A stretch of 58,007 nt of DNA, taken from Lachnospiraceae bacterium. Its GTDB lineage: Bacteria > Bacillota > Clostridia > Lachnospirales > Lachnospiraceae. Below are positions 1 to 58,007 of the stretch, piece after piece. Under the pieces are notes generated by a model. It ran no database searches. It saw only the letters and a list, made by a program, of their open reading frames with translations, and was not told the DNA's origin. Both the position numbers and the translations under genes were made by a program. Each line of letters begins with the position of its first letter. Position 1 is the first letter of the stretch. The stretch is from positions 157,965 through 215,971 of the forward strand of contig FZRB01000002.1 of the NCBI GenBank assembly GCA_900199595.1, in the 5' to 3' direction.

Positions 1-3000
1 CTTGCCGTTGGCTTCGCTGTCGGTTCTGCTGTCGGACTTGCCGTTGGAACTAATTTAGGAATAATCCAGCTGTCCTTTTCTATTTCATTAGTAGCTTCTT
101 CATCTGAGAAGTACTTTCCACACTTATCACAGCTCCAGTATGCAGTATTTCCTGCTTCTGTTAATGATGCTTCTTTTGCGTCTGTTTTTTCCAGATTCGG
201 ATGTGTACATGCAGTTCTTGTTATGCTTATCGAAACACTCTTAGCAGCTTCTGTATAATTGTCCTTATCGTCACCTGTATATTCAGCTGTCGCACTAACT
301 GCTGTTCCAACTGTAAGTACTTTATCTTTATCACTAGTTGACCACGTCCAACCGGCAGGTAAATCTACCTTGCTACAAGTATCATATGAATAGTCAACTT
401 CCTTTGTTTTAGACGGTGTATTAGATATAGTACCCGATTTAGCAATCTCCACTTCTATATAATTAGCCATCACATTATTATGATTTTCATCTCCCACAAC
501 CTTATACCATACAAAGTAGGTTCCTGCGCTGTTTGCTGTATAGTTCGATGTGGTATAAAGGTTATCCGCAGGGGCTGTGTTCTCGGTAGTTACCGCATAG
601 CACATCGTACCGTTTTCCGCCTCACCCGGCTCTACAAGCGCCTGTGCCGTGCCATTGTAGACAAGTCCGGTAATAGCCTTTGGTGCTTTCTTGACAACCG
701 GAGCTGTAGTATCTTCCGTGATCGTAAATGTTCCGGTTTCATAGCTTACAGCATAATTGCCCTGCTCTGCATCACCGCTCGGCGTGATGGTGTAGGTTCC
801 AACCACCGTGCCTGCTTCGCGTGAAACGGTGTAATCGACCGTGTCATTTCCAACAGTACCGCTGACCGTTGCCGTAAGCTCCGGTTCAGGCGTTGTACCA
901 ACAACCATTTGCTTATTATCTGCTTTGACCGTGACCGCCTTACGATTGATTGTCAGCGTAAATGTAGTCGTTGCACTCTCATAATTCGTGGTATCTGTCG
1001 GCGTAAATTTAACCGTAATCACACCGCTGTCTGAAACATTCTTAAGTTCCGGTGTTTCCTCAAAGGTCCATGTTCCATCAATGTCAGAGTTTCCGTCTTT
1101 CGCCGTCTTGGTGAGTTCGCTGATTGTAACCGAGTTTCCGTCATAGGTCTTTGTATAGTCACTTACCGCCAGAGTCGGTACGATCTTTTCCGCAACCGTC
1201 AGAGCAACCACGATGTTATAATCTTTGTAGTTGGTTGCACCTCTAACAGGGATGGTGACTGTCGCAGTCTTGCCTACATTGTCTGAGTTATTCGAAAACT
1301 TGAATTTCAAAGTTTTTCCGTCAGTTTCGATTGTAGGCATGCCATCCAATACACCGTTTGTATCAGTTACACTGACTTCACCCAGGCTGCCGCCTGCTTC
1401 AATCAATGAGGAGAGCGCGACCATTCCCTCTGCGCCGTACTTCGCTGAGCCGGAAGCAGACACCCCATCATGATTAATCTTATCAATCTTAACCGTTGTG
1501 GTCGTTGTATTGCCATTCGTACCAAAAGTATAATTTCCATTCATCAGAGTCACAGTAACGGTAACGCTCTTGCTATCGCCTGCTGTATCGTCATCCATCG
1601 CACCGGTCACAGTATAGTCTGTTTCATTTGTCAATGTAGCTCCATCAAATGTAACCGCACTGATTTCAACACTTGTACTGTCCTTCACATAGTCACGATT
1701 TGTAGCAGTCGCTCCGGTTATGCTGATTGACTTAGGTGCAATGGTATAATCCACACTTGCAGTCTTACTGCCTGCTGTAATGCTTGCAGTATAAGTACCT
1801 GCGTTAACAGGCGCAGTGTCACTTTCTGCATAGGTCGTATTGCCTCTACCAACATATTTAATTCCCGTTTCCGTGATGTTCAAACTCGTAGCAGAATTGA
1901 AATCATCAAGCCCCGTCAATGTCGCACTCGCACTGTTTGCGTCTCCGTAGATAGTCTTTATCGGCGCATTAATCGTTAGCGTTGTCTTGTTATCTGTCAG
2001 TGTGCAATCAGCAGCGGAACATGTAGCCGTTATGGTCGCACCCTCAACTGAATAATCAAAACTGTGGATATGAGAAGAAGGAACAATGGTAAACTCCTTC
2101 TCCACACTTCCCAGCGATGCGTAATCGCCCTTGAATGTGACGATCACCTTCGCCGTGCCGACATTGGTGTTGTCCATGTAGGAATACTCGTAGTCCGTGC
2201 CTTTGGTGAGGCTGAGCGAGCCTGCCATAACCTGCGGCTCAGGCTTGATCTCGCTGCCTGTGTAGGTCTGGTCGGGAATATTGCCTATAACACCAACAGT
2301 TTTCTGAATGGAAACGCTCCACTTGCCATTGCCGACATCGGTCATTGTGATGTCATAGTAGCCCGATTCGCCATTGTAATCCACTCCAAACTTCGTGCCA
2401 TTTGCATAAGTGAATGTCCCTGTGCCGCCGGAATAGGGGATAGTTACATCGTAGATATCGTTGTCCAAAAGAAATTTTCTATTGCTGTCTTCATCATATT
2501 TCAAAATCTGATACGATTGCCCCTGCTGAAGATTTACCATGGTCACTCCGTCATAGAAGCTCTCGTATTGTACATCCTCAGGTCTTGGCCCTGTTGAATA
2601 CCTCAACTTGAACTCCGTCGTGCCGTGAACGCCCTGCTCAAACACCGCACTCACCGTTACATTGCCCTTGGGCATGAAGAAACTGTTGCCTGTTGTTGCG
2701 ACATCGTTGTTGTCAGCATCCTTTACAACAAGGCCGCTTAACCCGTATCCCAAATCAGGGGTGGCGGTTATCGTCACCTTCTCCATATACTTAGCCGTTG
2801 CTGCGCCTGTCAGCGTACCGTGTTCTATGTCATTGGCAATGGTGATGGTATAGTCGGTATCGTCCTTCGGAGCAATAATTCTACGGTTTCCGTCTTCGGT
2901 AATAGTGAAGTAGTTGCTTGCGTTGGCGGTCACGTCAGTCTCATCGTGCATATAAGTAACGCTCTCGCTGATGCTCGATGCGTCAACCATATTGATGCCG

Positions 3001-3695
3001 TCGTAAATAGTAACAATGCCAAATGTGATAGAAGGACCGGGATAAGAGTATCCCTTGCCGATACCGTCTCCTGAACCACCGTCTGTTGCAGTCACTGTCC
3101 CACCTTTAATGGTAACGTTTCCGAATTGCACAGACGTTGAGTTATCGTTATTTGTGTTTTTGATAATGCCTGTTCCGATTCCTGCACCCTTATTGCCACC
3201 GATTGCCGTGATAGTTCCGCCTTCAATGATAATATCGCCGCTGCTGACATTGTTGTCATAATTAAATATTGCACTCAGTCCGATACCAGCGCTCCAATAT
3301 CCACCATTTGCTGTCAGGGAACCGTCGCCCTTGATGGTGAGCGTGGTGCCAGAGCCGCCAATCTGTATGCCCGCCTTTTGATCTGCACCTGTCACGTTGT
3401 TAGTGCCGACAAGGGTAATTGTTGCAGAACCCTCGCAGACGATGCCGCCGTTGATGGTCACGTCGCTAAGCGTAATCTTTGCATTATTGGCAATCGTCAC
3501 CGTACCAGAGGTCGAGCCCGTCATCACGTTGCCGTCCTGTGCAGTGTAGCTTTCACTCCCCGAAAGGGTGATGGTGGTCGGTTCTGCATGCGTCTCCATT
3601 ACAAGTCCGTCTACCGGCACTACTCCCAATACCATCGCAACAGTAAGCACGAAGGTCATTACGCATTTTAGTATGCCTTTACTTTTTTGTTTCAT
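1..3695 (-). CDS. Large secreted multi-domain surface protein, N-terminal part (3' end outside window)
   Basis: One uninterrupted minus-strand frame runs from an ATG at 3695 (GGAGAG 7 nt upstream) to the window edge, so about 1231 residues are visible and the C-terminus is missing. It begins with a signal peptide (MKQKSKGILK, then a hydrophobic stretch ending near THA). About 200 residues rich in Gly/Thr/Ile follow, of the kind called carbohydrate-binding or parallel-beta repeat (GGTITAIGG, GGTVTATDGG). Next come an InlB-B-like repeat (ITIANDIEHGTLTGA...VTVSAVFEQG) and many 80-100 aa immunoglobulin-like MBG/YDG-type modules with motifs such as SKTASVDYTIAP and TPEPELTATVSGTVGNDTVDYT. Near the edge are a CTHP...WSCDKCGKYF module and a Pro-Thr-Ala spacer (repeats of PTAxPTA) typical of wall-spanning linkers. 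An LPXTG or other anchor would lie outside the window. Adhesion or glycan binding is inference. Many spurious plus-strand frames overlap it. Confidence 0.85.
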   Translation of the reverse strand, partial: MKQKSKGILKCVMTFVLTVAMVLGVVPVDGLVMETHAEPTTITLSGSESYTAQDGNVMTGSTSGTVTIANNAKITLSDVTINGGIVCEGSATITLVGTNNVTGADQKAGIQIGGSGTTLTIKGDGSLTANGGYWSAGIGLSAIFNYDNNVSSGDIIIEGGTITAIGGNKGAGIGTGIIKNTNNDNSTSVQFGNVTIKGGTVTATDGGSGDGIGKGYSYPGPSITFGIVTIYDGINMVDASSISESVTYMHDETDVTANASNYFTITEDGNRRIIAPKDDTDYTITIANDIEHGTLTGAATAKYMEKVTITATPDLGYGLSGLVVKDADNNDVATTGNSFFMPKGNVTVSAVFEQGVHGTTEFKLRYSTGPRPEDVQYESFYDGVTMVNLQQGQSYQILKYDEDSNRKFLLDNDIYDVTIPYSGGTGTFTYANGTKFGVDYNGESGYYDITMTDVGNGKWSVSIQKTVGVIGNIPDQTYTGSEIKPEPQVMAGSLSLTKGTDYEYSYMDNTNVGTAKVIVTFKGDYASLGSVEKEFTIVPSSHIHSFDYSVEGATITATCSAADCTLTDNKTTLTINAPIKTIYGDANSASATLTGLDDFNSATSLNITETGIKYVGRGNTTYAESDTAPVNAGTYTASITAGSKTASVDYTIAPKSISITGATATNRDYVKDSTSVEISAVTFDGATLTNETDYTVTGAMDDDTAGDSKSVTVTVTLMNGNYTFGTNGNTTTTTVKIDKINHDGVSASGSAKYGAEGMVALSSLIEAGGSLGEVSVTDTNGVLDGMPTIETDGKTLKFKFSNNSDNVGKTATVTIPVRGATNYKDYNIVVALTVAEKIVPTLAVSDYTKTYDGNSVTISELTKTAKDGNSDIDGTWTFEETPELKNVSDSGVITVKFTPTDTTNYESATTTFTLTINRKAVTVKADNKQMVVGTTPEPELTATVSGTVGNDTVDYTVSREAGTVVGTYTITPSGDAEQGNYAVSYETGTFTITEDTTAPVVKKAPKAITGLVYNGTAQALVEPGEAENGTMCYAVTTENTAPADNLYTTSNYTANSAGTYFVWYKVVGDENHNNVMANYIEVEIAKSGTISNTPSKTKEVDYSYDTCSKVDLPAGWTWSTSDKDKVLTVGTAVSATAEYTGDDKDNYTEAAKSVSISITRTACTHPNLEKTDAKEASLTEAGNTAYWSCDKCGKYFSDEEATNEIEKDSWIIPKLVPTASPTAEPTAKPTA

Positions 3696-3766
3696 GATAT
3701 TTCTCTCCAATCATTTTTATTTCTCTTAGTCTTTTCATATCAAGACAGCTGTTTTTTACAAAACAA

Positions 3767-3808
3767 AACCGCCGGACAAAGGGTCTAATATCCCTATATC
3801 CGACGGTT
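3767..3808 (-). promoter_or_regulatory. Strong hairpin in 5' leader of surface protein gene
   Basis: A 42-nt imperfect inverted repeat (AACCG...CGGTT outer arms, inner TCCG/CGGA and AGGG/CCCT) lies about 70 nt upstream of the ATG at 3695. On the minus strand it is followed by a T-rich run (TTTTGTTTTG). It could be a transcription attenuator in the leader or a riboregulator. I do not recognise a known riboswitch class. Confidence 0.5.
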
Positions 3809-3861
3809 ATCCATCATTAACATATTCAGTTTCAGGCAACGAAATAAGAGCGCAGTTATGC

Positions 3862-3901
<40 letters not shown>

Positions 3902-3930
3902 AGCGTAGCGAACTGCGGCATACCTGTCAA

Positions 3931-4130
3931 TTACCCCTTTCTCTTTTATTTCTGATTTTCCGTTACCGATCTGTTCATAACGGACAAAACTGTTTTTGTT
4001 GTTCTTTTAGTTACCACTATCATAAATGATAAATAATATTACTATATTTTAATTGTTTTTTCTATATACAAATAAAAAGATTTATAACTTATTTAAGACT
4101 CTTCTTAGTTATCTTAATTACAACTCTTAA
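3931..4130. other. AT-rich gene-free stretch
   Basis: No plausible ribosome site plus frame was found on either strand between the CTTG tract and the oriT-like repeat. The stretch is A/T-rich with runs such as AAATAATATTACTATATTTTAATTG, and nothing else is recognised. Together with the features to its right it makes up the 895-bp gap between the surface gene and the integrase. Confidence 0.5.
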
Positions 4131-4174
4131 GTCCGCTGCAAGATACGCATTTTGTCCGACACGCGGAAAAATGC
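4131..4174 (-). other. oriT-like inverted repeat with MOBP-like nick motif
   Basis: On the minus strand an 11-bp inverted repeat (CGGAAAAATGC at 4164-4174 against GCATTTTGTCCG at 4147-4158, one bulge, 5-nt loop) is followed at once by GTATCTTGC (4146-4138). A repeat directly 5' of a TATCYTGC-type motif is the layout of IncP/MOBP transfer origins (nick consensus ATCCTGC). No relaxase gene is present in the window, so the identification is inference from layout only. Confidence 0.35.
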
Positions 4175-4238
4175 CTCTGGTTAGGTGGAGATATTCCCCC
4201 TAAAACCCCCTGATTTATTCTATTTTATCTAACATATA

Positions 4239-4511
4239 TTCCTACGTAGGTAACCTAAGTAGGTTTTTGCCATTTTGAAGTAGGAAATCACCATTTTGAA
4301 GTCATAACTGAAGTCGTAATCCTGATATTGAAGTCATATATGAAGTCATTTTTTTTGCATGGAGTAGTAATGAAGTCGTAAATGGAGTCATTTTTTTCTG
4401 TATGGAGTAGTAATGAAGTCATAAATGGAGTCATTTTTAATCAAACCTAAGTAGGTATTCTATAAACCTACCGAGGTAACCTACGTAGGTATCCAGAAAA
4501 CCTACTGAGGT
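4239..4511. repeat. Six copies of AACCTANNNAGGT palindrome in two clusters
   Basis: Copies start at 4239 (variant beginning TT), 4252, 4444, 4465, 4478 and 4499. Within clusters the starts are 13 or 21 bp apart, so sites lie at roughly regular helical positions. The middle three bases vary (CGT, AGT, CCG, CTG) while the arms are constant, as expected for a dimeric DNA-binding protein. The clusters flank the TGAAGTC repeats. Confidence 0.85.
4297..4432 (+). repeat. Four pairs of TGAAGTC/TGGAGTC direct repeats beside the integrase
   Basis: The heptamer occurs at 4297, 4309, 4329, 4341, 4371, 4383, 4414 and 4426. Each pair is exactly 12 bp apart, and the pairs are 32, 42 and 43 bp apart. The last two pairs lie in a near-perfect tandem duplication of about 43 bp (GGAGTAGTAATGAAGTCRTAAATGGAGTC). 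Position just past the 3' end of int suggests arm-type integrase sites; iterons are an alternative. Confidence 0.85.
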
Positions 4512-4537
4512 TATTACATTTTTCTTGCAAAAAAAGA

Positions 4538-4583
4538 AAAGCCTCTGCTATACTTATTTTGCTTTAAGCTTTAGAGAGGCTTT
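4538..4583 (-). terminator. Terminator of the xis-int operon
   Basis: Arms AAAGCCTCT (4538-4546) and AGAGGCTTT (4575-4583) with a long A/T-rich loop. On the minus strand the stem is followed by TTCTTTTTTT. It lies directly after the integrase stop codon. Confidence 0.75.
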
Positions 4584-4590
4584 AGTCTTT

Positions 4591-5880
4591 CTATTCGGAG
4601 ATGTTCCTGTTCCCAGCAGGGGCATCTCCTTTTCTTATTTTTTCATTTTCTTTGTTTATTCTATATCCCGGTCTCGGTACTATCTGTTTTACGGTACCTC
4701 CAACTATAACCTTTTTTCTGGCCGCTATATAATACTGCATCGTGGTCGATTCCAGATCTCCGATATATGCTGCTATCTCTTTTGTGTCTGCACCATTTTC
4801 ATACATCCTGGTGGCAAATGTTCTTCTCAGGATATGAAGACCGCTTACTTTATCATCAAGTCCGGCATTTTTATATACTGTTCCCATACAGTGCTCCATC
4901 ATAGTTGCCGAATACTGTTTATTATTCTTAGTTCTGCATATCAGATCATCCGGACCACCACCTTTTTCATTCATGATCATATCCAGATCTTCAATCGCTT
5001 CATCAAATAGTTGAAGCACTCTGGCTTTCTGATTCTTGGTCGTACCCTGAACAGCTATATATTTTGCCTCATTTTCGGAAGCATTCCTATTCCTGCAGAA
5101 AGAAGTACTTTTGTTTATGACAATATATCCGTTTTCCTTATCATAATCCTTCCATCTGAGACTTATGAGCTCTCCGACTCTCATGCCTGAATGAAGCAGC
5201 AGTCTTCCATATAGTCCACCTGAATACTTCAGCTCACCATTGTTATCATTGGTTCTTAATGTTTCCTGTAAGAACTTTTCTTCTTCCTCTTCTGAGAGAA
5301 CTATCACATCTGCCTCTGCTGCAGATTTTGATTCAAGCTTAGACAGCCTTTTCATAATAAGCTTCTTTATAGATTTAGCCGGATTTCTATGCAGCTCATT
5401 CCTGACTGCAGCCCATTCCAGCGCCGCATTCAGAACATCCACAACCTTCTTTATTGTTGAAGGTGATAATCCTGTCTTTATCAAAGCACTTATATGGTTA
5501 TCAATGTCTGCAGGGGTTACAGCCTGTGTCTGCATATACCCTAAAGAATACTTTTCGATCTGATTTTTGATTGTATCCTCACGCCTGTCTACTGACTTAG
5601 GTTTCAATTCGCCGTTCTGTACCTGAAACTCAAGATGCCTCTTACACAGATCTGCAACCGTTTCGTCCGGATTAGCATTGATCAGAGCCATTCTTTCTTC
5701 CCAGGCTTTCTCCTTTTTTTTCATAAGCTTGACACAGATTGCACGATTATCACCTCTGACAGTTAACACTTTTCGTTTTCCCGGAATATCTGATTCAACA
5801 TATTTTCTATGAAGGATCTTTCCATTTTCCATCTCAACGAAGGTACCCTGTCCTTTTATATTTCGTTTTGTATCTCCCAT
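4591..5880 (-). CDS. int: Tyrosine recombinase (phage/ICE-type integrase)
   Basis: Site-specific recombinase of the Tn916/phage integrase type, 429 residues from the ATG at 5880. That start was chosen because AAAGGAGAAAAC precedes it; an upstream ATG at 5901 lacks a site. The N-terminal part (about 1-60) resembles the arm-binding domain and residues 75-180 the SAM-like core-binding domain. The catalytic domain shows R234 (SGMRVGELISLRW), the beta-hairpin Lys region (TKNQKARV), H349/R352 (HILRRTFATRM) and Y383 (STTMQYY). The usual GH before the tyrosine is GD here (D375), so the sixth conserved residue is changed. It follows xis in one operon and ends at a terminator next to the TGAAGTC repeats. 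The family catalyses excision and integration; activity here is unproven. Confidence 0.93.
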   Translation of the reverse strand: MGDTKRNIKGQGTFVEMENGKILHRKYVESDIPGKRKVLTVRGDNRAICVKLMKKKEKAWEERMALINANPDETVADLCKRHLEFQVQNGELKPKSVDRREDTIKNQIEKYSLGYMQTQAVTPADIDNHISALIKTGLSPSTIKKVVDVLNAALEWAAVRNELHRNPAKSIKKLIMKRLSKLESKSAAEADVIVLSEEEEEKFLQETLRTNDNNGELKYSGGLYGRLLLHSGMRVGELISLRWKDYDKENGYIVINKSTSFCRNRNASENEAKYIAVQGTTKNQKARVLQLFDEAIEDLDMIMNEKGGGPDDLICRTKNNKQYSATMMEHCMGTVYKNAGLDDKVSGLHILRRTFATRMYENGADTKEIAAYIGDLESTTMQYYIAARKKVIVGGTVKQIVPRPGYRINKENEKIRKGDAPAGNRNISE

Positions 5881-5958
5881 GTTTTCTCCTTTCTTTGTCA
5901 TAACGGCGAGGGCTATTCACTTTCTTCAGTGAAAGCCTCTCACCATATAACTCTTGAT

Positions 5959-6171
5959 TTAAATGATGTATCTCTTATGTTCATAGTTGCTTAGCCATTC
6001 ATTTAATGCTTTTTCTGTTACGATATATCGTTTGCCTATACAGATAGACGGAAATGCTTTGGACTTCATTAATGCATACGCTCTATCTCTTCCGATCTTT
6101 AATATCTCTGCAAGATCCTTGGCTGTATAAACCTTAATATCGTCTGAATAGCTTATATCATCGTTATACAT
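5959..6171 (-). CDS. xis: Excisionase-type helix-turn-helix protein
   Basis: A 70-residue protein starting at the ATG at 6171 (AGGAGG 7 nt upstream; an upstream in-frame ATG at 6201 has no site). It carries the excisionase/MerR-like winged-helix pattern YTAKDLAEILKIGRDRAYALM...YIVTEKALNEWL, the usual form of element-encoded Xis proteins that bend DNA and steer the integrase towards excision. It lies 78 bp upstream of int on the same strand, and both are read from the promoter at 6263-6235. The downstream overlap of that promoter with a palindromic operator suggests repression by the divergently encoded XRE protein. Confidence 0.88.
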   Translation of the reverse strand: MYNDDISYSDDIKVYTAKDLAEILKIGRDRAYALMKSKAFPSICIGKRYIVTEKALNEWLSNYEHKRYII

Positions 6172-6211
6172 ATAGTTTCCTCCTTTCTTGTCTATTTTCA
6201 TATTTAATAGT

Positions 6212-6263
6212 GTGTACTATTTTCGTACACCTATAATATATCATCCATTTAAACAGTTGTCAA
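6212..6263 (-). promoter_or_regulatory. xis-int promoter with operator O1
   Basis: On the minus strand TTGACA (6263-6258), a 17-bp spacer and TATATT (6240-6235) form a near-consensus sigma-A promoter. The predicted start point falls in the palindrome GTGTAC-N7-GTACAC (6212-6230), the best copy of the GTAC-N7-GTAC operator. A repressor bound there would block initiation. Confidence 0.8.
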
Positions 6264-6283
6264 TATATCGTTCATTATAGACC

Positions 6284-6358
6284 GTATGTTTTTCGTACAC
6301 TTTTTACTTTCCTTTCTATGTCAATTATGGTATTATGATTAATGTACTAATTTCGTAC
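6284..6358 (+). promoter_or_regulatory. XRE gene promoter with operators O2 and O3
   Basis: An extended -10 (TGG-TATTAT, 6328-6336) precedes the XRE gene. O3 (GTAC-TAATTTC-GTAC, 6344-6358) covers the predicted start point, and a degraded copy O2 (GTAT-GTTTTTC-GTACAC) lies at 6284-6300. The arrangement implies autoregulation and divergent control of xis-int. Confidence 0.65.
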
Positions 6359-6414
6359 TATATCGTAGAATACTTTTTATGATCATCTACTTTTTCAATT
6401 CGGAGGTAATAATC

Positions 6415-6897
6415 ATGGGTGACGGAAAAAATCTTAAGGAAATACTTGATTCAAAAAATATGAGTGTCAGAGAGTTATCCCGAAGAACCGGTATCAGTCG
6501 AACCACTATCTATTCAATCATTCAGAAAGATACTAATATCCGTTTCGACTTTGCTCTCAGAATCGCAAATGAACTCGATATCGAAACATCTGATATCTGC
6601 TCCAATACTCCTTTCTCAGGTGATATAGCTGCGAACGAAGTGTTCCCGGCTCTTCCTGAAGGTCTTAACAGCGTACTGGATTCAGGCAGAATCAAGATGT
6701 ATCTCAAGAATTCCCTATATCCACTTATGAATCTGTTCGGAAAAAAATCGATGCCCGATGTAGATAACTTACTTACATCTTTCTACAAACTTGACGATGA
6801 AGCTCGTCAGGAAATAATAGAAATGATAAAAATCAAGCTGAAGACTCACACTGACAAGGAGCGTGAGAAAGAAATCAAGCAGATTAAGGGCTGGTAA
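6415..6897 (+). CDS. XRE-family element repressor
   Basis: A 160-residue regulator starting at the ATG at 6415, which has CGGAGG 9 nt upstream (the frame is open from 6379 but without a ribosome site). Residues about 5-60 form a Cro/CI-type helix-turn-helix (MSVRELSRRTGISRTTIYSII, then RFDFALRIANELDI). The C-terminal half contains a conserved-looking KLDDEARQEIIEMIK helix, common in Lachnospiraceae XRE regulators and possibly a dimerisation segment. No peptidase or metal site is seen. The gene is divergent from xis-int with four GTAC-N7-GTAC sites around it, so a CI-like role silencing excision is the simplest reading. It is followed by a perfect terminator. Confidence 0.85.
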   Translation: MGDGKNLKEILDSKNMSVRELSRRTGISRTTIYSIIQKDTNIRFDFALRIANELDIETSDICSNTPFSGDIAANEVFPALPEGLNSVLDSGRIKMYLKNSLYPLMNLFGKKSMPDVDNLLTSFYKLDDEARQEIIEMIKIKLKTHTDKEREKEIKQIKGW

Positions 6898-6915
6898 TTC
6901 ACTAAAAACGTATCT

Positions 6916-6954
6916 AAAAAGTTATCTATTTTTTTAAAAAATAGATAACTTTTT
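6916..6954. terminator. Bidirectional terminator after XRE gene
   Basis: Near-perfect palindrome AAAAAGTTATCTATTTTTT and its complement, with T-runs on both strands, 18 bp after the XRE stop codon. Confidence 0.85.
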
Positions 6955-6962
6955 GAGCTTCT

Positions 6963-6977
6963 GTACGATTTTCGTAC
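6963..6977. promoter_or_regulatory. Operator O4 (GTAC-N7-GTAC) downstream of XRE gene
   Basis: GTACGATTTTCGTAC matches O1 and O3 in arms, spacing and spacer (ATTTTC/AATTTC) but lies beyond the terminator. No obvious promoter is next to it, so it may be the remains of another element promoter or mark the element end. Confidence 0.6.
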
Positions 6978-7056
6978 TAATTTGTCTGTCCGTCTTATAT
7001 TACAAACAAGTTTATACGAACTTACTCATACTGACCTCAAAGCCCCTAAATAAGCC

Positions 7057-7097
7057 AAAAAAGGGAGTTTAGTAAAATAACTTACTAAACTCCCTTT
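7057..7097 (-). terminator. Terminator of tRNA-Gln transcript
   Basis: A 16-bp perfect stem (7060-7075 with 7082-7097, AAAGGGAGTTTAGTAA), followed on the minus strand by a T-run, 3 bp after the tRNA 3' end. Confidence 0.9.
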
Positions 7098-7100
7098 GAG

Positions 7101-7172
7101 CAGGGGTACAAGGATTCGAACCTTGAAATGACGGAGTCAGAGTCCGTTGCCTTACCATTTGGCGATACCCCT
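7101..7172 (-). tRNA. tRNA-Gln (anticodon CTG)
   Basis: A 72-nt cloverleaf with acceptor AGGGGTA/TACCCCT, anticodon stem ACGGA/TCCGT enclosing the loop CTCTGAC (anticodon CTG), and T-arm AAGG-TTCGAAT-CCTT. The discriminator base is G and no CCA is encoded. The 3' end faces the integrase module, but no duplicated tRNA end was seen to its left. Confidence 0.95.
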
Positions 7173-7314
7173 ATATTCTGTTTTTGCTGCCTGCTTTTTC
7201 ACAGCGCAAGATGTATTATATACAACCGCGCTGTAAAATGCAAGCATTTTCTGATTTTTCTTCAAGATTTCTTCAGATTTAATTAATCGTTTTCTTCAAC
7301 GGTTCTCTTTAATG

Positions 7315-9399
7315 CTACTCGTCTATCTTCTCGTTTATCGAAATAGACGCAAACATCGGTCTGGATTTAATGTATTCCATAATGATCTTCTCAGTTATAT
7401 CCGGCATGGAGAAATCGAAGAAGACCTTCTTGACGTACTGTTTATAGAGACTTATTTCATTCAGGACGGTTTCGGCCGTATTTAACTCATAATATGCATA
7501 CTCATCACCGTACTTACTGCGAATGGATGCCTTAAACTTTTCATTCGATGATACGATTATTATCATATCCTTCTCCGGATGATTTATTGGAAGAGCATGC
7601 CATCTGACGAATCTCGCCTTTCCTCTTGCCTTTGCCTCATAGAGCGCATCATCAGCAAGCTCATACAGATCTTCAAATGTACTTATGCAGTCATTGTCTA
7701 CTACAACTCCGATACTGCACGAAAGTCCGGCCACGCCACCATATCTGTATTCTCTAAGTACGCTGTTTATCCGGTCACATCTTGCTGTGAGTCCGGCTTC
7801 TGTTATCTCTCCGGCAAAGATTACCATGAATTCGTCTCCGCCGATTCGTCCGATTATATCATCATCTCTGAAGCTTCTTCTCAGCTGTCTTCCGAAACGT
7901 TTCAGAACTTCATCGCCTGCTCTGTGTCCAAAGTTGTCATTAACCTGCTTGAAATTATCAAAATCGAAAAGGAATACGGCGCATTTTTCATAATCATCTC
8001 TTTCGGAAAGGAAGTTTCTTGCCTCCTCCTCAAAGGATATCTTATTAAGTAAACCGGTAAGAAGATCCGTACTGCTCTTCACCTCAAGCTTCTGAACCAT
8101 GTCCTTTTCGTAGTGAATACAGTTTTCTCTTCTGTTAAAGCCATTATGAATTGCAGTTGCCATCTCGAAACAGGTATGATATCCGCAGCAGGTGCAGTCT
8201 ATATGTCTTGCATCCTCAGTCAGCTTATTCATGCTTCTGAATATAGCATCAGCCTCATATTCATCAGGTATCTGATACATACAGCCTTCTGATCTGTCTG
8301 TATATTCACGGAGATAATCCTCCAGCTTCAGATTCTCAAACTGCTTATTATAATTCTTAAGTCTTTCATCAGGAGAATCGGTACTTGACCACGCATTCCC
8401 CGAAGTACGCTTCTTAGATTTATTTCTGATCTTAAGTGCTTCATAAAGAGCATCATCTGTTTTTGCCTTATCAGGTTCTACTGCTGTTCCACACAGGCAG
8501 CCATTCTCACAATTAAGAGCGTCTATCAGCAGGAATGGCGTCTCATCAAACTTGATTCTGTCCTCATTATCCTGCATCCATTCGTAGAGTCTTCGCTCTC
8601 CCTCGATCTGTCTGATAAACACATCATCACCCAGGAACCACCTTACAGATTCTGCAAGGCCGCCCGGTGCCGGATAAAATGAACCCAGTCCATACTCGAT
8701 CTCACTTTCGGTAAATGGACCGGATATTTTATGCTCATTTACATACTCGATAAGATGGCTAAATGTTACATTATACTGAACAAGTCCGGCATTATGCGGA
8801 TCCTCTATCTCCATTTTCTTTGCCACGCAGGGACTTATAAATGCGAAGCTGTCCTCTATTCCCATTTCCTTTCTTGCATAGGTTGCTGCACACATCAGTG
8901 GACTTTGAACCGGAAAGAGCTTGCAGAGCAGTTCAGGAAGATATCTCTCTATATATGAAACCACTGCCGGACATGGCTGCGATATTCCACCCAGGAAATT
9001 ATTTTCCTTGATATAGTTCAGATATCCCCAGGTAGTTATATCTGCACCGAAGGATACGCTGATTATTCTGTTTACACCCATCTCCTTCAGGCCGCCCAGG
9101 ACACTTCCGTACTTATGCGGATAGTTAGCCTTAAATGCCGGTGCCAGCAGAAGGGATATCTTCTTCCCGTTTTGCAGATCCTCAAAGAATCTCTCAGTAT
9201 CATCCTGATACTCCCGGGCACCATGAACACATACATCCATACAGCTTCCACAGGCAACACATCTGTTTCCGTCAACAGTTATTCTCGGCTTTCCGTTTTC
9301 TACGCTCGATACACAGGCGCCAATAGCACTGCATACGCTTATACACTTATTACAGCCAATACAATTATCGTTAGTGTATACTATTGAATCTTTTTTCAT
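7315..9399 (-). CDS. [FeFe]-hydrogenase-like sensor fused to diguanylate cyclase
   Basis: A 694-residue cytosolic protein with an unusual domain string. Residues 13-57 hold two ferredoxin [4Fe-4S] motifs (C13/16/19/23 and C47/50/53/57). Residues 60-310 match the hydrogenase large-subunit domain of the putative sensory groups, with H-cluster ligand positions kept: C143 (QPCPAVV), C191 (SPCVAKK), C297 and C301 (NCENGC). Residues 402-427 form a CxxCGYxxC...C Fe-S motif as in sensory hydrogenases. A GGDEF domain follows (about 440-605) with the catalytic GGDEF at 520-524 and an RDDD inhibitory site at 511-514. The last 85 residues resemble part of a receiver domain (FFDFSMPD). The family suggests H2 or redox sensing converted to c-di-GMP; that is inference. 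No maturases are nearby. Confidence 0.9.
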   Translation of the reverse strand: MKKDSIVYTNDNCIGCNKCISVCSAIGACVSSVENGKPRITVDGNRCVACGSCMDVCVHGAREYQDDTERFFEDLQNGKKISLLLAPAFKANYPHKYGSVLGGLKEMGVNRIISVSFGADITTWGYLNYIKENNFLGGISQPCPAVVSYIERYLPELLCKLFPVQSPLMCAATYARKEMGIEDSFAFISPCVAKKMEIEDPHNAGLVQYNVTFSHLIEYVNEHKISGPFTESEIEYGLGSFYPAPGGLAESVRWFLGDDVFIRQIEGERRLYEWMQDNEDRIKFDETPFLLIDALNCENGCLCGTAVEPDKAKTDDALYEALKIRNKSKKRTSGNAWSSTDSPDERLKNYNKQFENLKLEDYLREYTDRSEGCMYQIPDEYEADAIFRSMNKLTEDARHIDCTCCGYHTCFEMATAIHNGFNRRENCIHYEKDMVQKLEVKSSTDLLTGLLNKISFEEEARNFLSERDDYEKCAVFLFDFDNFKQVNDNFGHRAGDEVLKRFGRQLRRSFRDDDIIGRIGGDEFMVIFAGEITEAGLTARCDRINSVLREYRYGGVAGLSCSIGVVVDNDCISTFEDLYELADDALYEAKARGKARFVRWHALPINHPEKDMIIIVSSNEKFKASIRSKYGDEYAYYELNTAETVLNEISLYKQYVKKVFFDFSMPDITEKIIMEYIKSRPMFASISINEKIDE

Positions 9400-9439
9400 A
9401 CAATAAACCCCTCAAAAAAGATCGGTAAGACGACTCTTT

Positions 9440-9832
9440 CTAGAAATTGACTATCTCCGGTGCTGCTGTAAATGAGCTGAATACAGCAGTTGCATTCTGG
9501 AAATAGAAAACCTCTGTATTTCCATCATCCTCAGAATACATATTTCTGAGCTCAGGATATGCATTTAACATAGATTCTCTTGCTTCTCTTCTGTCATCCT
9601 CTATCAGCTCTCCTGATACTCTGAGCCAGGCTCCATCCTTAAATGCGCATATCTCAGCCTTTGGATTTGTGTGAAGCTGCTTTGATACAGGCTTAACCTT
9701 TCCAGTCTGAATATACAGCTTTCCATCGAAGATATTGATAGTTCCAAAAGGTCTTACCCTTGGCTGATCTCCATCAACTGTTGCAAGATAATAGGTTCCT
9801 GCCTCCTTTAAAAATTTTGCTACCCTTTCCAT
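9440..9832 (-). CDS. Pyridoxamine 5'-phosphate oxidase-like flavin split-barrel protein
   Basis: A 130-residue single-domain protein with the split-barrel fold signature of the PNPOx/FMN-binding family: YYLATVDGDQPRVRPFG at the start (strand plus FMN-phosphate contact region), LYIQTGKVKPVSKQLHTNPKAEI in the middle and the WLRVSGE strand. Such small clostridial members bind FMN or F420-type cofactors and are often annotated as flavin reductase-like or NimC/NimA relatives; the substrate cannot be read from sequence. The start ATG at 9832 has GGGAGAAAAGT upstream. It sits 40 bp upstream of the hydrogenase-like cyclase on the same strand, so co-transcription is likely, but no functional link is shown. 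Confidence 0.85.
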   Translation of the reverse strand: MERVAKFLKEAGTYYLATVDGDQPRVRPFGTINIFDGKLYIQTGKVKPVSKQLHTNPKAEICAFKDGAWLRVSGELIEDDRREARESMLNAYPELRNMYSEDDGNTEVFYFQNATAVFSSFTAAPEIVNF

Positions 9833-9881
9833 ACTTTTCTCCCTTCAAAATATATTCGTCAAAATGAACTTTCCCATTAAC

Positions 9882-11339
9882 TTAGTTACTGAAATGTAAA
9901 ACATTCAGGAGCAGTATCCAGCTCATCCCATAATAAGTGACTACTGCTACCAGGTCGTTAACTGTAGTAATAAGCGGTCCGGAAGCCACTGCCGGATCCA
10001 CCTTGATTCGTTTAAAGAACAGCGGTATCAGTGTTCCTACCGCACTAGATATGATCATAGCCAGAAGAAGAGATGCTCCGATGCAGCCCGATACTGCAAA
10101 GGAAAATCCGGCTTCCTTTCCTTTGAAGAACATGATATATAATCCAACCATCACAAATGATATGGCTCCCAGAAGCAGTCCATTGCAGAGACCGACACGC
10201 ATTTCCTTTGTTACAAGATGACCTTTTTGCTTAAATGTCAGATTCTCGTCAGTCAGTACACGAATGGTAACGGCAAGTGACTGGGTACCTACATTTCCGG
10301 CCATATCAAGTATGAGTGACTGAAATGCCATGATCAGCGTCAGCTGTGCGACCACCTTATCAAACATGCCTACCACGCTGGATACAACCATTCCGAGTCC
10401 CAGCAGTATAACCAGCCAGGGAAGTCTCTTTCTCATACTCTGGATAAGAGGCTCCTTCAGGTCTTCCTCTGCAATAAGACCGGCCAGCTTGGCGTAGTCT
10501 TCACCCATCTCATCATCTACTACTTCAATTATACTCTGTGCTGTGATAATTCCAAGTACCTTATTCATGTTATCCAGCACCGGAATATAACTCTCCGAAT
10601 AATCCTTCAGTCTTTCGATACAGTCATCAATCGACTCGTTTGCATATACATAGGGGAAGGATGTAACTATCAGATTATCAAGGGGCACTGTATTCCTTGC
10701 GATGATCAGGTCCTTCAGATCTATAGCTCCGCAGAACTCATCATTCTCATCTACAACGAAGAGTGTGGATATATTATCGTTATCCTCCGCCTGTCTCACA
10801 AGCTCATTCATGGCCTGCTTGACCGTCAGATCCTCTTTAATAATAATACAATTTGTAGTCATGTGACTACCTATTTCATCCTCATCGAAGGATGCCAGAA
10901 GTCTGATTTCCTTCTGTATCTCCGGATGAATGGAATCTATGATAAGAGTCCTTTTTTCCTTTTCTATCTGGTGCAGTACATTTGCTGCCGTATCAGTCTC
11001 CATCTCGGATACTACTGCTGCAGCCTTACGGATGTCCATCTCATCCAGATATTTTCCCGCATCATCCTCATCTATATATTCGAAAACCTCCGCAAGCATT
11101 TCCGGGTTACTGATGCGGTACAGCTTCTTTCTCTCCTGAGAATTGAGCGCACTAAAAACACCGGCTATATCATTTGCATGATAGTCTTCTATTTTTCCAA
11201 GCATTATCCTGGGGGAACTGTTGCTTCTGATTATTCCAAGAATTTCAGCCTCATAATCAGGCTTTGTCAGAGCAGAATCATTTCCTGCGGCGGAAATGTC
11301 CTCTGACACAGAATCGACATTTCTAACTTCTTCTTCCAT
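9882..11339 (-). CDS. mgtE: MgtE-family magnesium transporter
   Basis: Homodimeric Mg2+ channel of the inner membrane, 485 residues. The ATG at 11339 was chosen because GGAGG lies 5 nt upstream; the frame stays open to 11366 but that extension overlaps the palindromic element. Order: an acidic N-terminal tail, the MgtE N domain (about 25-150, VFSALNSQERKKLYRI...), two CBS domains (about 155-280, including TLFVVDENDEFCGAIDLKDL and VLDNMNKVLGIITAQSI), then five membrane segments. Pore motifs are recognisable: MAGNVGTQSLAVTIR and the final-helix GPLITTVNDLVAVVTYY with the conserved Asp. In the family the cytosolic domains sense Mg2+ and gate the pore. The long structured leader suggests additional control at RNA level. 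Confidence 0.95.
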   Translation of the reverse strand: MEEEVRNVDSVSEDISAAGNDSALTKPDYEAEILGIIRSNSSPRIMLGKIEDYHANDIAGVFSALNSQERKKLYRISNPEMLAEVFEYIDEDDAGKYLDEMDIRKAAAVVSEMETDTAANVLHQIEKEKRTLIIDSIHPEIQKEIRLLASFDEDEIGSHMTTNCIIIKEDLTVKQAMNELVRQAEDNDNISTLFVVDENDEFCGAIDLKDLIIARNTVPLDNLIVTSFPYVYANESIDDCIERLKDYSESYIPVLDNMNKVLGIITAQSIIEVVDDEMGEDYAKLAGLIAEEDLKEPLIQSMRKRLPWLVILLGLGMVVSSVVGMFDKVVAQLTLIMAFQSLILDMAGNVGTQSLAVTIRVLTDENLTFKQKGHLVTKEMRVGLCNGLLLGAISFVMVGLYIMFFKGKEAGFSFAVSGCIGASLLLAMIISSAVGTLIPLFFKRIKVDPAVASGPLITTVNDLVAVVTYYGMSWILLLNVLHFSN

Positions 11340-11369
11340 TTCAGCCTCCGCTTTTATCATAACCATTTA

Positions 11370-11529
11370 GGTCATGCAATCGCTGAACAAGACTGCTTCA
11401 CAGTCTTACGGCTCTACGAGCCTTATGTTCAGCGATGATGAGGATTCTCCTCATATAGGTTAAAATAATTATAAACTTCTTAGAAAACTAGTTTTCACGA
11501 TGTTTCTAATTATTTTAACCTGCATGACC
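11370..11529 (-). repeat. 160-bp cloverleaf-forming palindromic element in mgtE leader
   Basis: The element is bounded by 9-bp inverted repeats GGTCATGCA (11370-11378) and TGCATGACC (11521-11529). Inside are ATCGCTGAACA/TGTTCAGCGAT (11379-11389/11426-11436) enclosing two small hairpins (GACTG/CAGTC and GGCTC/GAGCC), an ATGAGGA/TCCTCAT hairpin (11437-11453) and a 14-bp stem GGTTAAAATAATTA/TAATTATTTTAACC (11458-11471/11507-11520). As RNA this is a multi-branch junction ending 30 nt before the mgtE ATG. It may be a regulatory RNA domain or a MITE-like insertion. Confidence 0.8.
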
Positions 11530-11740
11530 CAAACAGACACATATATTCAACGATAACTGCAGAGTCAGTGGAGCTGTGATTAACTAAGATTGGTATATAC
11601 CAAAGCAAATGAAAGCAGCCCGAGCAATATAGTCCGGATGCTTATTATATATATGTATACACCATCGCCCGTCTGACCCGTAACTGTCGCCGTTTGCCAC
11701 TTACATTCACCTGCCTTTTTTATGGATTTTGAACGTTTTA
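11530..11740 (-). other. Upstream part of the long mgtE leader (no gene)
   Basis: This part of the 535-bp gap between mgtE and galK holds no credible gene. On the mgtE strand it would be the first 200 nt of the transcript and contains the perfect palindrome TTGGTATATACCAA (11590-11603) and G-rich segments (GGCAGGTGAATG, GGGTCAGACGGGCGATGG). I could not fit it to the Mg2+ M-box consensus with confidence. Confidence 0.4.
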
Positions 11741-11769
11741 ATTATGGCATCATTAGCCCCTTATGTCAA
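11741..11769 (-). promoter_or_regulatory. mgtE promoter
   Basis: On the minus strand TTGACA (11769-11764), a 17-bp spacer and CATAAT (11746-11741). The predicted start near 11734 gives a leader of about 395 nt. Confidence 0.7.
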
Positions 11770-11816
11770 GTCAGGAATGCGCACCGGAGAACTATATTTT
11801 ATATCCATTTATCTGC

Positions 11817-11846
11817 TTGCGAAGACCTATTATATTGGATTAAAAT
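11817..11846 (+). promoter_or_regulatory. Possible galK-galT promoter
   Basis: TTGCGA (11817), an 18-bp spacer and TAAAAT (11841) lie about 30 bp before the galK ATG, followed by the ribosome site GGAGG. This is a moderate match and was chosen by position. Confidence 0.35.
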
Positions 11847-11874
11847 ATAGACTATAAACGGAGGTATTTGTATT

Positions 11875-13155
11875 ATGAAATCATCGGAATTAAAAAACTA
11901 TATTCAAAGTGGACAGCTGTCTGAGAGACTTCTTGATATATACATCGATTCTGATCGTCTGGACTATCAGACCGGCCGTTACTTAAAGGCAATTGAGGAG
12001 TTTGAAAAACTCTATGGTAAGCAGGATATCCGAATCATAAGCGCTCCCGGTCGTACCGAGGTTGGCGGCAACCACACCGATCATCAGCATGGAAAGGTTC
12101 TTGCCGCTTCTATAAATGATGATGCTATAGCTGTAGTTTCTTCTAATGATTCCGGACAGATCAGTATTAAGTCTTCCGGATACGATATGATCTCTATATC
12201 TCTGGATGATCTGTCAAAGGATGATTCTGAGGAAGGAACCACAAAAGCTCTTATCAAGGGTGTTCTCGCCAAGACAAAAGCTCTCGGCTATAATATCGGA
12301 AGCTTCGACGCTTACATAACCAGCGACGTGCTCGGCGGTTCGGGACTGTCTTCCTCCGCCGCATTTGAAACTGTTATAGGAAATATCCTTTCTTCTCTTT
12401 ACAATGACTCGAAGATAGATGCAGTTACCATTGCCATCATCGGTCAGTATGCCGAAAATGTATACTTCGGAAAACCCTGCGGTCTGATGGATCAGATGGC
12501 CTGCTCCGTAGGAAGTCTGTGCTATATGGACTTTGCTGATCCGGCAAAGCCGGATATAGAGCGGATCGAGCTGGATATGGATTCTGAAGGTTATTCTCTC
12601 TGTATAACTGATACAAAGGGAAGTCATGCAGACCTTACTCCTGACTATGCAGCCGTTCCTGCGGAAATGAAAGCTGTGGCCGCATTTTTTGAAAAAGAAG
12701 TATTAAACGATGTGTCGGAAAAGGATGTGTCAGATAACATCCCTTCTATCAGAGAAAAGCTGGGAGACCGTCCTGTTTTAAGAGCTCTGCATTATTATGA
12801 GGAATGTTCAAGAGTCACTGCCGAGGCCCAGGCTCTCAGATCAGGCAGCTTTGATAAGTTCCTGGAATGTGTAAAAGCCTCCGGGGATTCATCCTTTAAA
12901 TTCCTTCAGAATGTTTACACTAATCATGATGTTAATCACCAGAATGTATCCATCGCTCTTTGTATCAGCGAAAAGGTACTTGGAAGAGACGGCGGAGTAT
13001 GCCGCGTACATGGCGGTGGATTTGCGGGAACCATACAGGCATTTATAAAAAATGAAAAGGTAGCCGAATATAAGGCAGAAATGGACAAGGTATTCGGAGA
13101 AGGCTCCTGCGCAGTTCTGAAAATAAGAAAATATGGTGGAATTACTGTTATCTAA
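11875..13155 (+). CDS. galK: Galactokinase
   Basis: GHMP-superfamily sugar kinase, 426 residues, expected to convert galactose to galactose-1-phosphate with ATP (Leloir pathway, cytosol). Three family motifs are present: the N-terminal signature SAPGRTEVGGNHTDHQHGKV (about residues 58-77), the ATP loop GGSGLSSSAAFE (about 156-167) and the C-terminal HGGGFAGTIQAFI. The sugar-contacting GEHTD motif of classical galactokinases reads GNHTD here, so the Glu is replaced by Asn; the Asp and His are kept. The start ATG has CGGAGG 9 nt upstream. The gene is 21 bp from galT, which supports the galactose assignment, though a related substrate is possible. Confidence 0.9.
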   Translation: MKSSELKNYIQSGQLSERLLDIYIDSDRLDYQTGRYLKAIEEFEKLYGKQDIRIISAPGRTEVGGNHTDHQHGKVLAASINDDAIAVVSSNDSGQISIKSSGYDMISISLDDLSKDDSEEGTTKALIKGVLAKTKALGYNIGSFDAYITSDVLGGSGLSSSAAFETVIGNILSSLYNDSKIDAVTIAIIGQYAENVYFGKPCGLMDQMACSVGSLCYMDFADPAKPDIERIELDMDSEGYSLCITDTKGSHADLTPDYAAVPAEMKAVAAFFEKEVLNDVSEKDVSDNIPSIREKLGDRPVLRALHYYEECSRVTAEAQALRSGSFDKFLECVKASGDSSFKFLQNVYTNHDVNHQNVSIALCISEKVLGRDGGVCRVHGGGFAGTIQAFIKNEKVAEYKAEMDKVFGEGSCAVLKIRKYGGITVI

Positions 13156-13176
13156 AAAAATACAGGAGAAAAATAT

Positions 13177-14805
13177 ATGTCTAACATAAACAGCCTCATA
13201 TATGAACTAATACAATACGGAAAAGCAAACAAACTGATTGACGAAGCCGACGAGATATATACTACCAACAGGCTTCTTGAATTATTCGGGATAGATGAGT
13301 ACGTTATGGTTTCTGATGGCAAGGAAGCTTCAGATAAGGAGTCTTCCGATGATGACGCACCTTCAACAAGAAAGCTTAGCGCTATCCTGGATGATATGAC
13401 GGACTATGCCATCTCATCGGGCATTCTTGAAAATGATACCATAACCTACCGTGACCTCTTTGACACTAAGATCATGGGACTCATCACTCCTCCGCCTTCA
13501 ATAGTAAGGGCTGAGTTTGATAAGCTGTATAAGGAGTCACCCAAGGCAGCCACAGAATATTATTACAGCTTCAGCAAGGCAACAAATTATATAAGGACCG
13601 ACCGGGTGGCAAAGGATGAGAAATGGGTGACCTCCACCGAGTTCGGAGACCTGGATATTACCATCAATTTATCCAAGCCTGAGAAGGATCCCAGAGATAT
13701 AGCCGCTGCAGGCAAGGCAAAAAAGTCCGGATATCCGGCCTGTCTTTTATGTATGGAAAATGAAGGCTATGCGGGACATTTTACTCATCCTGCCAGACAG
13801 AATCACAGGATCATTCCCATTACACTGGATAATGACCCCTACTTCCTTCAGTACAGTCCTTATGTATATTACAACGAGCACTGTATTATATTTAATGCAA
13901 AGCATACTCCTATGAAGATAAATGCTTCAACCATGAAGAAGCTGCTTTCATTTGTGGAGAGATTTCCTCACTATACGGCGGGTTCCAATGCTGATCTGCC
14001 CATTGTAGGCGGTTCTATACTCTCTCATGATCATTTCCAGGGCGGCTGCTACGAATTCCCCATGGTCAGAGCCCCCTATGAGGATGAATTTGAAATACCG
14101 GGATACGAGGATATTCATGCCGGAATAATTAAGTGGCCTATGTCTACTATCCGTCTTCAGGGAAAGGACATCGACAGAGTCACTCTCCTGGCGGATCATA
14201 TACTTAATGTATGGAGAGGTTACAGTGATAAAAAAGCCTTTATTCTGTCAGAGACAAATGGTGAGCCACACAACACTATAACTCCGATAGCACGTATACG
14301 CAGTGCCGGAAGTCCACTGAATAAACTGGATCCTGCCTGTGATGTCTTCGAGCTGGATCTGGTTCTTCGAAATAATATAACCACTGATGAAAATCCTCTC
14401 GGAGTTTATCATCCACACGCAGAGTATCATCATATCAAGAAGGAAAATATAGGACTTATCGAAGTTATGGGACTGGCAGTCCTTCCTGCAAGGCTTAAGA
14501 AGGAAATGTCTCTCCTTGAAGAATACATATCCGACCATAAGAATATGTATGATGAGGAGTCACTGGTAAGTCATATTGAGTGGGCCGTCGCATTTCTTAG
14601 AAAATATGGTTTCACCGTTGAAACTGATGAGGGTAAGAAGGCTGTAGTATTAGCTTCTCCTAAAGCAATAGGCAGGGACGCACTTCATAATATCATTCAA
14701 AATGAGATAGGCTATGTGTTCTCGGGAGTTCTCGAGGACGCCGGGGTTTATAAGAGAAATCCCGATGGCAAAGAAGCATTCTTACGTTTTATAAATGAGT
14801 TATAA
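13177..14805 (+). CDS. galT: UDP-glucose--hexose-1-phosphate uridylyltransferase, class II
   Basis: A 542-residue enzyme of the Firmicutes-type GalT family, which swaps UMP between UDP-glucose and galactose-1-phosphate. The nucleophile motif is SHDHFQGG (His-x-His-x-Gln), with preceding CLLCMENEGYAGHFTHPARQNHR and following FILSETNGEPHNTITPIAR typical of class II enzymes. It has an AGGAG site 8 nt before the ATG and follows galK by 21 bp, so the two form one operon. No galE, mutarotase or galactose transporter lies in the window. Slightly longer than usual (about 490-510) because of an acidic Ser/Asp-rich insertion near residues 45-65 (DGKEASDKESSDDDAPS). Confidence 0.95.
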   Translation: MSNINSLIYELIQYGKANKLIDEADEIYTTNRLLELFGIDEYVMVSDGKEASDKESSDDDAPSTRKLSAILDDMTDYAISSGILENDTITYRDLFDTKIMGLITPPPSIVRAEFDKLYKESPKAATEYYYSFSKATNYIRTDRVAKDEKWVTSTEFGDLDITINLSKPEKDPRDIAAAGKAKKSGYPACLLCMENEGYAGHFTHPARQNHRIIPITLDNDPYFLQYSPYVYYNEHCIIFNAKHTPMKINASTMKKLLSFVERFPHYTAGSNADLPIVGGSILSHDHFQGGCYEFPMVRAPYEDEFEIPGYEDIHAGIIKWPMSTIRLQGKDIDRVTLLADHILNVWRGYSDKKAFILSETNGEPHNTITPIARIRSAGSPLNKLDPACDVFELDLVLRNNITTDENPLGVYHPHAEYHHIKKENIGLIEVMGLAVLPARLKKEMSLLEEYISDHKNMYDEESLVSHIEWAVAFLRKYGFTVETDEGKKAVVLASPKAIGRDALHNIIQNEIGYVFSGVLEDAGVYKRNPDGKEAFLRFINEL

Positions 14806-14863
14806 GCTTTAATAAAGAAGCATTTTGAGTGAAGATACTAAAATAATCAAGGGGACATACACT

Positions 14864-16156
14864 ATGAAAAAAAGAAAAATACTGGCTCTATGTCTGGCTG
14901 TACTCATTCTTATCGGGTCATTTGGCAAGGTATCCATAGCTAAGTCCGACAAAACTAAAAATCTCACATCAAGCATAAAGGTAAAGAAGCAGAAGGGCAG
15001 AAAAATTAAGAAGACAGAATCCTCTGCCATGACTTCAGTCTCCATAAAGCTGCTTGATGAAACCATAAAAAGTGAAGATGCAGGTGCCAATATATTTATT
15101 TCTCCTGTATCGATCATGTACGCATTTGGCATGGCTGAGAACGGTGCAAAGGGCAAATCAAAAAGTCAGATTGAAGATGTAGTCTTCGGCGGATTAAAAA
15201 CCTCAGACACCAACCAGATCATGTGCAGACTCATGAAGAACATGGAATCAAACAAAGAGGTTTCATGGAACGTCGCTAATTCAGTCTGGGTTATCGACCG
15301 CAAGGACGTTAAGGTGAAAAAGAAATACCTTAAGACCGTCAAGAGCTACTATGATGCCGAGGTTTATAAGGGCGCATTTAACAAGACCACAGCCAAAGAC
15401 ATGAATAAATGGGTGAAGAAAAACACCAAGGGCATGATTCCAAAAATAGTGGATAAATTCGATAAAGACACGGTTATGTACCTCATAAACGCCATGGCCT
15501 TTGAGGCTCCGTGGGAAAAGCAGTTTACCAAGTACCAGGTTAAGAAGAACACAAAATTCACCAACCTGGACGGTTCAACCTCAAAGGTTACTATGATGAA
15601 TAGTGATGAGGACGGATACTTCGAGCTTAATGGTGCATATGGTTTCAAAAAATATTATAAAGGCCGCAAATACGCCTTTGTTGGAATAGAGATGCCTGAA
15701 GGTGTAACCCCTGCAGAGTATATATCCACACTTTCAGAAAATCCGGGCAAATTCACCACCGCTCTCTCAGATATCAAGTACGACCAGGATGTATATATCA
15801 AGCTTCCTCAGTTCTCACTGGACTATGGTGCAGAGATGTCAGATATGCTTAAAGGCATGGGTGTAACAAACGCCTTCGACCCGGACAAAGCAAACCTTTA
15901 TAACATGTTTAAAAAGAGTCCTAATTCAAATTATTATTTCACAAAGGTACTTCATAAGACACATATCGAGGTGGACAAAAACGGAACCAAAGCCGCTGCA
16001 GTAACAGCCATAATAACCGACAAAGCAACCAGCGTGCTGGATGAAAGGCCCCGCCTGGATATCAATCTGGATCATCCATTTGTATATGCGATCATTGATA
16101 CCAAAACAAATATACCGGTATTCATCGGTTGCATGAACTCAATCGAATCACAGTAA
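14864..16156 (+). CDS. Secreted serpin (serine protease inhibitor)
   Basis: A 430-residue exported protein starting at the ATG at 14864 (AAGGGG upstream; a frame extension to 14825 lacks a site). A signal peptide (MKKRKILALCLAVLILIGSF) is followed by a Lys-rich linker and a complete serpin domain: NIFISPVSIMYAFGMAENGAKG, the breach/shutter NAMAFEAPWEKQFTK, and near the C-terminus HKTHIEVDKNGTKAAAVTA followed by the DHPFVYAI...PVFIGCM end. The hinge GTKAAAVTA has the small residues needed for loop insertion, so an inhibitory serpin is likely. The reactive loop is some 6 residues longer than in antitrypsin; P1 may be the Ala of DKATS, but this is uncertain. It lies 58 bp after galT and ends at a strong terminator. 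Confidence 0.93.
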   Translation: MKKRKILALCLAVLILIGSFGKVSIAKSDKTKNLTSSIKVKKQKGRKIKKTESSAMTSVSIKLLDETIKSEDAGANIFISPVSIMYAFGMAENGAKGKSKSQIEDVVFGGLKTSDTNQIMCRLMKNMESNKEVSWNVANSVWVIDRKDVKVKKKYLKTVKSYYDAEVYKGAFNKTTAKDMNKWVKKNTKGMIPKIVDKFDKDTVMYLINAMAFEAPWEKQFTKYQVKKNTKFTNLDGSTSKVTMMNSDEDGYFELNGAYGFKKYYKGRKYAFVGIEMPEGVTPAEYISTLSENPGKFTTALSDIKYDQDVYIKLPQFSLDYGAEMSDMLKGMGVTNAFDPDKANLYNMFKKSPNSNYYFTKVLHKTHIEVDKNGTKAAAVTAIITDKATSVLDERPRLDINLDHPFVYAIIDTKTNIPVFIGCMNSIESQ

Positions 16157-16168
16157 TAAACCAAAAAC

Positions 16169-16206
16169 GTGACAGTTTGAATCAGGTTCAAACTGTCACT
16201 TTTTTT
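16169..16206. terminator. Bidirectional terminator between serpin and ABC permease
   Basis: A 13-bp stem GTGACAGTTTGAA/TTCAAACTGTCAC (16169-16181, 16187-16199) with a T-run after it on plus and an A-run before it, serving both convergent genes. Its right edge overlaps the permease stop codon. Confidence 0.9.
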
Positions 16207-19042
16207 ATTCTACGTTCTTCAGGGCTTCTTCCATCGGGATGCGCTTTATCCTGTTATAATCGATAAACATTACTATGAGGTAAGCTGCGAAGCCGAATAT
16301 AAACATCTTCACAAATCCCAGCGGTGTTATGATGAAGCTGAACCAGCCGTCCATTTTCATAAGGTACATCTTGAAGAATGCACCCATGCCATAGTAACCG
16401 GCTACCATACCTATCAGGCAGGAAAGCACAACCATGATTGTTGTAGAAGTCATATACAGCGAGCTGATTTCTTTATTCTCATAGCCGAGTATTTTTACCA
16501 TGGAGATGGCATTTTCGTTCTTTTCTATGATCAGCTTCGTTAAGAGATATATAAGCACTGCTGAAAGTATTACACAGATATACTGGAAGTAGGTCATATA
16601 GTTGCCCAGTGAATGATCCAGCTGTCTGGCTATCTTCATAACATCGTCCTCTGTTATAGTAGTTACGATGTACTCTTTATCTATTCCCTTTATCTCTTCA
16701 TCAGCCATGTAGCCTGTGAAGTAGCCGCTGTCCTCGTCAAATACTTCCCTGTAATTATCAATCGGCATAAATACTACAAGTCCACCCAGATAATCGTATA
16801 ATCCGATAACCTTTAAATCATAACTGTTATTGTCGTACTTCTCATCCAGTTTTATGGTATCGCCCACTGACAGGTTGTATTTTTCCGCAAATGTATTGGA
16901 TATGCAGACTTCATTTCCGCTCATCTGAGGAAGGTTATCAACGTATCTGCTGTCCTTTTCAACGCCGTAAACCGAGATGGATTCGGTGTATTCTCCGTAT
17001 ATATATTTAAGGTCTCTCAGAGCAAACTTCTCAGCTGATTTGGTCGTTGTCTCGATAGGATTTTCATCTTCGTCTTCTGTACTCTTAAGTATCGTCTGAT
17101 ACTTGGCAAACATCATGTTGATTACATTTGCCTGATACTTATCTACTGATTCCGGAAAACCTACAGCCATGGCAAGCATCAGCATAACAAAGCCTATTCC
17201 CAGTAGAAGCACTACATAGTTCGGCATATTCTGAAGAAGAATCCTTGTTCTGAAGCGACTCAGGAAGCCCCACTTCGGAAGCCTGATGGCTTTCTTCTTT
17301 TTTGATCTCTTAAGGTCATGTCTCAGGAACTTAAGAGGTGAGAATTTAAGCATTCTTGTTATAACTACCAGATTGATAATAAACATCATGATAACCGGGA
17401 TCACTGTTGTTTTGACAAATGCGTCCGGCGTCCAGTAAGTATCATATGTCGGAAGGCTGTAGCTATTATAGTACATGCTGATTACGATATTCTTGAAATA
17501 AGTATAGCCCAGTATATTTCCTATGATTGCCGAAATAAGTGTCACCAGTACCGGCATAGTCATGTAGTGAACAAGAAGCTCATTTCTGGTATAACCCGAA
17601 GCACGAAGTGTTCCGATAACCGATGCCTCTTTTGTAATAGTATTGCTGATTGTTATTGCAAAGATAAATGCAAGCACAGTTACCAGGATATAAAGCATGA
17701 TTCCCGATAAAGCCTTGTCATTTCCGAAGTCCTCTGTTGCAAAATGTATCGCAAGGTTGCTGTAGTTCGGAAGGAAGCCTTCGATTTCCATGTCCTTTAC
17801 AGCTGCCTGAGAAATAAGAGATGCCATTACATTTTCCGAAAGAGCTTTTTCCTCTATATCATCTGCAGGCTTACTATTATAGGTCCATGCATAGTTATAC
17901 TTTTCAGGTTCTTCTATTCTGTCGAAGCCTTCTTTAGTCACGATGGCAACGTCGAAATATATGGCATCGAACATGGAATCTGTGGGCTTCTCGTACAGCG
18001 TACTGTAATTAACCAGCGCGATAAGTGCCGTAACTTTATAGTCATGTCCGTCAACTCTTATAGTATCGCCTACCTTGATGTCTACATTTTCCGCATGCAT
18101 TCTGTCGATGGCTATCTCATTATCCGCCTTCGGCATCTCGCCCTCGTGGATACTGTAAAGATCCACATCAGTTCTGTCCTTGAAGACACGGATCTTTCCT
18201 TTTCTTTCCTTATCACTCTTGTTTCCGGATTCTCCACCTACTTCATCATTTTTCTTATTGTTGCCTTCACTTTTATCAGCTTCATCGTTGTCGTGATTTC
18301 CACTTACTTCAACTACATCCTTATAGAAGTTTTCATATATCTTGATAGGTACCGGCTCATAATCAGGATTATTCAGATCGTACTTATCAGCCGCCTTGTC
18401 ATATTCTTTATTTACTTCTTTATCAACTTCCTTATAGGCTTCCTCCTTCGCCTCATTCAGAGCCTTGGTGTAGTCATCACTATCTATGAATTTATCATAG
18501 GCTTCTTTGTATGCCTCGTCATAATATTCATCAAACGCAGCCTGAAGGTTCTCATCTACAATCTTCTGTATCATGGATTCCTTCTCTTCATCAGATACAG
18601 CCATTCCTGCGGCTTCATACTGAGCCAGCTGAGACTCAACACCTTCTGTGGCCTGTGTTCTTACCTGCTCTTCTATACCCTGCTTTACTGCCTTTTCAAT
18701 TTTCTCCGGAATCGCTTCATCAACAGCTTTCTTTACTTCCTTGTCTGCTTCCTCGTGAGCCTTGTCCAGGTAATACTGCTTCACATCAGCCTTCTCACCT
18801 GCTTCCAGAGCAGTGATAGTCTCTTTATCCAGCTTCTTGCTAACCTCAAAGCAGCCATCCTCCAGATTGTACTCAACAACTTTCTTCTCGGCAGAGGTAA
18901 GCATGCTGTTATTAGCAACAAACATTCCCGATATAAATCCAATCATAAGTATAAGAAAAAGTGCTATAACCAGATATTTATGCCATTCTCCACGAAGCTC
19001 TCTTATGACACGCTTCCTGAGAGGGTTCTTCACCTTACTCAT
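16205..19042 (-). CDS. ABC transporter permease, FtsX-like, with large extracellular coiled-coil insertion
   Basis: A 945-residue permease of the MacB/FtsX type. After a first membrane helix (about 20-40) comes a highly charged stretch of about 180 residues (roughly 60-240) full of Glu/Lys/Ala heptads (YDEAYKEAYDKFIDSDDYTKALNEAKEEAYKEVDKEV), predicted coiled coil outside the cell, then an Asp/Asn/Lys linker and a MacB-PCD-like region (VDLYSIHEGEMPKADNEIAID). Membrane helices of two FtsX domains follow (LYILVTVLAFIFAITISNTITKEASVIGTLRASGYTR and, at the end, IICVILSAVLIYLLTKL and later helices). The partner ATPase is encoded 57 bp upstream. Such permeases export lipids, lipoproteins or peptides; the substrate here is unknown. 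Confidence 0.88.
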   Translation of the reverse strand: MSKVKNPLRKRVIRELRGEWHKYLVIALFLILMIGFISGMFVANNSMLTSAEKKVVEYNLEDGCFEVSKKLDKETITALEAGEKADVKQYYLDKAHEEADKEVKKAVDEAIPEKIEKAVKQGIEEQVRTQATEGVESQLAQYEAAGMAVSDEEKESMIQKIVDENLQAAFDEYYDEAYKEAYDKFIDSDDYTKALNEAKEEAYKEVDKEVNKEYDKAADKYDLNNPDYEPVPIKIYENFYKDVVEVSGNHDNDEADKSEGNNKKNDEVGGESGNKSDKERKGKIRVFKDRTDVDLYSIHEGEMPKADNEIAIDRMHAENVDIKVGDTIRVDGHDYKVTALIALVNYSTLYEKPTDSMFDAIYFDVAIVTKEGFDRIEEPEKYNYAWTYNSKPADDIEEKALSENVMASLISQAAVKDMEIEGFLPNYSNLAIHFATEDFGNDKALSGIMLYILVTVLAFIFAITISNTITKEASVIGTLRASGYTRNELLVHYMTMPVLVTLISAIIGNILGYTYFKNIVISMYYNSYSLPTYDTYWTPDAFVKTTVIPVIMMFIINLVVITRMLKFSPLKFLRHDLKRSKKKKAIRLPKWGFLSRFRTRILLQNMPNYVVLLLGIGFVMLMLAMAVGFPESVDKYQANVINMMFAKYQTILKSTEDEDENPIETTTKSAEKFALRDLKYIYGEYTESISVYGVEKDSRYVDNLPQMSGNEVCISNTFAEKYNLSVGDTIKLDEKYDNNSYDLKVIGLYDYLGGLVVFMPIDNYREVFDEDSGYFTGYMADEEIKGIDKEYIVTTITEDDVMKIARQLDHSLGNYMTYFQYICVILSAVLIYLLTKLIIEKNENAISMVKILGYENKEISSLYMTSTTIMVVLSCLIGMVAGYYGMGAFFKMYLMKMDGWFSFIITPLGFVKMFIFGFAAYLIVMFIDYNRIKRIPMEEALKNVE

Positions 19043-19099
19043 ATCATTCTCCTCATTAATCTTCTAACAAATCATTTGGCAGTTCTTAATAAGTCTTTT

Positions 19100-19816
19100 C
19101 TACCAGTCAAGATCAACTGCAGATACTTTATTTTCATTGATGTCGTTATGTCTTACTACTCCGTCACGAAGCTTAATCACATGGTCGGCCATATTCTTTA
19201 TAGCCTCATTATGAGTAACCATAATAATCGTATTGCCATACTTCTGATTAACATCTTCAATAAGCTTAAGTATTTCCTTGGAAGTATTATAGTCAAGAGC
19301 ACCTGTGGGCTCATCGCAGAGGAGTATGTCAGGATTCTTTACGATGGCACGTCCTATGGAAACTCTCTGCTGCTGTCCACCCGACAGCTGATTTGGAAGT
19401 TTGTGTCTATGCTTATAAAGTCCGAGGGTTTCAAGAAGCTCATCTATCTCAAGAGGATTATCTGAGAGATATGCTCCAACCTCGATATTCTCTTTTACAT
19501 TCAGGTTCGGAATCAGGTTATACATCTGGAATACATAACCCAGATGCTTACGTCTGTACTGTGTAAGTCCCTTCTCACCCATATCCTCCAGCTTGTCACC
19601 GTTAATGGATATATAACCGGAATCAGGATTATCGATTCCTCCGATGATATTCAGGAGCGTTGATTTACCTGAACCGGAAGGTCCCAGCAGTACACAGAAC
19701 TCACCCTTCGCAACGGTGAAGCTCATTCCCTTTAAGACTTCCTGTCTGGACTCGCCACTTCCGAAGCCTTTCATGATGTTCACGATTTCAAGAAACTTTC
19801 TTTCCTCTTCTGACAT
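19100..19816 (-). CDS. ABC transporter ATP-binding protein (LolD/MacB type)
   Basis: A 238-residue ATPase with Walker A GPSGSGKSTLLN, Q-loop region YVFQMYNLIP, signature LSGGQQQRVSIGRA, Walker B ILLCDEPTGALD and the H-loop IIMVTHNEAI. The sequence class is the one that pairs with FtsX/MacB-type permeases and powers mechanotransmission rather than transmembrane passage. It precedes the permease on the same strand, 57 bp away, and is read from a near-consensus promoter with a palindromic operator. No repressor gene of matching type (for example TetR) is found in the window. Confidence 0.93.
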   Translation of the reverse strand: MSEEERKFLEIVNIMKGFGSGESRQEVLKGMSFTVAKGEFCVLLGPSGSGKSTLLNIIGGIDNPDSGYISINGDKLEDMGEKGLTQYRRKHLGYVFQMYNLIPNLNVKENIEVGAYLSDNPLEIDELLETLGLYKHRHKLPNQLSGGQQQRVSIGRAIVKNPDILLCDEPTGALDYNTSKEILKLIEDVNQKYGNTIIMVTHNEAIKNMADHVIKLRDGVVRHNDINENKVSAVDLDW

Positions 19817-19834
19817 ATCCGTCCTCCTTATAAT

Positions 19835-19894
19835 ATGAATGTATATTCATATATTCACTTATGCAAATATACTTCCTTGGTTTTCATTTGTCAA
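19835..19894 (-). promoter_or_regulatory. ABC exporter promoter with palindromic operator
   Basis: On the minus strand TTGACA (19894-19889), a 17-bp spacer and TATATT (19871-19866). Downstream of the start point is a perfect palindrome ATGAAT-ATAC-ATTCAT (19835-19850), with a further TGAAT half-site at 19852-19856. AAGGAGG follows. The layout fits a roadblock-type repressor such as TetR; the regulator is not in the window. Confidence 0.75.
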
Positions 19895-19902
19895 CTACTT
19901 TT

Positions 19903-19990
19903 TAGAAAAACAAAAGAGACTTACCTGCAGCACATTAATAAGAGCTCACACTTTGTGTGAATACTTATCAATATGCTGCAAATAAGTCTC
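19903..19990 (-). terminator. Long branched terminator after aldo/keto reductase
   Basis: Nested arms GAGACTTA/TAAGTCTC (19916-19923/19983-19990), GCAGCA/TGCTGC (19927/19974) and TCACAC-TTT-GTGTGA (19946-19960). On the minus strand the stem is followed by a T-rich run (CTTTTGTTTTTC). Confidence 0.65.
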
Positions 19991-20020
19991 GCTAATTATT
20001 CATTAACCGAATTATCAGGA

Positions 20021-21358
20021 TTATTTCTTTCGATTCTTTATAAGTGAGAACACTATACCGAAAGTCATAACCGAAATAATTGTGATGACGATTATATGAA
20101 CAGAACTAAGTCTGCCAGCTACTCCCTTGTTCGCTTTTTTTAGGCTAGCAGATGACTTGGGATTTGTCAACCCACTTTTTTCTTTATACATGTAAAGTCT
20201 TGCCAGATCTATTCCAACTTTGTAAAGTGGTGTACGAAGTTCCCTGTCTGCTTCCTTCAGTTTTTCTCTGATAGGAATACTCTGTGGACAGTGCTGTTCG
20301 CATTTACCACACTCGATACACTGGCTTGCAAATGCCGGCTCCTTCGTAAGTCCCACAGTCTGGGCATACTGGAAACGTCCTTCGTTTTTGCCCTCTGTAT
20401 ACATCGTATTATAGCAGGCAAATGTGCCCGGTATATCCACACCCATAGGACATGGCATGCAATAACGACAGCCTGTACATCCCACCTTCTCTTTCTCGCG
20501 AATGGCCTTCTTTACATTTTCCAGAAGTCCAAAATCTTCCTCAGTAAATGTTCCTGCCTGCATATCGCTTGCTGTCCTGCAATTCTCCTCAACCATCTCA
20601 AGTGAATTCATGCCGGAGAGAACCACAGTAACCTCAGGCTGATTATAAAGCCATCTGAAAGCCCACTCAGCAGGAGTCCAGCCTCTCTCATTTTCAGCAA
20701 AAAGCTTCTTCGCATTTTCCGGAAGCATATTTACCAGCTTGCCTCCGCGAAGAGGTTCCATGATAACTACCGGAATTCCTTTCTCATAAGCCGCCTTCAC
20801 ACCTATCACTCCGGCCTGTGTTACCTCGTCCAGATAATTATATTGCACCTGGCAGAAATCCCAGTCATAGTCATTTAGTATAGTCACAAAATTATCGCTG
20901 TTTCCGTGATATGAAAAACCGATGTTTCTGATCTTCCCAGAAGCCTTTTTCTCCCTGATCCAATCCTCAATGCCGACAGCCTTCAGCTTCTCCCACATTT
21001 CCACATCCGTGAGATGGTGCATGAGGTAATAGTCCACATGATCAGTTCTGAGTCTTGAAAGCTCCTCCTCGAAATACTTGTCCAGACCCTTACTGTTTCT
21101 GATAAGATACTGGGGAAGCTTCGTGGCTATATTCACTTTATCCCTAAGATTATTCCTCTCCAGAATCTCTCCCAGAGCAGCCTCGCTTCCCGGATAGATA
21201 TAAGCCGTGTCATAATAATTCACACCGGCCTCATAAGCCGCCAGAATCTCCTTCTCCGCCTTATCAATGTCAATAGAATTGCCCTTCTTGGAAAATCTCA
21301 TACAGCCAAAGCCCAGCATCGACAGATCATTTCCATTTTTATCTTTTCTGTATTGCAT
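20021..21358 (-). CDS. Ferredoxin-type aldo/keto reductase with C-terminal membrane helix
   Basis: A 445-residue oxidoreductase. Residues 1-270 are an aldo/keto reductase barrel (LGFGCMRF, the catalytic Tyr in NYYDTAYIYPGSE, FCQVQYNYLD, VVIMEPLRGG). Residues about 290-380 carry two [4Fe-4S] clusters: CTGCRYCMPCPMGV and CIECGKCEQHCP. The last 40 residues contain one predicted membrane helix (IIVITIISVMTFGIVFSLI) with a basic tail, so the protein may be tethered to the membrane. The AKR/ferredoxin fusion is common in Clostridia, but its substrate is unknown. The start ATG at 21358 has AAAGGGG upstream, and the gene ends at a long branched terminator. Confidence 0.9.
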   Translation of the reverse strand: MQYRKDKNGNDLSMLGFGCMRFSKKGNSIDIDKAEKEILAAYEAGVNYYDTAYIYPGSEAALGEILERNNLRDKVNIATKLPQYLIRNSKGLDKYFEEELSRLRTDHVDYYLMHHLTDVEMWEKLKAVGIEDWIREKKASGKIRNIGFSYHGNSDNFVTILNDYDWDFCQVQYNYLDEVTQAGVIGVKAAYEKGIPVVIMEPLRGGKLVNMLPENAKKLFAENERGWTPAEWAFRWLYNQPEVTVVLSGMNSLEMVEENCRTASDMQAGTFTEEDFGLLENVKKAIREKEKVGCTGCRYCMPCPMGVDIPGTFACYNTMYTEGKNEGRFQYAQTVGLTKEPAFASQCIECGKCEQHCPQSIPIREKLKEADRELRTPLYKVGIDLARLYMYKEKSGLTNPKSSASLKKANKGVAGRLSSVHIIVITIISVMTFGIVFSLIKNRKK

Positions 21359-21426
21359 AAAAAACCCCTTTCAATACTACACCACAATACCAATTACATT
21401 ATAACATCCATGCACCTCCGAAACCA

Positions 21427-21483
21427 CAAAAAAAGATGACACTTCGAACCGTATCCCAAAGCTATGGTTCACCGTGTCACCCT
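21427..21483 (-). terminator. Terminator after thioesterase gene, carrying the ATCCCARRGCTATG repeat
   Basis: Outer arms TGACAC/GTGTCA, inner GAACC/GGTTC, and on the minus strand TTTTTTT after the stem. The loop holds GTATCCCAAAGCTATGG (21451-21467), shared with the repeat element at 25714-25859. Confidence 0.8.
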
Positions 21484-21501
21484 TTAATATAAAAACCCTC
21501 A

Positions 21502-21900
21502 CTATAATTTAAAACCTGAACCAACAAACTGGGCGATGTCCCGGCCTGTGTCGTCGGTAACATCGACATTTATAGTACAGGTTCTTTTACCATCCTTCTT
21601 GATATAAGCTCTGGCAATCATTTTGCTGCCCTTTGGTGCCCCGAGATAATTAATGCTCACCTGCTGAGCCACAGTTGGCTGATGGATATTATTTGAAAGT
21701 GCCGCAAATGCGAGATCCGCAAGTGTAAATATCGCGCCTCCCATTATTCCACCATACGCATTCTGATGATTTTCATTCAGAATAACACTGCACAGGGCAT
21801 AATCTTCTCCCAGTTCATCCAGAACCATACCACTCATGGAAGCAAATCTGTCCTTTGTAAAATGCTCCCTCGCTTCTTCAATACTCTTAAAAGTACCCAT
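21502..21900 (-). CDS. PaaI-family hotdog thioesterase
   Basis: A 132-residue single hotdog-fold domain with the PaaI/YdiI-type motif NAYGGIMGGAIFTLADLAFAAL, whose Gly-rich turn and Asp are the usual catalytic region, and SINYLGAPKGSKMIARA later. Members hydrolyse acyl-CoA thioesters in the cytosol, often aromatic acyl-CoAs; the substrate cannot be told here. It lies 18 bp downstream of a small membrane protein gene on the same strand and is followed by a terminator, so the two form a short operon. Confidence 0.88.
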   Translation of the reverse strand: MGTFKSIEEAREHFTKDRFASMSGMVLDELGEDYALCSVILNENHQNAYGGIMGGAIFTLADLAFAALSNNIHQPTVAQQVSINYLGAPKGSKMIARAYIKKDGKRTCTINVDVTDDTGRDIAQFVGSGFKL

Positions 21901-21918
21901 TTTAATTTCCCTTATTCC

Positions 21919-22335
21919 TTATTCAGCATCCTTTTTAGTCTTTGTTGTTGCCATATAAATGATAGCTGCAATAAGGATAACGACTGCACCTGCCAGGCAG
22001 AGAGTGTTGCCCGTGCCCTTTTCAACAAATGCGCCCAATGACTCATACTCATCAAGAGTAGAATTATTTAATGCATATGACAGGAATAATCCAAGGGATG
22101 CCAGGATTCCGAAAATAAGAACCGGAACCTTCTTTCCGATCAGGGCAAACAGCAGAGTAAGTACAGCGAATACTGCCCATATAATACCTATCACCTGAAC
22201 ACCATCAGCATACAGCAGGCTTACTGTCATATTTATTCCAAATGCGTCCACCTTGTAAAACGGTAAACAAAGTCCTAAAAAAACCACAACAGTTGCAACA
22301 AGAACAATAATTGTTCCGATGGGATTCTTCTTCAT
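21919..22335 (-). CDS. Small four-helix membrane protein of unknown function
   Basis: A 138-residue protein with four hydrophobic segments: about 7-27 (GTIIVLVATVVVFLGLCLPF), 44-65, 68-88 and 112-132. Between the first two is a short polar loop (KVDAFGINMTVS) and a longer acidic loop between the last two (NNSTLDEYESLGAFVEKGTG). The C-terminus is charged (KTKKDAE). The layout recalls small clostridial membrane proteins that are annotated only as hypothetical. The start at 22335 has GGAGGTT upstream. It shares an operon with the thioesterase. I do not recognise the family. Confidence 0.75.
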   Translation of the reverse strand: MKKNPIGTIIVLVATVVVFLGLCLPFYKVDAFGINMTVSLLYADGVQVIGIIWAVFAVLTLLFALIGKKVPVLIFGILASLGLFLSYALNNSTLDEYESLGAFVEKGTGNTLCLAGAVVILIAAIIYMATTKTKKDAE

Positions 22336-22495
22336 ACCTTAACCTCCATACTGTTTTGAAAATGCCATCAATCCTCCGGCTCAAATCGAGTATATAAGAA
22401 GAGATTAAGAGAATGCAATAAATAAATCCCATATTTTATAAAAGTATCCATTGGATACCTCATAAATCGCCGTTTCTGGCAGTGGTATCACTTAA

Positions 22496-23512
22496 CTACC
22501 ACTGCGACAGGATCATCTGAACTGCTGATTTATAATCACTCAGTCTCTCAGCTTTATGAATCTGCTTCAGCATTTTTCCATCCAGACCCAGTCCTTTTGA
22601 AAAATAACTCCAGAGCTCCTTCATTTTCATAACCACCTGTTTCTCATTTGACATCTCGGTGATATATTCCTCCGCTATCTCGCTGATAAAGCTTCTGAAG
22701 GTTTCTTTATCACTACGAAGTCCCCTTTGTTCATCATCAGAGATAACATTTTCTTGCAGATAATCCATATGTCTTCTTAACTCCATCGGAAGCAGCGGAT
22801 TCATCAGCACTCCCCTTCCGATCATCAGACATATGTCCTGATCATTTTCCTTAAACATATTCATGTTGTTCCATAAAATGTCATCAAAGCTGTAAGTATC
22901 TGTAATATCCCCATTGTAGCAGATTGGTGTCTGCTTCATAGCACTGAAGGTTTTTAAGAATAGATTCAGATGAACTTCTCCGTTATAAAACTCATTTCTG
23001 AGACGGGGATGTACAATGATTTCCGAAACAGGGTACTTCTGATAGATGGCAAGTATATCATCCCACTCCGAAAGAAACTCCACACCGAGTCTGCTTTTTA
23101 TGGAAATGTTCATTTTCGTATCCTGAGGCAGATTCTTACCGGCAAGCTTGTCATATATTTCATACAAGAATCTTTCCAGTTCATCAGTTCTATCCAGAAA
23201 TCCCGCTCCTCTGCCCTTGGATACAACCGTTCCTGACGGGCAGCCGAGATTCAGATTTACTTCTCTGTATCCCAGTTCCATCAGCTGCTCAGCTATCTTA
23301 ACAAAAAGCCCGGCGTCATTTGTGAGTATCTGTGGCACAAGCTGTTCTACACAGTTATTGTCCGGGTCCACATCTCTTCTTTCCCGTCCCTTAAGATGGC
23401 TTGCAGTAAGAAAAGGGGTGAAATATTTATCCACCCCTCCATAATACTTTTCAAACGCATTTCTGAAAACATATGTAGTTATTCCCTCCATGGGAGCGAG
23501 ATATATCTTCAT
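22496..23512 (-). CDS. dus: tRNA-dihydrouridine synthase
   Basis: A 338-residue flavoenzyme of the Dus family, which reduces uridines in tRNA D-loops using NADPH and FMN. The barrel shows APMEGIT at the start, the active-site loop LNLGCPSGTVVSKGRGAGF with the catalytic Cys, NISIKSRLGVE, EIIVHPRLR and ICYNGDI, and MIGRGVLMNP near residue 230. The C-terminal third is the helical tRNA-binding domain. It is a short, divergent clostridial form rather than DusB. It follows YhaM by 35 bp in the same operon, grouping RNA-metabolism genes. An inverted repeat (GCAGTGGTA/TACCACTGC) overlaps its stop codon. Confidence 0.92.
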   Translation of the reverse strand: MKIYLAPMEGITTYVFRNAFEKYYGGVDKYFTPFLTASHLKGRERRDVDPDNNCVEQLVPQILTNDAGLFVKIAEQLMELGYREVNLNLGCPSGTVVSKGRGAGFLDRTDELERFLYEIYDKLAGKNLPQDTKMNISIKSRLGVEFLSEWDDILAIYQKYPVSEIIVHPRLRNEFYNGEVHLNLFLKTFSAMKQTPICYNGDITDTYSFDDILWNNMNMFKENDQDICLMIGRGVLMNPLLPMELRRHMDYLQENVISDDEQRGLRSDKETFRSFISEIAEEYITEMSNEKQVVMKMKELWSYFSKGLGLDGKMLKQIHKAERLSDYKSAVQMILSQW

Positions 23513-23547
23513 GAATCATTCTCCTATGGGCGGTCGGTCTGACACAC

Positions 23548-24483
23548 TCATGTTCTTCTAATATTTGAATCAAAAAATTTCTGATAACCCAGCCAGTCGG
23601 TCGCTTCCGGATTTGCCTCCAGAGTCTCCTTGAAGCATTCCATCTTTGCATCCGTATCATCAGCATAGGCAAGAGCCATAGCCTCCATCAGCCCCGGCTT
23701 CTTCGGTGAACCAAATTCCAGCTTACCATGATGAGCAAGTATGCAGTGCTCCAGTTTTCCAAGCAATGTATGTGGAAAACCGTCTATCTGATTAGCCTTA
23801 TCTCTGACCATCATTGTTCCCATAACTATATGTCCGAGAAGATTACCCTCATCTGTATAATCATTCTGTGGAAAATCCGATATCTCATATATCTTTCCTA
23901 TATCATGGCAGATAGCCGCTGTGATCAGCAGATCACGGTCCAGCATCGGATAATTCTTAGAAAAGAAATCACATATCCTTGTTACTGAAAGAGTATGCTC
24001 CAGAAGTCCTCCGATAAAGCCATGATGCACAGACTTTGCAGCGCTGTGCTTCTTAAATCTCTTAATAAAATCATTATCCTCTACAAAGAAACTATAAAGG
24101 AGCTTCTTCAGATTGTTATCCTTCACAGAATCTATAAAACCTTTCAGTGAAGAGTACATTTCCTCTATATCATAGGACGAAACAGGCATATAGTCTGATA
24201 TATCCACTTCATTTTCCTGCATCCTCTGAACTCTCTTTATATTGAACTGAAGAGAATTGTTAAAGCTGGTTATCTGACCACTGACCTTGATATAGTCCAT
24301 CGCCTCAAAATGTTCTATAGCATTGCTGAGGTCCCATATCTTTCCATCGATCACACCGGTTTTATCCTGAAGCATCAGACTGTAATAAGTCTTTCCTGCC
24401 TTGGACTGTGCAACCACCTTGGATTTGCAGAAATATATGTCTGTAATGTTGTCTCCCTCACGAAGAGTGTTGATGTAATTCAT
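23548..24483 (-). CDS. 3'-5' exoribonuclease YhaM-family (OB-fold plus HD domain)
   Basis: A 311-residue protein. Residues about 10-85 form an OB-fold nucleic-acid-binding domain (GDNITDIYFCKSKVVAQSK...DKTGVIDGKIWD), and residues about 150-290 form an HD metal-dependent phosphohydrolase domain with HHGFIGGLLEHTLSV, CHDIGKI and LLGHIVMG, whose His and Asp residues bind two metal ions. YhaM/Cbf1 proteins degrade RNA and single-stranded DNA from the 3' end. The gene lies between an aminotransferase gene (40 bp upstream) and dus (35 bp downstream). Confidence 0.9.
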   Translation of the reverse strand: MNYINTLREGDNITDIYFCKSKVVAQSKAGKTYYSLMLQDKTGVIDGKIWDLSNAIEHFEAMDYIKVSGQITSFNNSLQFNIKRVQRMQENEVDISDYMPVSSYDIEEMYSSLKGFIDSVKDNNLKKLLYSFFVEDNDFIKRFKKHSAAKSVHHGFIGGLLEHTLSVTRICDFFSKNYPMLDRDLLITAAICHDIGKIYEISDFPQNDYTDEGNLLGHIVMGTMMVRDKANQIDGFPHTLLGKLEHCILAHHGKLEFGSPKKPGLMEAMALAYADDTDAKMECFKETLEANPEATDWLGYQKFFDSNIRRT

Positions 24484-24523
24484 TCTATTTCTCCTGTTAA
24501 TTTAGTAAGCAAAAAGAATCTCC

Positions 24524-25687
24524 CTACTGACTCATATTTGTGATAAAGTGCTCTATTCTGTCCATGGCTTCTCTCAGCCTGTCTATGGAATAAGCATAGG
24601 ATATTCTGATGAAGCCTTCACCTGAAGTTCCAAATGCATTACCCGGCACAACTGCAAGCTTTTCTTCCCTGAGCAGCCTGGTGGCGAAATCATCCGACGA
24701 TAGCCCGGTTCTTTTTATACTCGGGAAGATATAGAAGGCTCCCATAGGCTCAAATGCCGGCATCCCCATATCATTCAGTCTTTTGAAGAGGAATCTTCTT
24801 CTTTCATCATAGGATTTTTTCATTACGGCTATGTCTTTGTCGCCATTTTTAACCGCCTCTATAGCTGCGTACTGACTTGTTGTAGGCGCACACATAATGC
24901 AGAACTGGTGGATCTTGGTCATAAGTCCTGCCACCTTTTCCGGCGCAAGCGCGTATCCAAGTCTCCATCCCGTCATGGCATAAGCCTTGGAAAATCCATT
25001 TATTATTATAGTTCTTTCCTTCATACCCGGAAGCGCACCGATAGAAAAATGTCCCTGCTCTGAGTATGTCAGTTCAGAATATATCTCATCGGAAATAACA
25101 TAGATATCATGCTTCTTACATAACTCTGCAATAGGAAGCAGATCCTCTCTGGTCATTACTGCGCCTGTAGGATTATTCGGAAATGACAGGATCAGAACCT
25201 TTGTTTTCTCTGTTATGGCAGCTTCCAGTTCACCGGCTGTCAGCTTGAACTGATTCTCATTTTTAAGATCAATGGTAACCGGCACACCACCGGCCAGAGC
25301 TGCACACGGAACATAAGACACATAGCAGGGCTCAGGGATGATAACTTCATCTCCCGAATTAATGAGTGCCCTCAACGCAAGGTCTATTCCTTCAGAGCCG
25401 CCCACAGTAATGAGACATTCCTTATTCGGAGCATAATTAACATTATACTTCTGTCCATACCACCTGGTGAGTTCCTGTCGAAGCTCCATCAGACCAGAGT
25501 TTGATGTGTAAAATGTCTTCCCCTTTTCAAGTGAATATATACCTTCATCCACTATATGCCAGGGCGTTTCAAAGTCCGGCTCACCTACTCCCAGAGAGAT
25601 GGCATCCGGCATTTCACTTACTATATCAAAAAATTTTCTTATCCCGGACGGCTTTATGCTGTCCGCTATTATACTGACGTCTCTCAT
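24524..25687 (-). CDS. PLP-dependent aminotransferase, class I/II
   Basis: A 387-residue fold-type I aminotransferase. The ATG at 25687 is preferred over an upstream TTG, though the ribosome site (AAAGG) is distant and the start is uncertain. Motifs: GVGEPDFETP, the Tyr/Gly cluster GSEGIDLALRAL, FPNNPTGAV, SDEIYSELTY, the PLP lysine in INGFSKAYAMTGWRLGY, and FIRISYAYS with the carboxylate-binding Arg. An Lrp/AsnC regulator lies upstream on the same strand, the arrangement seen for alanine/aromatic aminotransferases of Firmicutes (for example alaR-alaT). The amino acid substrate is not determined by sequence. Confidence 0.92.
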   Translation of the reverse strand: MRDVSIIADSIKPSGIRKFFDIVSEMPDAISLGVGEPDFETPWHIVDEGIYSLEKGKTFYTSNSGLMELRQELTRWYGQKYNVNYAPNKECLITVGGSEGIDLALRALINSGDEVIIPEPCYVSYVPCAALAGGVPVTIDLKNENQFKLTAGELEAAITEKTKVLILSFPNNPTGAVMTREDLLPIAELCKKHDIYVISDEIYSELTYSEQGHFSIGALPGMKERTIIINGFSKAYAMTGWRLGYALAPEKVAGLMTKIHQFCIMCAPTTSQYAAIEAVKNGDKDIAVMKKSYDERRRFLFKRLNDMGMPAFEPMGAFYIFPSIKRTGLSSDDFATRLLREEKLAVVPGNAFGTSGEGFIRISYAYSIDRLREAMDRIEHFITNMSQ

Positions 25688-25713
25688 ATAACTAATCAAC
25701 CTTTAGATTTATA

Positions 25714-25859
25714 TATCCCAGAGCTATCGTGCCATATCCGCTTCGCAGATATGCAAGCCTTGCTACGCAAGTCTTGGATGCACTTCGTGCATCGCATCCT
25801 CACTTCGTTCGGACCCTGGGAACCCTCGGTACTTCGTACCGTATCCCAGGGCTATGCCA
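25714..25859. repeat. Multi-hairpin palindromic repeat element between aminotransferase and Lrp genes
   Basis: About 145 bp made of stem-loops: CATATC/GATATG (25733-25753), TTGC-TAC-GCAA (25760-25770), GGATGC...GCATCC (25776-25799) and CCCTGGG...CCCAGGG (25814-25851) with an inner CGGTAC-TTC-GTACCG. It is flanked by near-identical words (ATCCCAGAGCTAT at 25715, ATCCCAGGGCTAT at 25843). The right end forms the last codons of the Lrp gene. Confidence 0.8.
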
Positions 25860-26340
25860 TTCCCTCCACGCGGGAGTCAGAACCGCCTTCTTCTGAAATG
25901 ATCACCTTATGATCCTTATATTTTTTAAGCACAAAAAATGTGGCAGTTGAAACCACCGATTCCATCGGAGCTATCTTCTCGTATACAAAATGTGATATAT
26001 CCTTAAGGGAATCGCCTTCTATGGTAAGTATCAGATCATTTGACGCTCCGGACATAAGATATACTGATTTTACTTCTTCGAACTTACTGATTCTTGTGGA
26101 TATTCTGTCAAATCCCTCGCCTCTCACAGGGGATATCTTAACGCCAATAAGAGCAGTAACTCTTTCCTGCCCCAGCTTATCCCAGTCTATAAGAGTATGA
26201 TATCCGCAGATGATATTCTCATCTTCCATCTTCTTTATCTCAGCTGCGACCTCCTCTTCAGATCTGCCCAGCATAGCAGCTATTTCTGACGGAGCAAGTC
26301 TGCTGTTGGTTTCAAGCAAATTAAGTATTTCTCTTCTCAT
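25852..26340 (-). CDS. Lrp/AsnC-family transcriptional regulator
   Basis: A 162-residue feast/famine regulator starting at the ATG at 26340 (AAGGAG 6 nt upstream; a GTG at 26361 was rejected). The N-terminal winged helix (LLETNSRLAPSEIAAMLGRSEEEVAAEIKKMEDENIICGY) is followed by the RAM effector domain (VTALIGVKISP...VYLMSGASNDLILTIEG). Members bind amino acids and act as octamers on neighbouring amino acid genes, here probably the aminotransferase just downstream. The last residues (RVEGMA) come from the repeat element, so the C-terminus may have been altered by its insertion. It lies 50 bp after the histidine kinase gene. Confidence 0.9.
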   Translation of the reverse strand: MRREILNLLETNSRLAPSEIAAMLGRSEEEVAAEIKKMEDENIICGYHTLIDWDKLGQERVTALIGVKISPVRGEGFDRISTRISKFEEVKSVYLMSGASNDLILTIEGDSLKDISHFVYEKIAPMESVVSTATFFVLKKYKDHKVIISEEGGSDSRVEGMA

Positions 26341-26390
26341 TTCATTCTCCTTATGCGTCACTTGCTTTAGTCTCCCTTACACTTTCTCTT

Positions 26391-27950
26391 CTAGAAGTTT
26401 GTAGGATTTACAAGTATCTCAGTTTCACCTGAATGTGTTCCTTCTGACTTAGCCTTTGTAAGTGTGAAGACAAATTTGGAGCCTTCGCCCTCTTTACTGA
26501 AGACTTCAATACTCTCATTATGTGCTTTTATTATTTCCTTGGTGATAGCAAGTCCAAGACCTGTTCCGGCCTTATCCTTGCCACGGCTGGTATCGTCCTT
26601 GTAGAATCTCGTCCAGATCTTCTTCTGGGTATCCTCATTCATTCCGATACCTTCGTCCTTAACAATGACCTCAAGCTTCTCTCCCTTTTCATTTATATCG
26701 ATATAAATCCTCTTTCCCTCGGGAGTAAATTTTATCGCATTATCCAGAAGGTTATATACTACCTGCTGGATCTTTGTCTTATCAGCATTGACTACTGTAG
26801 CCTCTGCATGATTATTCAGATAGATAGCTATATTTTTATCTATACATTTGATCTCAAATGTATTCAGTGTTGTTCTTACTATGTCAATAAAATCAAATTC
26901 CGTAAGATTAAGATATGGTCCGTATATCTCAAGCCTGTTGAGATCCAGCAGTCCCTGAGTCAGCTTGGTAAGTCTGTTGGTCTCATCAAGGACTATACCA
27001 AGATATCTTCCCTGCTTCTCCGGCGGAATAGTTCCGTCCTGCATGGCTGTAACATATCCTCTTATGGATGTAAGTGGACTTCTGAAATCATGAGATATAT
27101 TGGAGATGAATTCGTGTCTGTATTCCTCCAGCTTCGACAGCTCTGACGCCATGTATTCCATGGAATTAGCCAGCTGACCTATCTCATCCTCCGAATTAAT
27201 ACCGGTTTCAACATCAAAATCACCCTTGGAATAATCCTCGGCAACATCAGCCAGCTTCTTTATAGGTCTTACGACCTTTCTGGATATGATACCAAGAAAT
27301 GCGAACGCAATTATGATAATGACCAGACATGGAATAAAGCTTATTCCGTAGATATTTGTCATGGCTTCATTTATATCAGAAGTGGTGGAATGTATGATAA
27401 GAGCGCCTGCAGGAATATCAATGGTTCCATCAACAGGGCCTCTGTACTGTGAAAATGTGATCGGCGTATTTACTGTTATCACATTTCCGGTGAACATCCC
27501 GTAGAAATCACCAACCAGATAATAATTGGAATGGATGTCGTAATCTTTATCCAGACTATAGATATTTACTGGAAGACTTTCCTGCATGGTAATGGAGGAA
27601 GAGCTTTTATCTTCTTTATCATCGGAATCATCAGAACTACTGACATTATTAAAATATCCCGATGAGGCAATAAGTCTTCCGGACTCATCTATATACCAGA
27701 TATCCGAATTAAGGGTTTTTCCGTAATAATTAAATATCGCAGAAAGACCATACTCATCAGTGTCTCCCTTTGCATACGAATAGATAGCCTCGCGGGCTAT
27801 AAGAGTTGCCTCATTCGTTATAGTCGTCTTCTTCTCTTCGATAAGACTTCTTCTAGTGAAGTAAGATATGAAAAATATAAGAAAACCAAAGGAAACTATA
27901 AGTATAACAAGAAATGTTATATATATCCTGTCCAGAAGAGATCGTTGCAT
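26391..27950 (-). CDS. Sensor histidine kinase
   Basis: A 519-residue membrane kinase. Helix about 10-32, an extracellular sensor domain of about 140 residues (cache-like; contains a Ser/Asp-rich loop SSSDDSDDKEDKSSSS), a second helix about 198-220, HAMP (RKVVRPIKKLADVAEDYSKG), HisKA with the phosphoaccepting His in EFISNISHDFRSPLTSIRG, then HATPase with N-box NLLDNAIKF, G1 DEGIGM and G2 GTGLGLAI. It pairs with the response regulator gene 30 bp upstream. The signal is unknown. The order regulator-kinase and neighbours (VanW, MutS2) suggest a broad housekeeping or envelope role, but this is inference. Confidence 0.93.
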   Translation of the reverse strand: MQRSLLDRIYITFLVILIVSFGFLIFFISYFTRRSLIEEKKTTITNEATLIAREAIYSYAKGDTDEYGLSAIFNYYGKTLNSDIWYIDESGRLIASSGYFNNVSSSDDSDDKEDKSSSSITMQESLPVNIYSLDKDYDIHSNYYLVGDFYGMFTGNVITVNTPITFSQYRGPVDGTIDIPAGALIIHSTTSDINEAMTNIYGISFIPCLVIIIIAFAFLGIISRKVVRPIKKLADVAEDYSKGDFDVETGINSEDEIGQLANSMEYMASELSKLEEYRHEFISNISHDFRSPLTSIRGYVTAMQDGTIPPEKQGRYLGIVLDETNRLTKLTQGLLDLNRLEIYGPYLNLTEFDFIDIVRTTLNTFEIKCIDKNIAIYLNNHAEATVVNADKTKIQQVVYNLLDNAIKFTPEGKRIYIDINEKGEKLEVIVKDEGIGMNEDTQKKIWTRFYKDDTSRGKDKAGTGLGLAITKEIIKAHNESIEVFSKEGEGSKFVFTLTKAKSEGTHSGETEILVNPTNF

Positions 27951-27980
27951 GTACTATACCTCTAAATCAAAAACAGTAAT

Positions 27981-28700
27981 TTATTTTACCTCGAATTTGT
28001 ATCCGATACGCCATACAGTAGATATAGCCCAGTTATGCTCGCCTATGAGCTTCTCACGAAGCCTCTTTACATGTACATCTACAGTTCTCGAATCACCTAT
28101 AAAATCATATCCCCACAGCTGACTGAGGAGCTGATCTCTTGTAAATACCTGATTTGGATGAGATGCAAGGAAATAAAGCAGCTCGATCTCCTTCGGAGGC
28201 ATTTCCAGCTGAACTCCCTCAAAGGATACTGTATAGTTTGATATATTTACAATAAGTCCCGGATACTCGATATAATCACCCTTATGCTGAGCATCTTCGT
28301 TATGAGCGATACTTGCCTCTTCTGCCTTTGAGGAGCCTGAACGTCTCAGAACTGCACTGACTCTTGCGACAAGTTCATTGGAATCAAAGGGCTTGACTAT
28401 ATAATCATCAGCTCCCATTTTGAGTCCCAGCACCTTATCAAATACTTCACCTTTGGCAGAAAGGAAAATAACCGGTGTGTCTCTGGTCTTTCTTATCTGC
28501 TGGCATACCTCGTAGCCGTCCATGCCGGGAAGCATTATATCAAGAAGAATAAGATCAGGATTATAAACCTCTATAAGCTTCAGAGCCTCTTCGCCATCCC
28601 CTGCCTTCTCTGTATCATACTGCTCTTTTTCAAGATAAAGAGAAATTAGCTCTGCTATATTTTCATCATCATCTACTATCAGAACCTTCTGTTTTACCAT
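27981..28700 (-). CDS. OmpR/PhoB-family response regulator
   Basis: A 239-residue DNA-binding regulator. The receiver domain (1-120) has the acidic pocket DDDE, the phosphorylated Asp in LILLDIMLPGMDG, the conserved Thr/Ser in PVIFLSA and Lys in IVKPFDSNELVARV. The C-terminal domain (about 145-238) is a winged helix (LEMPPKEIELLYFLASHPNQVFTRDQLL, SRTVDVHVKRLREKL, WRIGYKFEV). It is cotranscribed with the histidine kinase (30 bp gap) and lies 28 bp after mutS2. It is expected to be phosphorylated by the adjacent kinase; targets are unknown. Confidence 0.95.
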   Translation of the reverse strand: MVKQKVLIVDDDENIAELISLYLEKEQYDTEKAGDGEEALKLIEVYNPDLILLDIMLPGMDGYEVCQQIRKTRDTPVIFLSAKGEVFDKVLGLKMGADDYIVKPFDSNELVARVSAVLRRSGSSKAEEASIAHNEDAQHKGDYIEYPGLIVNISNYTVSFEGVQLEMPPKEIELLYFLASHPNQVFTRDQLLSQLWGYDFIGDSRTVDVHVKRLREKLIGEHNWAISTVWRIGYKFEVK

Positions 28701-28728
28701 TAGCCTTCTCCTTTTTTACAAAATAGCT

Positions 28729-31128
28729 TTACAGCTTAACAATAGTAACTCCGCTGTCACCCTCTCCGAATTCGCCGGCTCTGAATTCCTTTACAAAGGA
28801 TTTCTTCTTAAGGTATTCCGCGATTCCTCTCCTGAGAGCTCCTGTTCCTTTTCCATGAACAATTCTAACCTGCTCCGTATGTGTTATCAGCGCATCATCA
28901 AGGAACTTATCCAGCTCAGCCTTCGCCTCGTCCACTGTTTTACCCAGAAGATTGATCTCCGGCCTGAAGTTCATAGCCTTGCTGCTGTCACTATATCCCC
29001 CACTGAATTTTCTGGTTTCTCTGAACTTCTGATCCTCAGTCTTTGTACTCAGTTTGTCCTCATCTATAATAAGAAGATCACTTACCGGAAAACGTGAGGT
29101 CAGGATTCCCATCTCAACCAGAACACTGTTGTTCTTATCCGGCAGCTCTATAACATGACCCTCTGTTTCGAGGCTCAGAACAAGCACCTTATCTCCCACG
29201 TGAAAATCCGTCAGCTTATGTCCGGAATACTTAGGAGTTTTTTCTTCTTTCTTATCCCCGAGCTTCTTACTCTTTTCGCGGATATCAGACCGCTTCATCT
29301 CAAGAGTACGTGCGTCTATTTTCTCAGGATTTTTCAACCATTTATTATAATTCTTTATAGCATCATCCGCAAAGGACTTTGCTTCATCAACTATATCTCT
29401 TGCTTCCTGTCTGGCCTTTTCGATAAGCTCGGCCTTCTTCTCATTAAGAGTATTCTCTTTTTCTGTCAGTCTTTCTCTCAGCTTCTTTGCTGAAGCTGTT
29501 TCTATCTCAAGCTCTTCCTTCAGACGGGACATCTCTTTCTCATTTTCAGTAAGCTGAGAGATAACCCTTTCCATGGTGAGCTGATTATCGTCCATTCCTT
29601 CTCTGGCATCATCAATTATCTCATCCGGAAGTCCCAGTCTTTTTGCGATTGCAAATGCATTGGAGGATCCGGGTATACCTGTCATGAGTCTGTAAGTCGG
29701 TCTGAGTGACTTCATGTCAAATTCACAGGACGCATTTTCCACTCCCTCTGTTCCGACAGCATAGGTTTTAAGCTCTGTATAGTGAGTAGTCGCCATGACT
29801 CTGCAGCCACGTTTTCTGAGATATTCCAGAATAGCTATGGCAAGGGACGCTCCCTCTGCGGGATCCGTTCCACCTCCCGGCTCATCAAAAAGAACCAGCG
29901 ACCTGTCATTTACATTTTTCACTATATAAGTAATATTACTCATATGCGAGGAAAATGTAGACAGACTGAGCTCTATGCTCTGCTCATCTCCTATATCCGC
30001 ATAGACATCCTCAAAGACCGAAAGTCTGCTTCCTGCCATCGCAGGAATATGTAGTCCTGCCTGCCCCATCAGTGTAAGAAGTCCCAGAGTTTTCAGAGAT
30101 ACAGTCTTACCTCCGGTATTCGGTCCTGTTATTATCAGAAGATTATACTTATCACCCAGAGTTATATCTATGGGAACTGCTGTTTTCCTTTCCAGCAGCG
30201 GATGATAAGCTCTTTTTAATTCAATTATTCCATCCTCATTCCACACAGGCTCCGTACTGTCAGTAGCTCTGGCAAATCTCGCCTTTGCAAATATAAAATC
30301 CAGTTCTATAAGGGTTTTATAATCAAGTTCTATTTCTTCTCTGACAGAGGCCAGCATCTCACTTAAGTTAGCAAGTATCTTTTCTATCTCCATGAATTCT
30401 TCGATGTGAAGATCCTGGATCTGATTGTTCAGTTCAACTATCTGCATAGGTTCTATAAAAACCGTCGATCCTGTTGAAGATCTGTCATGAACCATGCCCG
30501 GAAATGAATTCTTATGCTCTATTTTTACAGGTATACAATACCTGCCGTTACGTGAAGTGATGAGTGCATCCATCAGCTTATCCCTGTTGGACTCACTTTT
30601 AACGATCTTATTTAAGGTGCTGTGTATGCTTACTTCAGCCGCACCGATCTTTTTTCTAATAGAACGAAGACTTCCTGAGGCATCATCTGCTATTTCATCT
30701 GCCGATAGGATACATCTTCTAATCTCACTGGATATATCTTCAAATGCCATCAGCTCATCAAAAAGACAGGTAAGACTGTCAAAGCTCTTCGCATTTTCAG
30801 AATTACCCTCTCCGTATCTTTTTACCTCAGCTGCAGTTTCCAGAAGGCCGGCCATATCAAGAAGCTCAGCCGCGCTGAGGGATGAGCCTATTTCCAGAAG
30901 CTTAAGACTTTCTGCCACAGGTCTCACACCTGAAAATGAAGTGCTTCCTGTTTTTTCCAGTCTAAGATATGCATCTCTAGTATTCTGCTGAAGAAGCTCT
31001 ATCTTATTTCTTTCCTTCAGCGGCTTTATACTGAGAGACTTTTTCTTAGCCCCTTCCGTGTAAGCATAGCCGGACAGCATTTCCAATATTTTGTTAAATT
31101 CAAGTACTCTGATTGATCTTTTATTCAT
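28729..31128 (-). CDS. mutS2: MutS2 family endonuclease/ribosome-rescue factor
   Basis: A 799-residue protein. The MutS-like core domain and long helical clamp (about 1-310), ATPase with Walker A TGPNTGGKTVSLK, Walker B LVLFDEPGGGTDPAEG and the His of MATTHYTELK, a coiled coil (about 515-625, Glu/Lys-rich), a KOW-like patch (FHVGDKVLVLSLETEGHVIELP) and the C-terminal Smr nuclease domain with LLGKTVDEAKAELDKFLDDA and HGKGTGALRRGI. MutS2 acts against recombination in some bacteria and splits stalled or collided ribosomes in Bacillus subtilis. Its start overlaps the stop of the AIR-synthase-like gene by 4 nt (ATGA), indicating translational coupling. Confidence 0.95.
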   Translation of the reverse strand: MNKRSIRVLEFNKILEMLSGYAYTEGAKKKSLSIKPLKERNKIELLQQNTRDAYLRLEKTGSTSFSGVRPVAESLKLLEIGSSLSAAELLDMAGLLETAAEVKRYGEGNSENAKSFDSLTCLFDELMAFEDISSEIRRCILSADEIADDASGSLRSIRKKIGAAEVSIHSTLNKIVKSESNRDKLMDALITSRNGRYCIPVKIEHKNSFPGMVHDRSSTGSTVFIEPMQIVELNNQIQDLHIEEFMEIEKILANLSEMLASVREEIELDYKTLIELDFIFAKARFARATDSTEPVWNEDGIIELKRAYHPLLERKTAVPIDITLGDKYNLLIITGPNTGGKTVSLKTLGLLTLMGQAGLHIPAMAGSRLSVFEDVYADIGDEQSIELSLSTFSSHMSNITYIVKNVNDRSLVLFDEPGGGTDPAEGASLAIAILEYLRKRGCRVMATTHYTELKTYAVGTEGVENASCEFDMKSLRPTYRLMTGIPGSSNAFAIAKRLGLPDEIIDDAREGMDDNQLTMERVISQLTENEKEMSRLKEELEIETASAKKLRERLTEKENTLNEKKAELIEKARQEARDIVDEAKSFADDAIKNYNKWLKNPEKIDARTLEMKRSDIREKSKKLGDKKEEKTPKYSGHKLTDFHVGDKVLVLSLETEGHVIELPDKNNSVLVEMGILTSRFPVSDLLIIDEDKLSTKTEDQKFRETRKFSGGYSDSSKAMNFRPEINLLGKTVDEAKAELDKFLDDALITHTEQVRIVHGKGTGALRRGIAEYLKKKSFVKEFRAGEFGEGDSGVTIVKL

Positions 31129-32102
31129 AAGACTTTATATATTTCATCGCCCTCGTACATATTAAGCGAACGATTCATATTGTAATTTTCCGAACGGACT
31201 GCCATTTTTTTATCATTAGTCAGTTCTCCCGAAATCATAAAATCCAGCCCTGACTTCGTGAGACTATCTGTCACTTTTTCAAGCTTCTCTTTTTTAACAA
31301 CCGCAACGACACCGCCGGTACCGAGAAGCAAATAAGGATTAATGTTATAAAATTCGCAAAGTTCTATAGTACTCTGCTTTATGGGAATCCCCTCATGTAT
31401 TATATCCAGCCCGCAGCCGGAATATTCACCTATTTCATACAAGGTCCGGTATATGCCGCCAAAGGACACATCATGAAGCATACTTACCCCGGACTTTATC
31501 AGTATCTCAGCCACAGAACTAATATCTGCTTTTTCACGGGAATACTCATAATTCTTAAGGTAAGACTCTGAGAATCTGTTCCTTAGTTCATCACATTTAC
31601 AGTCATAAATAACAGAAGCTCCGTATTCACCGGCAAATCCCAGTGTGATAAGCTTATCTCCTGACTCCGGTTTCCTGAGAAGTCCTTCTGTTACAGACTT
31701 TTCAGCCCTGCCAAATGCAGTAACCGTAAAGCTTATCTGCTCTCCTTCGCCGGATAGAACTGTATTTCCACCGACTACTCTGAAGCCTTTTTTCTTCGCA
31801 TATTCATTTACCTGATACATCTCATCACGAATGGTCTGTTCGGCGATTCCCTCACCAGCCACTATACTGATCATAAGCTTTTCAGCCGCAGCTCCACTCA
31901 TGGACAGATTATTTACAGCACGAATAACAGCCATAACGCCCCGGCTGCTATATCCATCAGCAGCAATAATAAAATCGCCACTACCGGTATCTTCACCGAT
32001 TATCGCATAGTCCCTGCCTGCCGCAGCCTGGTTGGTTTCGTCAGACGGGATATGCCTTACTATGCTTCTGTTCAGAATTCTGCTTCCTATCGTGCCTTTC
32101 AT
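31125..32102 (-). CDS. AIR synthase-related protein (PurM/HypE-like fold)
   Basis: A 325-residue protein with the two-domain PurM/SelD/HypE/ThiL fold: N-terminal IGEDTGSGDFIIAADGYSSRGVMAVIRAVNNLSMSGAAAEKLMIS, then FRVVGGNTVLSG and, in the second domain, MLHDVSFGGIYRTLYEIGEYSGCGL and LLLGTGGVVAVV. These enzymes use ATP to activate an amide or carboxylate; this subgroup is not purine-pathway PurM because length and N-terminus differ and no pur genes are near. It lies 8 bp after the VanW gene and overlaps mutS2. The function is not determined. The Lys and GN motif of HypE are not clear. Confidence 0.8.
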   Translation of the reverse strand: MKGTIGSRILNRSIVRHIPSDETNQAAAGRDYAIIGEDTGSGDFIIAADGYSSRGVMAVIRAVNNLSMSGAAAEKLMISIVAGEGIAEQTIRDEMYQVNEYAKKKGFRVVGGNTVLSGEGEQISFTVTAFGRAEKSVTEGLLRKPESGDKLITLGFAGEYGASVIYDCKCDELRNRFSESYLKNYEYSREKADISSVAEILIKSGVSMLHDVSFGGIYRTLYEIGEYSGCGLDIIHEGIPIKQSTIELCEFYNINPYLLLGTGGVVAVVKKEKLEKVTDSLTKSGLDFMISGELTNDKKMAVRSENYNMNRSLNMYEGDEIYKVL

Positions 32103-32110
32103 ATCAGGTT

Positions 32111-33775
32111 TTATTCCTCATCTCCACCCTCAGGTGGTGTTTCAGCAGGTTCCTCGGACGGTGCCTCTGTCGGCGCCTCTGTCTGTTCCTCGGTAGGAGC
32201 CTCTGTAGGTGCCTCAGTCTGTTCTTCGGTCTTCTTTTTCTTCTTTTCCTCAGTTACAGGCTCGTCAGGCTCATCAGCCTCTTCCTGTTCTTCTTCCTCT
32301 TCGTCTTCCTTTTTGGTTTCCTTTTTCTTCTTTTTCTTAGAATCAGCCTTATCGGTATTAACTGCTATCTTAGCCGGTGAAGCATCGTATTTGCTTGTGT
32401 TGACGAGAACAGATTCTGTCTCAACACCATCTACATATACATGCTTCCAGAGCTCTGCAGTATATCCTGTAACAGCTGAAGATACCACTGATTCAGTTCC
32501 CGGAGGAAGATTCTTGTCTTCTGTATAAACAGGCTCTGACGGAGGAGCTATGGTTCCTGTCTGAACTGATTCAAACTCTATAGTTCTGTTGGCAGGTCTG
32601 TATTCTTCTCCATATATGTTAAATGTAAGATATCCGCCATCCCATCCTGCTTCTATATAGATAGGCGCATCAAGATTATTTCTAAATTTGAAATCCAGTA
32701 CTCCTCCTGCTATAGTTGCATCTGCAGATAAAGGTACGTAAGAAACAGGCATACTGTGACACTCTCTCTGGAGAACCTCCAGCTCTGCTCTGAGTACTGC
32801 ATTATATATGGTGGAAGCTACCTGACATACTCCACCACCCGGACTGTCTACGACTTCATTTGCAACAAAGGCATGAGCCAGCTCATATCCGTTGCTGAGC
32901 TCTATAGGAGCTATACAGTTATACACTGATATCTGCTCTCCCGGGAAGAGAACGTGTCCGTCAACCAGTGAAGATGCTCTCTCAACATTTACACAACGGG
33001 AAGCTCCGCTTGAGCCATACTCTGTAGTATAAGAACCTAGAAGGTCCTTTATTCTTGCAAGCTGCTTTTCTCTTTCACCCTCAGCATTATTATTAAGAAT
33101 GATGCTTGTTGTAATATCTGAACCTGAATATCCCTGCTCATTTATCTTTGTTTCGATAGCCTTCTCGATAGCCTTTGCATCCGGACTTAAGGTCTCCCCC
33201 TTTGCTTTTACGCTGATGGAATCTCCATTTTTTGATATGGTATAACCACCGTCTCCACTCAAAGCACTTCCTATACCATTATCAACCATCTGGCTTATGA
33301 TACTGCTGCTTACAGTTTTATTTACAGTAAGATCTACCGGGGTGTTTTCCAGAAGCTTGGTCTCTTTAAATCTGTGGAGTACATTTCCTGAATTACCATA
33401 TCTCAGAGCTTCTTCAACCACATCCGAGGTATTATCACTAAGACCCATTTCGCCCAAAGTAGCAACCACATCACCATATTCACTGGTGAGAGTTACATTT
33501 ACATCATCCATATTTCCGGCACTTCCCAGAGCCTTCATAGCCTCCTGGTAAGTCAGGCCGCTTACATCCTGACCGTTAATGGATATGTTATTCTTTATAG
33601 TCAGGCCTTCATATTTCTTTTCCAATTCTGCGTCTGTTTCGGATGCATCTGTGGAAGTAGCATCTGTAGGGGTATTCTTTTCAGCCATTACCTTATGTGG
33701 GGCACAGGTAATAACGAAACAGGCAGAAAGCAAAATAGCAAGCATGCTTTTATATGCTTTTTTCAAATTAATCAT
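32111..33775 (-). CDS. VanW family secreted/envelope protein
   Basis: A 554-residue exported protein. A signal/anchor helix (MLAILLSACFVITCAPHKV) is followed by a Thr/Asp/Glu-rich spacer, a peptidoglycan-binding-like region (about 60-230, with INGQDVSGLTYQEAMKAL and NGDSISVKAKGETLS) and the VanW domain (about 260-400, SLVDGHVLFPGEQISVYN, GGGVCQVASTIYNAVLRA, SMPVSYVPLSADATIAGG). A beta-lactamase-inhibitor-like C-terminal strand region and a 95-residue tail of Lys/Glu runs and APTEAPTEEQTE repeats complete it. VanW's role is unknown, though it lies near vancomycin-resistance genes in some strains. The repetitive tail suggests length variation. A signal-peptide Cys at about residue 24 makes a lipoprotein possible but no clear lipobox follows. 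Confidence 0.9.
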   Translation of the reverse strand: MINLKKAYKSMLAILLSACFVITCAPHKVMAEKNTPTDATSTDASETDAELEKKYEGLTIKNNISINGQDVSGLTYQEAMKALGSAGNMDDVNVTLTSEYGDVVATLGEMGLSDNTSDVVEEALRYGNSGNVLHRFKETKLLENTPVDLTVNKTVSSSIISQMVDNGIGSALSGDGGYTISKNGDSISVKAKGETLSPDAKAIEKAIETKINEQGYSGSDITTSIILNNNAEGEREKQLARIKDLLGSYTTEYGSSGASRCVNVERASSLVDGHVLFPGEQISVYNCIAPIELSNGYELAHAFVANEVVDSPGGGVCQVASTIYNAVLRAELEVLQRECHSMPVSYVPLSADATIAGGVLDFKFRNNLDAPIYIEAGWDGGYLTFNIYGEEYRPANRTIEFESVQTGTIAPPSEPVYTEDKNLPPGTESVVSSAVTGYTAELWKHVYVDGVETESVLVNTSKYDASPAKIAVNTDKADSKKKKKKETKKEDEEEEEQEEADEPDEPVTEEKKKKKTEEQTEAPTEAPTEEQTEAPTEAPSEEPAETPPEGGDEE

Positions 33776-33855
33776 CCTCTTTCCCTCATATATTTGGATT
33801 CTTCGCTAAGCTCAGAATTATTTTAGTTACCTTTTTCTATAAGTCTGATTCAGAG

Positions 33856-33966
33856 TTACAGAATAGCAGAAAGCAGACCAACTACCATTCCGAGAACAAG
33901 AAGTATGCTTATTACTGCCGCTATAACTCTTGCCTTTTTCTTTCCCTTTTTACTGAAATCGATCAT
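33856..33966 (-). CDS. 36-aa single-helix membrane peptide
   Basis: A short gene with a strong site (GGAGG 7 nt before the ATG at 33966) encoding MIDFSKKGKKKARVIA followed by a 20-residue hydrophobic helix ending LLSAIL. The basic N-terminus and single C-terminal helix are like small membrane proteins found widely in Firmicutes (for example Prli42-like peptides); I cannot say it is one. It lies between nth and the VanW gene on the same strand and is too short for most gene finders. Coding is supported by the ribosome site and a hydrophobic pattern uninterrupted up to the stop. Confidence 0.65.
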   Translation of the reverse strand: MIDFSKKGKKKARVIAAVISILLVLGMVVGLLSAIL

Positions 33967-34018
33967 GGATATTCCTCCTTACTGGTTTTATCCTTTATAT
34001 TTTATGAAGGCATCATAC

Positions 34019-34660
34019 TCATTTTCTGACGCCATATCTGCATATTTCTTTAAGTACACACTCACCACATCTGGGTCTACGGGCTATGCACACTTTTCTT
34101 CCATGGGCTATCACCTGGAAATTATATAATATCCACTGCTGTTCGGGAAGCACCTTCATAAGATCCTTTTCAACCTTTTCAGGATCATCCTCCTTTGTGA
34201 GTCCCACCAGCTTTGAAACTCTTTTAACATGTGTATCTACAACTATCGACTGTATGCCGTATATATTTCCTCTTATTACATTTGCAGTCTTTCTCCCGAC
34301 CCCGGGAAGAGTGACCAGTTCATCTATGTCTGATGGCACCTCTCCATTATAATCAGAAAGGAGTACATTTGCACAGGCTATTATATTCTTTGCTTTATTA
34401 CGGTAAAAGCCTATGGAATATATATCTTTTTCAAATTCAGATATATCCGCATCAGCAATATCGGACAGCTCCGGATATTTTTTATAAAGCTCCTTTGTAA
34501 CCTGATTAACCCTTTCATCAGTACACTGCGCTGAAAGAATCGTAGCAAAAAGAAGCTGCCAGGGCTTTTGGGGATCATACTCCAGATAGCACCTGAGATC
34601 TGTTCCGTATTCACTATTCAGTCTATCACATACTTCTCTTGCAAGTTCCGACTTTTTCAT
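34019..34660 (-). CDS. nth: Endonuclease III (DNA glycosylase/AP lyase)
   Basis: A 213-residue base-excision repair enzyme that removes oxidised pyrimidines. The ATG at 34660 was chosen because GGGAGAGAG precedes it; the longer frame to 34711 would run through the upstream terminator. Motifs: helix-hairpin-helix LPGVGRKTANVI with the catalytic Lys, the catalytic Asp in VVDTHVKRVS, and a C-terminal [4Fe-4S] loop with spacing C-x6-C-x2-C-x5-C (CIARRPRCGECVLKEIC). Length and motifs are complete. It is encoded downstream of the DUF815 ATPase with a terminator between them, so it may have its own promoter. Confidence 0.96.
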   Translation of the reverse strand: MKKSELAREVCDRLNSEYGTDLRCYLEYDPQKPWQLLFATILSAQCTDERVNQVTKELYKKYPELSDIADADISEFEKDIYSIGFYRNKAKNIIACANVLLSDYNGEVPSDIDELVTLPGVGRKTANVIRGNIYGIQSIVVDTHVKRVSKLVGLTKEDDPEKVEKDLMKVLPEQQWILYNFQVIAHGRKVCIARRPRCGECVLKEICRYGVRK

Positions 34661-34672
34661 GAACTCTCTCCC

Positions 34673-34710
34673 AAAAATATGACAAAAGTGAACCAGGTTC
34701 ACTGCTGTCA
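34673..34710 (-). terminator. Terminator after DUF815 ATPase gene
   Basis: On the minus strand the stem TGACA...TGTCA with inner GTGAACC/GGTTCAC is followed by TATTTTT. A second small hairpin TGTCGC-TT-GCGACA lies just upstream (34711-34724). Confidence 0.75.
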
Positions 34711-34731
34711 TGTCGCAAGCGACACTCTTTT

Positions 34732-36144
34732 TTATAAATGACCGATCAGGTTATCGATAAGCTGCTGGGCTGCGCGTCCGGTCATTCCACCATGGCTTAC
34801 GCTCCACTTGTTAGCTTCTCTGAGAAGCTCTTCTAATGAATAATCTGCGTCTGTGCCTTCTGCTGCTTCTCCCGAAGCCGGTACCGTTATTCCGGCACGT
34901 TCTGCAAGCACTTTTACTATCTCGTCATACTCCTTCTTGTTCGGCTTCATATATGGAATGGTAATACCAAATCTGCTGACAAGGGACAGCTTCTCCTGAA
35001 TCGTATCGGAACGATGCTTATCCAGTTCCACATCCTTGATGTCATTCCAGGTCTCTCTTATGAGATTACGCCTGTTAGAGGTCGCGTAGATAAGTATATT
35101 ATCAGGTCTTGTTTCAAGGCCGCCTTCTATAACCGCCTTCAGATATTTATACTCTGTTTCATCCTCTTCAAAGGACAGATCATCCATATAAATGATGAAC
35201 TTATAATTTCTGTTCTTCAGACCTGAAATAATAGTAGACAGTTTTCTCATCTGATGCTTATAGAGTTCGATCATTCTGAGACCTCTGTCAGAATATTCAT
35301 TGATAAGAGCCTTAATGCTTGTTGATTTTCCTGTTCCGGCATCACCGAACAGAAGTACGTTATTGGCAGGCTTTCCGTCGAGGAAGGCCTCTGTATTATC
35401 ACGAAGCTTTTTCTTCTGTATCTCATAGCCTATCAGATCATCCAGCTTGGTCTCATCGGTATTACTGATGGACTTTAGCAGGACTCCGCCGGACAGAATT
35501 ATGCTGTCTGCGGTATTCTCTAAAGAAGCATCCGATACTCTGAACACCTTATTCAGTCCCAGAGAACCCACTCCGTGCTTTCTGTAAAATGAAGTAACAA
35601 GCTTAAGTGTACTCTCTGCCGCCATTAATTCGGCATCATCTGCTCCCGATTCTTTAGCAGAATTAATAGCCGAAGCCATGTCATCACTCAGTTTTCTGAC
35701 TCTTGCGGATACATTTTTATTGAAGAGCTGTGCTCTTTTATGTATGGCCTTATAGTCTGTAATCGTTGAAAAACAGTCTATCTGAAGTTCCTTCTCGACC
35801 ACTGAAAAATCATAGTCAAATATCCTGTTGAATATCTTCATGTCATTCAGGACAAAACCACCCGCACTTCCTTCTTCTATGGAAGCACGTTCGGAGGTAA
35901 GGGAAAATGGATTCTCATTCATAACAAGCACATAAGCTATGTAATCATGCCACAGATTCTTATCAAATCCAAAATCCGTTCCCAGGCTGAGGAGCCTTCT
36001 GATTTCTCTATAGGTACGGCTCACAAGCTCAGTCTTATCATAGCTGCCGCTTTCAAAATCACGGATAACATCGGCGATATTCCAAAGTATACTGTCATCG
36101 CCGAGTTCACGAAACATTATCAGTTGGGAAAGTTCATTATACAT
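34732..36144 (-). CDS. AAA+ ATPase, DUF815 family
   Basis: A 470-residue cytosolic ATPase. An N-terminal helical region of about 220 residues is followed by the AAA+ module: Walker A LLFGDAGTGKSTSIKALI, Walker B FIIYMDDLSFEE, sensor 1 ILIYATSNRRNL and an Arg-finger region near ETWNDIKD. DUF815 proteins resemble the ATPase of moxR/ClpX-like assemblies and are widespread in Clostridia without known function. It starts 2 nt after the murJ stop (GAGG site inside the murJ end), so it is translated with the flippase. The fact that it follows murJ may hint at an envelope role but this is inference. Confidence 0.85.
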   Translation of the reverse strand: MYNELSQLIMFRELGDDSILWNIADVIRDFESGSYDKTELVSRTYREIRRLLSLGTDFGFDKNLWHDYIAYVLVMNENPFSLTSERASIEEGSAGGFVLNDMKIFNRIFDYDFSVVEKELQIDCFSTITDYKAIHKRAQLFNKNVSARVRKLSDDMASAINSAKESGADDAELMAAESTLKLVTSFYRKHGVGSLGLNKVFRVSDASLENTADSIILSGGVLLKSISNTDETKLDDLIGYEIQKKKLRDNTEAFLDGKPANNVLLFGDAGTGKSTSIKALINEYSDRGLRMIELYKHQMRKLSTIISGLKNRNYKFIIYMDDLSFEEDETEYKYLKAVIEGGLETRPDNILIYATSNRRNLIRETWNDIKDVELDKHRSDTIQEKLSLVSRFGITIPYMKPNKKEYDEIVKVLAERAGITVPASGEAAEGTDADYSLEELLREANKWSVSHGGMTGRAAQQLIDNLIGHL

Positions 36145-36146
36145 AT

Positions 36147-37727
36147 CTAACCTCGAAGCTTTCTCTTTATCATACCAATTACCGGAGTAACCTCCTGCAT
36201 CTTAAGAATAAGTGCCATGGCAACATAGGTTGCTCCTCCTACCATTACAGATACTGCCAGCTCAAGGATCTGGAACTTCTTTGTATCTACAGGTATATAG
36301 TGTTCAAAAATGATTATACAGGCTGTTGTTACAATAAACATAACAGCACAGGACATGGCACATTTCAGGACAGAATCCTTTATTTCTTTTCCGTTAATGC
36401 TGCCAACCTTACGTCTCAGAAAATATGTCTGTACAGCTACACTGCAGAGGCCGGCCACTGAGTACGCTATAGCTATACCGTTTCCTCCCCAGAACTTTGA
36501 GAATATCGCAGTAAGCGCCATGTTCAGACACAGAATAAATATGTTTATCTTAACAGGAGTCTTCGTCTCTTTAATCGCATAGAAGCCCTGAAGCATTATC
36601 TGTCTTACAGAATATCCTATCATACCAACACAGTAGAAAGCCAGAACAGTAGCCAGAATCGGTACATTTTCAGGCGAAAAGCTTCCCTGAAGATATACAG
36701 CTCTTATGAAAGGAACTCTTACTGCTATAAGACCCACTGCACATGGAAGTATGATAAATGTAACAGTTCTTGTAGACATGGATATATCGCTCTTGAAATT
36801 ATCCATTTCATTTTTATTAAAATGCTCAACCATAGTCGGGAAAATGGAAAGGGCTATCGAAAGAGCAAATATATTGATGGGCAGCTGCATGATACGCTGC
36901 GCCTGCTTTACGGTTGCAAGCATTCCCTGCGCAGCACCAGATGCAAATCTGTTATTCACCACCAGATTGATCTGTGTAACAGCTATTCCTATAAGCACGG
37001 GACCGAACAGCTTGAAGAACTGTCTGACACCCTCGTGATCAAAATCGATGACTTTCTTGTACTTAAATCCGTGCTTCATTATCGGGAAGACCATAACCAG
37101 CACTTCTATAATAGCGCCGACTACAACACCGATTGAAAAACCTGCTATTCCTGTTCCAAGAGACAGAAGCAGTACACCGACACCGATTATCGCTATGTTA
37201 TAAAGAACAGCACCTATCGAAGGCGGTGCAAAGTCTTTGTAGGACTGAAGTATACCCATGCATATTCCGGCTATGCACATAAAGAAGCCCTGAAAGAACA
37301 TGATTCTTGTCAGAGTATAGGTAAGCTTGATAGCTTCCGGAGACCAGTTGGTATAATCCACCGTCAACGCAGTCAGCTGCGGTGTAAATATTTCTCCTAA
37401 AACGCAAAGAAAAGCTGCAACTATTGCAACTAGATTTAATACTGTACTGGCCATCCTGTAGCCGTCTTCATATTTCTTTTCTGCCAGATATCCTCCGAAA
37501 ACAGGAATGAACGCAGCTGAAAGACCACCACCAACAAGTATGGTATATATAAGATCCGGTATCGTAAACGCCGCAAAGTATGCATCCATCTGATCACTCA
37601 GGTCGAATACAGAAGTCATAACGATATCTCTCACATATCCCAGCAGGCTGGAGAGCATATTCGTAACCACCAGTATTCCGGTCGCTTTCATAACGCCAGA
37701 CCTTGTTTTTGATTTCATTTCGCTCAT
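36147..37727 (-). CDS. murJ: Lipid II flippase MurJ
   Basis: A 526-residue, about 14-helix membrane protein of the MOP superfamily that exports lipid-linked peptidoglycan precursor. The start ATG at 37727 (MSEMKSKTRSG) fits the family's N-terminus, TGILVVTNMLSSLLGYVRDIVMTSVFDLSDQMDAYFAAFTIPD, with the conserved Arg of helix 1 (GYVRD). The frame stays open to 37769 but that part overlaps the terminator of the upstream gene. There is no ribosome site; instead an extended -10 ends 7 nt before the ATG, pointing to a leaderless mRNA. It is followed, 2 nt later, by the DUF815 ATPase. Confidence 0.93.
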   Translation of the reverse strand: MSEMKSKTRSGVMKATGILVVTNMLSSLLGYVRDIVMTSVFDLSDQMDAYFAAFTIPDLIYTILVGGGLSAAFIPVFGGYLAEKKYEDGYRMASTVLNLVAIVAAFLCVLGEIFTPQLTALTVDYTNWSPEAIKLTYTLTRIMFFQGFFMCIAGICMGILQSYKDFAPPSIGAVLYNIAIIGVGVLLLSLGTGIAGFSIGVVVGAIIEVLVMVFPIMKHGFKYKKVIDFDHEGVRQFFKLFGPVLIGIAVTQINLVVNNRFASGAAQGMLATVKQAQRIMQLPINIFALSIALSIFPTMVEHFNKNEMDNFKSDISMSTRTVTFIILPCAVGLIAVRVPFIRAVYLQGSFSPENVPILATVLAFYCVGMIGYSVRQIMLQGFYAIKETKTPVKINIFILCLNMALTAIFSKFWGGNGIAIAYSVAGLCSVAVQTYFLRRKVGSINGKEIKDSVLKCAMSCAVMFIVTTACIIIFEHYIPVDTKKFQILELAVSVMVGGATYVAMALILKMQEVTPVIGMIKRKLRG

Positions 37728-37734
37728 GCGTGTG

Positions 37735-37743
37735 ATTATACCA
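37735..37743 (-). promoter_or_regulatory. Extended -10 promoter of murJ (leaderless)
   Basis: TGG-TATAAT on the minus strand (37743-37735), with only CACACGC between it and the ATG at 37727. The predicted start point is at or within a base or two of the ATG, and no Shine-Dalgarno sequence exists upstream. Confidence 0.7.
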
Positions 37744-37760
37744 TGAAAGAAACAAAAGAA

Positions 37761-37786
37761 AAAGGGCAAAATTGCTTTTGCCCTTT
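37761..37786 (-). terminator. Terminator after Fn3-like secreted protein gene
   Basis: A perfect 11-bp stem AAAGGGCAAAA/TTTTGCCCTTT with a TTGC-type loop; the minus strand then reads TTCTTTTG. It lies 6 bp after the stop codon. Confidence 0.85.
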
Positions 37787-37791
37787 AGTAT

Positions 37792-38745
37792 TTAGTGATA
37801 TTTGATATACTTGATATTTACCTGCTTCAGAACAGTTGATTTATACTTTTTGCCCTTAACCTTTACATCTGCTGTAACAAAAAGTCCGTTGTAGAAGTAT
37901 GACTTTGGAAGTTCTGTTGAAAGTGTACTTCCGCTTACCTTCTTAACCTTCTTGTATGTATCGGTTCCGGTCATTCTGTAAATTGTATAGCTCTGAGCGT
38001 TCTTTACTTTATTCCAGTACAGTCTGCCTGTCGAAGCTGATGCAGCCTCACCCTTTTTAATCTTTGCTCCGGGAACAAATGCCTTAGCCTTGCTCCACTT
38101 GCTATATACTTTCTTACCGTTATCAAGGGTTTTGTAGCTTCGGATAGATACCTTGAATCCTGCATTCTTAGCTTTCTTGATAGTCTTCTTGAAGCTCTGT
38201 ACATACTTGTACTCACCATAGCTGGAGCAGTTTGACTTTACATTCTTGTAAGTCTTTATCTTCTTTCCTGCCAGAGTTGTTATCTTAACATCATAGCCAT
38301 CCGGAACATAATATGAATCCGCCTTTACACCATACCATCTTAAATCAACACTTGCTGAACCTGCTATCCATTCCCATACTGTAATAGTATTTGGAACTAC
38401 AGGTGCTGTATAACCAACTGCTGTACCTGATATATTTGTTGCACCAAGCGCTGTATTTACTTTTACAAGTATTGCATAGCCCTTTGAAAGACCGCTTACA
38501 TTTAATGTATACGAATTAGCAGTGGTCTGAACAGGATCAGAATATGTAGATCCATCATAGATTATAACATCATAGCTGACTGCTCCCGGATACTTATCCC
38601 AGGTCCAGGTTATGGATTTACCATTTACTGCCCCTGTCTGCTTCAGATTGGTGATAGCACCTTCATCTGCTCTTGAATTTGTTGAAAAACCAAAAGTGAA
38701 AGCCAGAGCCAGGATAATACATATAACTCTTTTAATTCCCTTCAT
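37792..38745 (-). CDS. Secreted fibronectin type III-like protein
   Basis: A 317-residue exported protein with a signal peptide (MKGIKRVICIILALAFTFGFSTNSRA). Residues about 30-115 form one Fn3-like domain (SITWTWDKYPGAVSYDVIIYDGSTYSDPV...), 120-215 a second (SVDLRWYGVKADSYYVPDGYDVKI), and 235-317 a third (GRLYWNKVKNAQSYTIYRMTGTDTYKKVKKVSG). The second half is unusually rich in Lys and Tyr, giving a strongly basic protein. No anchor motif is present, so it may bind the wall or glycans. The function is not known. It is monocistronic or follows the next secreted protein gene; a terminator ends the unit. Confidence 0.8.
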   Translation of the reverse strand: MKGIKRVICIILALAFTFGFSTNSRADEGAITNLKQTGAVNGKSITWTWDKYPGAVSYDVIIYDGSTYSDPVQTTANSYTLNVSGLSKGYAILVKVNTALGATNISGTAVGYTAPVVPNTITVWEWIAGSASVDLRWYGVKADSYYVPDGYDVKITTLAGKKIKTYKNVKSNCSSYGEYKYVQSFKKTIKKAKNAGFKVSIRSYKTLDNGKKVYSKWSKAKAFVPGAKIKKGEAASASTGRLYWNKVKNAQSYTIYRMTGTDTYKKVKKVSGSTLSTELPKSYFYNGLFVTADVKVKGKKYKSTVLKQVNIKYIKYH

Positions 38746-38791
38746 TAATAACTCCTTTTTATTTCCTCGATTTGTTCATAATGACAAACAA

Positions 38792-39346
38792 TTATTTAAT
38801 CTTTAAAGTATATGCAGATTTCTTAGTAGATATTCCTGCAAAATAGCCTTCCATCCAGATAGTCTCACCCTTCTTAAGCTTTATGGTAGCTGTTCTGCTT
38901 GTCTTATAATGATTTACCTTATCTCCATATGCTGTCCAGTTTGCTAAAAATGCGCTGTTAGCAACCTGGATACTTGTTGTCTTTCCGCCATATGTCTTTA
39001 CTTTCTCAGCCCATACATACTTTCCGTAATTAAGCTTTCTTACAGTAAAGTAGCCATTAATCTTCTTACTTGAATCAGCAGGATCATATACATTACTAAA
39101 TGTAATCTTATATGTCTTGGTAGCAGGTGCTGTAAACTTTACATAGCTGTGCTGCTTTTTCATAGTAACTTTAGTGGTTCCTTTTTTAACAGCTGGGGCC
39201 TTATTAAACTTCTTCTCAAGAACCGATGTAGTTACCTTCTTTGTCTTTGCTTCTACATTAACCTTTCCGACACCTTCGAACATTACAAAAAATGTACAAA
39301 GTACCATTACAATTGCTAATGCTTTCTTTAAACTGTTTAACTTCAT
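38792..39346 (-). CDS. Small basic secreted protein, family not recognised
   Basis: A 184-residue exported protein. The signal peptide (KALAIVMVLCTFFVMFEGVGKVNVEA) is followed by a beta-rich domain of about 145 residues: VKKGTTKVTMKKQHSYVKFTAPATKTYKITFSN, FTVRKLNYGKYVWAEK and KLKKGETIWMEGYFAG. The KFTAPATKTYKITF and KGETIWMEG strands resemble prepeptidase-type (PPC) beta domains found in secreted proteins, but the match is weak. It is Lys-rich and lies 46 bp before the next secreted Fn3-like gene on the same strand. Start: GGAGGAAAT precedes the ATG at 39346. Confidence 0.75.
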   Translation of the reverse strand: MKLNSLKKALAIVMVLCTFFVMFEGVGKVNVEAKTKKVTTSVLEKKFNKAPAVKKGTTKVTMKKQHSYVKFTAPATKTYKITFSNVYDPADSSKKINGYFTVRKLNYGKYVWAEKVKTYGGKTTSIQVANSAFLANWTAYGDKVNHYKTSRTATIKLKKGETIWMEGYFAGISTKKSAYTLKIK

Positions 39347-39373
39347 ATTTCCTCCTGAATATTAAATCACTAT

Positions 39374-39436
39374 GCAGGTGTCATATATATTTTAATGACA
39401 CCTGCACGACAATGTATTATGTAATATAGAATTATA
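39374..39436 (-). promoter_or_regulatory. Promoter and leader hairpin of the small secreted protein gene
   Basis: An extended -10 TGT-TATAAT (39439-39431, minus) starts a leader of about 78 nt. A perfect 10-bp inverted repeat GCAGGTGTCA/TGACACCTGC (39374-39383, 39396-39405) lies inside it, between promoter and AGGAGG. It may stabilise the 5' end or act in regulation. Confidence 0.6.
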
Positions 39437-39512
39437 ACATCTGAAAACTTCTTTTTATATTGTCAATAATAAACAAATCCTTTGGTGCATGTTGCACACA
39501 AGCTAGTGTTTG

Positions 39513-40898
39513 TTACCATTTATTCTGGATATACTCATCCATTGCTGCAGCAGCTTTCTTTCCTGCTCCCATGGCAAGGATAACTGTTGCTGCACCTGTA
39601 ACTGCATCACCACCGGCGAAGACACCTTCACGACTGGTTGCTCCTGCATCATCAGCTACTATACAGCCACGCTTGTTTGTCTCAAGTCCGTCTGTTGTAC
39701 TCTTGATAAGCGGATTAGGTGAAGTACCGATAGATACGATGAAGCAGTCTGCTTCGATCTCATTTATCTTTCCTTCGATAGGAACAGGACTTCTTCTTCC
39801 TGACTCATCAGGTTCTGAAAGCTCCATCTCCTGACAACGGATAGCCTTAACTCTTCCGTCCTCTCCAACAACCTCGATAGGATTGTTAAGCAGCTTGAAG
39901 ATGATTCCTTCCTCGATAGCGTGCTCAACCTCTTCCTTACGTGCGGGAAGCTCTTCCATGGAACGTCTGTAAACGATTGTTACCTCTGCTCCGAGACGCT
40001 TTGCTGAACGCGCAGCATCCATGGCAACATTTCCACCACCAACTATTACGGCTTTCTTAGGATGTTCAATAGGGGTAGATGAACCTTCCTTAAATGCCTT
40101 CATAAGGTTAATTCTTGTAAGGAACTCATTAGCTGAATAAACTCCGTTCAGATTCTCGCCCGGGATATTCATGAATCTCGGAAGACCTGCACCTGAACCG
40201 ATAAATACAGCTTCGAAACCGAACTCATCAAAGAGTTCATCAACTGTTATTGATTTACCAATGACTACATTTGTCTCTATCTTAACACCAAGTGCCTTAA
40301 GACCGTCTACTTCCTTCTGAACTATAGCCTTTGGAAGACGGAACTCAGGAATTCCGTAAGCCAGAACTCCGCCCGGTGTATGAAGTGCTTCATATATAGT
40401 TACGTCATAGCCCTTCTTTGCAAGGTCTGATGCACATGCAAGACCTGAAGGACCACATCCGATTACTGCAGCCTTGTGACCGTTGCTTGCCGGCTTCTCA
40501 GGAGCTGTTGTTACATTCTTATTGTGCCAGTCTGCAACAAATCTCTCCAGACGTCCGATACCTACAGGCTCACCCTTGATACCTCTTACGCACTTGGACT
40601 CACACTGTCTCTCCTGTGGGCAGACACGTCCACATACTGCAGGAAGTGAGCTGGAACGATTGATTACCTGATATGCTCCCTCGTAATCCTTCTCAACTAT
40701 CTTCTGAATAAATTCAGGAATAGCAATCTGTACAGGGCAGCCATCCATACATGGATGATTCTTACAATTGAGACATCTTGCTGCCTCATCAAGAGCCTGC
40801 TCCTCTGTATATCCCAGAGCAACCTCTTCAAAATTCTTATTTCTTACATTTGGATCCTGTGAAGGCATAGGATTCTTATCCATTCTCATATTCGGCAT
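39513..40898 (-). CDS. nfnB: NADPH-dependent ferredoxin:NADP+ oxidoreductase, large subunit (NfnB-like)
   Basis: A 461-residue flavoprotein of the glutamate synthase small-chain type. The N-terminal region holds two [4Fe-4S] clusters (CLNCKNHPCMDGCPV and CGRVCPQERQCESKCVRG), followed by the FAD motif GCGPSGLACASDLAKKGYDVTIYE and the NADP motif IVGGGNVAMDAARSAKRLGAEVTIVYRRS. Paired with the next gene this is the layout of NfnAB, the bifurcating transhydrogenase linking ferredoxin, NADH and NADPH. A stand-alone GltD role is less likely because no gltB is present. Four bases separate it from the upstream nfnA stop. Confidence 0.9.
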   Translation of the reverse strand: MPNMRMDKNPMPSQDPNVRNKNFEEVALGYTEEQALDEAARCLNCKNHPCMDGCPVQIAIPEFIQKIVEKDYEGAYQVINRSSSLPAVCGRVCPQERQCESKCVRGIKGEPVGIGRLERFVADWHNKNVTTAPEKPASNGHKAAVIGCGPSGLACASDLAKKGYDVTIYEALHTPGGVLAYGIPEFRLPKAIVQKEVDGLKALGVKIETNVVIGKSITVDELFDEFGFEAVFIGSGAGLPRFMNIPGENLNGVYSANEFLTRINLMKAFKEGSSTPIEHPKKAVIVGGGNVAMDAARSAKRLGAEVTIVYRRSMEELPARKEEVEHAIEEGIIFKLLNNPIEVVGEDGRVKAIRCQEMELSEPDESGRRSPVPIEGKINEIEADCFIVSIGTSPNPLIKSTTDGLETNKRGCIVADDAGATSREGVFAGGDAVTGAATVILAMGAGKKAAAAMDEYIQNKW

Positions 40899-40902
40899 AG
40901 CT

Positions 40903-41742
40903 CTACACCTCCTTCTTCAGCATGTTGCATGCTTCTTCTCTGGCCTTAAGCTCAAATGGCTTATAGATACCGCCTCTTGCCATAGCCTCATCAAAATCAA
41001 CCTCGAAACCATCGAAGTCCGGACCGTCAACACAGGCAAATTTTGTTTTGCCGCCTACTGTAAGTCTGCAGCAGCCACACATACCTGTACCGTCAACCAT
41101 GATAGGATTCATGCTGACAACAGTTTTAACATTATATTTCTTAGTTGTAAGAACCACGAACTTCATCATGATCAGTGGTCCTATAGCTATAACCTCGTCA
41201 AACTCTTCGCCTGATTTGATCAGTTCTTCAAGTGGTGCTGTTACAACACCCTTCTCACCTGCTGAACCATCATCAGTCATAAGGATAAATCTGCTTGAAG
41301 CAGCTCTGAATTCATCCTCCAGGATAATAAGGTCTTTGTTTCTGAAACCGACTATGGAAGTAACTTCACAGCCTATATCGTGAAGCTTCTTTGCAACAGG
41401 ATATGCTATGGCACATCCAACACCACCACCGACAACAGCAACCTTCTTAAGACCCTCTGTCTCAGTTGCATTTCCGAGAGGTCCTACGAAATCGTGAACG
41501 CTCTCTCCGACATTCAGAGAATTAAGTATCTCTGTTCCTGCTCCAACTATCTGGAAGATAATAGTAACCGTACCCTTTTCTCTGTCATATCCTGCAATAG
41601 TGAGAGGAATTCTCTCTCCGTCCTCTGTAGCTCTGAAGATAATGAACTGTCCCGGTTCAGCCTTGCGGGCAACCAGCGGAGCTTCAATCTCCATGAGAGT
41701 AACTGTAGGATTCAGAGATTCTTTTCTTACAATCTTGTACAT
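40903..41742 (-). CDS. nfnA: NADH-dependent ferredoxin:NADP+ oxidoreductase, small subunit (NfnA-like)
   Basis: A 279-residue protein of the PyrK/sulfide dehydrogenase type: an FAD-binding ferredoxin reductase barrel (about 1-95, RIPLTIAGYDREKGTVTIIFQ), an NAD-binding half (about 100-220, VAVVGGGVGCAIAYPVAKKLHDIGCEVTSIVGFRN) and a C-terminal [2Fe-2S] site (GTGMCGCCRLTVGGKTKFACVDGPDFDGFEVDF). It is cotranscribed with nfnB (40898). In Clostridia the complex equilibrates reduced ferredoxin and NADH with NADPH, which suits the anaerobic fermenter indicated by the other genes. It is not PyrK, since no pyrD is adjacent. Confidence 0.9.
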   Translation of the reverse strand: MYKIVRKESLNPTVTLMEIEAPLVARKAEPGQFIIFRATEDGERIPLTIAGYDREKGTVTIIFQIVGAGTEILNSLNVGESVHDFVGPLGNATETEGLKKVAVVGGGVGCAIAYPVAKKLHDIGCEVTSIVGFRNKDLIILEDEFRAASSRFILMTDDGSAGEKGVVTAPLEELIKSGEEFDEVIAIGPLIMMKFVVLTTKKYNVKTVVSMNPIMVDGTGMCGCCRLTVGGKTKFACVDGPDFDGFEVDFDEAMARGGIYKPFELKAREEACNMLKKEV

Positions 41743-41794
41743 CCTTTTCTTCTCCTTTGAAAAATATCATATATCAAGGTAAAAAAATCAAGAG

Positions 41795-41880
41795 CGGAGT
41801 CGGCGGGATTCGAACCCGCGTGCCCCGGAGGGCAAACGCATTTCGAGTGCGCCCCGTTATGACCACTTCGATACGACTCC
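41795..41880 (-). tRNA. tRNA-Ser (anticodon CGA)
   Basis: An 86-nt class II tRNA with acceptor GGAGTCG/CGACTCC, discriminator G, anticodon loop CTCGAAA (CGA) on a GCGCA/TGCGT stem, a long variable arm (GCCCTCCGGGGC) and T-arm GCGGGTTCGAATCCCGC. No CCA is encoded. Confidence 0.95.
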
Positions 41881-42009
41881 TGGTGTAAATGCCATTCACG
41901 AAATATTTCCGTTTTTCGAAAAAAGCATCCTTTAGTATATCTTAAAAAAACAGAGTATTCAACCCTGTTTTCTTAAACTTTATAATATTAAGTCCGAAAA
42001 AATTAATTA

Positions 42010-43704
42010 TTATAATTCATCTTCCCATTTATCCAGAAATTCCTTCAGGCGATTGCGCTCTTTCTCGATAATCCTTTTATCCTGTGAATTAAGCGCAAGC
42101 TCAAACTTTCTGGCTTCATTTTCCAGAACATCTCTGTCCATGCCAAGCGCTTCCTCATAAAGTCTCTCGACTCTGAGAAGTATCAGCTTGTTTTCTTCCT
42201 GATCTCTGGGATGTATCTTGAGATATGCCAGTTCCTTGAAACGCGCTTCTATCTCTTCATCAGTCATTTCCGTGTACTGACCCTTGATTATCTGGCGATA
42301 CTGTTTTCCTGTTGATATAACCTTAACCTCAACCTCCAGGATGGAGTTGATATCATAGGTATAGGTCACATCGACTGATTCAGTTCCTGCCTTACCCTTC
42401 GGAACTTCTATATCCATGGTTCCAAGTTCCAGATTGTTCCTTGCCATACGGCTCTCGCCCTGGAGTACATTTATCGTAATCTTTGACTGATTATCATTAA
42501 CTGTATAGAATCTTTCAGTTCTGCTGGCTGGTATTATGGTATTTCTTTCTATAATGGGGCAGTAATGGCCATTTTCGCGAATTCCCTCTCCCAGTTCAAC
42601 AGATACCTCTGTTCCAAGAGTAAACGGACATACATCCGTAAGAACCACTTCACGAATAGACTGCTTCCTTTCTTTCATGGCTCCCTGTATAGCCGCTCCA
42701 AGAGCAACCGCTTCATCAGGATTAATGCTTGTATCCGGAAATGTATGGAACAGCTTGCTGACAAATGTCCTGACTCCGGTCAGCTTCGTACCGCCACCCA
42801 CCAGAACGACCTTGTCAATATCACTGAGCTTGAGCTTTGCATCCGCCAGAGCTCTCTTTACAGGTATACGGATTCTGTCATAAAGCTCCTCACAGGCCTT
42901 TTCATAATCCTGATAAGTAAGCTCCATGGTTACTGCCTCATCGTTAACCTTACATTTCATAACTGTACTGCCATTATCAGCCAGTTCCTTTTTTGCATCC
43001 TCTGCAGCCTTATGTATCAGTCGAAGCTCTTTATAGCTGAGCTCCTCCTTAACTATATCCTTATTTCTTTTATAAAATATATCTTCTATAATCTGGGTGA
43101 AATCCTCACCACCCAGATAATTATCTCCTGCTACAGCACGAACCTCAAGAATCGGCGGAAAATAATCCAGTATGGAAACATCCAGAGTTCCACCACCCAG
43201 ATCAAATACCAGATTCTTAGCAGGCTTATCATCATTATAAAGGCCGTACGCTATAGCCGCAGCAGTAGGCTCGCTTATGATTCTCTCAACCTTGAGTCCC
43301 GCCAGCTCACCGGCTCTCTTGGTAGCCTTTCTTCGCATATCATTAAAATATGCCGGAACACTGATAACAGCTTCTGTGACCTCTTCTCCCAAAAACTCCT
43401 CAGCGTCCTCCTTGAGACTTCTCAGCACAAAGGAAGAAAGCTCCTCCGCAGTGAACTCTCTCTTCCCGAGGGTATACTTCTTGTCACTTCCCATGTCCCT
43501 CTTGAAGACAGCAGCACTGGTATTCGGATAAAGCCTCATTCTTTCCTCAGCCGTTTTTCCAACGTAGAAATTATCTTCCTCGTCAACACTGACAACCGAC
43601 GGTGTCAGTCTTTCGCCAAGTCTGTTTGGAATTATATGCGGTCCTTCATCAGTATAATAAGCCGCAAGACTGTTTGTTGTACCAAGATCAATCCCGATTA
43701 TCAT
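42010..43704 (-). CDS. Hsp70-family chaperone, HscC-like
   Basis: A 564-residue Hsp70 with the actin-like ATPase domain (GIDLGTTNSLAAYY, VISVPAYFNDMRRKATKRAGELAGL, VERIISEPTAAAIAYGL, VFDLGGGTLDVSILDYF, VVLVGGGTKLTG) and a shortened substrate-binding part (about 390-500) with FTLGTEVSVELGEGIRENGHYCPIIERNT and a short helical lid. The size and sequence are those of HscC rather than DnaK, which is about 610 residues. Its start codon overlaps the stop of the J/TPR protein (TAATG), so it is made together with a dedicated partner. No grpE lies in the window. Confidence 0.93.
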   Translation of the reverse strand: MIIGIDLGTTNSLAAYYTDEGPHIIPNRLGERLTPSVVSVDEEDNFYVGKTAEERMRLYPNTSAAVFKRDMGSDKKYTLGKREFTAEELSSFVLRSLKEDAEEFLGEEVTEAVISVPAYFNDMRRKATKRAGELAGLKVERIISEPTAAAIAYGLYNDDKPAKNLVFDLGGGTLDVSILDYFPPILEVRAVAGDNYLGGEDFTQIIEDIFYKRNKDIVKEELSYKELRLIHKAAEDAKKELADNGSTVMKCKVNDEAVTMELTYQDYEKACEELYDRIRIPVKRALADAKLKLSDIDKVVLVGGGTKLTGVRTFVSKLFHTFPDTSINPDEAVALGAAIQGAMKERKQSIREVVLTDVCPFTLGTEVSVELGEGIRENGHYCPIIERNTIIPASRTERFYTVNDNQSKITINVLQGESRMARNNLELGTMDIEVPKGKAGTESVDVTYTYDINSILEVEVKVISTGKQYRQIIKGQYTEMTDEEIEARFKELAYLKIHPRDQEENKLILLRVERLYEEALGMDRDVLENEARKFELALNSQDKRIIEKERNRLKEFLDKWEDEL

Positions 43705-46700
43705 TATTTCTCCAAATCCTTCAGCGCCTGATAAACCTCTGAATCATCAGGCGAACACTGAAATGCCTTCTTATAATTATCTAAAGCCTTCTCTTTATCA
43801 CCCTCCATCTCGTATATTCTTGCGAGATACAGGAACTGCTCATAGCAGTTTTCGTGATAACAGTAGTAGCATCTCATACAACCCGACAGACTGTCAAGCA
43901 TCTCAAATGCTCTGGCCTTATTTCCCTGTAAATACATATCAATAGCTACCACTCTGATTCTTTGAGGTTTGAGAGGCGGATAGTTTAAATATGTCTCAGG
44001 ACTTCCATATCCTTTGATTATACACTCAAGGCTTCTTTTTGCAAGCTCTTCACTTCTCTGTTTATCGTCACTCATAAAGCAGACATAGGCAAAATTAGCA
44101 TACAGGCTGGCTATATCATCCAGATCAACCCTGTCTTTTATTATTGCCTCCGGACGGGGAAGTTCTTTTTTTACACCCAACATACCCATGATGCCCTTCT
44201 TCTGAGCCTGATCCTCCGGGCACCAGTATTTAAGAGATTCCTCATAAAAATGTATTGCTTTCTTGTTATATCTTCTGGTGAAATTATAAAAATCAGCCAG
44301 CTCCTTATATAGAGTTGCTATCCTCTTTCTGTCATTACCCTTCGGCTTCAGATAGGTTTCTACTGCAAGATATCCGTTTTCTCTTAAGAATACATTTATT
44401 TCCTCTGAAATGATCCTTTCCACAGCCGAATAGTTACCGGAAATCAGCCAGCTCTCTGCTCTTCTGTACTTTGTTTTAAGAATTCTCAGATCATACCAGG
44501 TATTGTTAGTTTCCTTACGTTTCTTTATGTAGAACCTTTCATTTTCTTTGTAATATTCATCAGTTATCTCAAAGCGTCTCAGCTTTAGATTTATCCTGGC
44601 GAGCATATCCACATGTGTTGAATTATATTCATGCTCTCTTCTGCAGACCTCCAGGTAGTGAATAGCCTTTTCATACTCTCCCAGGGTTTCACAGCATTTT
44701 GCTGCATTCATATAAGGATTAGCTGTTTCTCCCTTTTCCATAACTGCTATGGCTTTGTCGAAGAATTCCAGAGCCTCCTTAAATCTTCCTACACGCATAC
44801 GTGCCAGACCACAGGCGTTATAAGCATAGACATTTCCGGGATTCTTTTCCAGCGCTTTGGAGGCATCCTCAAAAGCCGCATCAAAATCATAACCGTCCAG
44901 ATACAGCAGAGCCCTTTCCACATAATAATAATCGTCATCATCATTTTCAAGCTGGGCTGTAGCATAACTGACTGCCTTATCATAATCAGATCTTTCTTCA
45001 AGATTGGAATATCTGGTCTGATATATATTCATCAGCTTGTTGTTCGCACTTCTGTTTCTGCTGTCCTTTTTAAGACAGTTCATATAGCACTGTTCTGCTT
45101 TTTTCACATCTTTATTCCGGTTGAAATATTCGCCATACTCATAGTCCACAAATGCATCCTCAGGGAAAAGCTCCAGCATTTTCTCGTAGACCTTTTCGGC
45201 ACCGGTTTGATTCCACTCAGCTACATCCGTCATTATCCAGAACAGTCTTTTATTGTTCTCGTCTATCTTTCTGCCTTTTTTTACATATTCCTCTGCTTCA
45301 TGCAGTCTGTTTCTCTTGCCGGATACATCAGTTGAATTCATAAGAAGTGTAGCCATATCCGCATAAAACTCAACCTTATCCATATCATCAAAGATATCAG
45401 ACTGTTCCGAGTCTATATGTTCATCTATTTCTTTATATATATTCAGAGCTTTGTCGCTTTCTCCGCTTTTGGACAAAAGTCTCGCCTTCAGAGACTGAAG
45501 TCTGTCACTTTCTATCCCGGCCTCCTCTGCTCTTTTTAAAACACTTTCACAGTTTTCCTTCTGATTGTATATATCAAAGACCTTTGCTGCATATACATAA
45601 GCATCCGGATACTGAGGCACATCTCTGATAATATTATAATAATCATCTATAACCAGCTGGGCATCCTTCATTTCAAATGCGGTCTTCTGCCTGTGTACAT
45701 AGGCGGGAACACAGTGGTCTATACGTTCTATCATATTATTCCAGACACCCATAGCTTCCTCAAGTCTTCCCTGATCCATCAGAAGCTTTCCGTAGTTTTC
45801 CTGATAATACAGCAGCTCATTAATGTCACTATAGGTTTTCTCAGTCTTTTCCACGGATTTTTTATAATATTTCACTGCCTCTTCTGTCTTATCAAGATTT
45901 TCTGCACAGGAAGCTATCATATAATAACAGAAGCCGATACGGGTAAGTCTTTCCTCATCCTTGTCACTGAGCTTCTCGCCATTTTCTTTTCTGGCTTCCA
46001 TGGCCTCAATCATCTCAACCCATTTTGTCAGATAAGGATAAGCCTTCTCATATTCTTTTTCATTATAAAAGCATCTTCCGTAGAGATTATTGTAGCCATA
46101 AAATATACTTTCATCTGCATTTATGGTATCAAGCACCTGAAGGGTTTCTTCAGTCTTCTCCATTCTGAAGTAAGACCAGGCAAGCTCCAGCTTATCTGAC
46201 TCTGAAGCCTCTCCTGTCTCTATGGATTTATTGTAATAATCTATCGAAGCATCGCTGTTTCTTCTGAGAAGCATCACTGCCTCGTTGTTTCTGGAATTTA
46301 TATCAAGTGCCTTGATGAAAAACTCTCCGGCCTTTTCATAATCCTTTTTGTAATATCTTATCTGTCCCTTTACCTGAAGAGCCATTATGCTCTCGCTTAT
46401 TATTTCAAGCTGCCTGTCAGCCAGCTCATCACATTTATCAAGAGTCTCTTCATCCAGTGTTCCTAAGATATTTTTAGCCTCAATAAGAACAAACATGGCT
46501 GTTGAATATACATATACATCCACGTCGTCTAGGAGTCTGTTATCTATTATTATCTCGGCAAGGGAAACTGCCTCTTCGATTCTGTTTTCCAGAAAAAGAA
46601 CTCTGAGTATACCCGCAAGCTCGATGGGACTGAATATATCAAAGGTCTTTAGATGATTCAGCACTGCCTTAAGATATTCAAGTGCATCATCCTCCTGTTT

Positions 46701-47450
46701 CTTTCTTTCCTCTTCAGGCTCTATCCTCTCTTCAGCAGACATATAGTCCGAGTATCTGCATCTCAGAACTTTATCTATATGTCCGTGCATAAAGGATACT
46801 TCCTTGATATAAACATCAACGGGAGTATCAAAAACCTCCGGCTCGTAGATGCCCGGCTTTGATTCCAGGTTTATCTCCAGACCTATTTCAGCCATTCTGC
46901 TGTCTATGTCATTCCTTTTAATGATCCTGCTGTAATTTAAAAAGCTTTCATGTTCTGTCTGGTAAATAATAAAGTCCAGATATTCCTTCGGGAATATCTC
47001 TGCCAGCTGAGCATGCTCTGCCCTGTAGTTAAATACACCATCAAAAAGCTTCCAGATGTTATGAGGAAACTCAAAATGTCCCATGCAGTATGCAAGAAAC
47101 TTTTCTCTCAGCTTATCTGCCGTATCAAGCTCATTTACAACCGAAGCCTTCAGCCACTCACGCCATTTATCCTCATCTCTACGACTGAATATATCACTGT
47201 ATATCTCATCAGCCTTATCAATATGAATATCTATCTCATCCTTATTTTCTTCTTCAGACTCATTTTCTTCTTTTCCTGTATCATTCAGGCTGGCCATAGC
47301 CATATCATAGGCCTCACGAAGCTGCTTGAAGCCCTCAGGATCGTCCTCGGGATTTACCTTGACAACACAGGTTCTGTAGGCTGTTCTTATTTCGTTTTCG
47401 TCTTTTGTAGGATCGATACCAAGTATCTTCCACGCATCTTCTATAATCAT
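43704..47450 (-). CDS. J-domain/TPR co-chaperone of 1248 residues with NPE instead of HPD
   Basis: A giant partner of the HscC-like chaperone. Start at the ATG at 47450 (GAGGTGTAT upstream; a GTG at 47456 falls inside the ribosome site). Residues 1-55 are a J domain (EDAWKILGIDPTKDENEIRTAYR...GFKQLREAYD) in which the HPD tripeptide that triggers Hsp70 ATPase is NPE (33-35). The rest is almost wholly tetratricopeptide repeats, many recognisable (for example YEKAGEFFIKALDINSRNNEAV, KAEQCYMNCLKKDSRNRSA, FKEALEFFDKAIAVMEKG, EKALDNYKKAFQCSPDDSEV). Near the C-terminus is a Cys cluster CMRCYYCYHENC (1191-1202), possibly metal-binding. The gene overlaps hscC by 1 nt. Function unknown; it probably selects clients. 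Confidence 0.88.
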   Translation of the reverse strand: MIIEDAWKILGIDPTKDENEIRTAYRTCVVKVNPEDDPEGFKQLREAYDMAMASLNDTGKEENESEEENKDEIDIHIDKADEIYSDIFSRRDEDKWREWLKASVVNELDTADKLREKFLAYCMGHFEFPHNIWKLFDGVFNYRAEHAQLAEIFPKEYLDFIIYQTEHESFLNYSRIIKRNDIDSRMAEIGLEINLESKPGIYEPEVFDTPVDVYIKEVSFMHGHIDKVLRCRYSDYMSAEERIEPEEERKKQEDDALEYLKAVLNHLKTFDIFSPIELAGILRVLFLENRIEEAVSLAEIIIDNRLLDDVDVYVYSTAMFVLIEAKNILGTLDEETLDKCDELADRQLEIISESIMALQVKGQIRYYKKDYEKAGEFFIKALDINSRNNEAVMLLRRNSDASIDYYNKSIETGEASESDKLELAWSYFRMEKTEETLQVLDTINADESIFYGYNNLYGRCFYNEKEYEKAYPYLTKWVEMIEAMEARKENGEKLSDKDEERLTRIGFCYYMIASCAENLDKTEEAVKYYKKSVEKTEKTYSDINELLYYQENYGKLLMDQGRLEEAMGVWNNMIERIDHCVPAYVHRQKTAFEMKDAQLVIDDYYNIIRDVPQYPDAYVYAAKVFDIYNQKENCESVLKRAEEAGIESDRLQSLKARLLSKSGESDKALNIYKEIDEHIDSEQSDIFDDMDKVEFYADMATLLMNSTDVSGKRNRLHEAEEYVKKGRKIDENNKRLFWIMTDVAEWNQTGAEKVYEKMLELFPEDAFVDYEYGEYFNRNKDVKKAEQCYMNCLKKDSRNRSANNKLMNIYQTRYSNLEERSDYDKAVSYATAQLENDDDDYYYVERALLYLDGYDFDAAFEDASKALEKNPGNVYAYNACGLARMRVGRFKEALEFFDKAIAVMEKGETANPYMNAAKCCETLGEYEKAIHYLEVCRREHEYNSTHVDMLARINLKLRRFEITDEYYKENERFYIKKRKETNNTWYDLRILKTKYRRAESWLISGNYSAVERIISEEINVFLRENGYLAVETYLKPKGNDRKRIATLYKELADFYNFTRRYNKKAIHFYEESLKYWCPEDQAQKKGIMGMLGVKKELPRPEAIIKDRVDLDDIASLYANFAYVCFMSDDKQRSEELAKRSLECIIKGYGSPETYLNYPPLKPQRIRVVAIDMYLQGNKARAFEMLDSLSGCMRCYYCYHENCYEQFLYLARIYEMEGDKEKALDNYKKAFQCSPDDSEVYQALKDLEK

Positions 47451-47485
47451 ATACACCTCAGGGAAGCCTTCTCATGCTTCATGTT

Positions 47486-48601
47486 CTAAGATAAATCGTA
47501 GTCTCTTACTATCATAATATCATAATCCGGGTATTTATCTCCCAGCTCTTCTTCTATTTTCATATAGGTTTTATCCATATCCTTTGAATCATAGCTTGTC
47601 ACATAATCAAATCTCATAAGCCTGTTTTCTTTATCTACGAAAAAGCCGTGAATAGACAAAACATCCTCGTGGGCAAGCACCAGCTTCTCTACCTCATCTC
47701 TTATTGCCTTTACTTCTTCATCCGTAGTGTTCACAGCGTAGATAGTTATGCTCTCTATTATTATTTCAGTTTCCTTATAAACTGCTGACTGTATCCTTCT
47801 GGTAAGAGCATCAATCTCTCCTGCGGACATAGTATCATTTACCTCGACATGTACCGATCCTATCAGACGGTCCGGGCCATAATTATGGAGGTCCAGATCA
47901 AAGGCTCCGTGAACCTCAGGTTCTCTGCAGACTATTTCCTTTACAGTCTGAACTGTTTCTATATCAACTCTTTTGCCCAGTATGTCCTCAAGTCCATCCT
48001 TAAACATCTCAATACCGGACTTGATTATTATAACAGATATGATCACACCCAGATAAGCCTCCAGACTTATCTTTGTTATTATAAAAAAGATAGCCGTAAT
48101 GAATACCGAAGTGGAAAGGACTGCGTCAAAAAGCGCATCTGATCCGGAAGCGATCAGCGAACCTGAATTAACTTCTTTTCCTTTTTTCTTTACATAGGTT
48201 CCCAGGATAAGCTTTACAATGATTGCAATAAAGATAATGACAAGAGAAACTGTTGTATATTCCGGCTTTGTCGGTGTTATTATCTTCTTGATAGATTCCT
48301 TCAGAGAAGCAATACCCGCATACAACACTATGGATGCAACTATCATCTGCGTCACATATTCGATACGTCCATGTCCCATGGGGTGCTTCCTGTCGGGAGC
48401 CTTCGCTGCAAGTTTTGTTCCGATGATCGTAACAACAGAAGATACAACATCACTTAAGTTATTAACCGCATCAAGCACAACTGCAATAGAATGAACAGCA
48501 AGTCCGATGACCGCTTTAAAAGCAGCCAGCAGAATATTTGTGATTATTCCTATCACTGAAGTTTTTATTATTATTCTTTCTCTTGATTTTTTCTTTTCCA
48601 T
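47486..48601 (-). CDS. Cation diffusion facilitator (CDF) metal/proton antiporter
   Basis: A 371-residue protein with six membrane helices and a long cytoplasmic C-terminal domain. Site A residues are seen as D in VLDAVNNLSDVVSS (helix 2) and GSDALFDAVLST (helix 5), together with HPMGHGRIEYVTQ between helices, the classical metal-contact loop. The C-terminal part (about 215-371) is the ferredoxin-like CDF cytosolic domain (VDIETVQTVKEIVCREPEVHGAFDLDLHNYG). Substrates in this family are Zn2+, Co2+, Fe2+ or Mn2+; the ion cannot be told. It sits 35 bp upstream of the J/TPR gene. Confidence 0.92.
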   Translation of the reverse strand: MEKKKSRERIIIKTSVIGIITNILLAAFKAVIGLAVHSIAVVLDAVNNLSDVVSSVVTIIGTKLAAKAPDRKHPMGHGRIEYVTQMIVASIVLYAGIASLKESIKKIITPTKPEYTTVSLVIIFIAIIVKLILGTYVKKKGKEVNSGSLIASGSDALFDAVLSTSVFITAIFFIITKISLEAYLGVIISVIIIKSGIEMFKDGLEDILGKRVDIETVQTVKEIVCREPEVHGAFDLDLHNYGPDRLIGSVHVEVNDTMSAGEIDALTRRIQSAVYKETEIIIESITIYAVNTTDEEVKAIRDEVEKLVLAHEDVLSIHGFFVDKENRLMRFDYVTSYDSKDMDKTYMKIEEELGDKYPDYDIMIVRDYDLS

Positions 48602-48627
48602 TTTTACTCTCTATGCTTCCCGGAAGC

Positions 48628-51249
48628 CTAATGTTGTCTGAAAGATATCAGCTCGTCATATACTCGTTTTGAATTTTCTCTGTCATCAAATTCAAAGAAA
48701 TCATCAGCACGTCTTCGGTAAAGCTCCTTCATAACACAGCCATCCTTCATATAGCTGATAAGAAGCTCTACCAGTTCATCCATGTCTCTTACTATTTCAC
48801 CAAATGCCATGGTATCATAGTGAAATGTACCCTCCTCGTAATGAGCCTCGAGACTGCTTGGATGATAATAAACCAAAGGTTTTCTCATATAAGCAAAATC
48901 AAACTGTATACCACTGTAGTCTGTAACCATCAGACTTGATTCACAGAAAAGCTTTTCATAGCTCATATCACCGGTGGCAGGAATGATATCCACATAATCA
49001 TTTGAATCAAAATCCCCTGCCTGAGGACTTACTATGGGATGAAGGATATATTTTATCCTGTAACCATACTTCTCTGCTGCCGATAACAGCTTTTCATTGT
49101 TTATCAGACTGTTATACACCTTATAATACTCAGTATTTACAAAGTCCGGATTATAATCTCTTTCTACACCCTCATTCCTGGTGACGAACATAGCTGACTG
49201 CATTCTCCATGTAGGGGATATGATTATCTGTTTTTTATCATCATTTTTCAGACCGTCATATCTTGGAATACCGGTGAGCTTAATTGCATCATAGCCTTTA
49301 TAATCATATACAGGATGCAGAAGATTCTGCTCTTCATATTTTGATGCTATAAAATACAGCTTTGTATTATCTCTCATTCTCTGCTGTGCAAGGGCTATCT
49401 TCTGTACAGAAAGTCCGTGCTGAACACATGCCACATCAAAATCAGGTATACCTCTGATATATCTGGAATTTTCCATATAATAATCATTGAATGCAAATAC
49501 TGTTGAGTTGGATACCACAACTTTATCTGCATTTAAGAATACCAGTCTGTGAAGAAAGCTTCCTCTTTTCAGCGGCTTATAGCCTTCAGCTATCAGCCTC
49601 TTATAATCAGGAACTGATTCATCCAGAAGATAATATGCTTTATCAGGCGCCTTAATGGATGGATCCTTTGATGCTTTGTCGATCATGTCGCAGGTATATT
49701 TATACATATACTCTGAGGAGTCTCCACCCTTATATATCTTATCAAAGAACAGCCATATCTTCTTTCCGGAAAAGAAGGGATGTGTCACAACCCATGCAGC
49801 TCTCAGCAGGAAGAAATTGAAGCGGTGCCTTTTTAAGGATTTCAAAAGTTCCCAGCCTATAGCCAGTTCCTTTCCCGCCATTTTCGGCCAGCTGTAAGAA
49901 TCTATCTTTATTCCGGTTACTATAAAATCACCGCTTTCTCTGAACTCCCTGTCAACTGTCATGAGATAAGAACCCTTATGCCAGTATGCATTTCTCGGAT
50001 AGTAACAGAGTCTGCTGGTGTGAGACTTAAATTCATATGCTATTTTTATGCTTTCACAATTATTAAAGGAAAGGCAAAAACGCAGTATTCCCTGAGTACC
50101 ATAAAGATTATTCAGAGGAATACTCACATGAAAGGGATACCTCTTATAAGCTGATCTGCCAAAATATTTGGTGATACTGTATCTCTCGCAGAAATCAACA
50201 TGGAATTTCTTTGAGCCCAGTTCAAAATAATAGGATACTTTTTCCTTATCATATATATCAGGTACTGAACCATCTATCTCCAGAGTATTATCCAGTATAT
50301 CCATGAACTGAATATTGCATCTCAGGGAAGAGGTTGTATAAGCCGGAAATTCTTTGCCGTCATTATCCGTTCCCATAAGAAAGACTGCCGGATAACTGAC
50401 ATTTTTCAGACGGAAGAAATCTCTGTCCTCCATCCCTTCTTCCAGCATTTCCGGAGCCTCAATAGTTTTCAGTTCAAGCCCTTCAGTCTTTTCTCCGGCA
50501 TACTCTTTCTTAAGTCTGAGGAGCATTCTGCAGAACTGAAAGTCTCTTCTATATATAGGAAATCTTGCCGCACTCATTATGATTCTGTCATCAATATATT
50601 GAAGAGCCTCTCCTATATAATCCTTAAAAAGATCTATCTCCTCTTCAGAGAGAACATGACGATTATTATTATTCTGATTGGCATCCAGACGACATGTGAT
50701 GTTGTACATGGCATAGGTCTGAATAACTTCCGGAACACGGTCATACCTTTTAAGAAGTGGTATCAGATAATCCTTCATATTGTCCAGATACCATTTTTTA
50801 TCGTATATTCCGCCGAACTCCATATAATTTCCATCTCCGGCTTCACTCTGTTTATATGATAGCTTCTGCTGGATAAGATAGGGATGAACCGAGATAAGTC
50901 TTATAAGAAAATCCGCTTCATAATTATAGTACAGACTCTCATCCAGACGTATGTCGATCTTATCAACTCTGAACATTATTCCGGTTATTCTGTCGGGAAA
51001 CTGAAAAAGTCTCTTTGGTGTGGCAAGCACTGCCGACTCGTTTAATTCCAGAATCTCAAAAAGAGCTTCTGCCAGCTCATTCTCATAGACTTCTCCCGTT
51101 CTTTGTTTCCCATAGGTATCCTCAGGAGAAATAACCAGCAGATAGCCCTTGTCATTCATATCTAAAAATTTGTTGAAATCCTCGATAAAATGCTCTCTGT
51201 CTTCTTTATATATTATTGTAATGTTGTCATTTAATGTTCTAATGTTCAT
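48628..51249 (-). CDS. CDP-glycerol glycerophosphotransferase (TagF-like) with unusual N-terminal region
   Basis: An 873-residue membrane-associated polymerase. The C-terminal 350 residues are the Glyphos_transf domain of teichoic acid polymerases (VACVQHGLSVQKIA, KQIIISPTWRMQSA, YILHPIV, LMVTDYSGIQFDFAYMRKPLVYYHP), with the two conserved His regions. Residues 280-480 are a beta-rich domain often found between glycosyltransferase and polymerase parts. The first 280 residues do not show the GT-2 DXD signature usual in bifunctional wall enzymes, so the glycosyltransferase function may be lost or changed. Product: poly(glycerol phosphate) or similar wall or capsule polymer. It lies 26 bp downstream-coupled to cdf and 15 bp after the RidA gene. 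Confidence 0.85.
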   Translation of the reverse strand: MNIRTLNDNITIIYKEDREHFIEDFNKFLDMNDKGYLLVISPEDTYGKQRTGEVYENELAEALFEILELNESAVLATPKRLFQFPDRITGIMFRVDKIDIRLDESLYYNYEADFLIRLISVHPYLIQQKLSYKQSEAGDGNYMEFGGIYDKKWYLDNMKDYLIPLLKRYDRVPEVIQTYAMYNITCRLDANQNNNNRHVLSEEEIDLFKDYIGEALQYIDDRIIMSAARFPIYRRDFQFCRMLLRLKKEYAGEKTEGLELKTIEAPEMLEEGMEDRDFFRLKNVSYPAVFLMGTDNDGKEFPAYTTSSLRCNIQFMDILDNTLEIDGSVPDIYDKEKVSYYFELGSKKFHVDFCERYSITKYFGRSAYKRYPFHVSIPLNNLYGTQGILRFCLSFNNCESIKIAYEFKSHTSRLCYYPRNAYWHKGSYLMTVDREFRESGDFIVTGIKIDSYSWPKMAGKELAIGWELLKSLKRHRFNFFLLRAAWVVTHPFFSGKKIWLFFDKIYKGGDSSEYMYKYTCDMIDKASKDPSIKAPDKAYYLLDESVPDYKRLIAEGYKPLKRGSFLHRLVFLNADKVVVSNSTVFAFNDYYMENSRYIRGIPDFDVACVQHGLSVQKIALAQQRMRDNTKLYFIASKYEEQNLLHPVYDYKGYDAIKLTGIPRYDGLKNDDKKQIIISPTWRMQSAMFVTRNEGVERDYNPDFVNTEYYKVYNSLINNEKLLSAAEKYGYRIKYILHPIVSPQAGDFDSNDYVDIIPATGDMSYEKLFCESSLMVTDYSGIQFDFAYMRKPLVYYHPSSLEAHYEEGTFHYDTMAFGEIVRDMDELVELLISYMKDGCVMKELYRRRADDFFEFDDRENSKRVYDELISFRQH

Positions 51250-51264
51250 TTTCTTTTGCTGATG

Positions 51265-51642
51265 TTAGATCTCGGCAATAGCCTCCATTTCAATAAGTAC
51301 ATCCTTCGGAAGTCTTGCTACCTCTACACAGCTTCTTGCAGGAAAGTCTGATGTAAAGTATTTTGCATAGATTTCATTTACCTTTGCAAAGTCATCCATG
51401 TTCTTTATAAAAACTACTGTTTTGATCACCTTATCCATAGATGTTCCGGAAGCCTCAAGGAGTGCCTTGACATTTTCAAGTGCTCTCTCAGCCTGAACCT
51501 CTATACCGCCCTCAACCAGAGTATTAGTAGCAGGGTCAATAGGAATCATACCTGATGTAAAGAGAAGATTCCCTACCTTTACTGCCTGTGAATATGGTCC
51601 GATAGCTGCCGGTGCCTTATCAGTGGATATTATTTCTTTCAT
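51265..51642 (-). CDS. ridA: RidA-family enamine/imine deaminase
   Basis: A 125-residue trimeric deaminase starting at the ATG at 51642 (GGAGG 8 nt upstream; a frame extension to 51672 was rejected). It shows APAAIGPYSQAVKVGNLLFTSG, GGIEVQAERALENVKALLEASG and the C-terminal DFPARSCVEVARLPKDVLIEMEAIA with the catalytic Arg (PARSCV). RidA hydrolyses reactive 2-aminoacrylate and other imines formed by PLP enzymes, protecting cytosolic PLP enzymes such as the aminotransferase found elsewhere in the window. Confidence 0.95.
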   Translation of the reverse strand: MKEIISTDKAPAAIGPYSQAVKVGNLLFTSGMIPIDPATNTLVEGGIEVQAERALENVKALLEASGTSMDKVIKTVVFIKNMDDFAKVNEIYAKYFTSDFPARSCVEVARLPKDVLIEMEAIAEI

Positions 51643-51699
51643 TTGTTTTTCCTCCGTATAATTAAAATTCAAAATTATTCGCTTCGTTCAGAATGAAGA

Positions 51700-52608
51700 C
51701 TATATAATTATTATATTTTTATCAGTAATGTTGATCTTGCCTTCTTTAAGCAGCCTTCCAACTGCCCTTTTAAACGCATTTTTACTGATTCCGAATTCCT
51801 TCTTTATAAGAGCTGCATCCGCCTTATCATTAAAAGGAAGTGTTCCGCCATAGCTTTTTATGATATCCAGAACCATCTGGGAATCCTTCTCCATCTGCTG
51901 TGGTATCTCGTCTCTCATGGCAAGATCCAGCTTGCCATCCTCTCTCGCCTTGACCACTCTGCAGACGATTTCGTCTCCCACATAGAGATTTTCAAAAACC
52001 TCACTGGAATGTATCAGTCCGGAATAGGTGTATTCAGGAATATACTCAGTCTCGGGAGTTTCTTCCTCTGCTGATTTTGTCTGTATTACTGTGTTCTCAA
52101 GAGCTACGAACACACCAAAATCCTTCTTGACATTATAGACTATCCCTTTTACATGGTCACCCTTTTTAAAGGTGTCATTTGGTTTAAGAGCCGTTGCAAT
52201 TTTCATTGAAGCTGCCAGCCTGCCGGTTTTATCCACATACAGCTTAACGAGATAGCTCTTCTCCTGCTGAACCTTCACCGTCTGCTCCTTAAATGGCAGG
52301 AACAGATCACGGCTGAGTCCCCAGTCGAGAAATGCGCCGATATCTCCAACTGACTTTACCTTCAGTTTTTTTATCTCACCGAGAGTTATCTTCGGTTCAT
52401 GTGTTGTTGCGATCACTCTGTCCTCAGAATCACGATACAGGAATACCCGGACATTATCGCCTATCTCCATCCCCTCCGGTATCTGTCTTACGGGAAGGAG
52501 CACATCCATTATATCAGGCTTTACATCCAGACCCTTTCCGTCTGTGAGGTAAGCTCCTACATCCTTTATTCTGTCAATTCTCAGAATATTCCATTTGCCA
52601 AGTTCCAT
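51700..52608 (-). CDS. CvfB/YitL-type S1 RNA-binding protein
   Basis: A 302-residue cytosolic protein made of S1-like OB-fold domains and a C-terminal winged helix. Residues about 70-130 hold KVKSVGDIGAFLDWGLSRDLFLPF, residues 145-225 a second S1 domain (GDHVKGIVYNVKKDFGVFVALEN...LYVGDEIVCRVVKAREDGKLDLAMRD), and the last 60 a winged helix (VLDIIKSYGGTLPFNDKADAALIKKEFGISKNAFKRAVGRLLKEGKI). CvfB of Staphylococcus aureus binds RNA and affects virulence gene expression; the general role is RNA binding. A TGAGGA site precedes the ATG. It begins the minus-strand block opposite the symporter gene. Confidence 0.92.
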   Translation of the reverse strand: MELGKWNILRIDRIKDVGAYLTDGKGLDVKPDIMDVLLPVRQIPEGMEIGDNVRVFLYRDSEDRVIATTHEPKITLGEIKKLKVKSVGDIGAFLDWGLSRDLFLPFKEQTVKVQQEKSYLVKLYVDKTGRLAASMKIATALKPNDTFKKGDHVKGIVYNVKKDFGVFVALENTVIQTKSAEEETPETEYIPEYTYSGLIHSSEVFENLYVGDEIVCRVVKAREDGKLDLAMRDEIPQQMEKDSQMVLDIIKSYGGTLPFNDKADAALIKKEFGISKNAFKRAVGRLLKEGKINITDKNIIII

Positions 52609-52709
52609 TTTTTATCCTCATTTCAATTTGATGACGCTTTACATTTATATTGAAGTAATCATCCTATATATAAAAAACTACACATAGATGATACAGCACT
52701 ATTTACCTC

Positions 52710-52771
52710 TTGACAATGATTTTTATAGTTGTATAATACACTTTAGCGCGTTAAATCGTTAGTGCGTTAAA
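52710..52771 (+). promoter_or_regulatory. Symporter promoter with two direct-repeat operators
   Basis: TTGACA (52710-52715), a 16-bp spacer and TATAAT (52732-52737) form a near-perfect promoter. From the predicted start point lie two copies of TTAG(C/T)GCGTTAAA, at 52743-52755 and 52759-52771, offset by 16 bp (about 1.5 helical turns). This is a likely repressor site; the regulator is not in the window. Confidence 0.75.
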
Positions 52772-52795
52772 GTAAAATAAGATTGGAGAAACATT

Positions 52796-54367
52796 ATGGT
52801 TATCAAGGTCATCCTTCTTATCGTTTTCTTTGCGGTAATGATGGGAATCGGTATTTACTCACGTAACAAGGCTAAAAATGTAAATGATTATGTACTTGGT
52901 GGAAGAACAGTTGGTCCATGGATATCTGCCTTTGCCTTCGGTACATCATACTTCTCATCCGTTGTATTCATCGGTTATGCCGGTCAGTTCGGATGGAAGT
53001 TCGGTCTTGCTTCAACCTGGATCGGACTTGGAAATGCATTTATAGGAAGTCTTCTTGCATGGCTCATTCTGGGAAGACGTACACGTCTTATGACTCAGCA
53101 GCTGGATGCAAAGACTATGCCGGAGTATTTTGGGAAAAGATTTGATTCAAAAGCACTAAGACTTGCAGGATCAGTAATCGCATTTATCTTCCTGGTTCCT
53201 TATACAGCAGGTGTATATAACGGTCTTTCAAGACTTTTCGGAATGGCCTTCTCTATAGATTATCGTATATGCGTTATCGTTATGGCACTTCTTACCGGAG
53301 CATATGTTGTTATCGGTGGATATATGGCTACTGCACTGAATGACTTCATTCAGGGTATAATAATGCTTATCGGAATCTGTGCTGTTATCGGCGCTGTTCT
53401 TCACGGACAGGGCGGTTTCCTTAACGCAGTTAAGGAGCTTTCAATAGTTGAAACAGATCCTTCAGTTACAACAGCAGCTCTTCAGGGTTCAACCGGTCTT
53501 TTCGCAAGCTTCTTTGGTCCGGATCCACTTAGTCTTCTGGGCGTAGTAGTTCTTACATCACTCGGAACCTGGGGACTTCCTCAGATGGTTCAGAAGTTCT
53601 ATGCCATCAAGGATGAAAAAGCTGTTAAAACAGGTACAGTTGTTTCAACATTCTTCGCTATCGTTATAGCTGGCGGATGTTACTTCCTCGGAGGCTTCGG
53701 CCGTCTCTTCAGAGATGTTCCCGGAGTTGTAAATACAGCTGCTGACGGAACAGTAAGTGTTGCATACGACAACATCGTTCCTACCATGCTTTCAACACTT
53801 CCTGATCTTCTTATCGGAATCGTAGTTGTACTGGTATTCTCAGCTTCCATGTCAACTCTTTCTTCACTGGTTCTGACTTCAAGTTCTACACTTACACTTG
53901 ATCTTATCAAGCCTCTTATGAAGAATGAAATGAAGGAAAAAACACAGCTTCGTATGATGCAGGCATTTGTTATGTTCTTCATCATCATATCAGTTGTGAT
54001 AGCATTTAACCCACCTACTTTCATCGCTCAGCTGATGGGTATCTCATGGGGAGCTCTTGCTGGTGCATTCCTTGCTCCTTTCATGTATGGTCTTTACAGC
54101 AAGAACATCACAAAGGCTTCTGTATGGGCAAGCTACATCGTAGGTGTTGGCTTCACGATTGCAAATATAATCGCAGGCAAATTCGGCAAGCCGATCATCG
54201 CTTCACCTATCAATGCAGGTGCTGCAATGATGATTGCCGGTCTCATCGTAGTTCCTATCGTCAGCGCTATCTCACCTAAGCTTAAGAGAGAAGCTGTGGA
54301 CGAAATGTTCTCATGCTACGACAAGACTGTTACAGTTCCTGAGACAGAAAACCTCGGAAAATCATAA
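52796..54367 (+). CDS. Sodium:solute symporter family transporter
   Basis: A 523-residue LeuT-fold transporter of the SSS family with about 13 membrane helices. Typical segments: VNDYVLGGRTVGPWISAFAFGTSYFSSVVFIGYAGQFG at the start (helices 1-2), AGVYNGLSRLFG, GAYVVIGGYMATALNDFIQGIIM and GTWGLPQMVQKFYAIKDEKA, which are family hallmarks. Members use Na+ to import proline, pantothenate, sugars or acetate; the substrate cannot be told. Start ATG with GGAGAAAC upstream. It is the only gene between its promoter and a terminator, so it is monocistronic, with strong transcription and a repressor site implying substrate induction. Confidence 0.93.
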   Translation: MVIKVILLIVFFAVMMGIGIYSRNKAKNVNDYVLGGRTVGPWISAFAFGTSYFSSVVFIGYAGQFGWKFGLASTWIGLGNAFIGSLLAWLILGRRTRLMTQQLDAKTMPEYFGKRFDSKALRLAGSVIAFIFLVPYTAGVYNGLSRLFGMAFSIDYRICVIVMALLTGAYVVIGGYMATALNDFIQGIIMLIGICAVIGAVLHGQGGFLNAVKELSIVETDPSVTTAALQGSTGLFASFFGPDPLSLLGVVVLTSLGTWGLPQMVQKFYAIKDEKAVKTGTVVSTFFAIVIAGGCYFLGGFGRLFRDVPGVVNTAADGTVSVAYDNIVPTMLSTLPDLLIGIVVVLVFSASMSTLSSLVLTSSSTLTLDLIKPLMKNEMKEKTQLRMMQAFVMFFIIISVVIAFNPPTFIAQLMGISWGALAGAFLAPFMYGLYSKNITKASVWASYIVGVGFTIANIIAGKFGKPIIASPINAGAAMMIAGLIVVPIVSAISPKLKREAVDEMFSCYDKTVTVPETENLGKS

Positions 54368-54382
54368 GATGTATATTGACTT

Positions 54383-54411
54383 TTGACACTTATGCCAAAG
54401 TTTAGTAGAAT
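54383..54411 (+). promoter_or_regulatory. tex promoter, running into a terminator
   Basis: TTGACA (54383-54388), a 17-bp spacer and TAGAAT (54406-54411). The predicted start (about 54418) lies at the first bases of the hairpin at 54416-54442, so transcripts would begin within the terminator arm. Confidence 0.6.
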
Positions 54412-54415
54412 AACC

Positions 54416-54450
54416 TCCGGAGCAGCTATCTGCTGCTCCGGATTTTTATT
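54416..54450 (+). terminator. Terminator between symporter and tex
   Basis: An 11-bp perfect stem TCCGGAGCAGC/GCTGCTCCGGA with a 5-nt loop and TTTTTATT after it. Confidence 0.92.
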
Positions 54451-54493
54451 AACAAAGCTTTCATAAAACTGACAAGCAGATAAGGAGACACAA

Positions 54494-56632
54494 ATGAACA
54501 TCAATGCTACTATCGCAAAGGAATTATCAGTTGAACTCTGGCAGGTAGAGGCAGCTGTAGCTCTGATAGATGAAGGAAATACTATTCCCTTTATTGCAAG
54601 ATATCGAAAGGAAAAAACCGGAGTACTGAATGATGAACAGCTCCGTACTCTTAACGAAAGACTTACCTATCTCAGAAATCTCGAGGAAAGACGCGAGCAG
54701 ATTCTTAACTCCATCGAAGAACAGGGCAAGCTCACTGACGAGCTTCGTGAGAAGATTCTCGCTGCAGAAGCACTTGTTACTCTCGAGGATCTGTACCGCC
54801 CATATAAGCAGAGAAAGAAGACCAGAGCTGACGTAGCCCGTGAAAAGGGACTCGAAGGACTGGCAAATCTTATCCTTCTTCAGATGACTGACAAGTCTGT
54901 GGAAGAACTGGCAAAGGATTATATATCCGAAGAAAAGGGTGTCGAGGATACAGCGGCAGCCATCCAGGGAGCCAAAGACATCATCGCTGAAGGAATCTCT
55001 GACGAAGCTGATTACAGAACCGTGATCAGAGATATGACTGAAAAGAAGGGATCACTTATTTCAAAGGCAAAGGATGAGGAAGCCGAAACTGTATATGAGA
55101 ATTACTACAGCTTCACACAGCCTGTAAATAAGCTCAGTGATTATCAGATACTTGCCATCAACCGTGGCGAAAAGGAGAAAGCTCTCAGCGTTAAGATAGA
55201 AGCTCCTGTGGATGATATCATCAGATATCTCACAAAAATGACCATAACAGCTGATAACAAATATACCACTCCATATCTCGAGGAAGCTATAGCAGATGCC
55301 TATGACAGACTCATAGCTCCTTCTATCGAACGTGAGATAAGATCCATGCTGACTGATAAAGCTGAAGAAAATGCCATCTCCGTATTCGGAAAGAATCTTC
55401 ATCAGCTTCTGATGCAGGCACCTGTTGCCGGTCATACAGTTCTCGGCTGGGATCCGGCCTTCAGAACCGGATGTAAGCTTGCTGTAGTAGATCCTACAGG
55501 AAAGGTTCTGGATACTGCAGTAGTATATCCAACCGCACCTACAAATGAAGTAAAGATAAAAGCTGCAAAGGATAAAGTAAAGCAGCTTATAAAGAAGTAT
55601 CATATAACACTCATTTCAATCGGAAACGGAACTGCAAGCCGTGAGTCCGAAATGATCGTAGCTGAAATCCTTCGTGAGATAGATGATAAAGTAAGCTATG
55701 TCATAACCAACGAAGCCGGTGCTTCTGTTTACTCAGCAAGCAAGCTTGCCACAGAAGAATTCCCTGAGTTCGATGTAGGGCAAAGAAGTGCTGCTTCCAT
55801 AGCAAGAAGAGTACAGGATCCTCTGGCTGAGCTGGTAAAGATTGATCCTAAGTCAATCGGTGTTGGCCAGTACCAGCATGACATGAATCAGAAGAAGCTG
55901 GACGAGGCTCTGACAAATGTTGTAGAAGACAGTGTTAACTCAGTTGGTGTAGATCTGAATACTGCTTCCGCTCCACTCATGACCTATATATCAGGTATAA
56001 ATAAAACTATCGCAAAGAATATAGTTACTTATCGTGAGGAGAACGGCGCTTTCAAAGAGCGTAAAGAGCTTCTGAATGTACCAAAGCTCGGACCTAAGGC
56101 CTATGAGCAGTGCGCAGGCTTTATGAGAGTTCCCGGAAGCAAAAATCCTCTGGATAATACAGGCGTTCATCCTGAGAGCTACAAGGCTGCAAATGAGCTT
56201 CTGAAGAAATGTAATGTATCCACTGAGGATGTCAGAAAGGGTGCAGTACTCTTTGTAAAGGATTATGAGAAAACAGCTGCTGAGCTTGGAATCGGTGTAC
56301 CTACTCTTCAGGATATAGTTAAAGAAATATCGGCTCCCGGACGTGACCCCAGAGAGGATCTTCCTCCGGTAGTTTTAAGAAGTGATGTACTTGAAATGAA
56401 GGATCTTAAGGAAGGAATGGTACTTAAGGGAACTGTTCGAAATGTAATTGATTTCGGTGCATTTGTTGACATCGGTGTCCATCAGGACGGACTCGTTCAT
56501 ATATCACAGCTGACAAATAAAAAGTTCGTAAAGCATCCCCTTGAGGTTGTCAGTGTCGGAGATATCGTTGAAGTGAAGATTCTTTCCATAGATGAGAAAA
56601 AAGGACGTATAGGACTTTCCATGATACTGTAG
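54494..56632 (+). CDS. tex: Tex family RNA-binding protein
   Basis: A 712-residue nucleic-acid-binding protein. Order: Tex N-terminal helical domain (about 1-200, with IPFIARYRKEKTGVLNDEQLRTL), a YqgF/RNase H-like domain (about 315-450, GWDPAFRTGCKLAVVDPTGKVLDTAVVYP), two helix-hairpin-helix units (about 480-590, SVGVDLNTASAPLMTYISGIN and ELLNVPKLGPKAYEQCAGF) and a C-terminal S1 domain (about 640-712, LKGTVRNVIDFGAFVDIGVHQDGLVHISQL). Tex is the bacterial homologue of eukaryotic Spt6 and influences transcription and RNA fate. Length and all domains are complete. Ribosome site AAGGAG precedes the ATG. It has its own promoter. Confidence 0.96.
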   Translation: MNINATIAKELSVELWQVEAAVALIDEGNTIPFIARYRKEKTGVLNDEQLRTLNERLTYLRNLEERREQILNSIEEQGKLTDELREKILAAEALVTLEDLYRPYKQRKKTRADVAREKGLEGLANLILLQMTDKSVEELAKDYISEEKGVEDTAAAIQGAKDIIAEGISDEADYRTVIRDMTEKKGSLISKAKDEEAETVYENYYSFTQPVNKLSDYQILAINRGEKEKALSVKIEAPVDDIIRYLTKMTITADNKYTTPYLEEAIADAYDRLIAPSIEREIRSMLTDKAEENAISVFGKNLHQLLMQAPVAGHTVLGWDPAFRTGCKLAVVDPTGKVLDTAVVYPTAPTNEVKIKAAKDKVKQLIKKYHITLISIGNGTASRESEMIVAEILREIDDKVSYVITNEAGASVYSASKLATEEFPEFDVGQRSAASIARRVQDPLAELVKIDPKSIGVGQYQHDMNQKKLDEALTNVVEDSVNSVGVDLNTASAPLMTYISGINKTIAKNIVTYREENGAFKERKELLNVPKLGPKAYEQCAGFMRVPGSKNPLDNTGVHPESYKAANELLKKCNVSTEDVRKGAVLFVKDYEKTAAELGIGVPTLQDIVKEISAPGRDPREDLPPVVLRSDVLEMKDLKEGMVLKGTVRNVIDFGAFVDIGVHQDGLVHISQLTNKKFVKHPLEVVSVGDIVEVKILSIDEKKGRIGLSMIL

Positions 56633-56678
56633 TCCTTATCCGTCATAGATATGATATGCGCCACCGGGCGCACTTAGT

Positions 56679-56710
56679 AAAAGCCTTCCCCTATAATGAG
56701 GAAGGCTTTT
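56679..56710. terminator. Bidirectional terminator between tex and GAF-GGDEF gene
   Basis: A 10-11 bp stem AAAAGCCTTCC/GGAAGGCTTTT with T-rich runs on both sides, shared by the convergent genes. A smaller hairpin TGCGCC-ACCG-GGCGCA lies just before it (56657-56672). Confidence 0.88.
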
Positions 56711-56746
56711 ATTGTTTATGTGAAGCCAAACTGAATTCAAGTCAGC

Positions 56747-57985
56747 TTAATATATAACGCAGTTTCGTCCGCTCTCTTTTGCTGTGTACAGATGTTCATC
56801 AGCTTTACTAATGTTATCTTCTATAGAAAGCTTCGGGTCAAACTGTCTGCAGCCAAAACTCATGGTAACATTAATGCTGTTGCCGTCTGCCTCTATGGTT
56901 GAGTCCATGATCTTCTTACGGATCATTTCTGCTTTAGCAACACATTCCTCCAGTGTAGTATCCGGCATCATCATTATGAATTCCTCTCCACCCCAGCGGT
57001 ACATGTTCTCATTTCCGGTACATTCACCTTCCATAAGAGCTGCAACGAAGGAAAGAACATCATCACCTGCATTATGTCCGTAGGTATCATTTACCCTCTT
57101 GAACTTATCTATATCACTTATATACAGACTGATCGGTTTTCCTTCATCCAGAACCTTGTTATACTTTCTTGAGAAATCACTGTAGAATCCCATTCTGTTC
57201 TTAAGCTTTGTAAGCTTATCATGATGCGACTCTTCATAGAAGGACTCAGACTCAACGGCAAGTCCGCAGATAAGTGCCGCCATGGACAGCCTTCTTACAT
57301 CCTCTTTTTCGTCAAATCCGCCTTCTTCATTTTTATTGATTATCTGAAATGCTCCGATGAATTCGCCATTTATATCTGCAACAGGCATAACAAGTACTGA
57401 CTTGGTTGTGTAGCCGGTCTTAAGATCGACAGCCTTATTAAAATCAGGATCATTATAAGGATCGTTGGTTACAACAACCCGTCCTTCCTTAAGTGCCTTT
57501 CCAACCAGTCCTGTATTGTCAGGAATAACTATTTTGTCAACGCCTGTAGCCGAAGTGGTCCACAGCTGTTTCTTATGTCTGTCCCATTTCCAGAAGCTTG
57601 CTCTGTCAGCATCTGCCATAGTTCTTCCCAGCTCTGTCATGTATTCAAACAAAGTGCCATGATCCTTCTCTTTATCGCTGCACATTTCCGAATACAGCTT
57701 TGCACTGATATCATATATATTCTCAAGCATACATATGTTTTTATTTATTGCGTTATCCATTTCCGTTCCCCCCTTTGATAATCCGTCACATCTCGACTCA
57801 TTTTGTACAAGTGGCGCTATTAAATAAGCGCTTCTTTTTGTTTTATCCTGTATTTTATCGACATCGTCCAGATGCATAAGAAAAACAGTAATCTTTTTCT
57901 CTTTAAAATAATCCACATAGCCTAGAAGCTTATCCACATACATATGAACTCCTGTATCATATGCTGAGCACTCCGTATAAAGCAT
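56747..57985 (-). CDS. GAF-GGDEF diguanylate cyclase (start uncertain, frame open past window edge)
   Basis: A cytosolic c-di-GMP-related enzyme. A strong ribosome site (AAGGGGGG, 7 nt) precedes the ATG at 57760, giving 337 residues: a GAF sensor (about 15-165, FEYMTELGRTMADADRASFWKWD, VLVMPVADINGEFIGAFQIINK) and a GGDEF domain (about 175-337) with DIDKFKRVNDTYGHNAGDD and the catalytic GGEEF. No RxxD inhibitory site precedes GGEEF. Upstream of 57760 the same frame remains open to the right edge (82 more codons with ordinary protein-like composition, such as KEKKITVFLMHLDDVDKIQD). The protein may therefore be longer with another N-terminal domain, or an upstream gene may be fused. The coordinate given is the first in-window ATG of the open frame. 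Confidence 0.85.
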   Translation of the reverse strand: MLYTECSAYDTGVHMYVDKLLGYVDYFKEKKITVFLMHLDDVDKIQDKTKRSAYLIAPLVQNESRCDGLSKGGTEMDNAINKNICMLENIYDISAKLYSEMCSDKEKDHGTLFEYMTELGRTMADADRASFWKWDRHKKQLWTTSATGVDKIVIPDNTGLVGKALKEGRVVVTNDPYNDPDFNKAVDLKTGYTTKSVLVMPVADINGEFIGAFQIINKNEEGGFDEKEDVRRLSMAALICGLAVESESFYEESHHDKLTKLKNRMGFYSDFSRKYNKVLDEGKPISLYISDIDKFKRVNDTYGHNAGDDVLSFVAALMEGECTGNENMYRWGGEEFIMMMPDTTLEECVAKAEMIRKKIMDSTIEADGNSINVTMSFGCRQFDPKLSIEDNISKADEHLYTAKESGRNCVIY

Positions 57986-58007
57986 ACTACCTTCTGTCAG
58001 ATACGGA

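Follow-up and report, generated by a model that had tools for sequence, protein, structure and literature searches.

A hydrogenase-type sensor module fused to a GGDEF domain in a Lachnospiraceae bacterium, and a nitrogenase-like gene cluster associated with missing HydG

Sensory [FeFe]-hydrogenases of HydDB group C are partnered with histidine kinases (C1), chemotaxis domains (C2) or phosphatases (C3), and the part of that classification setting out these partners gives no cyclase-linked class (PMC5037454); a later sensory [FeFe] group, D, is also described (PMC11803613). Here we report, from a rumen bacterium, a protein that has the sensor half, three Fe-S sites and H-cluster motifs in common with groups C1 and C2, whereas its output is a GGDEF domain followed by a truncated receiver. 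The same proposed logic, from H2 to c-di-GMP, is set out for the putative diguanylate cyclase-linked [NiFe] group 2c (PMC5037454), which belongs to an unrelated hydrogenase class, the present protein being [FeFe]. With the PAS-linked HydS of Thermotoga maritima it shares the retained cluster cysteines and alterations at the C299, M353 and M497 positions of the kind seen in sensory enzymes (PMC10055695); our protein is without PAS. Receiver-GGDEF cyclases of the PleD/WspR type share with it the GGDEF domain, the I-site spacing and receiver homology, whereas here the receiver is C-terminal, truncated and without the acidic pair, and the input is a hydrogenase module.

The gene lies in a 58,007-nucleotide stretch of contig FZRB01000002.1, referred to as the window, and has the following features:

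7315..9399, minus strand: sensory [FeFe]-hydrogenase / GGDEF fusion protein, 694 aa (ORF with ATG start; Pfam)
9217..9384, minus strand: two ferredoxin-type [4Fe-4S] motifs, CIGCNKCISVC and CVACGSCMDVC, residues 6-61 (Pfam and alignment)
8488..9159, minus strand: H-cluster domain Fe_hyd_lg_C (PF02906), residues 81-304 (Pfam, E 2.1e-24)
8959..8985, minus strand: motif L1, ISQPCPAVV, with Cys143, and Pro142 at the CpI C299 position (alignment; Pro in 33/38 rows)
8803..8838, minus strand: motif L2, ISPCVAKKMEIE, with Cys191 (alignment)
8497..8523, minus strand: motif L3, DALNCENGC, with Cys297 and Cys301 (alignment)
8116..8202, minus strand: third Fe-S site, Cys402, 405, 410 and 427, residues 400-428 (Pfam and alignment)
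7615..8073, minus strand: GGDEF diguanylate cyclase domain, residues 443-595 (Pfam, E 1.5e-34)
7828..7842, minus strand: GGDEF active-site loop, residues 520-524 (alignment)
7858..7869, minus strand: predicted inhibitory (I) site RDDD, which fits RxxD, residues 511-514 (alignment)
7318..7602, minus strand: truncated, degenerate receiver (REC) tail, residues 600-694 (receiver alignment)

The coding frame is on the minus strand only, as the plus strand of 7315..9399 holds stops. The initial annotation had described a hydrogenase-like module with all H-cluster ligand positions and three extra Fe-S motifs, fused to an active-looking diguanylate cyclase complete with inhibitory site, and this architecture and class are borne out by the domains and by an alignment of 38 sensor rows (the protein itself and 37 relatives, GGDEF-only rows left out). 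H-cluster cysteines 143, 191, 297 and 301 are all kept in 38/38 rows, as are the ferredoxin cysteines 13, 16, 19, 23, 47, 50, 53 and 57 and the four of the third site, while Lys194 and Glu197 of L2 are kept in 37/38. The accessory sites have Pfam matches above cut-off (Fer4_7 at residues 12-61, 28.1 bits against a cut-off of 27; FeS PF04060 at residues 400-428, 23.8 against 23). Both positions equivalent to CpI C299 and M353 are altered, to P142 and S189, in comparison with PMC10055695.

The GGDEF domain carries the metal/GTP motif DxDxFKxxND and, from these motifs, is an active-looking diguanylate cyclase. Its RxxD lies five residues ahead of the GGDEF loop, which we take to be the I-site spacing of PleD. 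The receiver-like tail noted earlier stands as homology: residues 600-694 match receiver domains over their first ~85 residues and retain the third-strand aspartate. It does not stand as a complete domain, for the acidic pair is replaced by SS and the chain stops before strand 5; being truncated and degenerate, the tail is unlikely to work as a normal phospho-receiver.

Proteins matching the sensor half at 50-66% identity occur in 30 other Lachnospiraceae genomes, which argues that the fusion protein is not a chance ORF. Alignments of these relatives mostly stop between residues 434 and 489, and their C-terminal output is mostly a chemotaxis (MCP) domain, with Fe_hyd_lg_C and MCPsignal both found in 26/26 proteins labelled MCP; the relatives fetched were a selection from the match list rather than every row. 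In the sensor tree our protein groups with an MCP-REC protein and a kinase protein (support 97/96), and three PAS-type Lachnospiraceae proteins form a separate clade (100/100). By its motifs and its kinship to MCP- and kinase-ended proteins, the fusion protein is thus a predicted sensory (group C-type) [FeFe]-hydrogenase. A GGDEF output was seen in 3/62 sensor frames, one of them without EAL, these frames having been sorted by size and motif, with Pfam run on 33/62 (our own included) and the other 29 read by a pattern script that overlooked some of the MCP domains and a single GGDEF. The GGDEF domain and tail resemble separate proteins (L160 at 45%, L161, L162 and L165). These data indicate an origin from a C2-type (hydrogenase-MCP) sensor whose output was replaced by a GGDEF module bearing a receiver tail.

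HydG is regarded as the origin of the H-cluster's CO and CN ligands, as described in PMC11736057. The earlier suggestion that the genome be checked for HydE, HydF and HydG has a divided outcome. The draft genome (47 contigs, completeness 100%) encodes HydE (557 bits) and HydF (560 bits), both above cut-off in a profile search, and a canonical group A6 HydA (821 bits; cut-off 765), a client needing H-clusters. No HydG was found in it above cut-off, the best match reaching 178 bits against 312. This match is ThiH (511 bits; cut-off 380), which we rejected as a stand-in: it adjoins ORFs recognisable by eye as thiF, thiG and thiE, and some HydG-less genomes hold only weak radical-SAM matches (~1e-17 to 1e-21). 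We do not take the missing HydG as a refutation of the H-cluster, given the canonical group A HydA and a hydF-hydE cluster that tracks HydG absence:

Contig C26: hydF-hydE-nflHDK1-nflHDK2-hypF-hypC-hypD-hypE cluster, with two nitrogenase-like complexes and hyp genes beside hydF-hydE

In common with HydEFG maturation there are HydE and HydF, whose motifs are preserved across the sequences compared (CxxxCxxC of HydE in 53/53, CxH-HCxxC of HydF in 69/72), whereas nitrogenase-like and Hyp genes stand in the cluster instead of HydG. HypF (738 bits), HypD (397) and HypE (426) are all above curated cut-offs, and HypC was assigned through a PF01455 protein to which it is 74% identical. These are the enzymes of [NiFe] Fe(CN)2CO assembly, with catalytic residues retained (HypE C-terminal PRIC in 43/44, HypD GPGCPVC in 53/53), yet a [NiFe] large-subunit match was absent from 11 of the 12 Lachnospiraceae genomes with a Hyp-type cluster and present in one, against 18/19 other HypD genomes; the window's genome gave no match to PF00374. 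The Nfl proteins share PF00142 (NflH) and PF00148 (NflD/NflK) with the nitrogenase Fe protein and component 1 (NifH/D/K, NifE), and their best solved relatives are NifE and nitrogenase alpha chains. They differ in being very distant (best 30-45 bits) and tied to hydrogenase genes. NflK1, NflD2 and NflK2 score far under the nif cut-offs expected of an N2-fixing nitrogenase, and NflD1 has no NCBIfam match at E 0.001.

Among 118 HydF-positive Lachnospiraceae genomes, a close NflD1 match was present in 14/22 without HydG and in 0/96 with it, the Fisher values being uncorrected for kinship. The cluster is also present in Ruminococcus, Lentisphaeria, a Spirochaetaceae MAG and Clostridium ljungdahlii. 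HydE, HydF or the TM1266 hydrogenase-system regulator falls within flanks of up to 10 kb at 76/79 named nfl loci; several gene names at these loci come from blastp against the proteins of the window's own genome (bits >45 or >60) rather than from curated models. HydG was missing in 49/50 genomes tested for it, their completeness being unstated and their loci having been picked from the 79 before the result, favouring longer contigs and both cluster types. Across eight HydG-less genomes, no NifH-motif tag appeared within ~1.5 kb of hydF among the matches listed; wider regions showed the cluster, adjoining hydF or hydE in certain genomes and placed elsewhere in others.

This association could in principle reflect a HydG that was overlooked, through an assembly gap or excessive divergence, with the nfl-hyp genes making another cofactor and lying near hydE-hydF by chance. 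The 47-contig state of the draft would suit such a reading, as would the atypical HydG candidates, without standard motifs, suggested for acetogens in PMC9431212. We consider it unlikely. Full-length HydG of relatives scores 630-959 bits, mostly >850, so that one would hardly be missed in a genome estimated as complete, and HydG was also not found in a near-twin MAG (L180/G208), in the single-contig G191, or in the genomes of L216 (a complete chromosome record) and L183 (a 3.19 Mb contig). The association moreover crosses genera and phyla, and HydG status switches four or more times along supported branches of a HydF tree; its 22 HydG-positive Lachnospiraceae rows, out of 96, come from the 30 best-scoring HydF loci.

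From these data we infer a HydG-independent H-cluster route in the HydG-less genomes. With HydG not found, the H-cluster of the fusion protein would most likely be supplied by HydE, HydF and the nfl-hyp cluster. Cyanide may be made from carbamoyl phosphate by HypF and HypE, iron may be carried by HypC and HypD, and the nitrogenase-like reductases NflHDK1 and NflHDK2 may provide CO and/or a reduced iron unit for HydE, the products being handed to HydE/HydF. We judge it probable that nature has here a second way of making the H-cluster, repeatedly gained or lost, which occurs in Firmicutes, Lentisphaerota and a Spirochaetaceae MAG and serves metabolic hydrogenases as well as sensors like the cyclase fusion. 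A literature search, with subscription journals mostly outside its coverage, gave no link between nitrogenase-like genes and HydG loss among the matches listed.

Several observations count against this route. Eight of the 22 HydF-positive, HydG-negative genomes are without a strong nflD. In G047 there is a HydG fragment under the cut-off (262 bits), G167 carries NflHDK2 with a partial NflK1 at the edge of a contig, and gaps may account for G011 (86% complete) and G128 (69%); G114, G122, G142 and G181 (94-98% complete) fall outside these explanations. G160, from the genus of the window's genome, carries a canonical HydA, yet the same set of searches gave no HydF, HydG, NflD1 or HypD, which makes absence in drafts imperfect evidence and HydA no proof of working maturation. 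The ABC-type loci (G117 and G134) are without Hyp proteins that would account for cyanide, and one ABC-type genome (L227) has HydG; this shorter form, NflHDK1 with a FecCD-type importer, may take a ligand precursor from outside. One [NiFe] hydrogenase is reported for C. ljungdahlii (PMC9431212), and this could be the client of its Hyp proteins.

The lack of a HydG above cut-off also bears on the sensor itself, whose hydrogenase domain might hold Fe-S clusters only, without the [2Fe] subcluster, and serve the cyclase simply as a sensor of redox or oxygen. Proline at the proton-relay cysteine position fits this picture, and redox could be reported by the ferredoxin sites and the third Fe-S site on their own. 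It seems to us improbable in view of the conserved H-cluster cysteines, Lys194 and Glu197, of the presence of HydE, HydF and a full group A6 HydA, which would be of little use without H-clusters, and of the inclusion among the sensor rows of relatives from HydG-positive genomes such as G188 and G193.

We therefore lean towards an H2- or redox-sensing c-di-GMP cyclase of C2-type origin that receives its H-cluster through HydE, HydF and the nfl-hyp cluster. The fusion protein would be a soluble sensor governing c-di-GMP synthesis, in which the H-cluster reacts with H2 or reports the redox state of ferredoxin, with electrons relayed or stored at the two ferredoxin clusters and the third Fe-S site. 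A redox change may then shift the short linker at ~residues 430-440 and alter how two GGDEF domains pair; these would produce c-di-GMP up to a limit set by the I-site. The conversion of H2 level into c-di-GMP put forward in the initial annotation is plausible from the sequence; we infer H2 as the signal and, with it, the direction of control. Proline at the CpI C299 position suits a sensor and equally a poor catalyst, which counts against this reading. That the hydrogenase domain is instead a working redox enzyme with little coupling to the GGDEF domain is very doubtful: the fusion is rare, as such a reading would have it, yet in relatives the same half is found with outputs of the chemotaxis, kinase, PAS and EAL types, the mark of a sensor, and no hydrogenase subunit occurs among the flanking ORFs scanned.

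If the proposal is correct, the fusion couples H2, a major currency of rumen fermentation, to control of lifestyle by c-di-GMP. The maturation finding weighs more than the fusion itself: a good share of the hydrogenase-bearing anaerobes examined appear to do without HydG, and the route, if real, would be directly testable new chemistry for nitrogenase-like enzymes. It could account for the missing hydG and the HypCDEF-without-HypAB of industrial acetogens, left open in PMC9431212. NifH was reported in 23% of 501 rumen genomes (PMC6776011), and nfl genes may explain the frequent "nitrogenase" of rumen and gut genomes despite negligible N2 fixation there.

An internal TGA pair, seen in HydG-search matches of four genomes and raising the possibility of a selenoprotein HydE, was taken as an artefact, since tblastn with HydE gave no stop in the matched stretch in 4/4; these matches were full-length in three (57-65% identity), and the fourth was at 40%.

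Two genes lie upstream of the fusion gene:

9440..9832, minus strand: PNPOx-like protein (Pfam), 40 nt upstream of the fusion gene on the same strand
9882..11366, minus strand: MgtE magnesium transporter, separated by a 49-nt gap from the PNPOx-like gene

The MgtE gene is possibly the first of an operon with the PNPOx-like and fusion genes. We also considered the fusion gene as cargo of an integrase element; a tRNA-Gln sits between it and the integrase, so that the fusion gene probably lies outside the element.

Strong comparative evidence points to a HydG-independent route of H-cluster maturation, a putative route that we traced by following the refutation test for the sensor's H-cluster. We regard it as a more important result than the sensor-cyclase itself, and it is open to testing in tractable acetogens. 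The sensor-cyclase is real: it pairs a known class of sensor with a new output.

7315-9399, minus strand: sensor-cyclase ORF, a single chain of 694 residues
within the chain: ferredoxin-type 4Fe-4S motifs (Pfam)
residues 81-304: [FeFe]-hydrogenase H-domain (Pfam)
residues 400-428: small Fe-S domain (Pfam)
residues 443-595: GGDEF domain (Pfam)
7100-7172: tRNA-Gln, downstream of the sensor-cyclase gene

The initial annotation had read all H-cluster ligand positions and three extra Fe-S motifs in this chain, and both readings hold: across 38 aligned sensor rows, our own included, none of the 16 predicted cluster cysteines varies; these comprise the H-cluster ligands (143, 191, 297 and 301) and those of the ferredoxin-type motifs and the 400-428 domain. 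A complete GGDEF with inhibitory site was likewise confirmed, the loop (520-524) being intact and RDDD (511-514) lying at the I-site spacing from it. The positions of C299 and M353 in hydrogenase CpI hold Pro and Ser, as they each do in 33 of the 38 rows; among HydDB sensory sequences, as excerpted from PMC10055695, just 17% keep Cys at C299 and ~10% have Pro there, and small residues predominate at M353. The claimed receiver-like tail stood in part. Residues 600-694 can be aligned to the initial portion of the receivers carried by related GGDEF proteins, and a profile of six tails, complete-receiver rows among them, matched CheY-like receivers at E 1.6e-15, but our tail stops before strand 5 and carries SS as its acidic pair. 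With these features and 28% identity to the nearest tail (in the GGDEF protein L160), it is better read as a remnant or dimer surface than as an ordinary phospho-receiver.

The sensor half (ferredoxin motifs, H-domain and third Fe-S site) was searched in 200 family genomes from 199 genera, our own included; 30 others matched at 50-66% identity, the alignments mostly stopping at residues 434-489, at or slightly beyond the GGDEF boundary. Among the 62 sensor frames, own included, in the fetched relatives (many, not all, of these matches), ours is the only EAL-less GGDEF form, 29 of the 62 being judged by pattern only. All 26 frames labelled MCP for the tree carry Fe_hyd_lg_C and MCPsignal; other outputs are MCP plus receiver (L017), histidine kinase plus receiver (L028, L042), PAS (L153) and a weakly matching GGDEF with a strong EAL (L134, L149). 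Our row grouped with L017 and L042 among MCP rows (support 97/96), and for the GGDEF-plus-tail part the similar sequences are separate proteins (L160 at 45%, L161, L162, L165). The sensor boundary at GGDEF, the MCP and kinase kin and the separate GGDEF-tail relatives together look like a domain swap, in which a C2-type sensor was given a cyclase. As excerpted from PMC5037454, the HydDB [FeFe] classes include no cyclase-linked one, the putative cyclase-linked class being [NiFe] 2c. One relative (L166, G087:C5) is a stand-alone sensor half in a 452-aa frame; the adjoining upstream ORF has a GGDEF-like domain at its end, possibly an unfused form of the same pairing.

Upstream on the same strand lie mgtE and, after a 49-nt gap, a PNPOx-like gene, 40 nt from the sensor-cyclase gene. 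The tRNA-Gln region directly downstream is a probable integration site; beyond it are a phage-type integrase and an excisionase-like HTH protein, which with a Cro-like regulator fall within 4591-7172 of the window.

Absence of HydEFG from the genome had been named as a finding that would refute an H-cluster. In our genome, a 3.49-Mb assembly of 47 contigs scored at completeness 100, HydE (557 bits) and HydF (560 bits) were found, encoded by adjacent genes on contig C26, and HydG was not (best match 178 bits, cut-off 312). That match was rejected as HydG: it is ThiH (511 bits, cut-off 380), encoded among ORFs reading by eye as thiamine genes. The two Fe_hyd_lg_C genes are the sensor-cyclase and a HydA that its NCBIfam model places in group A6 (821 bits against a cut-off of 765) and that lies next to NuoF- and NuoE-like genes. 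The maturase pair heads a cluster with nitrogenase-like (nfl) genes for two complexes and [NiFe]-maturation (hyp) genes.

contig C26, stretches L046 6695-17067 and L128 586-7935: hydF-hydE-nflHDK1-nflHDK2-hypF-hypC-hypD-hypE cluster
gene order: TM1266-type regulator, two other ORFs, hydF, hydE, NifH-, NifD- and NifK-like, small ORF, NifH-, NifD- and NifK-like, hypF, hypC, dihydrofolate reductase-like, phosphatase-like, hypD, hypE
L128 4462-5786: dihydrofolate reductase-like and damage-control phosphatase (ARMT1-like) genes, between hypC and hypD

HypF, HypD, HypE and TM1266 pass curated cut-offs, HypC was identified by 74% identity to a PF01455 protein of L097, and NflD1 and NflD2 are only distantly similar to solved nitrogenases. 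Motif residues are kept across relatives: HydE CxxxCxxC (53/53), the HydF Fe-S motif (69/72), HypF GVGFRP and HHxAH-type motifs (55/55), HypD GPGCPVC (53/53), the HypE C-terminal PRIC Cys (43/44), the NflH P-loop (158/159, with cluster-Cys motifs kept nearly throughout) and NflD1 Cys 59, 63 and 123 (frequency 1.00, 97 rows).

HydF passed its cut-off in 118 of the 200 family genomes, HydG in 100, HypD in 31, and a close NflD1 (>160 bits) occurred in 15. Close NflD1 was present in 14 of 22 HydF-positive genomes without HydG over cut-off versus none of 96 with it (Fisher 6e-13, kinship ignored); the fifteenth, G175, gave no HydF match. A further five genomes gave weaker nitrogenase-like matches (26-28% identity), and two of the five, G072 and G143, are HydG-positive. 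NflHDK2 and HypD co-occur in 12 HydG-less genomes, with Hyp genes in the same locus in 11 and on another contig in G091. A [NiFe] large subunit was matched in 1 of these 12 (G069, which has a second HypD on a separate contig) versus 18 of 19 other HypD genomes (p 1.6e-6), a comparison that depends on the model catching distant large subunits, since most of the 18 matches are weak and partial (40-57 bits, cut-off 25.8). Fe_hyd_lg_C proteins occurred in all 23 genomes checked (21 HydG-less, G175 and G160), 20 with a match above 280 bits, as expected of full HydA.

When the NflD1 alignment was used to scan named genome contigs, 572 relatives came up; the 79 loci retained span Lachnospiraceae, Ruminococcus (including R. 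bicirculans 80/3), Lentisphaeria/Victivallales, a Spirochaetaceae MAG, Mogibacterium, Clostridiaceae BL-3, Clostridium ljungdahlii and others. In the flanks, which reach 10 kb at most and are often truncated where a contig stops, HydE or HydF was found at 52 of the 79, HydE, HydF or TM1266 at 76, and at least one Hyp gene at 48; one Victivallales locus holds a group A6 HydA within the cluster. HydG, searched in the genomes behind 50 loci, passed its cut-off in one, L227 (Hyp-type 0/39, ABC-type 1/8, others 0/3). On a tree of 72 HydF proteins labelled for HydG (present 23, absent 41, untested 8), nine changes were required, at least four of them forced by supported branches; the association thus extends beyond a single old clade.

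A second nfl type combines NflHDK1 with a FecCD permease, ABC ATPase and periplasmic binding protein, without Hyp genes; the FecCD-type importer occurs in 13 of the 79 loci, never with Hyp, and hydE or hydF lies beside it in 6 of 13 named and both family loci.

ABC-type loci: L093 (G117), L094 (G134), L218, L219, L221, L223, L224, L227, L229, L232, L239, L243, L245-L247

In [NiFe] maturation, HypE and HypF convert carbamoyl phosphate to cyanide, and Fe with CO/CN is carried by HypCD; nitrogenases, like their Fe proteins, are able to form CO by CO2 reduction in vitro. As HydE and HydF are kept and HydG is gone, the simplest reading is that Hyp and Nfl would supply the diatomic ligands, or an Fe(CO)x(CN) unit, made by HydG elsewhere; any division of labour between the two complexes is a guess.

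Several genomes count against this route. HydF is present, with neither HydG nor close NflD1 found, in G114, G122, G142 and G181 (94-98% complete) and in the incomplete G128; HydG-less G011 (86% complete) has Hyp and a [NiFe] match with no NflD1 found. Such HydF-positive genomes may reflect a third route or assembly gaps. G160, of the window's genus, has HydA; HydF, HydG, NflD1 and HypD were all unmatched there in the same searches. The one group 1a [NiFe] hydrogenase reported for C. ljungdahlii (excerpts of PMC9431212) also counts against it. In the same excerpts, the usual motifs failed to reveal hydG in five of the eight clostridial acetogens, C. ljungdahlii being one, and five have HypCDEF without HypAB, the sets differing in that C. 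autoethanogenum is in the second only; a HydG candidate is named for that species and atypical ones for the other seven. The paper offers no firm explanation for the missing hydG or HypAB, does not use the term "nitrogenase-like", and cites ~1% hydrogenase activation in vitro by HydE and HydF without HydG, and an [FeFe] hydrogenase purified from C. autoethanogenum. Rumen and gut genomes hold many nitrogenase genes with little expression (PMC6776011, PMC12578642, in excerpt), and none of the matches listed in our literature searches proposes a link between nitrogenase-like genes and loss of HydG.

G122 also carries a close relative of the sensor half, and G160 a second hydrogenase in addition to its canonical HydA. 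Six loci, all Lachnospiraceae, have a ~435-aa stand-alone sensor-like hydrogenase (H-domain and third Fe-S site) in the vicinity of the nfl cluster (L186, L188, L190, L192, L193, L241).
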